35,722 nucleotides of DNA from Megasphaera sp. Its GTDB lineage: Bacteria > Bacillota > Negativicutes > Veillonellales > Megasphaeraceae. The translations under genes and the position numbers were made by a program. Positions 1 through 35,722 of the stretch are shown here, piece by piece. The notes beneath the pieces were generated by a model. The model had not been told where the DNA came from. It ran no database searches and worked only from the letters and a program-made list of their open reading frames with translations. Every line of letters starts with the position of its first letter. The stretch's first letter is position 1. The stretch lies in contig JALCNL010000016.1 in the NCBI GenBank assembly GCA_022649055.1, forward strand, positions 1-35,722, read 5' to 3'.

Positions 1-113
1 TCAAACGGATTAAAGATGTTAGGCACACCCGCACGAATGACGGTATGTTTCACTGGATCGATTTTTACTTCTGCCGTGTCTGGTACTTGTTTTACACATA
101 CCAATATTTCCAT
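1..113 (-). CDS. etfB: Electron transfer flavoprotein beta subunit (EtfB), N-terminal part only
   Basis: Only the first 37 codons are in the window; the gene runs off the left edge. The visible start (MEILVCVKQVPDT...) is the typical EtfB N-terminus, in which the VKQVPD segment begins the nucleotide-binding fold. A strong ribosome binding site (TAGGAGG, complement of about 123-129) precedes the ATG. The gene follows the acyl-CoA dehydrogenase by 79 bases on the same strand, so the two are very likely co-transcribed, with etfA expected next outside the window. In Megasphaera-type anaerobes EtfAB and butyryl-CoA dehydrogenase form a complex that couples NADH oxidation to crotonyl-CoA and ferredoxin reduction. 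That role is known for the family and inferred here; nothing in 37 residues tests bifurcation. Confidence 0.88.
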   Translation of the reverse strand, partial: MEILVCVKQVPDTAEVKIDPVKHTVIRAGVPNIFNPF

Positions 114-192
114 ATTACGCTAACCTCCTAAAAATGTTTTCTTGTCTCCACAGCTTGATTACGCAACAATCAAACCTGCTTTGTCATGCCAA

Positions 193-1332
193 TTACCGCA
201 ATAACGCACCCGAAGTAACCATGCGCTGTACTTCGTTCGTGCCTTCATATATCTGTGTAATCTTTGCATCACGCAGATGACGGGCAACGGGATATTCTTC
301 GCTGTAGCCGTAGCCGCCGAAAATCTGCACGGCGTCAACCGCAACTTCCATAGCTACATCCGAAGCATAGCATTTTGCCATCGCAGCATCCACGGAATAC
401 GGTTTCTTTTCCTGTTTCTTCATCGCTGCTTTGTATACCAGGTTTCTCGCGGCTTCGATCTTCATTGCCATATCTGCCAGTTTGAAGGAAATAGCTTGGA
501 ATTTGCAGATCGGTTTGCCGAACTGTACACGTTGTTTGGAATATTCAACAGCGTCTTTCAAAGCGGCTTCCGCGATTCCCAATGCCTGTGCGGCTACCCC
601 GATACGGCCGCCGTCCAAGGTCTGCATAGCAATCTTAAAGCCTTTCCCTTCCTGACCGAGCATATTTTCAGCAGGAACTTTTACATTTTGGAATACGAGT
701 TCCATCGTCTGAGACGTGTGGATCCCGAGTTTGTCTTCTTTCTTGCCAAAGGTAAAGCCTTCCATCCCTTTTTCCAGAATGAATGCCGTAATACCATGGT
801 TGCCCTGGCTCTTATCCGTCATAGCGAATACAATATAGATATCAGCTGCGCCTGCGTTGGTGATAAAGATTTTGGAACCATTCAAAATATAATGGTCGCC
901 TTCTTTTACTGCAACGGTCTGCTGGCCGGAAGCATCGGTGCCGGCATTCGGTTCTGTTAAGCCGAACGCACCCAGTTTCGTGCCTTCACAAAGCGGAGTT
1001 AAGAATTTTTTCTTCTGTTCTTCTGTCCCGTATTCAAAAATCGGATTTGCACACAAGGATACGGTTCCGGACAACGTAATGCTGACGCCTGCATCATATT
1101 TGGCCAGTTCTTCTACCGTCATGATGTAGCTCAATACATCGGCACCAGCTCCGCCGTATTCTTCTGGGAAATATGTGCCGCCCAAACCCATTTCGAGCAT
1201 TTCTTTGATGATTGCTTCATCAAAAATACCTTGATGGTCACGTTCGGTAATAGTCGGGGCTAATCTTTTTTCACCAAAGTCTTTAGCCAATTTTACAAAC
1301 ATTTGTTGATCTTCCGTCATGTTAAAATCCAT
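193..1332 (-). CDS. bcd: Short-chain acyl-CoA dehydrogenase, probably butyryl-CoA dehydrogenase
   Basis: This 379-residue FAD enzyme reduces crotonyl-CoA to butyryl-CoA (or the reverse), the last redox step of butyrate formation. The sequence has the family landmarks: the FAD/substrate segment FGLTEPNAGTDASG (about residues 120-133), ITNAGAADIYIVFAMT, the C-terminal helical domain with RVQFGKPICKFQ, and the signature QIYEGTNEVQ, whose Glu (about 363) is the expected catalytic base. Length is normal (about 380). It resembles, from memory, the Megasphaera elsdenii enzyme along its whole length, which is the main taxonomic clue in the window. The ATG at 1332 has an AAAGGAGAG site about 10 bases upstream. 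It lies directly upstream of etfB, fitting a Bcd-EtfAB complex. Substrate chain length cannot be proved from sequence, but butyryl is the best guess. Confidence 0.92.
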   Translation of the reverse strand: MDFNMTEDQQMFVKLAKDFGEKRLAPTITERDHQGIFDEAIIKEMLEMGLGGTYFPEEYGGAGADVLSYIMTVEELAKYDAGVSITLSGTVSLCANPIFEYGTEEQKKKFLTPLCEGTKLGAFGLTEPNAGTDASGQQTVAVKEGDHYILNGSKIFITNAGAADIYIVFAMTDKSQGNHGITAFILEKGMEGFTFGKKEDKLGIHTSQTMELVFQNVKVPAENMLGQEGKGFKIAMQTLDGGRIGVAAQALGIAEAALKDAVEYSKQRVQFGKPICKFQAISFKLADMAMKIEAARNLVYKAAMKKQEKKPYSVDAAMAKCYASDVAMEVAVDAVQIFGGYGYSEEYPVARHLRDAKITQIYEGTNEVQRMVTSGALLR

Positions 1333-1366
1333 GATTCTTCCACTCTCCTTTAGAATGTTTTTACTA

Positions 1367-1382
1367 TTTAGTTTAAACTAAA
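1367..1382. promoter_or_regulatory. Perfect 16-bp palindrome upstream of bcd, possible operator
   Basis: TTTAGTTTAAACTAAA is a perfect palindrome 35-50 bases upstream of the bcd start codon. A weak promoter-like pair (TTTACA at 1389-1394, TAAATA at 1365-1370, 18-base gap, minus strand) overlaps it, so a repressor bound here could block either that promoter or elongation from the stronger promoter further upstream. The motif is all AT except for the central GTTTAAAC, so chance cannot be excluded. The regulator is unknown. Confidence 0.4.
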
Positions 1383-1528
1383 AAGCATTGTAAAAAGATA
1401 TAGTTATTGCCGCTGTTAACTAACTTTTGCAGGTGTTTTCGAAAGCCTGTAGCAGCTATGATAACCACAATTAGACAACGATACATGCACACGGCATATA
1501 CACGATTGTTCTAATCTCCCACATCTGA

Positions 1529-1557
1529 ATTGTACAACTTTTCACAAATTAAATCAA
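1529..1557 (-). promoter_or_regulatory. Sigma-A type promoter for bcd-etfB
   Basis: On the minus strand TTGATT (1552-1557) and TACAAT (1529-1534) are separated by exactly 17 bases. Transcription would start near 1521, giving a leader of about 190 bases before bcd. The leader contains no riboswitch I recognise. This is the best promoter match in the 520-base gap upstream of bcd. Confidence 0.55.
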
Positions 1558-1747
1558 TAGAAAAAGCAACACTTGAGTCAATATTATTATTTTTTTTTCT
1601 CATAGCTAACCCATTAAAATTTATTATCATATGTAATCTTTTTTGTTCCTTGAAACATACTTTTTCATCTGGCTTATCCAAAACATTCTACGAACTTTAT
1701 CTGCATAAAATAATAGAAATGCTAGTATTATAGCTACTTCTTAGAAA

Positions 1748-1820
1748 TTATATTGTGCAATAAGTAACACAATATAACAAACAACAATACTTTTTTTATT
1801 ATAAAAAAACAATATAACAA
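1748..1820. repeat. AT-rich inverted and direct repeats in the bcd-Nudix intergenic region
   Basis: The gap from 1333 to 1856 holds no convincing gene. Besides the promoter and palindrome near bcd, it contains TTATATTGTG (1748-1757) and its exact inverted copy CACAATATAA (1768-1777) around a 10-base loop. ACAATATAACAAA then occurs twice as a direct repeat (1769-1781 and 1809-1821), with an AT palindrome (T7-ATTAT-A7) between them at 1791-1809. No run of U follows the hairpin closely on either strand, so it is not a normal terminator. It may be an operator cluster or simple AT-rich drift. Confidence 0.5.
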
Positions 1821-1856
1821 ATAATTTATTTATGACTAAATAGCATAGTAGAAATA

Positions 1857-2471
1857 CTATAGCATTTCTATGCGGCGATATTGGCTAATAAAATTTTTAA
1901 CGATATGCGCTGTAATTCCCCAAATTGTTTTATTCTCATATTGATACATGTAAATATCATACGAAGAGCGTTTACGCCACTGCCAAGATAATTGCTTGGC
2001 AATGACATCCGGAAATCCAGATGCCGGTCTTGTGGCAATTTCCATGCAGAAACGTTCCGGATCGTGGGCGAGAAACCATTGTACAGGCACAATAAAAATT
2101 TCCTCTACTTCCTGCTTGCTTATAGTAATACAGCCGGCTTCTATTATCCCAACAAAAGGCCATACGGTTACCCCGACGGGAGACTCGACATAATCCAGTC
2201 TCCCGAGCATCTGAATTTGATTTTTTGATGTCCCTAATTCTTCCATTGTCTCCCGGACTGCCGTATGTTCAAAAGAAATATCTGTATTTTCTCTGCCGCC
2301 TCCAGGAAAACAAATATCGCCCGGCTGCCAGCTAAGCTTGCTGCTGCGAACTTCAAACAAAACACCAAGATTCCCCTTATTTTCAATAAGCGGAACTAAC
2401 ACTGCACATTGTTTATTACGCAGCACAGGTGACTGTTTTACCTTTATATTGCTCCATTTTTCAGTATTCAT
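1857..2471 (-). CDS. Nudix hydrolase, CoA pyrophosphatase type
   Basis: This 204-residue Nudix protein probably cleaves CoA (or oxidised CoA derivatives) into 3',5'-ADP and phosphopantetheine. The pattern LFEVRSSKLSWQPGDICFPGG (about residues 38-58) matches the motif that marks CoA-type Nudix enzymes just ahead of the Nudix box. The box follows as GGGREN...AVRETMEELG, with R73, E74, E77 and E78 as the expected metal site. Length is normal for the CoA group. The ATG at 2471 has AAAGGAGA upstream. It lies alone between the leuS terminator and the AT-rich gap, with the promoter presumably in the short space after 2520, where I see no strong match. The exact substrate is inferred; other nucleoside diphosphate derivatives remain possible. 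Confidence 0.82.
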   Translation of the reverse strand: MNTEKWSNIKVKQSPVLRNKQCAVLVPLIENKGNLGVLFEVRSSKLSWQPGDICFPGGGRENTDISFEHTAVRETMEELGTSKNQIQMLGRLDYVESPVGVTVWPFVGIIEAGCITISKQEVEEIFIVPVQWFLAHDPERFCMEIATRPASGFPDVIAKQLSWQWRKRSSYDIYMYQYENKTIWGITAHIVKNFISQYRRIEML

Positions 2472-2520
2472 TCCTATGTTCTCCTTTACCTCTATATCTA
2501 TTTATGATAGCAAATGAATG

Positions 2521-2559
2521 TAAAAAAAGATACTCATTTTTACATGAGTATCTTTTTTT
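2521..2559 (-). terminator. Rho-independent terminator of leuS
   Basis: GATACTCAT (2529-2537) pairs with ATGAGTATC (2544-2552) around a 6-base loop, with A7 on one side and T7 on the other, so it can work on both strands. It begins right after the leuS stop codon. The A run at 2522-2528 becomes the U tract for the minus-strand leuS transcript. Confidence 0.9.
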
Positions 2560-2561
2560 AC

Positions 2562-5036
2562 TTATTTTACAACGATATTAATAATTTTTTGCGGAATAAC
2601 AATATATTTAATAATCGTCCTGCCATCTATACATTCTTTTACACGAGGCATTGCTAACACTTTTTCTCTCATTTCTTCACTCGTAACATCGACAGGTATT
2701 GTAATACGTTCGCGAACTTTACCATTAATTTGTATAGGTATTTGAATTTCATCGACAACCAAAGCCGAAGCATCCACTTCCGGCCAGGCTGCTTCATGAA
2801 CACTCCCTTCAAATCCTGCATCATGCCATAATTCTTCTGTGATATGCGGCGTAAACGGAGCCAGAAGCAATAACAGATTTTTATTTACCTCCAGAGCTAA
2901 ATCCTTCCGGATTGTCTGATGCTTACCTGCATATGCATACATCGCATTGACCATTTCCATAATAGAACTAATCGCTGTATTAAAGTTATATTTACCAGTA
3001 ACGCCTTCTGTAACCTTTCCAATAGAGGTATGTTCTACAAAACGAAGTTCTTTTTCATCTTCTGTATACTCTTGAGCGGTAGGAGTTCCTTGTTTCATTA
3101 ATTCCATGTATTGTCCAAAAATGCGCCATACACGATTTAGAAAACGGAAAGACCCTTCCACTCCTTGATCAGACCATTCCAAATCACGTTCCGGCGGTGC
3201 GGCAAACAAGATAAACAATCGTGCCGTATCCGCTCCGTATTTTTGTACAATTTCTTCCGGAGACACAACATTTCCTTTGGATTTTGACATTTTACTGCCA
3301 TCCATCAGGACCATTCCTTGTGTTAATAGGCGGGTAAATGGTTCATCGTCTTCCACCAACCCGGCATCGTACAACACTTTCATAAAGAAGCGGGAATAGA
3401 GCAAATGCAGGATAGCATGTTCAATGCCGCCAATATATTGATCAACGGCCATCCAATGATTGGCTTTTTTCGAATCGAAGGCAGCTTGATTATTTTTTGC
3501 ATCCGTATATCGTAAATAATACCATGAAGAATCAAAAAATGTATCCATAGTATCCGTTTCGCGCCGGGCCGGACCCCCGCATTTCGGACAAGTGCAATGA
3601 ACAAAATGTTCGCTTGTTGCCAACGGGGACACAGCTCCCGCCGTAAATTTAACATCCGTAGGCAGCGTAATCGGCAACTGGTCTTCAGGAACAAGCTGTT
3701 CTCCGCAGGTATCACAATAAATAACCGGAATGGGTGTTCCCCAGTACCGTTGACGGGAAATAAGCCAATCTCGCAGTTTATAATTTACTGTGCCATGGCC
3801 CAATTTATGTTCCACCAGCCATTTCGTAATAGCTTTACGTCCTTCTTCATCAGTCAACCCGTTAAAAGCACCGGAATGAACCAAAATCCCAGGATCATGG
3901 TATGCTGTTTCCATTGTATCCAAATCTAATGTTTCTTCTCTATTCTGAACTACCAGCCGAATCGGCAAATGATATTTTTTAGCAAACTCCCAGTCACGTT
4001 CATCATGGCCCGGAACGCCCATAACTGCGCCTGTACCATAATCAATCAAAACGTAATTGGCAATCCAAATAGGTACTTTTTCATTATTAACAGGATTTAC
4101 AGCATACGAACCAGTAAACATGCCTTCTTTTTCGACATCGTCCGAAGTACGGTCCATATCATTCATATTTTTCATACGTGTGATAAAATTCCGAAGTTCT
4201 GTTTCATTTTTCTTGCCTTTAATCAATTCCGCCACATACGGATGTTCTGGAGCCAATACAATATATGTTACACCAAAAATAGTATCTACCCGTGTAGAGA
4301 ACATTGATATTTTTTTGTCTATTTCTGGAATAATAAAATCAAATTCAGCCCCTTCGCTGCGTCCAATCCAATTTTTTTGCATCGTCTTTACACGTTCCGG
4401 CCAGCCATCCAGCTTATTCAAATCCTGCAACAGACGATCCGCATAATCCGTGATTTTTATGAACCATTGTTTCAGGTCTTTTTTTACAACATCGGAATCA
4501 CAGCGCCAGCACTTACCATCGATAACTTGTTCATTTGCCAAAACAGTATTACAGTTTTCACACCAGTTTACCTTCGCTTTTTTTCTGTATACAAGGCCTT
4601 TTTTATAAAACAATTCAAAAAGCCATTGATTCCATTTATAATAATCCTCTTTACAAGTTGTTGCTTCCCGGTCCCAATCATAGGAAAGTCCTAATGCTTG
4701 CTGCTGGCGTTTCATATTGGATATGTTATCCAGTGTCCACACCGCCGGCGGAATATTGTTTTTGATAGCAGCATTTTCCGCAGGCATCCCGAACGAATCC
4801 CATCCCATTGGATGCAAAACATTGAACCCCGTCATCCGTTTATATCTGGCAATAACATCCCCAATAGAATAATTGCGTACATGCCCCATGTGAAGGTTTC
4901 CCGATGGATACGGAAACATTTCCAAGACATAATACGGCGGTTTTCCATTATCATCCGGACAACAGTTCACCTTTTCATCCAGCCATTTTTTTTGCCATTT
5001 TTTTTCAATTTCCTGTGGGATATACTTTTCCATCAT
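2562..5036 (-). CDS. leuS: Leucyl-tRNA synthetase
   Basis: LeuRS charges tRNA-Leu with leucine in the cytosol. This class I enzyme has the HIGH-type motif HMGH in YPSGNLHMGHVRNY near the N-terminus, a zinc knuckle (CENC...CWRC), the large CP1 editing domain with GTGAVMGVPGHDERD, a second CxxC pair (CDTC...CPKC), the FFDSSWYYLRY segment and KMSKS in DGSKMSKSKGN. At 824 residues it has a normal bacterial length. The start is set at the ATG at 5036 (MMEKYIP...), which lies 9 bases after AGGAGG. A longer frame adds 10 residues upstream but has no ribosome binding site. Expression is controlled by the T-box leader just upstream and ends at the terminator at 2521-2559, so it is a single-gene unit. 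Confidence 0.97.
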   Translation of the reverse strand: MMEKYIPQEIEKKWQKKWLDEKVNCCPDDNGKPPYYVLEMFPYPSGNLHMGHVRNYSIGDVIARYKRMTGFNVLHPMGWDSFGMPAENAAIKNNIPPAVWTLDNISNMKRQQQALGLSYDWDREATTCKEDYYKWNQWLFELFYKKGLVYRKKAKVNWCENCNTVLANEQVIDGKCWRCDSDVVKKDLKQWFIKITDYADRLLQDLNKLDGWPERVKTMQKNWIGRSEGAEFDFIIPEIDKKISMFSTRVDTIFGVTYIVLAPEHPYVAELIKGKKNETELRNFITRMKNMNDMDRTSDDVEKEGMFTGSYAVNPVNNEKVPIWIANYVLIDYGTGAVMGVPGHDERDWEFAKKYHLPIRLVVQNREETLDLDTMETAYHDPGILVHSGAFNGLTDEEGRKAITKWLVEHKLGHGTVNYKLRDWLISRQRYWGTPIPVIYCDTCGEQLVPEDQLPITLPTDVKFTAGAVSPLATSEHFVHCTCPKCGGPARRETDTMDTFFDSSWYYLRYTDAKNNQAAFDSKKANHWMAVDQYIGGIEHAILHLLYSRFFMKVLYDAGLVEDDEPFTRLLTQGMVLMDGSKMSKSKGNVVSPEEIVQKYGADTARLFILFAAPPERDLEWSDQGVEGSFRFLNRVWRIFGQYMELMKQGTPTAQEYTEDEKELRFVEHTSIGKVTEGVTGKYNFNTAISSIMEMVNAMYAYAGKHQTIRKDLALEVNKNLLLLLAPFTPHITEELWHDAGFEGSVHEAAWPEVDASALVVDEIQIPIQINGKVRERITIPVDVTSEEMREKVLAMPRVKECIDGRTIIKYIVIPQKIINIVVK

Positions 5037-5088
5037 TAACACATGCCTCCTATACATACAAATCAAACCTATACATGGTATCTATCAC

Positions 5089-5346
5089 AAAAAGAAAAGC
5101 CCCTAACAATGCCTGCAATGCATCGTTAGGGGCGTATGATCGCTGTACCACCCTAATTGGCTCTCATTACGACGAAATATATTCCGTCTTACGGTTAACG
5201 CCCGTCAAACGCTTATACTTACTGTTTTTCAGTATAAGAAGCTCCCGGGTGAGTAAATAAACTTCCGGTGTACCGGATTTCCACCATCGCCGGCTCTCTG
5301 AAACGCTGTTGTTTATCATTCCCAATCATTGCTTACCTTATAGATG
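5089..5346 (-). promoter_or_regulatory. T-box leader (tRNA-Leu sensing) upstream of leuS
   Basis: On the minus strand the leader shows T-box elements in the right order: GGTAAGCAATGATTGGGAA and the AGAGAGCCGG segment of Stem I; a Leu CTC specifier in TTACTCACC (CTC at 5251-5253, followed by A); a Stem III hairpin CTTATACT/AGTATAAG; the T-box AATTAGGGTGGTACAGCG (5141-5158); and a terminator with GCCCCTAAC (from 5133) pairing with GTTAGGGGC, then TTTTCTTTTT (to 5089). The CCCTAA of the terminator can instead pair with TTAGGG of the T-box, forming the antiterminator when uncharged tRNA-Leu binds. The T-box reads GTACAGCG where GTACCGCG is usual. Confidence 0.95.
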
Positions 5347-5352
5347 TTACAT

Positions 5353-5381
5353 ATTCTACTACGCTATCACTTTTTTGTAAA
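5353..5381 (-). promoter_or_regulatory. Promoter of the leuS T-box transcript
   Basis: TTTACA (5376-5381) and TAGAAT (5353-5358) on the minus strand are 17 bases apart. Transcription would begin near 5346, just ahead of the T-box Stem I. It sits in the 70-base gap after the GH18 gene, so leuS is independent of that gene. Confidence 0.75.
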
Positions 5382-5414
5382 GTATAAAAGCATGAAATAT
5401 TTTCATTTTCCAAT

Positions 5415-6947
5415 TTATAGGGGAAAGCCCTGCCAAAAATCTTTCGTTTCAAACCCTTTGCGCCAAAAAGCGGCTCCTGCCAGATGATAGGAAGATAACA
5501 GCAAATATTTATATTGCAAAGACTTTTCATCTTCAAACCATATTTTAATTTGCCCTTCCGCAATCGGCAATTCCATATAATATAATTTCAAATTTTCATC
5601 CCAGCGTATATCTTTTTTAAAACGGACAAACAGCTTTTGGCTGTCCGACATCGTCAACGTTCTGACATCAAGGGAACGCGGAAAAGAAACACGGACCTGT
5701 GCCGGTCGCTGCGACCAAGTCTTCATATCGGAAGGAAGTGTTCCTGGATCATTGGTTTCGTACCAGGTGCGCATATATAAAGGCATACCGAGAATCAGTT
5801 TATTCGGCGGAACGACAGTTATTATTTTTCTTACACTGGCTTCGACCCATGGGTACGATGCATTGGGTCCGGCAACGGTACTGGCTCTGCCGAATTGATC
5901 ATAGGCCATCAGTACTACATAATCCAGTTGTTTAGCCAAGGAAGCTCGGTCATAAACCTGAGACCAATTGGGATTATCGGAGATAGCCGTCACGTCCATA
6001 GAAATAGTAAGTCCGTAGGCATGTCCCGCTTGAACAATATCACGGACAAAAGCGGTCAAACGGTCACGATCTTCATAGTTTATATTCTCAAAATCAAGAT
6101 TATAACCATTCAGGTTATATAGCAACGCATATCCTATGAGTTGTTTTATTACTCGTTTCTTCAGATTGTCGTCCATAAGCAATTGATGTGTAAATTGAGG
6201 ATCAAAATGATTATCCACCAACGGCCATACATCATATTCTTTATCACGATATGCCGCAACCAGTGTATCTAAATCCGGATTGCGCAGTTCTATCCCTGAT
6301 GTTGTAAGTCTGAATGCCGTGGGAGAAATAACACGTTGTTTGGCGTTTATTTCAGGAATATTGTCTTTTTCTTTCATTATAGGATCCCATAGAATGGCAA
6401 TATCCAATTTTCCCTTTTTATTAATTATTGCTGTTGATTCCTGATTTTTCAATTCCGGAATTACCGTGACAGGTGTCAATGGCGGCTGCAATTCTTTTCC
6501 TTTTGGCTGCAAAACATAACTAATACCTAAAGGGCGGCGAATATGCTGAATACTTACGGTGTAATCTTTCTTTCCTTTACTGCCCGGAAAGAGAAGTTCT
6601 ACATTTGGATTCTGCCACAACGTATCCGGTATATTCTGTTTTGGCTTAGGCAGGCGCACGAGAAAATATCCCGGTTTTCCTGAAATCTCCTGAATACCAT
6701 ATTGTGACAGGGAATCACCTGATACAAGCCACCGTCCTTGTTCTTCCACAATTTTTAATTTTTGAATATCGATAGATTGAATCGGATTATTGACAGTGGG
6801 TACATTAAAGACAGGATCTGTTTTCTTTGTCTCTTTTACACTAACTGTCTTGGCAAAAATGTTCTGCGGCAGTATTACCGTGCCACTTACTATCAAAAAT
6901 AAAGGAACCAAAAATATAAGATTTTTTTTAGACTTCCAGTGAATCAT
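5415..6947 (-). CDS. Secreted glycoside hydrolase family 18 protein
   Basis: A 510-residue exported hydrolase. Residues 1-32 look like a signal peptide: basic MIHWKSKKN, a hydrophobic stretch, then an NIFA-like cleavage site. About 150 residues of unrecognised N-terminal sequence follow. The C-terminal two thirds is a GH18 barrel: GYNLDFENI carries the catalytic Glu (E287) of the DxxDxDxE motif in shortened form, followed by VVLMAYDQFG and a W-containing C-terminal segment. It most resembles the YaaH/SleL-like GH18 proteins that act on peptidoglycan N-acetylglucosamine bonds, but no LysM wall-binding repeats are visible. A wall or envelope role is an inference; a chitinase-like sugar target is possible. 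The ATG at 6947 has TAGGAGA upstream. It is divergent from lgt. Confidence 0.85.
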   Translation of the reverse strand: MIHWKSKKNLIFLVPLFLIVSGTVILPQNIFAKTVSVKETKKTDPVFNVPTVNNPIQSIDIQKLKIVEEQGRWLVSGDSLSQYGIQEISGKPGYFLVRLPKPKQNIPDTLWQNPNVELLFPGSKGKKDYTVSIQHIRRPLGISYVLQPKGKELQPPLTPVTVIPELKNQESTAIINKKGKLDIAILWDPIMKEKDNIPEINAKQRVISPTAFRLTTSGIELRNPDLDTLVAAYRDKEYDVWPLVDNHFDPQFTHQLLMDDNLKKRVIKQLIGYALLYNLNGYNLDFENINYEDRDRLTAFVRDIVQAGHAYGLTISMDVTAISDNPNWSQVYDRASLAKQLDYVVLMAYDQFGRASTVAGPNASYPWVEASVRKIITVVPPNKLILGMPLYMRTWYETNDPGTLPSDMKTWSQRPAQVRVSFPRSLDVRTLTMSDSQKLFVRFKKDIRWDENLKLYYMELPIAEGQIKIWFEDEKSLQYKYLLLSSYHLAGAAFWRKGFETKDFWQGFPL

Positions 6948-6980
6948 TACACATTCTCCTACTATATAAATATTTTCTGT

Positions 6981-7035
6981 CTGGTAATTTTACATAAATA
7001 CGGTATAATATATACATTATGTTATTATAACACAA
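6981..7035. promoter_or_regulatory. Divergent lgt / GH18 promoter region with overlapping -10 boxes
   Basis: A perfect TATAAT at 7004-7009 on plus is the likely -10 of lgt, although the -35 at 17 bases (CTGGTA) is poor. On minus, TTGTGT (7030-7035) and TATATT (7007-7012) with a 17-base gap could drive the GH18 gene. The two -10 boxes overlap, so use of one should block the other. The palindrome TGTTATTATAACA (7020-7032) covers the early lgt transcript and might be an operator. Confidence 0.42.
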
Positions 7036-7047
7036 AGGAGGAAACAT

Positions 7048-7839
7048 ATGCATCAATATTTGTTTTATATCGGATCTTTTCCTATTCGTTCCTACGGCCT
7101 TTTATTCATGCTTGGAATCCTGTCGGCAGGCGTCGTTGCGTATTATATTATGAAACGTGACGGACGCGGCTGGCATGTACATATATTTGATTTTACCATG
7201 TACTGCGGTCTTGCAGGTATTATAGGCGGACGTCTATGGGATGTTTTCTTTTTCGACTGGACGTATTATCATAATCATATTGCAGAGATTCCGTATGTCT
7301 GGCAGGGCGGCATGGCAATACAGGGAGGTCTCCTGTTCGGAGCCATAGTCGGCATCATATATACCAGATATCATCATATCGATACTTGGGCTTTTGCCGA
7401 CCTTCTGGCGCCTGCTATTATACTGGGGCAGTCCATCGGCCGCATGGCCAATCTCATGAACGGAGATGCCTTTGGACATCCCACAGGAAAAAGTTTCGGC
7501 TTATTATATCCAGACACAACACTTGCATATCATACATATGGAAATCAGCCCTTATGGCCGGCAGAAATCTGGGAAGGACAACTTGATGTTTTAGTCTTTG
7601 TAGCCTTGCTTTTCTACAGCAGCTTTCCGCACAAAAAAGGACAGGTTTTTTGCCTTTACATTATGTTGTATGCTGTAGAACGTTTTTTCCTGGAATTTTT
7701 ACGGGGAGATTACGTAAACCTCATCATAGGTTTAAAATCAGCTCAAATGACCAGTGTAATCGCATTTATCATAGCTACTGCTATATTTGTATATCTTCAG
7801 TTTTATGGCAAAACGGATGTAAAAGATAAAGGACAATAA
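7048..7839 (+). CDS. lgt: Phosphatidylglycerol-prolipoprotein diacylglyceryl transferase
   Basis: Lgt moves a diacylglyceryl group from phosphatidylglycerol to the cysteine of prolipoproteins in the cytoplasmic membrane, the first step of lipoprotein maturation. The 263-residue protein has about seven hydrophobic segments, the N-terminal FPIRSYGLLF, the central GGMAIQGGLLFG, and the Lgt signature GRMANLMNGDAFG (about 131-143) with the conserved G-R and Asn residues. The position that is Glu in many Lgt proteins is Asp (D140) here. The C-terminal FFLEFLRGD matches the family. An excellent AAAGGAGG site precedes the ATG. It is the only plus-strand gene in the window and stands alone, ending at a strong bidirectional terminator shared with the suf operon. 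Confidence 0.96.
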   Translation: MHQYLFYIGSFPIRSYGLLFMLGILSAGVVAYYIMKRDGRGWHVHIFDFTMYCGLAGIIGGRLWDVFFFDWTYYHNHIAEIPYVWQGGMAIQGGLLFGAIVGIIYTRYHHIDTWAFADLLAPAIILGQSIGRMANLMNGDAFGHPTGKSFGLLYPDTTLAYHTYGNQPLWPAEIWEGQLDVLVFVALLFYSSFPHKKGQVFCLYIMLYAVERFFLEFLRGDYVNLIIGLKSAQMTSVIAFIIATAIFVYLQFYGKTDVKDKGQ

Positions 7840-7883
7840 GTGTCTATTTTTAATGATCCGCCGAATAGCTTTGAATACCTATC

Positions 7884-7934
7884 AAAAAAGAACAGGGATC
7901 CGGATAAAATGAAATCCGGATCCCTGTTCTTTTT
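7884..7934 (+). terminator. Bidirectional terminator between lgt and the suf operon
   Basis: A perfect 16-bp stem (7890-7905 with 7914-7929, containing AACAGGGATCCGGAT) closes an 8-base loop and is flanked by A6 (7884-7889) and T5 (7930-7934). lgt arrives from the left and sufU from the right, so both convergent transcripts can stop here. Confidence 0.95.
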
Positions 7935-7981
7935 CTATCTTAAAATCAACACATACACCATTTTCTTGTTATATTCCACAT

Positions 7982-8422
7982 TTATCGTTCATTCCTGTTT
8001 GCAATAGCTTCTTTTAATGTATGCCACGCAAGAACTGCACATTTTACCCGAGCAGGCATATTGGAAATATTTTTAAGGGCAATCGCATCTTCCAAATCTT
8101 CTAATTTTTCATCGTCCGTAATTTCCCGTTTAATCATATCGAGAAACAAATCAACAAGACGCAACGCTTCATCCACTGTTTTCCCTTTTATAATATCAAT
8201 CATCATATCGGCCGAAGCTTGGCTGATAGCACATCCATGTCCCGTATACGCAGCATCCTTCACAATGTCGTCTTCGATCTCGGCACGCAGCGTAATATCA
8301 TCGCCACAACTGGGATTATGCCCTCGTTCTTCCAAATTATATGGATTGAGTTCATGTTTATTGAGTTGGTTTTGGTTATGTTCCAAAATAATATCAGAAT
8401 ACAACTGATTCATGTCTTCCAT
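7982..8422 (-). CDS. sufU: SufU, Fe-S assembly scaffold / zinc-dependent sulfurtransferase
   Basis: SufU accepts persulfide sulfur from SufS and passes it to the SufBCD complex; in Bacillus it is a zinc protein. The 146-residue sequence has the ligand set NPSCGDD (C39, D41), GHGCAIS (C64) and RVKCAVLAW (C128), and the usual N-terminus LYSDIILEHNQNP-like segment. The start is placed at the ATG at 8422, eight bases after AGGAG. A GTG at 8431 would extend it by three residues but lies against the ribosome binding site. It follows sufS by 11 bases and is the last gene of sufCBDSU, ending before the bidirectional terminator. Confidence 0.95.
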   Translation of the reverse strand: MEDMNQLYSDIILEHNQNQLNKHELNPYNLEERGHNPSCGDDITLRAEIEDDIVKDAAYTGHGCAISQASADMMIDIIKGKTVDEALRLVDLFLDMIKREITDDEKLEDLEDAIALKNISNMPARVKCAVLAWHTLKEAIANRNER

Positions 8423-8433
8423 ATCTGCCACTC

Positions 8434-9654
8434 CTAGTCTTTAAAGCCCATTGTTTTACGAACAAGTTTTAATTTATCAAGAAAATAATCAACTTCTTCA
8501 ACAGTATTGTAAATGTAAAAACTGATACGATTTGATGCTTCTGCTCCGATATAACTGCCAAAAGGCTGTGCACAATGATGTCCAGAACGAATCGCAATTC
8601 CATAGCTGTCAAGGATAGTTGCCGCATCGTGGGGATGAACCCCTTCAATAGTAAAGGAAATAACCCCTGTTTTTTCCTCGGCGTCGGTACTGCCGATAAT
8701 GTGAACATAGGGAATTTGTTTCAATCCTTGGAGAGCACGAGTTACTAATTCGTGTTCCTGTTTTTCGATGGCATCAAATCCTATCTGTTCCAAATAATCA
8801 ATTGCGGCATGCAAGGCAACGGCCCCTTCTACATTTTCTGTTCCCGCTTCAAATTTAAATGGCAGTACATTGAAAGTCGTAGTCTGTTCTTGAACGTATT
8901 CTATCATATCACCGCCCAAAAGGAAAGGTTCCATATCATTTAATAAATCACGTTTTCCATAAAGCACGCCGGTTCCGGCAGAACCCAGCATTTTATGACC
9001 AGAAAAAACATAAAAATCGCAGTCCCATTTCTGGACATCGCTCTTCATATGCGGTGCCGCCTGTGCTCCGTCAAGTACCACTACCGCTCCTGCAGCATGT
9101 GCTTTGTTAATAATTTTTTCAATGGGTGTTTTCATACCTAATACGTTGCTGACAGCCGCAAAGGCAACGATTTTTGTTTTACTGTCGATTTTAGCCAAAT
9201 CAGCTTCCGTAAAATGCCCTGTTTTATCAAGATACATATAGACAAGTTTTGCGCCTGTTACTCTGGCAACACGCTGCCATGTAACTAAATTAGCGTGATG
9301 TTCGGAAATCGGAATGACAATTTTGTCTCCTTCATGCAAATGGGTTTCACCATAGCTTCTGGCGATAATATTAAGTGCTTCGGTAGCATTGCGGACAAAA
9401 ACAATTTCTTCGCTATGTGCTGCATTAATGAATTTTTGTACAGCCATACGCGCATCATCATACAGTTGAGATGCTTCAACACTCAAAATATGTGCCCCAC
9501 GATGCGGATTGCCATTATGGTGCTCCAATAAATCAACAATGGCATCGATTACTTGTCTAGGCTTTTGTGTCGTAGCCGCATTATCAAAATAAACAATCTG
9601 ATGTCCGTTATGGACTTTAGTCAATATGGGGAAATCTTTTCGAACATTTAACAT
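8434..9654 (-). CDS. sufS: Cysteine desulfurase SufS
   Basis: SufS is a PLP enzyme that takes sulfur from cysteine as a persulfide for Fe-S assembly. The 406-residue sequence has the N-terminal YFDNAATTQKP segment, the PLP lysine in SGHKMLGSAG (K221), the aspartate of VLDGAQA, and the catalytic cysteine in RSGHHCAQP (C361), which marks group II desulfurases. Length is typical. The start is the ATG at 9654 with AAAGGTG six bases upstream; the frame stays open for 39 more codons upstream, but that stretch overlaps sufD and looks unlike the family. The chosen start overlaps the sufD 3' end by 38 bases, suggesting coupled translation. Confidence 0.97.
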   Translation of the reverse strand: MLNVRKDFPILTKVHNGHQIVYFDNAATTQKPRQVIDAIVDLLEHHNGNPHRGAHILSVEASQLYDDARMAVQKFINAAHSEEIVFVRNATEALNIIARSYGETHLHEGDKIVIPISEHHANLVTWQRVARVTGAKLVYMYLDKTGHFTEADLAKIDSKTKIVAFAAVSNVLGMKTPIEKIINKAHAAGAVVVLDGAQAAPHMKSDVQKWDCDFYVFSGHKMLGSAGTGVLYGKRDLLNDMEPFLLGGDMIEYVQEQTTTFNVLPFKFEAGTENVEGAVALHAAIDYLEQIGFDAIEKQEHELVTRALQGLKQIPYVHIIGSTDAEEKTGVISFTIEGVHPHDAATILDSYGIAIRSGHHCAQPFGSYIGAEASNRISFYIYNTVEEVDYFLDKLKLVRKTMGFKD

Positions 9655-10741
9655 GGCAATCACCTTTCTTATGGCAGTACTGCATTTTTTCGCGAACAGC
9701 CTGCAACACTTTATTTTCCATATCCGGATCACCCAGTTTATCAATGACCGGTCTAATATTAGACTCAACAATAATCAGCTGTGCACCATTTTCACTAAAT
9801 CCACGGCTCATCAGATAAAAAAGCTTATCTTGATCAATTTGACCCGCACTGGAAGCATGATTCCCAACAACATCATCTTCTTTGCAAAGAAGAAGCGGAA
9901 TCGAAATAGAATGTGCTCCCGGACTCAGCAAAAGGCATACATCGGATTCAGAACCAACTGCTTTCTTCCCACCGCGCAGAAAGTCTATAGTACCGCGAAA
10001 ATATTTTTTCGCACTGCCCATCAGCGAACCCGTTGTAAGAATATCCGTTTCCGTCTGTTCCCCCTGTTGCGGAACCCAATAGGAAAAATCAAATATTTGT
10101 TTATCATTTCCCATGTACATAGTATTGCTATGAAATTTTCCGCTTTCTTTTAAAAGATCCGTTTTATAGTAAACAATAGTTTCACGGCTGCCAATTTCCG
10201 CACTTACATACTCAACGAAACTTTGTTTTTCTGTTTTTGCATAACGGTGCTCTATATGCCGTACATGCTTACCGTGAAGCTGAATTTTACTAATTTTTAC
10301 TTTAGCGGCTTCGCCAGCTTCTACGTAATTCAGAAAGTTAACGTTTCCCTGTTCAGCGTCACCTTCAAAAGTCAGATATATCGACACATCACTGCCGGGT
10401 CCGGCTTTAATTTGGAGCTGAGCAACAATCTGCGGAATTTCTTCACTCAGTGTATAGGTAAGCCAAACAGCCCCCGTTGCACGGGGGGCAATCTCTATAC
10501 AACACCCCGTCGTACTATGATGCAGCGCCTGTGATAAAGCCTCTGCATTGGCGCCCGCAAAGTCTCCCAGCGGTAAAGTGCTATCTCCATCGTAAAACCG
10601 CACTACTACATCACCGGTATGATGTTCCTGAGGCTGCATGTGTACAGCCGGGATTATCTTCTGGGGCGCTAACTCCAAATGATTGACCTTCATCCAGCGG
10701 AACGTGGTTCGCGGGAGTTGGTTATATTGTTCTTTTATCAT
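9617..10741 (-). CDS. sufD: Fe-S cluster assembly protein SufD
   Basis: SufD is the SufB paralogue that joins SufB and two SufC subunits in the SufBC2D scaffold complex. The 374-residue protein has a divergent N-terminal half and the conserved SufBD core at the C-terminal end: SDVCLLLSPGAHSISIPLLL, then DDVVGNHASSAGQIDQDKLFYLMSRG, the segment shared with SufB and including the conserved His. Compared with SufB it lacks the long cysteine-bearing insert, as expected. The ATG at 10741 follows GGGAGG by seven bases. It starts 12 bases after sufB ends and overlaps sufS at the 3' end. SufD rather than a second SufB is assigned from length and order. Confidence 0.93.
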   Translation of the reverse strand: MIKEQYNQLPRTTFRWMKVNHLELAPQKIIPAVHMQPQEHHTGDVVVRFYDGDSTLPLGDFAGANAEALSQALHHSTTGCCIEIAPRATGAVWLTYTLSEEIPQIVAQLQIKAGPGSDVSIYLTFEGDAEQGNVNFLNYVEAGEAAKVKISKIQLHGKHVRHIEHRYAKTEKQSFVEYVSAEIGSRETIVYYKTDLLKESGKFHSNTMYMGNDKQIFDFSYWVPQQGEQTETDILTTGSLMGSAKKYFRGTIDFLRGGKKAVGSESDVCLLLSPGAHSISIPLLLCKEDDVVGNHASSAGQIDQDKLFYLMSRGFSENGAQLIIVESNIRPVIDKLGDPDMENKVLQAVREKMQYCHKKGDCHVKCSKRFPHID

Positions 10742-10753
10742 ACTAATGCCTCC

Positions 10754-12166
10754 CTATTTTAATGAACCTTTAAGTTCCAGATTAATAAGATTATTCATTT
10801 CTACAGCATACTCCAGCGGTAATGCTTTAGAAACAGGTTCAACAAAACCTCTGACCAACATGGCACGTGCATCCTCTTCACTTAATCCTCGGCTCATCAG
10901 ATAAAAAATAGCTTCATCGGATATGCGTCCTATTTTAGCTTCATGCCCCAAATCTATGTTATCATTTTTTACAACAATCGCCGGTATCGTATCAGATTGC
11001 GAAATTTCGTCCAGCATCAGTGATTCACAACTGACATTGGCCTTTGCTCCTTCTGCTTTTTCATTGATAACAACGCTGCCTCGATAAATACAGACACCGC
11101 CGCTTTTAGAGATAGATTTCGAATTAATATTGCTAGTCGTATGAGGTGCATTATGTACTACTTTGGAACCCGTATCAAGATATTGCCCTTTGCCTGCGAA
11201 CGTAACTCCGGTAAATTCACAGTGGGCCCCTTCTCCTTGTAAAATACTCATAGGATATAAGCAGGATGTATGCGAACCAAAAGAACCAGTCACCCAGTTA
11301 ATGCGCCCGTTTTTACCTACAATGGCTCGTTTAGTATTTAAGTTATACATGTTTTTAGACCAGTTTTCAATGGTTGAATACGTCAATTCCGCATTATCAC
11401 CTATAAAAAGTTCTACACATCCAGCATGAAGATTCGCCACATTGTATTTAGGCGCCGAACAGCCTTCAATAAAATGAACTTTGGCTCCGTCTTCAACGAT
11501 AATCATCGTATGTTCAAATTGCCCTGCTCCAGGAGCATTCAGACGAAAATAACTCTGCAATGGGATAGATACCTGCACTCCTTTGGGTACAAACACATAG
11601 GATCCTCCAGACCATACCGCACCATGAAGAGCCGCAAATTTATGATCGGTCGGGGGAACGAGTTTCATAAAATGTGCTTTTACAATGTCTTCATATTTAC
11701 TAAGAGCCGTATCAAAATCCGTATAAATAACTCCTTGTTTGACTAAGTCTTCTTGAATACTGTGATAGACCACTTCAGAATCATATTGTGCCCCAACTCC
11801 AGCTAATGAAGTTTTTTCAGCTTCAGGAATCCCCAGTCTGTCAAACGTATCCTTAATGTCATCAGGAACTTCGTTCCAATTCCCTTTCATCTGTGCATTA
11901 GGACGTACATAGGTAACAATATTATCCATATCAAGCCCGCTGATATCCGGCGCCCAATCAGGATAATCCAATTTATAAAAAGTTTCCAAGGATTTCAGCC
12001 GAAAACGCAGCATCCATTCCGGTTCATGTTTTTTATCTGATATTTCCTTAACAATTTCCGGAGTCAATCCTGCTTCGGTTTTATAGGAATATGTAAAGTC
12101 CTTTTTAAAATTATAGACGTTGCCAAAATTGGACAAGGCATCAATTTTACTTTTTGCATCAGCCAT
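10754..12166 (-). CDS. sufB: Fe-S cluster assembly protein SufB
   Basis: SufB is the main scaffold on which the nascent Fe-S cluster is built. At 470 residues it has the family length. Recognisable parts are the N-terminal YSYKTEAGLTPEIV region, FAALHGAVWSGGSYVFVPKGVQVSIPLQSYFRLN, EGCSAPKYNVANLHAGCVEL with conserved cysteines, the beta-helix with NMYNLNTKRAIVGKNGRINWV, and the C-terminal DLGHEAKIGRISDEAIFYLMSRGL. The start ATG at 12166 has AGGGGGTG upstream. It lies between sufC (11-base gap) and sufD (12-base gap). The order C-B-D-S-U differs from Bacillus, where sufB comes last. Confidence 0.97.
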   Translation of the reverse strand: MADAKSKIDALSNFGNVYNFKKDFTYSYKTEAGLTPEIVKEISDKKHEPEWMLRFRLKSLETFYKLDYPDWAPDISGLDMDNIVTYVRPNAQMKGNWNEVPDDIKDTFDRLGIPEAEKTSLAGVGAQYDSEVVYHSIQEDLVKQGVIYTDFDTALSKYEDIVKAHFMKLVPPTDHKFAALHGAVWSGGSYVFVPKGVQVSIPLQSYFRLNAPGAGQFEHTMIIVEDGAKVHFIEGCSAPKYNVANLHAGCVELFIGDNAELTYSTIENWSKNMYNLNTKRAIVGKNGRINWVTGSFGSHTSCLYPMSILQGEGAHCEFTGVTFAGKGQYLDTGSKVVHNAPHTTSNINSKSISKSGGVCIYRGSVVINEKAEGAKANVSCESLMLDEISQSDTIPAIVVKNDNIDLGHEAKIGRISDEAIFYLMSRGLSEEDARAMLVRGFVEPVSKALPLEYAVEMNNLINLELKGSLK

Positions 12167-12177
12167 ATTAACACCCC

Positions 12178-12924
12178 CTACTTGGCTTGTTCTTTAAAGG
12201 CATCATAGCCATTAGCTTCAATTTCCTGAATAAGTTTGGCATTGCCGGTTTTGACAATACGTCCATTGATGAGGATGTGAACGTAGTCAGGAATCAGTTT
12301 TTGCAATATTTCGCTGTGATGTGTAATAACAAGAATAGCATTACTTTCATTATGATACTCAGAAACAGTTTCGGAGACTATCCGGACAGCATCCACATCA
12401 AGGCCTGAGTCAATTTCGTCCAACATAGCCAATTTAGGTTCTAACATACACATTTGCAAAATTTCTGTTTTTTTGCGTTCCCCGCCGGAAAATCCATCAT
12501 TAACATATCGATCTCCGTAGGAACGATCCATCATAAGATTTTCCATCTGTTTATGCATTTTTTTGCGAAACGGCATAATTCGCTGTGGTTCACCGGAAAC
12601 AGTACTTTTAGCATTGCGGATAAAGTTTTCTACAGAAATCCCCTGAACTGCTATAGGGGATTGAAACGCCATAAAAATACCGGCTTTAGCCCGTTCGTTA
12701 ACAGGTAAATCGGTTATATCCCTGCCTTCAAAAAATATACGGCCGGCTGTAACTGCATATTGAGGATTTCCCATCACGGCGTTAAACAATGTTGATTTTC
12801 CAGCCCCGTTTGTCCCCATAATAACATGTGTTTCTCCTGTATTAATTGTTAAGTCGAGTCCTTTGAGGATTTCTTTGCCTTCAACAGCAACTTTCAGGTC
12901 CTCTACTCTCAGTAATTCACTCAC
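12178..12924 (-). CDS. sufC: SufC, ABC-type ATPase of the Fe-S assembly complex
   Basis: SufC is the soluble ABC ATPase that drives conformational change in SufBC2D. The 248-residue protein has Walker A GTNGAGKS (37-44), the Q-loop MAFQSPIAVQGIS, the signature FSGGERKK, Walker B LAMLDEIDSGLD and the H-loop VITHHSEIL, all typical of SufC rather than a transporter ATPase. The start is taken as the GTG at 12924 (MSELLRVEDL), eight bases after AGGAG. A GTG nine bases upstream (12933) lies against the ribosome binding site and is unlikely. It is the first gene of the operon, directly behind a promoter with a perfect TTGACA box. Confidence 0.97.
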   Translation of the reverse strand: MSELLRVEDLKVAVEGKEILKGLDLTINTGETHVIMGTNGAGKSTLFNAVMGNPQYAVTAGRIFFEGRDITDLPVNERAKAGIFMAFQSPIAVQGISVENFIRNAKSTVSGEPQRIMPFRKKMHKQMENLMMDRSYGDRYVNDGFSGGERKKTEILQMCMLEPKLAMLDEIDSGLDVDAVRIVSETVSEYHNESNAILVITHHSEILQKLIPDYVHILINGRIVKTGNAKLIQEIEANGYDAFKEQAK

Positions 12925-12997
12925 TGTAATCACTCCTACTAGTTATTTATTACTACATTTTAAAAATGGACAAAATTGCTATACATTTATCATACAT

Positions 12998-13026
12998 AGA
13001 TTACTCCAATGCTGTATGAATGTCAA
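12998..13026 (-). promoter_or_regulatory. Promoter of the sufCBDSU operon
   Basis: A consensus TTGACA (13021-13026) and TAATCT (12998-13003) on minus are separated by 17 bases. Transcription would start near 12991, about 67 bases before the sufC GTG. I see no clear inverted repeat there for a dedicated iron-sulfur regulator. Confidence 0.75.
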
Positions 13027-13050
13027 CTTTTTTAGTGATGTTTTTATAAA

Positions 13051-13086
13051 AAAAACTATTTGCTTCAAAAGAAACAAATAGTTTTT
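13051..13086 (-). terminator. Terminator of the dcd - P1 peptidase unit
   Basis: AAAAACTATTTG (13051-13062) pairs with CAAATAGTTTTT (13075-13086), and the stem can continue past one mismatch to an AAAA loop. On minus it is followed by a T-rich run (TTTTTTTT then ATAAAAA). It lies downstream of the P1-family peptidase and just before the suf promoter. Confidence 0.82.
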
Positions 13087-13121
13087 AAAAACATCTACCG
13101 AATAATAAAATTATACCCGCG

Positions 13122-14111
13122 TTATTTCTTCCATTGCAAATCTTTCACTGCCGGAATTCCATATGCAGAATCTGCCGATAATACAGCACGGCCAACGGCT
13201 TTTTCCAAAACATACGCAGCTAAGGTTCCGGTAATATTGATATCTGCTGTCACAGTCCCCACAGATACAGCATACACGGAATCCCCGTCAGCCATTGTAT
13301 TAACCGGTGAAATAGCACGTACCATGCCATTACCCGCCATAGCGGCAATTTTATTCATCGCCGTCTTATCAAAAGCTGCATTTGTAATAATTGCTGCAAT
13401 AGTAGTATTCGTTGCATGCGCCTGCGCCCTCTGAGAAAAAAGATTCGGTGTATCTCTATCATCTATCAGAACTTGTTCCGAACAGGCAAACCCGTTTTTA
13501 TCCTTATTAAGCATTCCTGCCAGAATGCAATTGCGGCTCCGATCCAATACATCCCCCACAGCATTAACAGCAACAACAGCCGCAACTTGAAGTCCTTTGG
13601 CTTCTGCCGCATATATGCCAAGCCCAGACTTCATCATGTAGGCAGCGCCCCAGAGCTTTCCAACGGTTGCGCCCGTCCCGGCTCCATGATTTCCCTCCTG
13701 TATATTGTTTTGTTCTGCCGCCAGACAAGCGGCATATCCCATTTTTTCATCAGGTCGTATCGTGCTGTCACCACAACCTAAATCAAATATAGAAGACGCA
13801 CATACAAGAGGTACTTTGCCATATCTTGTTTCAAAACCAACGTCATTCTCTTCAAGATACTTCATGACACCGCCTGCCGCATTAAGGCCAAACGCACTCC
13901 CTCCGCATAAAACGATGGCATGTATTTTATCGCAGGATGCAACAGGCTTAAGTAATTCTGTTTCCCGGCTGGCCGGACCGCCGCCCCGGACATCAATACC
14001 GCAGGGAGCACCCTCAGGGCATATAATAACCGTACACCCAGTTCCGGCTTGGCTATTTTCGCTGTTGCCTATTCGAAAATTTTTCATATCTTGGATTTTT
14101 ATTTCTTTCAT
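13122..14111 (-). CDS. P1-family (S58, DmpA/NylC-like) N-terminal-nucleophile peptidase
   Basis: This 329-residue protein belongs to the DmpA/NylC group, which cleaves itself into two chains and then acts as an aminopeptidase or amidase. Recognisable parts are GTGCTVIICPEGAPCGIDVRGGGP, the glycine-rich CGGSAFGLNAAGGVMKYLEE, NHGAGTGATVGK, and AVNAVGDVLD. The likely self-cleavage site is N-T-T at 235-237, with T236 becoming the nucleophile as in NylC. The ATG at 14111 is eight bases after AAGGGGA; a longer frame adds ten residues without support. It follows dcd by 60 bases with a hairpin between. The natural substrate is unknown; D-amino-acid peptides or omega-amino amides are known for relatives only. 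Confidence 0.85.
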   Translation of the reverse strand: MKEIKIQDMKNFRIGNSENSQAGTGCTVIICPEGAPCGIDVRGGGPASRETELLKPVASCDKIHAIVLCGGSAFGLNAAGGVMKYLEENDVGFETRYGKVPLVCASSIFDLGCGDSTIRPDEKMGYAACLAAEQNNIQEGNHGAGTGATVGKLWGAAYMMKSGLGIYAAEAKGLQVAAVVAVNAVGDVLDRSRNCILAGMLNKDKNGFACSEQVLIDDRDTPNLFSQRAQAHATNTTIAAIITNAAFDKTAMNKIAAMAGNGMVRAISPVNTMADGDSVYAVSVGTVTADINITGTLAAYVLEKAVGRAVLSADSAYGIPAVKDLQWKK

Positions 14112-14134
14112 TATGCTATCCCCTTCTGCACAAA

Positions 14135-14162
14135 GGAGCATATCTTAACATAGATATGCTCC
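14135..14162 (-). terminator. 11-bp hairpin between dcd and the P1 peptidase gene
   Basis: GGAGCATATCT (14135-14145) pairs perfectly with AGATATGCTCC (14152-14162) around a 6-base loop, right after the dcd stop codon. On minus only TTTG follows, so it may be a leaky terminator or an mRNA end-protecting stem that lowers expression of the downstream peptidase. Confidence 0.5.
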
Positions 14163-14171
14163 TCGTATTGA

Positions 14172-14693
14172 TTATTTTTGAAAATCCTTATAAAGCATAC
14201 TCGTCTGAATGCCATGATTATTTTGATACTTGCCAGATTTATAAGTGTCATATTCGCCATCAATATCATGATAATATATTTGACAAATTTCCACATCCGG
14301 ATATATGCGGATAGGCTGTACACAAAAAATCTCCAGTGTCCAATATCCAGCAAATCCAACATCTCCGAACCCAGCCGTTACGTGAATAAATACTCCCAAT
14401 CTCCCAACGGAAGAACGCCCTTCCAACATGGGAATATATCCATTTGTCTTTGTATATTCGTTTGTTCTTCCTAAATACAACGTATTAGGCTGCAGCACAT
14501 AGCCGCTTTTGGGAATAATAATATCAGAAGCGGAATTAGGATGTGCCATATCTAATTCTTGATGATCATAAACCATAAGATGATTATATAAGGACAAGTT
14601 ATAGCTGTTAGGATTAACTCGTTTAGGATCAAATGGCTCAATAATGATTTTTTCACCTATATGTTTAACAATTTCCCTGCCGGACAATATCAT
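14172..14693 (-). CDS. dcd: dCTP deaminase
   Basis: Dcd deaminates dCTP to dUTP, feeding dTMP synthesis. The 173-residue protein shows the family pattern: N-terminal ILSGREI, VNPNSYNLSL, the core EGRSSVGRLGVFIHVTAGFGDVGFAGYWTLEI holding the nucleotide-binding Arg/Ser and the catalytic Glu in WTLEI, and the C-terminal motif KYQNNHGIQTS. The TAGF...GF form of the core resembles both plain deaminases and the bifunctional deaminase/dUTPase group, so a direct dCTP-to-dUMP reaction is not excluded. The ATG at 14693 follows GAGGTGA. It has its own good promoter and is followed by the P1 peptidase gene, with no obvious metabolic link. Confidence 0.93.
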   Translation of the reverse strand: MILSGREIVKHIGEKIIIEPFDPKRVNPNSYNLSLYNHLMVYDHQELDMAHPNSASDIIIPKSGYVLQPNTLYLGRTNEYTKTNGYIPMLEGRSSVGRLGVFIHVTAGFGDVGFAGYWTLEIFCVQPIRIYPDVEICQIYYHDIDGEYDTYKSGKYQNNHGIQTSMLYKDFQK

Positions 14694-14726
14694 ACCCTGT
14701 CACCTCGTGATTTAGTCTATCACTTT

Positions 14727-14755
14727 ATTATATACAAAAAACCGATACTTGTCAT
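14727..14755 (-). promoter_or_regulatory. Promoter of dcd
   Basis: ATGACA (14750-14755) and a perfect TATAAT (14727-14732) on minus are 17 bases apart, about 35 bases upstream of the dcd start. The promoter is interleaved with a hairpin that may end the topB transcript. Confidence 0.72.
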
Positions 14756-14762
14756 GGTTTTT
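14736..14762 (-). terminator. Possible topB terminator overlapping the dcd promoter
   Basis: AAAAACC and GGTTTTT on minus (14756-14762 and 14737-14743) form a 7-bp stem around a 12-base loop that contains the dcd -35 box. The U run is the 3' arm of the stem itself, so strength is doubtful. No better terminator lies after topB. Confidence 0.4.
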
Positions 14763-14813
14763 CCCTTATTATTTTCAGCATCTCTTCTCCAGGGGCCACT
14801 ATCTTACTGATAA

Positions 14814-16946
14814 CTATTTTGCAAATATACTCGGTTTTCCCTCTACATCACTGCAAGTCGTATTGCAATCAGGTTCGCTGCATACCCAATAGCGGCCATA
14901 GGAACTCGTGCGGCAAATAAAATACCCATTATGACAGCGAGGACATTTATATTTTTTTTCTGCTTCTTGTAAGGGAGCTGTCACTTGTTCTGTATAGCGG
15001 CATTGCGGGTACATGGTACAGCCGAAAAAATCACCATATTTACCATGCCGCAACACCATGGCAGCGCCGCATTGCGGACATATTTTTTGATCTTTATTCG
15101 TATCATTACTAACAATTTTTACGTCTCTAGCTCTTGCAACAAGTTTTTCTAAAAATGTAATTTGATCCTGCAGAAATGAGGCAAGCTGCTCTTTACCTTC
15201 ACTCATTTTATATAACCGATCTTCCCAAACAGCAGTTTCATCGGGATATACCATTTCATCAGGTAACGCATCTACAAGCAGATATGCGTTATCTGTCGGT
15301 TTTAAATATCTTTTCTTGCCTTCTTCTACTAAGAATTTTCGTTTTATCAATTCATCAATAATAGTAGCCCGTGTTGCTTCTGTGCCGATTCCCTGCACCT
15401 CTTTTAGTTTTTTCTTTAAAGAATCATCTTTAACATATTTATAAATTTCCTTCATTGCCGCCAGCAGTGTGGATGGTGTAAAGTGTGGCGGCGGCTTTGT
15501 CGTTTTCTTATCCACATGCCCTTCTTTGTAGTCAACAACATCACCTTTTTTTACAACAGGCAATCCATCATCGCTCTCTTCCTCCTCGGCGTCATTCTTA
15601 TCAGATGTATATAGTTCTTTCCATCCCGATACAGTAATTGCTTTTCCGTGAGCCACAAACGTTTCTGATGCCGCTGCAACGAGTATGCGAGTCTGGTCAT
15701 ATTCATACAACGGATAAAATTGTGCAATGTATGCCTGCGCAATAAGATAATAAATATGCTGCTGCAGTGATGTCAATTTAGAAAAATCACAAAAAACCGT
15801 CGTGGGAATAATGGCATGGTGCGCCGTGATTTTACTATCGTTCCATGCCCTGCTTTTAATAGAAAGATCAGCCTTTTCAGCCCACTCTGACAATTTTCCG
15901 GCATGGTTGCTTTGTAAGTTACGTATAATAGAAGAACGATCTTTCCATTGATTACATGGCAGATATTCACAATCAGAGCGAGGATATGTCGTAAGTTTTC
16001 GTTCATAAAGCTGCTGTGCTGCATCCAGTACCTGCTGCGGATCATATCCATAGCGTTTGCCTGCTAAAACCTGCAGTGAGGACAATGATAAGGGAAGGCG
16101 CTGCGCTTCCTTCTTTTTTGTTTTTTTTCGTTCTTGAATGACTCCTGATGGGTTATTGTGTAACCGATCAATAAGTGCCTGCGCTGCTTTTTCTTCAATA
16201 ACATGTCCCTCAGAATCCATCCCTGTTTGCGTATCCTTCGGCTGCCACTGCGCAGTAATCCTTCCGTTGGCATGAATAAACACAGCCTTTACAATAAAAT
16301 ACTCGACAGGAACAAAATGATCCAGTTCCCGCTGGCGTCGCACAACCAGTGCCAATGTCGGAGTTTTGACTCTGCCGATAGGAAAAACAACGCGATGGCC
16401 CTGCCGTCGTGCGGCCAATGTATATGCCCGTGATAAATTCATCCCAATGAGCCAGTCCGCACGGCTGCGAGCCAGTGCGGATTCTTTCAAGTGGAGAAAA
16501 TCGGAATTATTCCGCAGATCCGCCAAAGATTCCTTAATGCTCTTTTCATCAAGCGCATTCAAAAGAATCCGTTGTACCGGTTTGGTGTTCCCTACATAAT
16601 CCAATATTTCATCAATTAAAAGCTGACCTTCTCTATCCGGATCTCCTGCATTAATAATGCTGTCCGCTTGAGTAATCAGATTGCAAATCGTTTGAAATTG
16701 TTCTTTACTGTCCGGGCTGACCAGCAGTTTCCATTCTTCCGGCACAATCGGCAAATCTTCCGCTTTCCATGTTTTATACTTTATATCATAATCCTGTGGT
16801 TCTGCCTGCTGCAATACATGACCGTAAGCCCAAGTAACAATACCGTCTCCGGTTTCAATAAATCCTTTTTTCTTGTGCTGCGGCGGTGGCAGACATTTGG
16901 CTAATTCCCGAGCCATACTCGGTTTCTCTGCAATAAAGATACGCAA
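14814..16946 (-). CDS. topB: DNA topoisomerase III (type IA)
   Basis: A type IA topoisomerase that cuts one strand, probably decatenating recombination and replication intermediates. The 710-residue protein has the TOPRIM domain (IAEKPSMA with E7; AGDPDREGQ), the domain with RVKTPTLALVV, and the active tyrosine in LTTYPRSDC (Y321). The C-terminal region has two zinc-ribbon cysteine sets (CPQC...CTMYPQC and CPRC...CSEPDC), more typical of TopA tails; many Firmicute TopB proteins carry one. The start is taken as the TTG at 16946 (MRIFIAEKPS), nine bases after AGGAG; another TTG nine bases upstream abuts the site. It follows the OLD nuclease gene by 37 bases, same strand, so co-transcription is likely. 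Confidence 0.93.
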   Translation of the reverse strand: MRIFIAEKPSMARELAKCLPPPQHKKKGFIETGDGIVTWAYGHVLQQAEPQDYDIKYKTWKAEDLPIVPEEWKLLVSPDSKEQFQTICNLITQADSIINAGDPDREGQLLIDEILDYVGNTKPVQRILLNALDEKSIKESLADLRNNSDFLHLKESALARSRADWLIGMNLSRAYTLAARRQGHRVVFPIGRVKTPTLALVVRRQRELDHFVPVEYFIVKAVFIHANGRITAQWQPKDTQTGMDSEGHVIEEKAAQALIDRLHNNPSGVIQERKKTKKKEAQRLPLSLSSLQVLAGKRYGYDPQQVLDAAQQLYERKLTTYPRSDCEYLPCNQWKDRSSIIRNLQSNHAGKLSEWAEKADLSIKSRAWNDSKITAHHAIIPTTVFCDFSKLTSLQQHIYYLIAQAYIAQFYPLYEYDQTRILVAAASETFVAHGKAITVSGWKELYTSDKNDAEEEESDDGLPVVKKGDVVDYKEGHVDKKTTKPPPHFTPSTLLAAMKEIYKYVKDDSLKKKLKEVQGIGTEATRATIIDELIKRKFLVEEGKKRYLKPTDNAYLLVDALPDEMVYPDETAVWEDRLYKMSEGKEQLASFLQDQITFLEKLVARARDVKIVSNDTNKDQKICPQCGAAMVLRHGKYGDFFGCTMYPQCRYTEQVTAPLQEAEKKYKCPRCHNGYFICRTSSYGRYWVCSEPDCNTTCSDVEGKPSIFAK

Positions 16947-16983
16947 CGTACGCAACTCCTATTTCTCAATACATAGACTATAT

Positions 16984-18651
16984 TCAACACTCTTGATTCG
17001 AATCAACTTTAGCTAATTGTCCGGCAACTTTAATTACCCGGGTAAAAGAAGGCGGTATTTCTTGTTTTGTAAGAGATTGCCCAATAAGGCGGCCTAAAAT
17101 AACCCCTTTATTACTATACAACCAAGCAAAATAATACACATACATTGTTTCTACATTGCGGGGATTTACATTTTCCAGCATCCTCGGCGGATAATTATGG
17201 TAATTAATGTCCAGCTTACGGCAAGCCTTTTTAAGCATATCCGCCGTTGCTTTGCCATGGACCCCGCCCGCGGTATAAATAATATGATCTAAACTCCGTC
17301 GCTTGCCCTTATCAATCATCGCTTTTACAAGATCCATTTCAAAACAAATTTCGTCTGTAAAGAAAACATTTTTTTCCGCCTCACGGCTGCCTTTTACATC
17401 GGCATCATAAAGTGCAACCGTAGGTATTCTAAAATACTGCAGTAATTTTTTGATTTTAGATATAGAGCTTTCCCCACGCGCATTGATAAGACAAATACCA
17501 TAATAATCAAAACGCAAGTCCAATGTCGTACCAAAAAGCTGAAAGCATCCATATTCCGTTTCCCCTTCAACAATAATAACGCTGCGCGAGTACAACGCTT
17601 CTTTAACTTCCGGGAAATGCATAATCAGATGTTTTTCTATTTCTTCATTGAAGTGAAAATTTACACCGCAGGCAGCCTGAACACAACCACCGTTATTTCT
17701 GTAAAAGCGAATGATATTACGATAATCATCAACCAGTGAATCTGTCGAATGTGTAACAATAAACAATTGTCCACGCAGTCCATCTATATTAAACAATGAT
17801 TTCAGAATGCCGCAAAAAGCCGGATCTTCATTCTGCAACAATTGTTTATAATATGTCAAAATAGATCGCTGCATATAGGGATGCAAATGTATTTCCGGTT
17901 CATCTATTGCCACAAATATAGACAAGAATCGTTTTCCCCTGCTGTCTACAATGATCGTATGTTCAAAAGGAACGGCTTTACTATGATACATTACATATAT
18001 GTGAGATAAAATCTTTAAGGCTACAAGAGATATAAATTTCAAATTATCCGCTCTGGGCCGATCCTGACGGCTTAACAATTTAGACAGCACCAATACGTTC
18101 ATATAAAAAGAAGTGTCATATTCACTATACCGTTCCTGTTGTTGAATGAATTGAGCCATATCGGGGGAAGGCCTGAATTCCTCGATTTGTCCGCTTTTAA
18201 GTATATTATTTTTTAACAAATTATATATTTCGTCAGAAACAAGATAGTCGTCGTTTCGCGTTTCTGAATGATAAATATATCGGATACGTCGAATTAAATC
18301 AAGCGGCAGTTGTGAATTATCTGCATCATTGTACAGGCGCGGAAAGATTTCATCTACTCGTTTTTCCATACGCAAGCGCACCTGTGCCGGCACCCCTTCT
18401 TTACTATCAGAAAAATGTTCTGATGCATCATCCAACAAACATATTTCAACAATAATCACAATCGGAAGATTTGTATCAGCATAGTCATGTTCTAAAATGC
18501 CGAAACCGGAACTTATCAGCGATAACAACCGCAAAAAACTGCTCTTGCCAATATTATTTTCTCCCACGAGATAATTTGCTCTTTCATGAAAGTTCAGTTC
18601 TACATCTTTAAATAAACGGTAATTCTGTAAACGCATATACTTTATATACAC
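16984..18651 (-). CDS. OLD-family ATPase / TOPRIM nuclease, stand-alone
   Basis: An overcoming-lysogenization-defect (OLD) family protein: an ABC-like ATPase fused to a TOPRIM nuclease. The N-terminal KYMRLQNYRLF leads to Walker A GENNIGKS (30-37); Walker B is FVAIDEPEIHLHP (D250, E251), followed by FIVTHSTDSL. The TOPRIM half starts at IIVEGETEYGCF (E362, E364, E366) and has the DxD pair in ALYDADVKGS (D416, D418). Start: the GTG at 18651 (MYIKYMRL) five bases after GGGTG; a TTG 18 bases upstream lacks a site. No UvrD-like partner lies beside it, so it is a class 1 OLD, not a complete Gabija pair. OLD relatives act in phage defence or DNA repair; which applies here is not shown. It precedes topB by 37 bases. 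Confidence 0.85.
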   Translation of the reverse strand: MYIKYMRLQNYRLFKDVELNFHERANYLVGENNIGKSSFLRLLSLISSGFGILEHDYADTNLPIVIIVEICLLDDASEHFSDSKEGVPAQVRLRMEKRVDEIFPRLYNDADNSQLPLDLIRRIRYIYHSETRNDDYLVSDEIYNLLKNNILKSGQIEEFRPSPDMAQFIQQQERYSEYDTSFYMNVLVLSKLLSRQDRPRADNLKFISLVALKILSHIYVMYHSKAVPFEHTIIVDSRGKRFLSIFVAIDEPEIHLHPYMQRSILTYYKQLLQNEDPAFCGILKSLFNIDGLRGQLFIVTHSTDSLVDDYRNIIRFYRNNGGCVQAACGVNFHFNEEIEKHLIMHFPEVKEALYSRSVIIVEGETEYGCFQLFGTTLDLRFDYYGICLINARGESSISKIKKLLQYFRIPTVALYDADVKGSREAEKNVFFTDEICFEMDLVKAMIDKGKRRSLDHIIYTAGGVHGKATADMLKKACRKLDINYHNYPPRMLENVNPRNVETMYVYYFAWLYSNKGVILGRLIGQSLTKQEIPPSFTRVIKVAGQLAKVDSNQEC

Positions 18652-18681
18652 ATTATCACCCACTTTCAATCAGGATTCTTA

Positions 18682-18711
18682 TGTATATATTATTCGACAC
18701 AAAATAGTAAA
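18682..18711 (-). promoter_or_regulatory. Possible promoter of the OLD-topB pair
   Basis: TTTACT (18706-18711) with TATATA or TATACA (16 or 18 bases away, 18682-18689) on minus lies about 30 bases upstream of the GTG start. The gap also holds an inverted repeat TTCATTT/AAATGAA (18712-18730) and the palindrome TATGGTACCATA (18763-18774), either of which could bind a regulator. Confidence 0.38.
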
Positions 18712-18801
18712 TTCATTTTTTTTAAATGAACAGGTTATTTTTATTTTTCTATTACCATTACATATGGTACCATAATGAATCCGGCAGCCATACAGAAAGA
18801 C

Positions 18802-18837
18802 AGCCGTATCCTCTTACTCACTAAAGAGAATACAGCT
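18802..18837 (-). terminator. Hairpin terminator after the malic enzyme gene
   Basis: On minus, 14 bases (18824-18837) pair with 18802-18815 without a mismatch if G-U pairs are allowed, around an 8-base loop. The following GTCTTTCTG is a poor U tract, so termination may be incomplete. Confidence 0.6.
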
Positions 18838-18850
18838 GCAGCTATCTATC

Positions 18851-20080
18851 TTATTTTCTCATAAAAGACTTTGCCTTCTCCATTTCTTCTGCAACCGTCA
18901 TCGGCATACCAGCAATACCCTCCTGCGTCGCTGCCTTTGCAACCGCTGCCGCAACATCTATTGTTACTCTGCTGTCAAAGGCATCCGGCAGAATATAATC
19001 TTCACGTAACCCATCTTTCTCTGCAACCGCTGCAATCGCTTTTGCCGCGGCCAATTTCATTTTTTCACTGATATCCGCAGCACGACAATCCAGTGCACCG
19101 CGAAATACACCGGGAAATACAAGTACATTGTTCACCTGATTGGGAAAATCTGAACGACCCGATCCGACCACACGTGCTCCCGCTGCTTTCGCTTCCTGCG
19201 GATAAATCTCAGGAATAGGATTTGCCATAGCAAAACAAATCCCATTGTCTGCCATGGACCGTATCATCGCCGGGGATACGATCCCCCCCTTTGAAACGCC
19301 GATAAAAACATCCTTTCCCTTTAAGATATGTGCTAAATCTCCGTGTTCATGACGAATATTGGTTTTTTCAGCCATTTTTTCCTGAGCCGGATTACTATCT
19401 GCATCACCTGCACAAATGGCCCCATGAATATCACAAATGATAATATCTTTTATCCCATATTCTAAAAGCAAGTTGGCGATACTAAGACCAGCGGCACCTC
19501 CGCCATTAATAACAACTTTTGCCGCCGCTGCCGACTTATTCACAAACTTCAACGCATTAATAATACCTGCCAGCACAATAATCGCGGTTCCATGCTGATC
19601 ATCATGAAATACGGGAATATGCATAGTATCCCGTAACCTTCTTTCAATTTCAAAACAACGAGGACCGCTAATATCTTCTAAATTGATGCCGCCAAAGGAT
19701 GGTTCCAGAAGTTGTACAAATCGAATAATTTCCTCTACATCCTGCGTGCCAATACAAAGAGGAACCGCATTTATTCCGGAAAATTCACTAAAAAGAAGAC
19801 ATTTTCCTTCCATGACTGGCATACCAGCCTGCGGTCCAATATTCCCCAATCCAAGAACAGCACTGCCATCCGTAACTACGGCAACATAATTCCCGCGTCC
19901 AGTATATTCATAAGACCGCGTTTCATCTTCAGCAATTTTCAGACAAGGTGCTGCTACCCCCGGTGTATACAGCAAGGATAACGACTTTTTTGAATTGGCT
20001 GCTACTTTGCTGCCTATGGTTAATTTACCCGCTAATTTTTTATGCAGCATTAATGCATCATCATCGTTGTTATTATGCAA
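18851..20080 (-). CDS. Malic enzyme (malate dehydrogenase, oxaloacetate-decarboxylating)
   Basis: This 409-residue short-form malic enzyme converts malate to pyruvate and CO2 with NAD(P). It shows LYTPGVAAPCLKIAED, VVTDGSAVLGLGNIGPQAGMPVMEGK with the catalytic lysine region, the signature FHDDQHGTAIIVLAGI, and a Rossmann motif VVINGGGAAGLSIANLL. The residues after the second beta strand (CDIHGAI) include an acidic residue, hinting at NAD, but cofactor choice is uncertain. The start appears to be a TTG at 20080 (MHNNNDDD), six bases after AGGGG. A promoter is seen at 20149-20177. It sits downstream of the glycogen operon, from which I see no clear terminator, so some read-through is possible. 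Confidence 0.93.
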   Translation of the reverse strand: MHNNNDDDALMLHKKLAGKLTIGSKVAANSKKSLSLLYTPGVAAPCLKIAEDETRSYEYTGRGNYVAVVTDGSAVLGLGNIGPQAGMPVMEGKCLLFSEFSGINAVPLCIGTQDVEEIIRFVQLLEPSFGGINLEDISGPRCFEIERRLRDTMHIPVFHDDQHGTAIIVLAGIINALKFVNKSAAAAKVVINGGGAAGLSIANLLLEYGIKDIIICDIHGAICAGDADSNPAQEKMAEKTNIRHEHGDLAHILKGKDVFIGVSKGGIVSPAMIRSMADNGICFAMANPIPEIYPQEAKAAGARVVGSGRSDFPNQVNNVLVFPGVFRGALDCRAADISEKMKLAAAKAIAAVAEKDGLREDYILPDAFDSRVTIDVAAAVAKAATQEGIAGMPMTVAEEMEKAKSFMRK

Positions 20081-20148
20081 AGAAAACCCCTCTTTTCATT
20101 CGTCTTACATTCCAAGCACGATTACTATATTTCCATGGAATGATATTA

Positions 20149-20177
20149 GTTGTATCACATATTATGCAGAAATGCAA
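20149..20177 (-). promoter_or_regulatory. Possible malic enzyme promoter
   Basis: TTGCAT (20172-20177) and TACAAC (20149-20154) on minus are 17 bases apart. The leader then contains the palindrome TTCCATGGAA (20131-20140) and a distant inverted pair CATTCCA/TGGAATG (20108-20142), possible operator elements. Confidence 0.42.
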
Positions 20178-20185
20178 CTATCTTC

Positions 20186-23100
20186 TCATCTCCCGTGCTG
20201 TTTGCACAAGAATGCAAGTCTCTGTGCTAATTCCCCTGTGAGTTGTTCTTTTTTTACCTGCCATAACCATTGTCCATGACTGATACCGGGACGATTCATG
20301 CGGCAGGCTGACGGCAAGCACAATACATCTTGCAGGGGAACTATAATGGTTTTCGCTCGCCGGCTGTACACATACGACACAAAAGACCATACAATTTCTT
20401 CTGCCGAAGCATTTTCCTCTAATCCCAAAGAATTTTTCATCTGTTCCTGCTGATATCTATCCAGTTCTTCTGTATACCATCCGAGCAACGTATTATTGTC
20501 ATGTGTACCTGTATAAGCAACGCAATTAGGTTCCGTATCAAAACTATACCGTCCATCGGATCGATATTTCATATGGAACTGTAAAATTTTCATCCCCGGA
20601 ATACCCAGTTTATTCTTTAATTCACAAACATCATCCGTTATAAATCCTAAGTCTTCGGCTATTAATTGGATGTTAGGAATTTTTTTGTATATGGCTCGAA
20701 ACAGGTCAATCCCGGGACCGGGATTCCATTTTCCGTCTCTGGCAGTGTGCGCTCCGGCAGGAATTGCCCAGCAAGATGCAAATCCACGAAAATGATCAAT
20801 ACGTATTTCATCCACCATAGCTGCCATACGTTGAAATCTCTTGATCCACCATTCGTAATGATCCGCAGCTATAGTATCCCACCGATACAATGGATTTCCC
20901 CAAACTTGTCCATCGGCAGAAAAATAATCGGGAGGAACTCCTGCTACGTGACGCAAACACCCCTGTTCATCCAAATCGAAGAAAGTTTGATGAGCCCAGC
21001 AGTCCACACTGTCATGCGCAACAAAGATTGGTATGTCACCTAAAATTGCAATATCTTTGCTTGCGGCATATTGCCGTACTTCCTGCCATTGTATGTGAAA
21101 AATATATTGCATAAATTTATTATGGGATAGGGTGCCCGATAATTCTTTTTTATAGTGCGCAATAGCTGCGGCATCATGGTTTCGTATATCATCCGGCCAT
21201 TGGATCCATGAATTTCCTTGATAAAAATCATGGATTGCCGAAAACAAAGCATACTCCTCAAGCCAATCCGCATTATCTTGACAGAATGCCGCAAAATCAT
21301 TCCAAGGAATTACTAAATCAGGATCATGTGACATATCCCATAAACACATCTTTTTGCACTGCCATTTTTCTTCGTATGTATGGGCCTGCAATATTTGCCG
21401 TTTAAATTCCAAAAAACGCTTTTCTTTCAACCATCCCCAATCTACCAGCTTATCCAATGAAATCAATCGTTCATTTCCGGCAAAAGCAGACATAGATACA
21501 TAGGGTGAATTCCCTTCTCCCGGCAGTGTAAGCGGTAAAATTTGCCATACTTTCTGACCTGCTTGATAGAGAAAATCAATAAACTGCATTGCTCCGTTTC
21601 CTAAATCCCCCATACCATAGTCGGAAGGAAAAGAAGTGGGATGACATAAGATTCCAGCCCTTTTTTGTTTCGCTTCATCAATTCCTTTCAGCACAGTGAT
21701 TCCAAGGGGAGGCAAGGTTACCGTAAAACGACTGTTCACTGTGCAGATAGGTGCTCTGTTGGGTTCAAAAGCATCATACAAATTACCATAAGCCAATCCA
21801 TCTGTATAAATGCTGATAGATCGTATTGCAGTGGTATTCCGATTCATGACGATAATAAAAAAACCATCTTCTGCTTTTTTCCCAAATACGTCAGTTCCTC
21901 CTTCAATACTGCGGGCATATGCATAAATATCGCCATTCCCGTAGAGAGGAATAAACCGCCCAGTCCGTAAGGCGTCATTATGACACCGCAATGCAGTCAG
22001 CTGTACATACCACTCTAAGATACGATTGTTTTCATTCCCCCAGGGATAGGTTCTGCGATTATCGGGATCGACATCGCCTAGTACGCCTGCTTCGTCCCCA
22101 TAATAAATGCAAGGTGCGCCAGGCATCGTCATCTGCCATGTACAAAGGATTTTAAGCCGGGCTTCTGATTTTTCCGAAACTGTCAACACATCTGTTTCTC
22201 CACCTGTGCCGAGAATGGATAAAATCCGCTTTACATCATGACTGCCGAGAAGATTCAACATAGCATAAAAATTTTCCTGCGGATAATTTTCCATCTGATG
22301 ATATACTTCTTCTGCCGTACGTCGGCCATCTTTATGTTCCAAAATAAAATCTATCATAATCGCACGCAAAGCATAATTCATGGCACTGTCCATATCCTTG
22401 CCGCAAAGATATTCCCGTTGTTCTCCATAGCTTATTTTATTCGACGCATCTTCCCACACTTCACCGACCAGAACAGCCTGGGGATTTTCTTTTTTCAGTG
22501 TATGATAAAATTTTCGCAAAAAAGTTTCTGGAAGTTCATCGATAACATCAAGACGCCAGCCGCTGATTCCTTGCTGCAACCAATAGTGAAGAACACTATC
22601 TTTATTATTAATAATGAAGTTCAAATAGGAAGGTGTCATTTCATCTACATCGGGAAGATCTTTTACACCCCACCACGATTCATATTCGTCAGGATAATCG
22701 GTGAATTTATACCAATTGTAATACGGTGATTGTTTCGATTGATACGCTCCTATTTCAGGATAATGTCCAAATTTATTAAAATATATACTATCTTCCCCTG
22801 TATGGTTGAATACACCATCCAAAATAATATGTATGCCTTTTTTTTCAGCGTCTGCACACAATTGGGAAAATTCTTCATTTGTTCCCAACATAGGGTCAAT
22901 ATGATAATAATCTGCCGTGTCATATCGATGATTACTGCTGCTTTCAAAAATAGGATTTAAGTATACAGCTGTTACATGCAGCATCTTGAGATAATCTAAT
23001 TTTTCCTTGATTCCCGCCAAGTTGCCGCCAAAAAAATCATATTGCAAAACATTTCCTTGATTATCCTTGCAATAATGCGGTATATCATTCCAGTCACTGT

Positions 23101-23584
23101 GTATGACAGCTCCTTTTTTGCCAAAAAGTTTTGCAGTCTGTGATTGACTCCGGCAAAACCGATCAGGAAATATTTGATATACAATCGCATTTTTAAACCA
23201 ATCCGGCGTATGAATACCCTTGTCATAAACAGTAATTTGGTATGATGGCGGCTCTTGTGTATACACAGCACCTACCCCGCCAAGTTGGTGTTTATTATTA
23301 CCATAATATACTGTGTTTCCTTGATATCGGACAATAAAATAATACCATAAAAGCGTGCCTTCTTCAGGCATGGTGATTTCCGCTTCATAAAATCCGCCTT
23401 TTTCTGCCATGGGGATTTTATATTCTCCTTCATTGCTTTTCCAAGTACGCAACGTAATACAACAGGTATTTTCATTTTTTATATTGGCAGAAATCCGTAA
23501 TATAAGTTTTTTACCTGCACGGACAGCACCAAATATTGATTTATATACCGGATTCCGTGAATCATGATATAAATATGGCTCCAT
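20186..23584 (-). CDS. GH13 alpha-amylase/debranching enzyme fused to GH77 4-alpha-glucanotransferase
   Basis: One 1132-residue chain carries two complete enzymes. Residues 1-125 look like an N-terminal beta domain of neopullulanase/maltogenic type. Residues 130-630 are a GH13 barrel with nucleophile D346 (GWRLDVID), acid E375 (LVGEVWED) and D450 (LGSHD). Residues 641-1132 are a GH77 (MalQ-like) domain starting KRAGILCHPTSFPSDYGMGDLG, with D930 (EIRIDHFRG), E977 (LIAEDLG) and D1029 (TGTHDN). All six catalytic residues are present, so neither half looks dead. Only about ten residues separate the halves, and there is no frameshift. The ATG at 23584 has AAAGGAG upstream. As last gene of the glg operon it probably trims limit dextrins or maltodextrins and reshuffles the glucans, replacing a separate GlgX and MalQ. 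Precise bond specificity is unproven. Confidence 0.92.
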   Translation of the reverse strand: MEPYLYHDSRNPVYKSIFGAVRAGKKLILRISANIKNENTCCITLRTWKSNEGEYKIPMAEKGGFYEAEITMPEEGTLLWYYFIVRYQGNTVYYGNNKHQLGGVGAVYTQEPPSYQITVYDKGIHTPDWFKNAIVYQIFPDRFCRSQSQTAKLFGKKGAVIHSDWNDIPHYCKDNQGNVLQYDFFGGNLAGIKEKLDYLKMLHVTAVYLNPIFESSSNHRYDTADYYHIDPMLGTNEEFSQLCADAEKKGIHIILDGVFNHTGEDSIYFNKFGHYPEIGAYQSKQSPYYNWYKFTDYPDEYESWWGVKDLPDVDEMTPSYLNFIINNKDSVLHYWLQQGISGWRLDVIDELPETFLRKFYHTLKKENPQAVLVGEVWEDASNKISYGEQREYLCGKDMDSAMNYALRAIMIDFILEHKDGRRTAEEVYHQMENYPQENFYAMLNLLGSHDVKRILSILGTGGETDVLTVSEKSEARLKILCTWQMTMPGAPCIYYGDEAGVLGDVDPDNRRTYPWGNENNRILEWYVQLTALRCHNDALRTGRFIPLYGNGDIYAYARSIEGGTDVFGKKAEDGFFIIVMNRNTTAIRSISIYTDGLAYGNLYDAFEPNRAPICTVNSRFTVTLPPLGITVLKGIDEAKQKRAGILCHPTSFPSDYGMGDLGNGAMQFIDFLYQAGQKVWQILPLTLPGEGNSPYVSMSAFAGNERLISLDKLVDWGWLKEKRFLEFKRQILQAHTYEEKWQCKKMCLWDMSHDPDLVIPWNDFAAFCQDNADWLEEYALFSAIHDFYQGNSWIQWPDDIRNHDAAAIAHYKKELSGTLSHNKFMQYIFHIQWQEVRQYAASKDIAILGDIPIFVAHDSVDCWAHQTFFDLDEQGCLRHVAGVPPDYFSADGQVWGNPLYRWDTIAADHYEWWIKRFQRMAAMVDEIRIDHFRGFASCWAIPAGAHTARDGKWNPGPGIDLFRAIYKKIPNIQLIAEDLGFITDDVCELKNKLGIPGMKILQFHMKYRSDGRYSFDTEPNCVAYTGTHDNNTLLGWYTEELDRYQQEQMKNSLGLEENASAEEIVWSFVSYVYSRRAKTIIVPLQDVLCLPSACRMNRPGISHGQWLWQVKKEQLTGELAQRLAFLCKQHGR

Positions 23585-23606
23585 GTTCAGAACTCCTTTT
23601 TCTAAA

Positions 23607-23643
23607 ATACCCCTACCATATGTGTAATTTGGTCAAGGGGTAT
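23607..23643 (-). other. Hairpin between glgA and the GH13-GH77 gene
   Basis: ATACCCC (minus strand, 23637-23643) pairs with GGGGTAT (23607-23613), and ACCA/TGGT may extend it inside the loop. Four bases TTTT follow, ending about 20 bases before the next start. It could be a partial terminator or an RNA-processing stem that adjusts expression of the last operon gene relative to glgA. Confidence 0.5.
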
Positions 23644-23652
23644 CAATCCATT

Positions 23653-25095
23653 TCATCCTCTATCTAACATATTAATATACAATTCTTCGTATCTATCAGC
23701 CGACTTACGCCAGCCGTATTTGCTTGTCATCGCATTATGAACGAGATACTTCCATAAATGAGAATCGGCATAATAACTTAACGCTCGTTTCACTGTAAAC
23801 AATAATTCATGGGCATTAAAATTTTGAAAATTTAATCCGTTTCCTGTATTCGTATATTTGTCAAAAGGAATAATCGTATCTTTTAATCCTCCTGTTTCTC
23901 TGACAACAGGAATAGTTCCATATTTCAAAGCAATAAGTTGACTCAGTCCACAAGGTTCATATCGTGAGGGCATGATAAATAAATCTGCCGCTGCATATAC
24001 ACAATGAGCTAATCCTTCATCAAAAAGAATATTTGCCGAAACTTTTGTCGGATTATGCTGGGCTAAATGACGAAACCCCTCCTCATACGGCCAATCGCCA
24101 GTACCTAAAATAATGAGCTGTACCTCTTCCATCATCAATTCATCCATAATACGCATTATTAAATCCATCCCCTTATCTTCAATAAGACGGGATACAATAG
24201 CAAGCATAGGAATATTACGATTGACGGGAAGTCCCAGACGTTCCTGCAAAGATTCTTTATTAGCAGCTTTACGGCTGAACACGTTGCTTTTGGTATAGGT
24301 AAAAGGAATAAACGGATCTTTTGCCGGATTATATATTGTTTCATCAAGCCCATTGATAATCCCGGTCAGTCTATGCTTACACAGGCGAATATAGCTATCC
24401 AACTTTTCGCCAAAATAAGGGTATGCAATTTCTTGTGCGTATGTCTGACTCACGGTAGTAATATGATCAGCGTACACCATACCGGCTTTCATATAATTAA
24501 CACATCCGTCACATTCAAGATTTCCGTTATCAAAAAGTTTTCGCGGCAACCCCATTATATCCTCTACTACAGATGGAGAAAATATCCCTTGATATTTTAA
24601 ATTATGGATCGTATAAACAACTTTCATATTTTTATAATAAGAATCTCGATAAAAGTCTTCTTTTAGAAAAACACCGATAAGGCCTGTATGCCAATCATTA
24701 CAGTGAATGATATCCGGCTGAAATCCGATTTTTGGCAGCATTGCCAAAACTGCCCGGCTATAATACGCAAACCGTTCTGCATCATCATCAAAACCATACA
24801 AACGATCTCGTTTAAAATATTGTTCATTATCAATAAAATAAACGGTCATTCCACTCTTTTCAATTTTTTCAACGCCATAATATAATTGACGCCAAGCTAA
24901 ATTTACAACACCATGGTACACTTCCTGCATTTCATCGTTGTAAGAATCGGGAATTTGGCTATATTTAGGAATCACCAGACGAACATCCATTCCCTTAGAT
25001 GCCAATACGTTTGGCAATGCGCCCATAACATCTGCTAACCCGCCGGTTTTAACAAATGGCACTGCTTCAGAAGCAACAAATAAAACTTTAATCAT
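23653..25095 (-). CDS. glgA: Glycogen synthase (ADP-glucose dependent)
   Basis: GlgA adds glucose from ADP-glucose to the non-reducing end of alpha-1,4 glucan (GT5 family). The 480-residue protein has the N-terminal VLFVASEAVPFVKTGGLADV with the ADP-glucose-binding KTGGL motif at 16-20, FHxNDWH-type sequence IIHCNDWHTGL, TIHNLKYQGIF, and the C-terminal PSRYEPCGLSQLIALKYGTIPVVRETGGL nucleotide-binding region. Length is normal for bacteria. The start is the ATG at 25095, six bases after AGAGGTG; a GTG nine bases upstream lies inside that site. It follows glgB after 75 bases and precedes the fusion enzyme, with a hairpin between. Confidence 0.97.
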   Translation of the reverse strand: MIKVLFVASEAVPFVKTGGLADVMGALPNVLASKGMDVRLVIPKYSQIPDSYNDEMQEVYHGVVNLAWRQLYYGVEKIEKSGMTVYFIDNEQYFKRDRLYGFDDDAERFAYYSRAVLAMLPKIGFQPDIIHCNDWHTGLIGVFLKEDFYRDSYYKNMKVVYTIHNLKYQGIFSPSVVEDIMGLPRKLFDNGNLECDGCVNYMKAGMVYADHITTVSQTYAQEIAYPYFGEKLDSYIRLCKHRLTGIINGLDETIYNPAKDPFIPFTYTKSNVFSRKAANKESLQERLGLPVNRNIPMLAIVSRLIEDKGMDLIMRIMDELMMEEVQLIILGTGDWPYEEGFRHLAQHNPTKVSANILFDEGLAHCVYAAADLFIMPSRYEPCGLSQLIALKYGTIPVVRETGGLKDTIIPFDKYTNTGNGLNFQNFNAHELLFTVKRALSYYADSHLWKYLVHNAMTSKYGWRKSADRYEELYINMLDRG

Positions 25096-25170
25096 AGGTA
25101 ACACCTCTTTTCAAAAATTTTCTATGATTGAAATTTTAAAGAATTATTGTATGTACTATCACATTATTCT

Positions 25171-27093
25171 TTATATTTTTTCTGTTCCATTATCAGTTAT
25201 TTCCGACTGCATCTTTAGGTATATAACAGCTAATGGCGGTAATGTCAACACCATAGATTGATTTTGCCCATGCATAGGAATGTCTTCACTGACAAAAGCA
25301 TCTGTGTTACATACATCAGAACCCCCAAACCGTTCCGCGTCACTATTAAACACTTCTGCATATACCCCTTTTTCCGGAACACCCACTCGATAGGAATGAC
25401 GAACAATGGGTGTAAAATTACAGAGGACAACAGTCATCAGATTATTTTCCCTGCCCCTGCGATAAAAGGCAATCACGCTATTATTACAATCATCGCAGCT
25501 AATCCACGAAAAGCCGGACCATTCACAGTCTTCCTGCCAGAACTCCTGATGTTCCAGATAATATGCATTGAGTTCTCTCACATAATCATGCAGCGCATGG
25601 TGCATCGGATATTCTAATAAATGCCAATCTAAACTATCATTATATTTCCATTCAATAAATTGTCCAAAATCACATCCCATAAAGAGCAGTTTTTTCCCCG
25701 GGTGAGCCATCCAGTAGGCATAAAAAGCTCGTAACCCAGCAAATTTCTGCCAATAATCTCCCGGCATTTTATTTAATAAAGAACGTTTTCCATGAACAAC
25801 TTCATCGTGTGATAAGGGTAAAATGAAATTTTCTGAAAAAGCATAACATAAGGAAAACGTAACCAAATTATGATTTTCCTTTCGATATATGGGATCCAGA
25901 GACATATATTTTAACATATCGTTCATCCAGCCCATATTCCATTTATAGTTAAATCCCAGACCGCCCACATCGACCGGTTTCGTGACAAGAGGCCATGCAG
26001 ATGATTCTTCCGCTATCATCAGTGTCTGTGGTATCGCCGCAAAAACAGCGGTATTTAACTTATGCAAAAAATCAATGGCATCAAGATTTTCGCGCCCGCC
26101 ATAGGCATTAGACTGCCAGGGACCGGCACCATGGCCGTAATCAAGATACAGCATGTTAGCAACAGCATCAATACGCAAGCCATCAAGGTGAAATTGCGTA
26201 AGCCAGAAAAGTGCATTCGATATAAGGAAACTTTGCACTTCCGTACGACCGTAATCAAAATTCATCGTATCCCATTCTTGATTTTCCGCTAATAATTCAT
26301 TTTCCGATTCATACACCGGTTGTCCATCAAAGAAGCGAAGTCCCTGCGCATCACGACAGTAATGTCCGGGAACCCAATCCAAAATAACCCCGATATGATT
26401 GCGGTGACATAAATCGACAAAATACATAAAATCTTCAGGATTGCCGTACCGGCTTGTTACTGAAAAATAACCGGTAATCTGATATCCCCAAGATCCGTCA
26501 AAAGGATATTCACACAAGGGCATGAGTTCAATGTGAGTATAGTTCATATCTTTTACATACGCGACTACCTGCTGTGCTATTTCACGATATGTCAATACAT
26601 CGCCTGCCGCGTTACGGCGCCAGGATCCAAGATGCATTTCATAGATAAGCATGGGATTTTTGTAAGAGTCATAGTTTTGGCAATCCCGCTGCCAATTTTT
26701 GTCTTTCCAATGGTAGTGAAGTTTCGTCAATTTTGAAGCCGTTCCCGGACGCAGTTCTGACGCAAAGGCATACGGATCACTTTTAAGGATCACATCTCCC
26801 GAAGATGTTGTAATGGCATATTTATATATATCGCCTTCCTGCAATCCTTCAATATAAGCAACCCAGATGCCATTTCCATAGGAAGAAGCTGCCATCCTAT
26901 CCATCCGGTCATCCCAATTATTAAAATCACCGACAACACTCACCTGCTGTGCATGAGGTGCCCATACGGCAAAACGAACACAGGATTTGCGCTTATAAGA
27001 CGTGAAATGTGCACCGAATAAACGGTAGCTGCTGTAATTTGTACCCTGGTGATATAAAAATGTACTGTAGTCATCGATTGCACTTAATTTCAT
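25171..27093 (-). CDS. glgB: 1,4-alpha-glucan branching enzyme
   Basis: GlgB makes the alpha-1,6 branches of glycogen. The 640-residue protein has a CBM48 domain (FAVWAPHAQQVSVVGDFNNWD, about 41-61), then a GH13 barrel with YEMHLGSW, the catalytic triad D309 (GLRIDAVANM), E362 (MIAEESSAW) and D430 (LSHDEVVHGKRS), and a beta-sheet C-terminal domain. ILDWVPGHY and ENLDAIDFL are typical of GlgB. It lacks the extra N-terminal module of the longest (about 730-residue) forms, as in Bacillus-type enzymes. The ATG at 27093 follows GGAGGGG. It begins 17 bases after glgP ends, so the two are closely coupled. Confidence 0.96.
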   Translation of the reverse strand: MKLSAIDDYSTFLYHQGTNYSSYRLFGAHFTSYKRKSCVRFAVWAPHAQQVSVVGDFNNWDDRMDRMAASSYGNGIWVAYIEGLQEGDIYKYAITTSSGDVILKSDPYAFASELRPGTASKLTKLHYHWKDKNWQRDCQNYDSYKNPMLIYEMHLGSWRRNAAGDVLTYREIAQQVVAYVKDMNYTHIELMPLCEYPFDGSWGYQITGYFSVTSRYGNPEDFMYFVDLCHRNHIGVILDWVPGHYCRDAQGLRFFDGQPVYESENELLAENQEWDTMNFDYGRTEVQSFLISNALFWLTQFHLDGLRIDAVANMLYLDYGHGAGPWQSNAYGGRENLDAIDFLHKLNTAVFAAIPQTLMIAEESSAWPLVTKPVDVGGLGFNYKWNMGWMNDMLKYMSLDPIYRKENHNLVTFSLCYAFSENFILPLSHDEVVHGKRSLLNKMPGDYWQKFAGLRAFYAYWMAHPGKKLLFMGCDFGQFIEWKYNDSLDWHLLEYPMHHALHDYVRELNAYYLEHQEFWQEDCEWSGFSWISCDDCNNSVIAFYRRGRENNLMTVVLCNFTPIVRHSYRVGVPEKGVYAEVFNSDAERFGGSDVCNTDAFVSEDIPMHGQNQSMVLTLPPLAVIYLKMQSEITDNGTEKI

Positions 27094-27110
27094 AATGTCC
27101 CCTCCAAAAC

Positions 27111-29549
27111 CTACGTACTTTCAACAGGTTTAATATGCCAAATATCACGTGCATATTGCCGAATCGTCCGATCACTGGAAAAAAATCCCGAATGTGCTAT
27201 ATTTACGGCACTAGACTGAAGCCATTTATAGTGATTTTGATAACGGCAGCCGATATTTTTCTGTGCCTCGCAATACGAATCAAAATCTTTCAGCACAAAA
27301 TATTCATCATTTCGATCCAAAAGAGAATCATATAACATTTGGAAAGCATAATTGCCGTTTCCCAACGAACCATCTACTAAATGTGTCAAAAGCATGCGAA
27401 TGTGCTCATTTGTACGATATAAATCCCAAGATGAATATCCGCCGTGAACATAATACTTCATCACTTCATCGGCCCGCAGTCCAAAAATAACACAGTTATC
27501 GTCACCTACTTCATGATGAATTTCTACGTTAGCGCCATCCATAGTCCCTAATGTAATAGCTCCATTCATCATAAACTTCATATTGCCGGTTCCGGAAGCT
27601 TCTTTACCGGCCGTAGAAATTTGTTCGCTTACATCGGCTGCCGGAAATAAAAGTTGAGCTAAAGAAACATTATAATTTTCTAAAAACAGTACTTTTAATT
27701 TTCCCTCCAAACTATGATCCCCATTAATCATTTTACTAACTACATTAATGAGTTTAATCGTCATTTTTGCTTCGCCATACCCTGCCGCAGCTTTTCCGCC
27801 AAATAAATATGTGCGCGGAACGATATCCATGTTCGGATTCTCTTTTAATGCATAATACAGATTGAGAATATGGAGAATATTCAACAGTTGACGCTTATAC
27901 AGATGGAATCGTTTAATTTGTATATCAAATACAGACTCTGTATCAATTTGCTGTCCATATTCCGTTCTGATATAGGATGCAAGTATATTTTTGCGTGTTC
28001 TTTTTACTTGATCCAATTGTTCCAGAAAAGCAGCATCTGATGCATATGCTGCTAGATTTATCATATGTTCGGGATGTTTACGCCATGTATTTCCGATAGC
28101 TGAATCGATAAGCTGTGCCAGCTGTGGATTGGACTGAATCAACCATCGCCGATGAGACACTCCGTTTGTCTTATTATTGAAACGTTCGGGAAAGCAGCTA
28201 TAGAATGCATGCAACGTAGATTCCTTCAATATTTGCGAGTGAATTTCCGCCACCCCATTAATACTATGACTTCCCAATACGGCAAGATGAGCCATATGAA
28301 CCTGATTATCCCAAAGGATAGCCACTTCACGCGCTTTTGCCTCATCGCCGGGATTTTTATTCCGTACCTGCTGCAGCCATCGCTTGTTTAATTCTTCTAT
28401 GATTAAATAGATGCGCGGCAGTAATTCTTTAAACAGGGGAATGGACCAGCGCTCCATTGCTTCCGGCAAAATAGTATGATTGGTATAGGCTACAACTTCC
28501 GTGGTAATATCCCATGCCGTTTCCCACGGCAGCCCTTCTTCGTCCATAAAAATCCGCATTAATTCAGGTATAACCAAAGCGGGATGCGTATCATTGATAT
28601 GAATGGCCACATAGTGCCCAAATACTTTAATATTAGGGCTTATCTTCTGCTTAAAATGCCGGACTATACTTTGGACGCCGGCAGAGACCATAAAGTACTC
28701 CTGCATAAGCCGTAACCTGCGGCCTTCTTCCGTACTGTCTTCCGGATACAAAAAGCGAGAAATAAGCTGTACATTATCTTTATAGCGAAATGCCTCATGT
28801 CGATTTCCTTTGGCCAAGACACGATATACATCTTCTCGGGTATATTCGGCACGCCATAACCGCAATGTATTGACGGTATCATTATGATAGCCAACCATAG
28901 GCACATCATACGGCACAGCACGGACAGAGTGATAATTTTCGTATACGCATTCCAAGTTTCCCTCACCGTCAGGACGCATATACGCATTGCCGCTAAAACA
29001 TACATTGACCGCCTTATCTACTTTCTTCACTTCCCACGGATAGCCATCTACCAGCCAATTATCCGGAAGTTCAACTTGTTGTCCATCCACAATACGTTGA
29101 TTAAACAACCCATATTGATAGCGGATACTACATCCATGACCGGGCAAACGAAGAGCTGCCAAAGAATCTGCAAAACACGCTGCAAGACGGCCTAATCCTC
29201 CATTCCCCAATCCCGGATCTCGTTCTTCCGGTATAATAGCATCCAAATCCCAACCCAAATCATGCAATCCTTCGCGGCAAACTGTTTCCATATCAACACC
29301 AATCAAATTTGACTGCAGTAATCTTCCCAATAAAAATTCAATCGAAAAATAATATACTTGTTTAACTTTCTTTTCTACATACATCTTATTGGTTTTAATC
29401 CAATCTTCACTTATTAAATCACGAATCATAAATGCAACGGTCTGATATACTTCGTTTGGTATAAGGTCGCGCACATCTTTTTCCCATGCTACATGAGATT
29501 TACGAATAAATATTTTTTTGAATTCTTCTTTATCTTTCCATTTCTTCAT
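27111..29549 (-). CDS. glgP: Glycogen/maltodextrin phosphorylase
   Basis: GlgP releases glucose-1-phosphate from glucan ends using phosphate and PLP (GT35). Landmarks are EFLLGRLLQSNLIG, DPGLGNGGLGRLAACFADSLA, HINDTHPAL, NGVSHRRWL, RIxxFHxYKRQLLN-type sequence IKRFHLYKRQLLN, and the PLP site ASGTGNMKFMMNGA with its lysine. At 812 residues it is full length. The start is taken as the ATG at 29549 (MKKWKDKE), seven bases after AGAGG; the frame stays open 14 codons further to a TTG that overlaps glgD and lacks a site. No N-terminal extension suggests allosteric phosphorylation. It sits 19 bases after glgD, so breakdown is co-encoded with synthesis. Confidence 0.96.
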   Translation of the reverse strand: MKKWKDKEEFKKIFIRKSHVAWEKDVRDLIPNEVYQTVAFMIRDLISEDWIKTNKMYVEKKVKQVYYFSIEFLLGRLLQSNLIGVDMETVCREGLHDLGWDLDAIIPEERDPGLGNGGLGRLAACFADSLAALRLPGHGCSIRYQYGLFNQRIVDGQQVELPDNWLVDGYPWEVKKVDKAVNVCFSGNAYMRPDGEGNLECVYENYHSVRAVPYDVPMVGYHNDTVNTLRLWRAEYTREDVYRVLAKGNRHEAFRYKDNVQLISRFLYPEDSTEEGRRLRLMQEYFMVSAGVQSIVRHFKQKISPNIKVFGHYVAIHINDTHPALVIPELMRIFMDEEGLPWETAWDITTEVVAYTNHTILPEAMERWSIPLFKELLPRIYLIIEELNKRWLQQVRNKNPGDEAKAREVAILWDNQVHMAHLAVLGSHSINGVAEIHSQILKESTLHAFYSCFPERFNNKTNGVSHRRWLIQSNPQLAQLIDSAIGNTWRKHPEHMINLAAYASDAAFLEQLDQVKRTRKNILASYIRTEYGQQIDTESVFDIQIKRFHLYKRQLLNILHILNLYYALKENPNMDIVPRTYLFGGKAAAGYGEAKMTIKLINVVSKMINGDHSLEGKLKVLFLENYNVSLAQLLFPAADVSEQISTAGKEASGTGNMKFMMNGAITLGTMDGANVEIHHEVGDDNCVIFGLRADEVMKYYVHGGYSSWDLYRTNEHIRMLLTHLVDGSLGNGNYAFQMLYDSLLDRNDEYFVLKDFDSYCEAQKNIGCRYQNHYKWLQSSAVNIAHSGFFSSDRTIRQYARDIWHIKPVEST

Positions 29550-29568
29550 GCGCATACCTCTCTTTACA

Positions 29569-30681
29569 TCAGATAACCGAATATTTTCCAATACATAAAG
29601 GCATTTGTTTTGTCCCCGTCAGCACAGCTTCTGACTGAATAATTGCATTTTTGTCACAAATAACATAGTTTAGCTGTGCATCATCACCAACGGCAGAGTG
29701 CTGCATAATGATACTGTTACGTATGACCGCATTTTTTCCCACACGGACTTTGCGAAAAAGAATGCTGTTTTCTACCCGGCCTTCAATAATACAGCCATTC
29801 GCTACCAGTGAGTTATTTACAGCGGATTCCTCCATATATTTGGCCGGAGCTTCATCTTTTATTTTTGTATATATCCGCCTTTCTCCATCAAGAAAGAGAC
29901 TGCGCCATTTTTTTACATCCAGTAATTCCATATTCGCATTAAAATACGCAGGAACGGAATGAATACAAGCCGTATAGCCTTGATAATTAAAACCGAAAAC
30001 GCGCAGCCGGTCAATGTTTCTTTTTAAAATATCCGTCAATATGAATTTATACCCTTTGGCATATGCCAGACGGACAGATCGATTAAATATTTCACAATCA
30101 ATCAAGATTCCGCGCATATAGACATTTTCACCGCTTTTCACATGCGTTTTAGGAGTTATCTCCGTAATACGGTCTTTATCATCTGTATCAAGTATATAAA
30201 AATTGCCAGTTATATCTGTTGCCGGGTGGTGATAAATTACAGTCACATCGGCATTATGCCGACGATGGAAATGAAGAACCTTTTCATAGTCTATATTTTG
30301 TACATAGTCACTGCGCGTAATCAGGATATAAGGTTGTACCGCCCGCTCTACAAACGATAAATTATGATAATATGTACGAACATCCCCCTCCATAGGATGA
30401 ATAATATCTTGTGCTTCCAGCGGCAAGTAAAATAAGCCATCTCCCTTGCGGGCCAGATTCCAATCCTTAGCAGAACGTATGTGGTCTAATACAGAACGCG
30501 ATTCTGCAGAAAGAAGAATTCCTATATCCCCGATACCAGCGTTTACCATATTGGATAAAGTAAAATCAATAAGGCGAAATTTTCCGCCAAACGGCATAGT
30601 AGCTAATGGACGTCTTTCATTCAATTCGCGCAGCGGATTATCTTCCTGGAGATTTATCAATCCAATGATTTGGCTGCTCAT
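29569..30681 (-). CDS. glgD: Glucose-1-phosphate adenylyltransferase, GlgD subunit
   Basis: GlgD is the regulatory, usually inactive partner of GlgC in Firmicutes. The 370-residue sequence keeps the nucleotidyltransferase fold ([21 protein letters not shown]) and the left-handed beta-helix end ([35 protein letters not shown]). The N-terminal loop that in GlgC is [10 protein letters not shown] reads [19 protein letters not shown], so the key phosphate-binding glycines and arginine are missing. This fits a subunit that tunes GlgC and does not catalyse by itself. The ATG at 30681 overlaps the glgC stop in ATGA and is preceded by AAGGAGA, so translation is coupled. Confidence 0.94.
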
Positions 30682-31844
30682 GCTATCACGTCTCCTTGTA
30701 TCTGTCCCTCACTCGCTTTTATCTTTTCATCGTTACCGACAACCATTACGGTACCATCGTCATTATGAACAACTGCATTACTTTGAATAATACATCTTTC
30801 GCCAATAATAGCTTTATCTACTACTGCATTTTTTTCAATACTTGTCCCCGGCATTAAAACGGAATTAGTCACCTTTGCACCTTCTTCAATAGTAACACCG
30901 TAAAAAACAACCGAACGTATCACCGTACCTAAAATTTGAGATCCCTCCCCTACAAGAGAGCTTCTGGCACTGCCATGCGGTCCAATGACATGAGGTGGCA
31001 GCGATTGACTGCCGGAATAAATACGCCAATCAGAATTATTCAGATCAAGAGGTGGATCATCGGCTAATAAATCCATATTCGCCTGCCACAAGCTTTCAAT
31101 GGTACCTACATCTTTCCAATATCCTTCAAAAGGATATGCATACAGCGGCAGATTTTGTGACAGCATCGCAGGAATAACATTCTTTCCAAAATCATGTTCT
31201 GAATGTATTTCCTTTGCATCCGCCATTAAATATGTTTTCAGGAGTTTTCGATTAAAAATATAAATTCCCATAGAAGCAAGATTGCTTTCCGGATGTATCG
31301 GCTTCTCCTGAAACTTACGTATTTTCATGTTATCGTCAGTCGTCATAATACCAAAACGGCTGGCATCGCTCCATGGGACACGAATCGTGCCAATAGTAAC
31401 ACCTGCATGATGTTTTTTATGAAATGCCAGCATTTTCGAATAGTCCATGGAATAAATATGATCGCCTGATAATACAAGAACATAATCGGAACCAATCATA
31501 TCCACAAAATTCATATTTTGATAAATAGCGTCAGCCGTTCCATGATACCAATTGGTTCCGTCATCTGTCATATAAGGCGGTAGCACAAAAGTTCCTCCAC
31601 GGTCAGAATCAAGATCCCAAGAACTTCCGTTTCCTACATACCAATTCAGTGCCAACGGTTGATATTGAGTTAAAATGCCGACTGTATCAATGCCGGAATG
31701 ACGGCAATTACTCAATGTAAAGTCAATAATGCGGTACTTTCCGCCAAACAGCAGTCCTGGTTTGGCTTGGTTTTTAGTAAGAACCCCCAAACGGCTTCCT
31801 TTTCCTCCGGCAAGTATCATGGCTAAACAATTAGATTTTCTCAT
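30678..31844 (-). CDS. glgC: Glucose-1-phosphate adenylyltransferase (ADP-glucose pyrophosphorylase), GlgC
   Basis: GlgC makes ADP-glucose from ATP and glucose-1-phosphate, the committed step of glycogen synthesis. The 388-residue protein has the catalytic loop [34 protein letters not shown], the substrate segments [13 protein letters not shown] and FQEKP, and the C-terminal beta-helix with [28 protein letters not shown]. The start is the ATG at 31844, seven bases after AGGAGG; the frame continues 22 codons upstream without any site or family likeness. It is the first gene of glgCDPBA-fusion, so committed synthesis leads the operon, and it overlaps glgD by 4 bases. Confidence 0.97.
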
Positions 31845-31973
31845 AGAATTGCCTCCTGATTCCGAAAGACATACCGACTTGATACACATATTTTTAATTA
31901 TCAACTGCAATATTTGATATTTCCATTCTTCCCTTCTGACTTTTCGGTATTCTTTCCCTGATATATTATTTAA

Positions 31974-32013
31974 AAATTACGTTATAACGTGATTTATCTC
32001 TATATTTATTATA
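31974..32013 (-). promoter_or_regulatory. glg operon promoter region with a near-perfect 22-bp palindrome
   Basis: The gap 31845-32154 carries no gene. A perfect TATAAT (minus strand, 32008-32013) is the probable -10 of the glg operon, though no good -35 is seen. Just downstream, 31974-31995 is a 22-bp palindrome with one mismatched pair, core ACGTTATAACGT, covering about +6 to +27 of the predicted RNA. That is a good position for a repressor. A leader of about 155 bases follows, with a small inverted repeat TATCAA/TTGATA (31899-31919). The regulator is unknown and is not encoded nearby. Confidence 0.58.
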
Positions 32014-32080
32014 CACTAATAACGGTAAAAATGCGATAATACCAGTGATAATCTATATAGGAGCAGCAAATAATAAAATA

Positions 32081-32126
32081 AAAAAAAGATACCGAAAAAT
32101 AGTATAAAAATCTGGTATCTTTTTTT
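32081..32126 (-). terminator. Terminator of mltG-trmR-trhP-DUF4911
   Basis: A 13-bp stem (32081-32093 AAAAAAAGATACC with 32114-32126 GGTATCTTTTTTT) encloses a 20-base loop. It lies 28 bases after the DUF4911 stop and can act on both strands, insulating the glg promoter from the upstream operon. Confidence 0.85.
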
Positions 32127-32154
32127 ATATTGCATTTATGTTGCATAATAGTGC

Positions 32155-32382
32155 TTATATTATTTTAAGTTGATTTACATCAAGAAGTTCTACTCTAAAA
32201 GGCAGCGACATCAGTATTTCTTTCGTCAATTCTTTTGTATCGATAACAGTTCTTACAAATCCAATTCCTTTTTTGCCATCTAATGCGGTAACCACTCCCA
32301 AGTATTCGCAGCCTTCTATAATACGTGTTACAAACGTCATATTTTCTGGTTTTATACGGAAATAAACCCAATCGTGATTCAT
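32155..32382 (-). CDS. Small DUF4911 protein coupled to trhP
   Basis: A 75-residue cytosolic protein resembling DUF4911, a family often found next to U32 peptidase genes in anaerobic Firmicutes (from memory). Visible features are the start MNHDWVYFRIKPENMTFVTRIIEGCEYLGVVTALDGKKGIGFVRTV and a hydrophobic/charged C-terminal end; there is no signal peptide or membrane segment. The pattern of short alternating strands suggests a small alpha/beta fold. Its ATG overlaps the trhP stop codon as ATGA, so it is translated with trhP and may help it, for example as a binding or regulatory subunit. That role is inference. It is the last gene before the operon terminator. Confidence 0.82.
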   Translation of the reverse strand: MNHDWVYFRIKPENMTFVTRIIEGCEYLGVVTALDGKKGIGFVRTVIDTKELTKEILMSLPFRVELLDVNQLKII

Positions 32383-33608
32383 GACTCTGCCACCTTTCGG
32401 CGCATCATAGAATACGGCTGCAGCGGCGTATCAATATAAATACCCACCTTCATCTGCGGATGAGGCGCTACAGTAATAATCGCGTTCTTTTCATCAATCA
32501 TTTTTGTAATAATATGATGCACATTTTTCCCTCGAGGTTGTAAAAACTCAACGGTATCGCCAACTTTAAAATTATTGCGCTGTTCCAAATATACGATTTT
32601 TTTTTCTTTGTCATAGGAAGTAACAAGACCGATAAATTCATGTGTCTGTGTATTACTGGAGTGGCTGTATACTTGATCGGCTTCCGTTGGACGAGATACA
32701 GAAAACCCTTTCGTATATGGTCGGTGAGAAATCTTCTCCAATTCATCCAGCCATTCCTGTTTTACAGAAAAATGTTCAGGATCTCGTTCAAATGCATCCA
32801 AAGCTTCCCGATAAACTTTTACTACAGTAGCAACATAATGTACACTTTTCATACGTCCTTCTATTTTCAGACTACATAAGCCTGCCTCATATAATGCAGG
32901 CAAATAAGGAAGCAGGCACAAATCTTTCGAATTAAAAATATAGGTTCCCCTATCATCTTCCGTAACAGGAAAATATTGACCAGGCCGGGTTTCTTCAACA
33001 ATATTATATTTCCAGCGGCAGGCTTGCACACATTGGCCACGGTTAGAATCTCTGTTTTGTGTAAAATAATTACTCAATAAACAACGTCCGGAATAAGAAA
33101 TACACATAGCACCATGTACAAACCCTTCCAATTCAACCGGAACTTTTTCGTGAATAACTTTTATATCGGCAAGACTAACTTCTCTTGCCATAACCACACG
33201 TTTGGCACCGGCTTCCTGCCAGAATTTAGCCGATATCCAGTTTGTTGTATTCGCTTGCGTACTGATATGAACCGGCATCCGGGGAACAATTTTTCTGGCC
33301 AGATAAAACACACCCGGATCTGCCACTAAGATAGCATCTACCCCTATGCTGTCCAGATATTCCAAATATTCCGGCAAGCCTTTAAAATCATCATTATGAG
33401 GAAAAATATTAACGGTTACATGCACTTTCTTTTTCAAGGAATGTGCAAAAGAAACAGCCTCTCTTAGTTCTTCATCTGTAAAATTGCCGCTATAGGCACG
33501 CAATCCAAAAGCTTTCCCGCCTAAATAAACAGCATCGGCACCATAAAGCAATGCCATTTTCATTTTATCCATATTACCGGCAGGTGCCAATAATTCCATT
33601 TTCTGCAT
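32379..33608 (-). CDS. trhP: U32-family tRNA hydroxylation protein TrhP
   Basis: Annotated in many genomes as a U32 peptidase, but relatives (Escherichia TrhP, Bacillus YrrN/YrrO) form 5-hydroxyuridine at tRNA position 34. The 409-residue protein has the start MELLAPAGNMDKMKMALLYGADAVYLG, an HISTQANTTN segment, and the U32 signature EGFVHGAMCISYSGRCLLSNY. Cysteines C169, C176 and C193, with C197 or C231, form the expected Fe-S site. Bacillus has two such genes (P1, P2) where only this one is seen here. ATG at 33608 follows AAAGGA by seven bases. It overlaps trmR by 35 bases and DUF4911 by 4, marking one tightly coupled unit. Confidence 0.9.
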   Translation of the reverse strand: MQKMELLAPAGNMDKMKMALLYGADAVYLGGKAFGLRAYSGNFTDEELREAVSFAHSLKKKVHVTVNIFPHNDDFKGLPEYLEYLDSIGVDAILVADPGVFYLARKIVPRMPVHISTQANTTNWISAKFWQEAGAKRVVMAREVSLADIKVIHEKVPVELEGFVHGAMCISYSGRCLLSNYFTQNRDSNRGQCVQACRWKYNIVEETRPGQYFPVTEDDRGTYIFNSKDLCLLPYLPALYEAGLCSLKIEGRMKSVHYVATVVKVYREALDAFERDPEHFSVKQEWLDELEKISHRPYTKGFSVSRPTEADQVYSHSSNTQTHEFIGLVTSYDKEKKIVYLEQRNNFKVGDTVEFLQPRGKNVHHIITKMIDEKNAIITVAPHPQMKVGIYIDTPLQPYSMMRRKVAES

Positions 33609-34203
33609 ACTCGTATCCTTTCCAATAGGAAACGGTCATTCCGTCTCCGTTTTCATAAAAAGTCGTCTCAAATCTTTTATCCTGAGTTACCATTCGTAAA
33701 TATTCTCGAAGCCGCATAACAATCGTACGATGTTTATGAGGTATCGTTCCCTTGATGCGTACCATTCCATGATATAAAATATTATCAGCAATAATAACTG
33801 CCCGCGGCGACAGTTCGGGAATTAATTTCACAAGCTGTCGTGAATACTGCCCTTTAGGCCCATCCAAAAAAACTAAGTCCCACGGACCTTTTAAATCATT
33901 TAAAAGAACGGCGGCATCTCCGATCAATTGTGTAACACGATCTTCGCAATGTGCTCGTGCAATGTATTCTCGTGCTTTATACGCGCGCTCCTTGTCAATC
34001 TCAATGGTAACAATCGATCCGTTTTCAGGCAGCAGCGGAACCATCTGCAATGTAGAATACCCAATAGCCGTTCCGATTTCCAAAACACGCTTCGGAGCCG
34101 CTTCCGCTATTAATCTGCAAAATAGAGTTACTTCCGTATCACGTAAAATAGGAATCATCTGCGCTGCTGCATATTTTTTCATTTCTTCAAATAACTCCTT
34201 CAC
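33574..34203 (-). CDS. trmR: tRNA 5-hydroxyuridine(34) O-methyltransferase TrmR (YrrM-like)
   Basis: A 209-residue SAM-dependent O-methyltransferase. Motif I is VLEIGTAIGYSTLQM (about 40-54), followed by IVTIEIDKERA, DLVFLDGPKGQYS and AVIIADNILYHGMV, the class I pattern of the YrrM/COMT-like group. In Bacillus TrmR methylates 5-hydroxyuridine at tRNA position 34 to 5-methoxyuridine; here it sits between mltG and trhP exactly as in Bacillus yrrL-yrrM-yrrN, which supports the same job. The start is a GTG at 34203, eight bases after AAGGAG and overlapping the mltG stop as GTGA. An ATG seven codons later is less well spaced. Without the neighbours, it would be called only an O-methyltransferase. 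Confidence 0.88.
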   Translation of the reverse strand: MKELFEEMKKYAAAQMIPILRDTEVTLFCRLIAEAAPKRVLEIGTAIGYSTLQMVPLLPENGSIVTIEIDKERAYKAREYIARAHCEDRVTQLIGDAAVLLNDLKGPWDLVFLDGPKGQYSRQLVKLIPELSPRAVIIADNILYHGMVRIKGTIPHKHRTIVMRLREYLRMVTQDKRFETTFYENGDGMTVSYWKGYEYAENGIIGTCR

Positions 34204-35264
34204 GGCATATACTCCTTCACATTCTGCATATGTTCTTCATAGGTCCGGGAAAAATGATTATGCCCCTTAGCGTCTGCTACAAAAAACAAATATTCCGTAT
34301 CTTTCGCTTCGGCAACAGCCTTCAAGCAGTTTACCCCGGGATTGCCAATCGGTCCCGGAGGAAGTCCTGTATATAAATATGTATTATACGGAGAATCAAT
34401 TTTCGTCTCTTCTATACTATAGGCTGATTTATGAGATCCTAAAGAATAAGAAAGGCTGGCATCAGACTGCAGCGGCATATTGATTTTCAACCGTTTAAGA
34501 AATACCGCGGCAATAATCGGCTGGTCTTCTTCATATTGTGCCTCTTTTTCTACCATGGAGGCTAATGTAACAAACTGATAAATTGACATATTGTGCTGGT
34601 CTGCGCTTTCCCTCATATTTTCTGTAAGATGCTTATCAAAATTATCCAGCATCATTTTTACTATCTGATCTGCCGTTGCCCCTCGCGGGATAAAATATGT
34701 ATCAGGAAATAAAAAACCTTCTGACGGAAACGTAACTACACGATTTCCATACATATAAGGGTATAAGTTTTTCGTATCTGCCGCTGCCGACAAAAAATCA
34801 GCCTCTTTCACCAATCCTTTTTGATCGAGCACTTGGGCAATGCGACGAACCGTATATCCTTCAGGAATCACAATGCGTTCCGCTTCTGATTTACCGCTTA
34901 CCAATTTTGCCATTAAATCATGCAGGCTCATGCGGTTGTTGACCAGATATTCTCCTTGTTTCATTGTATTGGCTGTTCCCGTTAAAGTTGCCACTGCCCG
35001 AAACCACCACGTATTGGAAATAATCCCTTTTTTTTGTAATTCTGCGGCAATCTCACCGGCAGTCATCGTATCGTGAACTTCTATATACGCTTCTGCCGGT
35101 TTTAAAAATGAAATAGGTGCATAATAAGCTGCCTCTGCACTGACCACTCCCAAAATAATAAAACAGCAAACTAAGGTTACGGTAATTTGTTTTTTATTCC
35201 AGGTATGGTTTTTCATGATTGATCCACTTGTATTAACTTCTTGTGTATTATTTTTTTTATCCAT
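34200..35264 (-). CDS. mltG: Endolytic peptidoglycan transglycosylase MltG
   Basis: MltG cuts nascent glycan strands in the inner membrane and sets their length. The 354-residue protein has an N-terminal cytosolic tail, one membrane segment (about 27-48), a LysM-like subdomain (EAYIEVHDTMTAGEIAAELQKKG) and the YceG catalytic domain with E239 in ASMVEKEAQ and DSPYNTYLYTGLPPGPIGNPG. Two starts are possible: the ATG at 35264, only a few bases after the predicted transcription start, or the ATG at 35216 (MKNHTWNK), preceded by a weak AGTGGA. I give the longer form. It leads the mltG-trmR-trhP-DUF4911 operon and overlaps trmR by four bases, as in Bacillus yrrL-yrrM. Confidence 0.92.
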   Translation of the reverse strand: MDKKNNTQEVNTSGSIMKNHTWNKKQITVTLVCCFIILGVVSAEAAYYAPISFLKPAEAYIEVHDTMTAGEIAAELQKKGIISNTWWFRAVATLTGTANTMKQGEYLVNNRMSLHDLMAKLVSGKSEAERIVIPEGYTVRRIAQVLDQKGLVKEADFLSAAADTKNLYPYMYGNRVVTFPSEGFLFPDTYFIPRGATADQIVKMMLDNFDKHLTENMRESADQHNMSIYQFVTLASMVEKEAQYEEDQPIIAAVFLKRLKINMPLQSDASLSYSLGSHKSAYSIEETKIDSPYNTYLYTGLPPGPIGNPGVNCLKAVAEAKDTEYLFFVADAKGHNHFSRTYEEHMQNVKEYMP

Positions 35265-35273
35265 AATGTATCT

Positions 35274-35303
35274 ATTATACTGTAAAATTATTGTATGTGG
35301 CAA
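35274..35303 (-). promoter_or_regulatory. Promoter of the mltG operon
   Basis: TTGCCA (35298-35303) and a perfect TATAAT (35274-35279) on minus are 18 bases apart. The start point would fall near 35267, leaving only about two to five untranslated bases before the ATG at 35264. Confidence 0.72.
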
Positions 35304-35355
35304 ATATTCATATTTAAAATACTATGAATAGGCAATACTATTTCATCAAAATAAA

Positions 35356-35390
35356 ATAATGCCGACAAAAACAGTCTTTGTCGGCGTTAT
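35356..35390 (-). terminator. Terminator of the gene at the right edge
   Basis: A 14-bp stem (35356-35369 with 35377-35390, core GCCGACAAA/TTTGTCGGC, one G-T pair) closes a 7-base loop and is followed on minus by TTTATTTTG. It ends the transcript arriving from the partial gene at 35408-35722. Confidence 0.85.
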
Positions 35391-35407
35391 CCCCTTTTTA
35401 TCAAAAT

Positions 35408-35722
35408 TTACTTGGACGGACTCCAAATACGTTGCTGTTGCGCCAACTCTTCTCGCTGATCTATCTGCTGTGATTGTAAATCAGACTGCTGTTCATCTGC
35501 ATCTGCTTCAGCAGACTGTTGTACAGCCGCTTGAGCTGTCACCGTATTTTGACTGTTTGAAGATTGTTTTGCCGCTGATAATGCTGCTTTTGCAGCATCC
35601 TCCTGCGCTTTGATTCGATCATTCTCCGCTTGACGCATTTGTTCCCGTATTCGTGATTCCAATGGAATATCCGGAAAGGCACGAACATCGACATAGACTT
35701 CAAAAAGTCGATTCCACGGCAA
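35408..35722 (-). CDS. C-terminal end of an unrecognised protein with an Ala/Gln-rich tail
   Basis: The reading frame is open to the right edge, so only the last 104 codons are visible and the start is outside. The first part, WNRLFEVYVDVRAFPDIPLESRIREQM, is folded-looking, but I do not recognise it. From about residue 25 of the fragment the sequence turns into a charged, Ala/Gln/Asp-rich helix or disordered tail (KAQEDAAKAALSAAKQSS, later QQSAEADADEQQSDLQSQQ) with no cysteine and no membrane segment. It lies directly upstream of mltG on the same strand but has its own terminator and is separated by the mltG promoter, so it is a different transcript. In Bacillus the comparable place holds ruvX and small proteins, and this fragment resembles neither. 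Confidence 0.75.
   Translation of the reverse strand: MPWNRLFEVYVDVRAFPDIPLESRIREQMRQAENDRIKAQEDAAKAALSAAKQSSNSQNTVTAQAAVQQSAEADADEQQSDLQSQQIDQREELAQQQRIWSPSK

What the first reader, a model, noticed from the sequence alone, without database searches (positions are those of the whole stretch)
20186..23584. One polypeptide joins a GH13 debranching/amylase enzyme to a GH77 4-alpha-glucanotransferase
Both halves keep all three catalytic carboxylates (D346/E375/D450 and D930/E977/D1029) and only about ten residues separate them, so it is a true fusion and not a read-through error. Placed last in the glycogen operon, it may pass released oligosaccharides directly from hydrolase to transferase, replacing separate GlgX and MalQ. 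The N-terminal beta domain suggests maltodextrin or limit-dextrin substrates. Similar fusions may exist in other Negativicutes; I cannot search.
Basis: partly seen in the sequence, partly recalled or inferred. Interest (0 to 1): 0.62.

Follow-up and report, generated by a model that had tools for sequence, protein, structure and literature searches.

The report
Two-enzyme fusion for breaking down glycogen
This gene makes one protein with two glycogen-breakdown enzymes in a row; the fusion is real, but it is an old, widespread and already catalogued arrangement in anaerobic Firmicutes, whose exact activities appear to be untested.

Summary
Window 20186-23584 (minus strand) is one 1132-codon ORF. 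It carries a GH13 domain (PF00128, residues 137-503) and a GH77 domain (PF02446, residues 648-1116). About 7 residues join the halves.

It is not an assembly error. A congener has the same single ORF (92% identical), both halves are under purifying selection (dN/dS 0.065-0.074), and 210 of 300 genomes of the class match. The architecture is already an NCBIfam model (NF011083), and occurs also in other Clostridia and in Coriobacteriia. Close relatives carry the halves as adjacent genes in the same order, sometimes in frame with a single stop between. The gene is usually last in the glycogen operon.

One correction: despite the database name, the GH13 half is not GlgX. It resembles neopullulanase, maltodextrin glucosidase and the Nostoc debranching enzyme.

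In the congener (99% complete) the fusion is the only GH77 protein and, besides GlgB, the only GH13 protein. No GH31, GH57 or GH133 protein was found. The GH13 half is therefore the only candidate debranching hydrolase among the families searched. Channelling between the halves is untested. New member of a known kind; moderate interest.

The parts
20186..23584 (-). fused GH13-GH77 gene, 1132 aa
23207..23584 (-). N-terminal beta-sandwich domain (residues 1-126), no Pfam or CBM assignment
   Evidence: AlphaFold2 pLDDT 94.8; Foldseek finds only generic Ig-like folds with E above 0.001; no relevant Pfam hit even at E 10
21962..23206 (-). GH13 catalytic barrel with domain B (residues 127-541); catalytic D346, E375, D450
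21683..21961 (-). GH13 C-terminal beta domain (residues 542-634)
   Evidence: secondary structure of the model
21662..21682 (-). linker, residues 635-641; no in-frame ATG/GTG/TTG between V631 and the GH77 fold
20189..21661 (-). GH77 4-alpha-glucanotransferase domain (residues 642-1132); catalytic D930, E977, D1029; GVPPDYFS loop at 882-889
23653..25104 (-). glgA, glycogen synthase
   Evidence: PF08323
25171..27093 (-). glgB, branching enzyme (CBM48 + alpha-amylase)
27111..29591 (-). glgP, glycogen phosphorylase
   Evidence: PF00343
29569..30681 (-). glgD, ADP-glucose pyrophosphorylase-like subunit
30678..31910 (-). glgC, ADP-glucose pyrophosphorylase
   Evidence: PF00483

Best explanation
The gene encodes a bifunctional enzyme of glycogen breakdown. 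Inferred mechanism: glycogen phosphorylase (GlgP, same operon) shortens the outer chains to short stubs. The GH77 half moves maltosyl or maltotriosyl units from stubs and small maltodextrins onto longer chains, so that GlgP can use them again. The GH13 half, a neopullulanase/maltodextrin-glucosidase-like hydrolase rather than a GlgX isoamylase, hydrolyses the remaining alpha-1,6 branch points and short branched or linear dextrins. In the most complete close relative it is the only candidate for the alpha-1,6 step among the enzyme families searched. The fused gene corresponds to a two-gene pair, GH13 then GH77, at the end of the glg operon, made into one reading frame by loss of the stop; the direction (fusion of a pair, not splitting of a fusion) is inferred. 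Shown: architecture, intact catalytic residues, operon position, distribution, and absence of alternative debranching enzymes of the families searched. Inferred: the activities, the bond specificity and the order of steps.
For: Both domains are intact and invariant at the catalytic carboxylates across 46 diverse sequences, including the GH77 loop GVPPDYFS, nearly invariant. The halves fold as neopullulanase-like GH13 and amylomaltase-like GH77 (TM to target 0.76 and 0.92). The gene is last in the glg operon here and in most loci, across Bacillota and Coriobacteriia. In its own genome the only GH77 is the fusion and the only GH13 proteins are the fusion and GlgB; the 99%-complete congener G001 is the same. 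No GlgX above cut-off, no GDE_C/GH133 and no GH31 in 27 genomes; no GH57 in its own genome or family. In the 26-genome panel, the five genomes lacking the fusion also lack GlgB and every other GH13 and GH77 protein, so the gene goes with the pathway. The nearest PDB relative of the GH13 half is 2wc7 (246 bits), published as the Nostoc punctiforme debranching enzyme (reference 73 in PMC9781549; the link to 2wc7 is my own knowledge). Adjacent unfused pairs exist in the same order, some in frame with a single stop between.
Against: No biochemical test of any member was found in the open-access papers searched. Neopullulanase and cyclomaltodextrinase relatives mainly cut alpha-1,4 bonds (own knowledge), so alpha-1,6 activity may be weak or absent. 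The GH13 half lacks the neopullulanase signature MPKLN (it has LPDVD; LPNV-E in the family). The window's genome is only 87% complete. GH15, GH97 and other rarer alpha-glucanase families were not searched.
Confidence: 0.65

Rival explanations
1. The GH13 half is a plain alpha-1,4 maltodextrin hydrolase (maltogenic amylase, cyclomaltodextrinase or maltodextrin glucosidase) and does not debranch. It trims linear dextrins and large-ring cyclic glucans made by the GH77 half. Branch points are removed by an unrecognised enzyme or left.
For: Best curated single-enzyme matches are maltodextrin glucosidase (358.6 bits) and cyclomaltodextrinase (306.6 bits), both below cut-off; closest folds are TVAII and TVAI.
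Against: No other debranching-type enzyme of GH13, GH31 or GH133 was found in the fusion-bearing genus, although GlgB makes branches. The best PDB match is a debranching enzyme of this group.
Confidence: 0.25
2. The protein mainly processes imported maltodextrins rather than the cell's own glycogen.
For: GH77 and maltodextrin glucosidase are the classical enzymes of maltodextrin use in E. coli (own knowledge).
Against: It sits in the glg operon in nearly all loci where the operon is visible and is absent together with GlgB.
Confidence: 0.08
3. Artefact: assembly chimera or missed stop at the junction.
For: None found. Some relatives do have a stop at exactly this junction.
Against: Same fusion in the congener and in hundreds of independent genomes, including isolate genomes such as Selenomonas infelix, Pectinatus haikarae and Sporomusa silvacetica; purifying selection across both halves.
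Confidence: 0.01

Closest known systems
NCBIfam NF011083 / PRK14510 'bifunctional glycogen debranching protein GlgX/4-alpha-glucanotransferase'
   Same: Same order and length (1186-position model); best whole-protein match, 1204.7 bits. A Desulfosporosinus relative with the same architecture scores 1511.6, above the cut-off.
   Different: The window protein is below the curated cut-off of 1322. The GlgX part of the name is not supported by sequence.
Amylomaltase / MalQ / DPE1 (GH77)
   Same: C-terminal half: PF02446 over full length, catalytic triad, 250s loop, TM 0.92 to solved amylomaltases.
   Different: Here covalently joined to a GH13 hydrolase.
Nostoc punctiforme debranching enzyme (2wc7) and the neopullulanase / maltogenic amylase / maltodextrin glucosidase group
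   Same: Nearest solved relatives of the N-terminal half.
   Different: CSR-V is LPDVD instead of MPKLN; N-domain not recognisable as CBM34; extra GH77 half.
amy genes at the end of Lactobacillus glg operons (glgBCDAP-amy-pgm, PMC4282360)
   Same: A GH13-type gene after the glg core genes, as in the unfused Clostridium and Halobacillus relatives found here; homologous GH13 proteins exist in Lactiplantibacillus (39.7% identity; these hits are on plasmids and not shown to be amy itself).
   Different: No GH77 attached.
Eukaryotic glycogen debranching enzyme (GDE/AGL)
   Same: One polypeptide combines a 4-alpha-glucanotransferase and a branch-point hydrolase; works-like comparison only.
   Different: Different hydrolase (GH133 GDE_C there, absent here), reversed order of activities, transferase is GH77 here.

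Membership tests
NF011083 bifunctional GlgX/4-alpha-glucanotransferase | GH13 followed by GH77 in one polypeptide, whole length aligned to the model | tested here: met
NF011083 bifunctional GlgX/4-alpha-glucanotransferase | score above curated cut-off (1322 bits) | tested here: not met
   1204.7 bits; Selenomonas, Propionispira and same-family relatives also fall below, Desulfosporosinus passes
NF011083 bifunctional GlgX/4-alpha-glucanotransferase | both enzymatic activities | not testable with these tools
   needs assay
GH77 4-alpha-glucanotransferase | PF02446 above cut-off, catalytic D/E/D, GVPPDYFS loop | tested here: met
GlgX (TIGR02100, isoamylase type) | score above cut-off | tested here: not met
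   21.6 bits against 640.9; 0 of 27 genomes have a match above cut-off
GlgX (TIGR02100, isoamylase type) | N-terminal CBM48 | tested here: not met
   no CBM48 in the GH13 half or N-domain even at E 10, whereas GlgB in the window has it
Neopullulanase-type GH13 (GH13_20/21) | closest relatives by sequence and fold | tested here: met
Neopullulanase-type GH13 (GH13_20/21) | CSR-V signature MPKLN (PMC9781549) | tested here: not met
   LPDVD here; LPNV-E commonest in the family
Neopullulanase-type GH13 (GH13_20/21) | N-terminal CBM34 | tested here: inconclusive
   domain in the right place and a beta sandwich, but no Pfam or specific fold match
Neopullulanase-type GH13 (GH13_20/21) | CAZy subfamily assignment | not testable with these tools
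   no CAZy library available
Eukaryotic-type GDE | GDE_C (GH133) domain | tested here: not met
   no match in the genome

The most novel reading that the evidence does not exclude
The protein is an obligate two-headed bacterial debranching machine: a convergent counterpart of the eukaryotic debranching enzyme, built from different parts, in which the two active sites are rigidly docked and pass limit-dextrin chains between them, so that the fused form outperforms the separate halves.
Probability: 0.2. Interest if true: 0.5.

Novelty: new member of a known kind. Interest (0 to 1): 0.28.

Why it matters
Glycogen breakdown in a large group of gut and rumen anaerobes seems to rest on one fused enzyme whose database name (GlgX) points to the wrong kind of debrancher. 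If tested, it would tell whether bacteria arrived independently at the same one-protein solution as animals and fungi, with a different hydrolase. The existence of both adjacent-gene and fused forms makes the effect of fusion directly testable.

Tried and rejected
Assembly error or read-through: rejected by the congener, the class-wide conservation and the low omega. GlgX identity of the GH13 half: rejected. Separate translation of the GH77 half from an internal start: no in-frame ATG/GTG/TTG in the linker. A single origin of all fused forms: not settled. The concatenated tree needs 4 state changes and the AU test gives p 0.0146 under LG+G4, but the GH13-only tree under the C20 mixture gives p 0.096. 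In simple-model trees of single halves the fusions of this family sat apart from the Selenomonas-type ones; the mixture and concatenated trees place the Negativicutes fusions together, so I do not claim an independent fusion here. Phage or plasmid carriage: no phage or plasmid record covers 80% of the protein in one place. An Rfam element in the window: none. N-domain as a known carbohydrate-binding module: no specific match.

Full report
Observation. The ORF is real and lies on the minus strand, 20186-23584, 1132 aa with an ATG start and no stop. Pfam finds PF00128 at residues 137-503 and PF02446 at 648-1116. The model has mean pLDDT 91.9 and pTM 0.84; the GH13 C-domain ends at residue 634 and GH77 begins at 642.

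Setting. On the same strand upstream lie glgC, glgD, glgP, glgB and glgA, and the fusion comes last. A gene with malic enzyme domains follows, its start 105 nt beyond the stop. In 80 named public loci and 40 unnamed ones, the fused gene, or its unfused GH13 counterpart, usually stands at or near the end of the glg genes where those are visible.

Is it an accident? No. The other genome of the same genus held here has the fusion at 92% identity. Synonymous changes far outnumber amino-acid changes in both halves (omega 0.074 and 0.065). In the class (Negativicutes, inferred from the named matches: Selenomonas, Mitsuokella, Pectinatus, Propionispira, Sporomusa and Pelosinus) 210 of 300 genomes match at E below 1e-60; most listed matches cover nearly the whole protein in one open frame. 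Outside the class, fusions occur in Desulfosporosinus, Oscillospiraceae, Family XIII, a Lachnospiraceae MAG and in Coriobacteriia such as Collinsella and Olsenella.

Likely origin. Many relatives keep the two halves as neighbouring genes in the same order on the same strand. In six of them the second gene is in frame behind the first: exactly one stop between in L162, L165, L167 and L171, two or three stops in L164 and L169. In others, such as Desulforamulus aeronauticus, the open frames overlap slightly in another frame. Fused and split forms are mixed on the trees: 3 to 4 state changes, with one origin rejected at p 0.0146 on the concatenated tree under LG+G4 but not on the GH13 tree under a mixture model, p 0.096. 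I conclude that fusion or fission probably happened more than once, without certainty, and that the direction cannot be read from the counts.

What the halves are. The GH77 half is a standard amylomaltase by family, motif and fold. The GH13 half is called GlgX in the NCBIfam name, but the GlgX model gives it 21.6 bits against a cut-off of 640.9, less than GlgB gets in the same genome (36.2), and it has no CBM48. By sequence it is nearest to 2wc7, the Nostoc punctiforme debranching enzyme, then to neopullulanase 2, maltogenic amylase and maltodextrin glucosidase, and its fold is nearest to TVAII and TVAI. It does not carry the MPKLN signature of the neopullulanase subfamily (PMC9781549; LPDVD here). 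The N-terminal domain is a confident beta sandwich of no assignable carbohydrate-binding family.

What it likely does. In the genome itself the fusion is the only GH77 protein, and the only GH13 proteins are the fusion and GlgB. The congener, 99% complete, is the same. No GlgX above cut-off, no GH133 and no GH31 protein was found in 27 genomes, and no GH57 in its own genome or family. In the 26-genome panel of relatives, the 21 genomes with GlgB all have the fused protein, and the five without it have no GH13 and no GH77 at all; four genomes of the sister genus carry one further, 558-codon GH13 protein. So in this genus, among the families searched, the GH13 half is the only candidate for removing branch points, and the GH77 half the only glucanotransferase. 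The best model is a two-activity enzyme that, together with GlgP, completes glycogen breakdown. This is inference from anatomy and gene content; I found no assay of any member in the open-access papers searched.

Novelty. The arrangement is already a curated NCBIfam model (NF011083), so the gene is a member of a known kind, though below that model's cut-off. Substrate channelling remains open: the high pTM is compatible with a fixed packing of the halves, but the predicted aligned error was not available.

Noticed in passing
genomes G140, G146, G158, G179, G124, G131: In a sister family of the class (f18; its nearest named relative here is an Acidaminococcaceae MAG, L061) the GH77 half of the fusion lacks or has strongly diverged in a segment, about positions 60-108 of the Pfam profile, while the catalytic residues seen in L030 and L041 remain.
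   Followed up: partly
L024 (genome G134, family f18): This genome's fusion is 57% identical to the window's and groups with the forms of the window's family rather than with its own family, which suggests horizontal transfer or an old duplicate.
   Followed up: partly
G382, G417, G652: Open frames of about 1880 codons contain a GH13 half similar to this one joined to something else, a different large fusion.
   Followed up: no
genome G109, contigs C37 and C49: Two fused copies in one genome, the second (1080-codon frame) with a diverged GH77 half.
   Followed up: no
window 23606-23644, minus strand: A 13-pair hairpin lies between glgA and the fused gene, shortly before its ribosome-binding site; weak support (z -1.53), no Rfam match.
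   Followed up: partly
window 16984-18669, minus strand: An OLD-family protein (AAA ATPase with TOPRIM-like nuclease domain) next to a type IA topoisomerase gene (14814-16955).
   Followed up: no
genomes G007, G009 (1.6-1.8 Mb, same family): Small-genome members of the family lack every GH13 and GH77 protein, so apparently the whole glycogen pathway.
   Followed up: partly

Follow-up and report, generated by a model that had tools for sequence, protein, structure and literature searches.

Our analysis indicated that DUF4911 (PF16256) is probably an accessory subunit, or an accessory domain, dedicated to TrhP, the U32-type tRNA hydroxylase. The gene arrangement that joins the two is real and conserved, and the link to TrhP is well supported by natural fusions of the two genes, whereas a physical interaction, the face used for docking and any influence on ho5U34 are what we infer from it. 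We accordingly see DUF4911 as a new addition to an enzyme already known and not as a system of a new type.

An overlapping gene run in Megasphaera

The window (the whole 35,722-nt stretch of Megasphaera sp. DNA analyzed here) carries the DUF4911 gene at the end of a run of overlapping genes (Table 1). From head to tail, mltG and trmR overlap by 4 nt, trmR and trhP by 35 nt, and trhP and the DUF4911 gene by 4 nt. The last two overlaps had been noticed in an earlier sequence-only reading of this DNA and were borne out by the open reading frames, to which mltG can now be added as a further member of the run.

Table 1 Features of the overlapping gene run and its upstream flank (window positions).
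Feature	Position	Strand	Description
DUF4911 gene	32155..32382	-	75 aa, ATG start; ORF with PF16256 match; proposed accessory subunit of TrhP
trhP	32379..33608	-	409 aa, ATG start; ORF with U32 + U32_C; prephenate-dependent tRNA U34 hydroxylase type
trmR-like SAM O-methyltransferase	33574..34203	-	209 aa, GTG start; ORF with PF01596 match
mltG (YceG-like endolytic transglycosylase)	34200..35303	-	first gene of the overlapping run
Terminator-like stem, 11 pairs	35361..35385	-	between mltG and the ORF upstream; consensus scan

The DUF4911 protein has PF16256 as its sole Pfam match (E-value 1.7e-14; 54.1 bits against a curated cut-off of 29.3), with residues 8-63 aligned over positions 1-56 of the 57 in the profile. 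The TrhP of the window contains Peptidase_U32 (PF01136; 4.4e-97) followed by Peptidase_U32_C (PF16325; 2.4e-27). Its alignment with the E. coli TrhP begins at residue 1, so the assigned start is plausible, and covers 451 columns, nearly the full length, at 38% identity. Its best match in NCBIfam is the TrhP model NF011996, with a score of 392 bits that falls under the curated cut-off of 534; we therefore regard the window protein as a TrhP-type U32 protein and not as a strict equivalog of the E. coli type. Four cysteines, which we take to hold the Fe-S cluster (the U32 cluster site), were invariant in all 47 aligned TrhPs, including that of the window. The TrmR-like protein matches Methyltransf_3 (PF01596; 2.3e-26); its name rests on the position beside trhP, as in B. 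subtilis, and its activity is putative. MltG matches YceG (PF02618; 6.3e-89) and scores above the cut-off of TIGR00247.

Terminator-like sites are weak evidence in this DNA, with six found compared with 3.1 expected in shuffles. Upstream of mltG lies a Q/A-rich frame of 104 aa (35408-35722) with nothing above a curated cut-off. At the other end, ~245 nt behind the DUF4911 stop, a glycogen-type gene run occupies positions 27111-31910 on the same strand and includes one frame that resembles phosphorylase and two that resemble ADP-glucose pyrophosphorylase (all assigned by eye). A plasmid search gave no match. Across the Megasphaera genome (2.10 Mb in 97 contigs, 87% complete) we detected one DUF4911 gene and one U32 gene of the TrhP type, besides an 815-aa gene that matches U32 twice, and an alignment-based search of the same genome returned no gene resembling TrhP2, the additional U32 protein that Bacillus has. 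The single trhP copy described in the sequence-only reading is in agreement with these results.

DUF4911 co-occurs with TrhP and adjoins it

Among 299 Bacillota genomes sampled across the phylum, DUF4911 was found in 75 (73 above the Pfam cut-off) and U32_C (PF16325) in 209; the two occurred together in 74 of the 75 (72 of the 73 above cut-off). Co-occurrence with trhP was a check named before the analysis, and a lack of it, the outcome that would have spoken against a partnership, was not seen. The associated probability (Fisher P 8.2e-13) treats genomes as independent and is uncorrected for ancestry, and is thus descriptive. Within the class Negativicutes (200 genomes), DUF4911 was present in 118 and PF16325 in 198, and the two genomes that lacked PF16325 also lacked DUF4911.

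TrhP was encoded directly upstream of DUF4911 in 64/64 Negativicutes loci (window included; some genomes counted twice), 33 of them from named records, Veillonella, Sporomusa, Dialister and Propionispira among them. The same adjacency held for 30/30 loci of the phylum sample, four as fusions. By coordinates in the 299-genome sample, 65 of 89 DUF4911 matches lie 25-673 nt (median 44) behind a U32_C on the same strand, and seven more proved adjacent when their loci were read (L094, L147, L160, L177, L188, L189 and L190). Of the matches above cut-off, 72/85 are directly behind trhP or within it. The remaining 17 of the 89 comprise eight from a second subfamily (see below), two cut pieces (L175, L176), three from one family (genomes G220, G326 and G458) and four under the cut-off. 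The spacing is also tight: of 91 distinct loci, 53 have a DUF4911 start that precedes the trhP stop, and 23 more have one within 20 nt of it. This coupling exceeds chance. We also observed two tandem DUF4911 genes behind one trhP (L163:5989-6496) and, by coordinates, a similar pair in genome G337.

Natural fusions and the TrhP tree

TrhP and DUF4911 form one reading frame in six genomes (L068, L069, L081 and L083, which are one family; L108/L161; L120/L162). These fusions fall in three separate places on a tree built from 100 TrhPs, and those of L108 and L120 each neighbor unfused TrhPs that have a separate DUF4911 gene. In the fusions the DUF4911 part is C-terminal and comes just after U32_C. 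TrhP was the only fusion partner seen for DUF4911. In our view, the strongest indication that the two proteins work together is that their genes have become joined three times separately.

On the same tree, the presence or absence of DUF4911 requires at least nine changes, compared with an average of 26.5 when labels are shuffled, and the starred branches force three. DUF4911 beside TrhP is therefore old and has been lost at times, for example in L119 and L121. Both of these loci nest within the DUF4911-bearing Negativicutes TrhPs, which indicates that DUF4911 is dispensable in that lineage. As to whether the window TrhP is nearer to E. coli TrhP or to TrhP1, the AU test rejected no placement, the E. 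coli branch being long. Residue covariation between TrhP and DUF4911 was uninformative, with scattered top pairs, 32% of the top 60 lying in U32_C against 23% expected, in an alignment of 97 pairs whose effective number is 71.

DUF4911 without TrhP and TrhP without DUF4911

The association is not strict in either direction. TrhP without DUF4911 is common, given that 82 of the 200 class genomes have no DUF4911 while 198 have U32_C. Conversely, Thermotoga maritima (a control genome) has DUF4911 and neither U32 nor U32_C, and genome G458 has DUF4911 and no TrhP-type U32 gene, only a long double-U32 gene. In G220 and G326, DUF4911 and trhP lie apart. Loci L185, L186 and L187 are one family in which DUF4911 is away from trhP.

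A second DUF4911 subfamily (ten loci, L165-L174, of which L169 and L170 are near copies) is unlinked to trhP and has an N-terminal extension that reads RRYKG-, KRYRG- or KAYHG-like near the start. Genomes with this subfamily also carry a DUF4911 gene beside TrhP. A lactate-racemase-like gene is directly upstream in 3/8 scanned loci (L167, L172 and L173); other neighbors include RecG, a subtilase and an HD-GGDEF protein. Taken with T. maritima and G458, the second subfamily indicates that the DUF4911 domain is broader than TrhP, and our claim is limited to the TrhP-linked subfamily.

A probable link to hydroxylation rather than methylation

TrmR was encoded directly upstream of TrhP in 15/34 wide loci with DUF4911 and in 11/28 wide trhP loci without it (phmmer, E 1e-3; wide loci of the phylum set, loci only). 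DUF4911 also remains behind trhP where trmR is missing from the locus. In a metagenome-assembled genome (L044:5694-8201), mltG, trhP and DUF4911 come in direct succession, and no trmR was detected between mltG and trhP. Since TrmR is about as frequent with DUF4911 as without it, we rejected a DUF4911-TrmR tie and assign DUF4911 to the hydroxylation step and not to methylation. Thus, the earlier suggestion that DUF4911 works with TrhP found support in the adjacency across Bacillota, the natural fusions and the co-occurrence, while a tie to TrmR did not.

Predicted structure and conserved residues

The AlphaFold2 model of the window DUF4911 (alignment of 100 relatives) had a mean pLDDT of 92.6 and a pTM of 0.81. 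Its elements (E3-9, H12-24, E29-35, E40-46, H47-58 and E65-67) follow the order beta-alpha-beta-beta-alpha-beta, and a ferredoxin-like fold is confidently predicted. Foldseek with this model returned no match under E 0.001 (best 0.036). A second structural comparison placed V-ATPase subunit a, PstA, CutA, SBDS, HMA and Pop5 at tied or near scores of Z ~8; with so many unrelated families tied, the fold is a common one and says nothing of function. The matches listed in this comparison included no ACT domains, to which we attach no weight. No sequence relatives of DUF4911 were found in the PDB (best E 0.05).

Across 88 TrhP-linked rows, the conserved residues are E23 (94%), G24, Y25, L28 (92%), G29, T33 (91%), G39, T46 (91%), D48 and T49. 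Position 33 is P, Q or K in the second subfamily. The window protein departs from the consensus in three of these residues (C25, A33 and V46) and is thus a somewhat diverged member. Two motifs are conserved, E-G-Y-E-x-L-G at the end of helix 1 and a T-P-D-T turn at the start of helix 2, and judging from fold topology, not coordinates, both should lie on one edge of the fold. The mean net charge is -3.2 over 91 domains, and residue 20 (R 64%, K 20%) is the sole basic residue among the conserved places. Only 34 of the 91 domains have any cysteine, and no cysteine column is conserved. The acidic charge and the lack of conserved cysteines argue against RNA binding or metal coordination by the domain. 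We also considered an HMA-type metal chaperone, which was rejected on the same cysteine counts.

A model of the TrhP-DUF4911 fusion (pLDDT 84.6, pTM 0.78) had its structural matches in the U32 and U32_C parts. Its DUF4911 part rests on six fused rows, as free DUF4911 proteins are split on aligning, and so we draw no docking from it.

TrhP2 and alternative roles for DUF4911

The closest known parallel is TrhP2 (YrrN) of B. subtilis, the partner of TrhP1 (YrrO), which is likewise a second gene in a trmR-trhP operon and accompanies a TrhP that has the C-terminal motif. It differs in being a ~310-aa U32 paralogue encoded before TrhP1, while DUF4911 is a 75-aa ferredoxin-like protein that has no U32 domain and is encoded after or inside TrhP. 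The four TrhP2-type sequences that we compared (L131:7240-8160, L140:4026-4964, L142:3894-4826 and L143:4001-4930) keep none or one of the four TrhP cysteines. With most of these cysteines lost, TrhP2 is probably a non-catalytic helper, that is, a pseudo-enzyme-like subunit. The likeness between DUF4911 and TrhP2 is one of a shared helper role and not of kinship. An alignment of four TrhP2 proteins, searched against the 299 Bacillota genomes, identified TrhP2 genes clearly in 11 (scores >377 bits; reading frames of 310-329 aa), and the other matches listed in this search scored no higher than 260 bits and had longer, TrhP frames. In B. subtilis, deleting either trhP1 or trhP2 abolishes the TrhP share of mo5U34, and in E. 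coli a single TrhP forms ho5U34 acting alone, according to the published study (PMC6599085). The E. coli TrhP (YegQ) has the same two domains as the window TrhP, but no DUF4911 was detected in E. coli, a control genome of our profile search.

It is conceivable that DUF4911 replaces TrhP2 and thereby lets a single trhP work. None of the 11 genomes with TrhP2 has DUF4911 (hypergeometric P 0.007, confounded by descent), so the two never occur together in the 299 genomes, and a non-catalytic-looking partner leaves a slot that DUF4911 could fill. However, the four TrhP1 rows with a TrhP2 neighbor form one clade in the TrhP tree, hence the exclusion may be mere ancestry; the two proteins have unrelated folds; and ~126 of the 209 U32_C genomes have neither TrhP2 nor DUF4911 above cut-off. 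These genomes, together with the E. coli enzyme that acts alone, indicate that a single trhP is the usual state and that no substitute is needed. We consider replacement quite unlikely, and the proposal in the sequence-only reading that DUF4911 compensates for a missing second trhP was not upheld. We also read 28 DUF4911-less loci for a hidden substitute behind trhP and saw no common small gene; the genes after trhP were penicillin-binding protein-like, udk-like or others (named by eye).

Three further roles need to be weighed against that of a TrhP accessory. DUF4911 could sense a small molecule in the manner of PII, CutA or ACT proteins and so link TrhP to a metabolite, such as prephenate or an aromatic amino acid. 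The matches of the second structural comparison include PstA (4wk3; Z 8.7, rmsd 2.3, 67 aligned), CutA (1vhf; Z 8.5, rmsd 2.2, 68 aligned) and GlnK (2j9e_B; Z 8.0, rmsd 2.3, 68 aligned), with which DUF4911 shares its strand-helix order; its conserved loops have no cysteine, and TrhP needs prephenate (PMC6599085). Nonetheless, the tied scores of other families, the Foldseek result and the lack of any sequence relation in the PDB leave the fold too common for an assignment, and a sensor appears unlikely. Alternatively, an RNA-binding DUF4911 could bring the anticodon arm to TrhP. It adjoins U32_C in the fusions, RNA-linked proteins of this fold (RNase P Pop5, RRM, SBDS) are among the structural matches, and Foldseek with the fusion model returned EF-G and EF-Tu (TM-scores of 0.12-0.16 by query length, the matching part not shown). 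Yet these structural scores are those of a common fold, and the acidic charge with its one conserved basic place argues against this role, to which we give little credence. Lastly, DUF4911 might have its own function and merely ride in the mltG-trhP operon, which would be consistent with its presence without TrhP in T. maritima and G458 and with the varied neighbors of the second subfamily, including the lactate-racemase-like gene. We find this very unlikely for the TrhP-linked subfamily, since fusions arose at three places on the tree with TrhP as the sole partner seen and DUF4911 persists behind trhP when trmR is gone.

Implications for tRNA hydroxylation in Bacillota

We therefore return to DUF4911 as an accessory of TrhP. 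It would be made in step with TrhP through coupled translation, and in some lineages it has become part of the enzyme as a C-terminal domain after the U32_C barrel. Most likely, DUF4911 would dock on TrhP via the E-G-Y-E-x-L-G stretch and the T-P-D-T turn, and would tune or stabilize the first step, U34 -> ho5U34; that it grips RNA or metal itself seems unlikely. More tentatively, and with considerable doubt, the oxygen-independent hydroxylases of the TrhP type in Bacillota may fall into three types: TrhP on its own, TrhP1 paired with a TrhP2 that lacks the cluster, and TrhP joined by DUF4911, which would be an active subunit needed for the reaction in those lineages. The excerpts of PMC6599085 available for this work describe TrhO and TrmR, and not TrhP, as rebuilt in vitro. 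If the three-type scheme is true, DUF4911 would be the part still lacking for a test-tube reconstitution of the prephenate-dependent reaction.

Our full-text search of 5.39 million open-access papers returned no mention of DUF4911 or PF16256, and a partnership with TrhP would, if true, be the first function for the family. ho5U34 and its derivatives widen codon reading. The partnership would also refine the picture of the TrhP1/TrhP2 pair in Firmicutes, as TrhP2 occurs in only 11 of the 299 Bacillota genomes, and the results offer an identified gene family for deletion and a natural fusion protein that is ready for purification.
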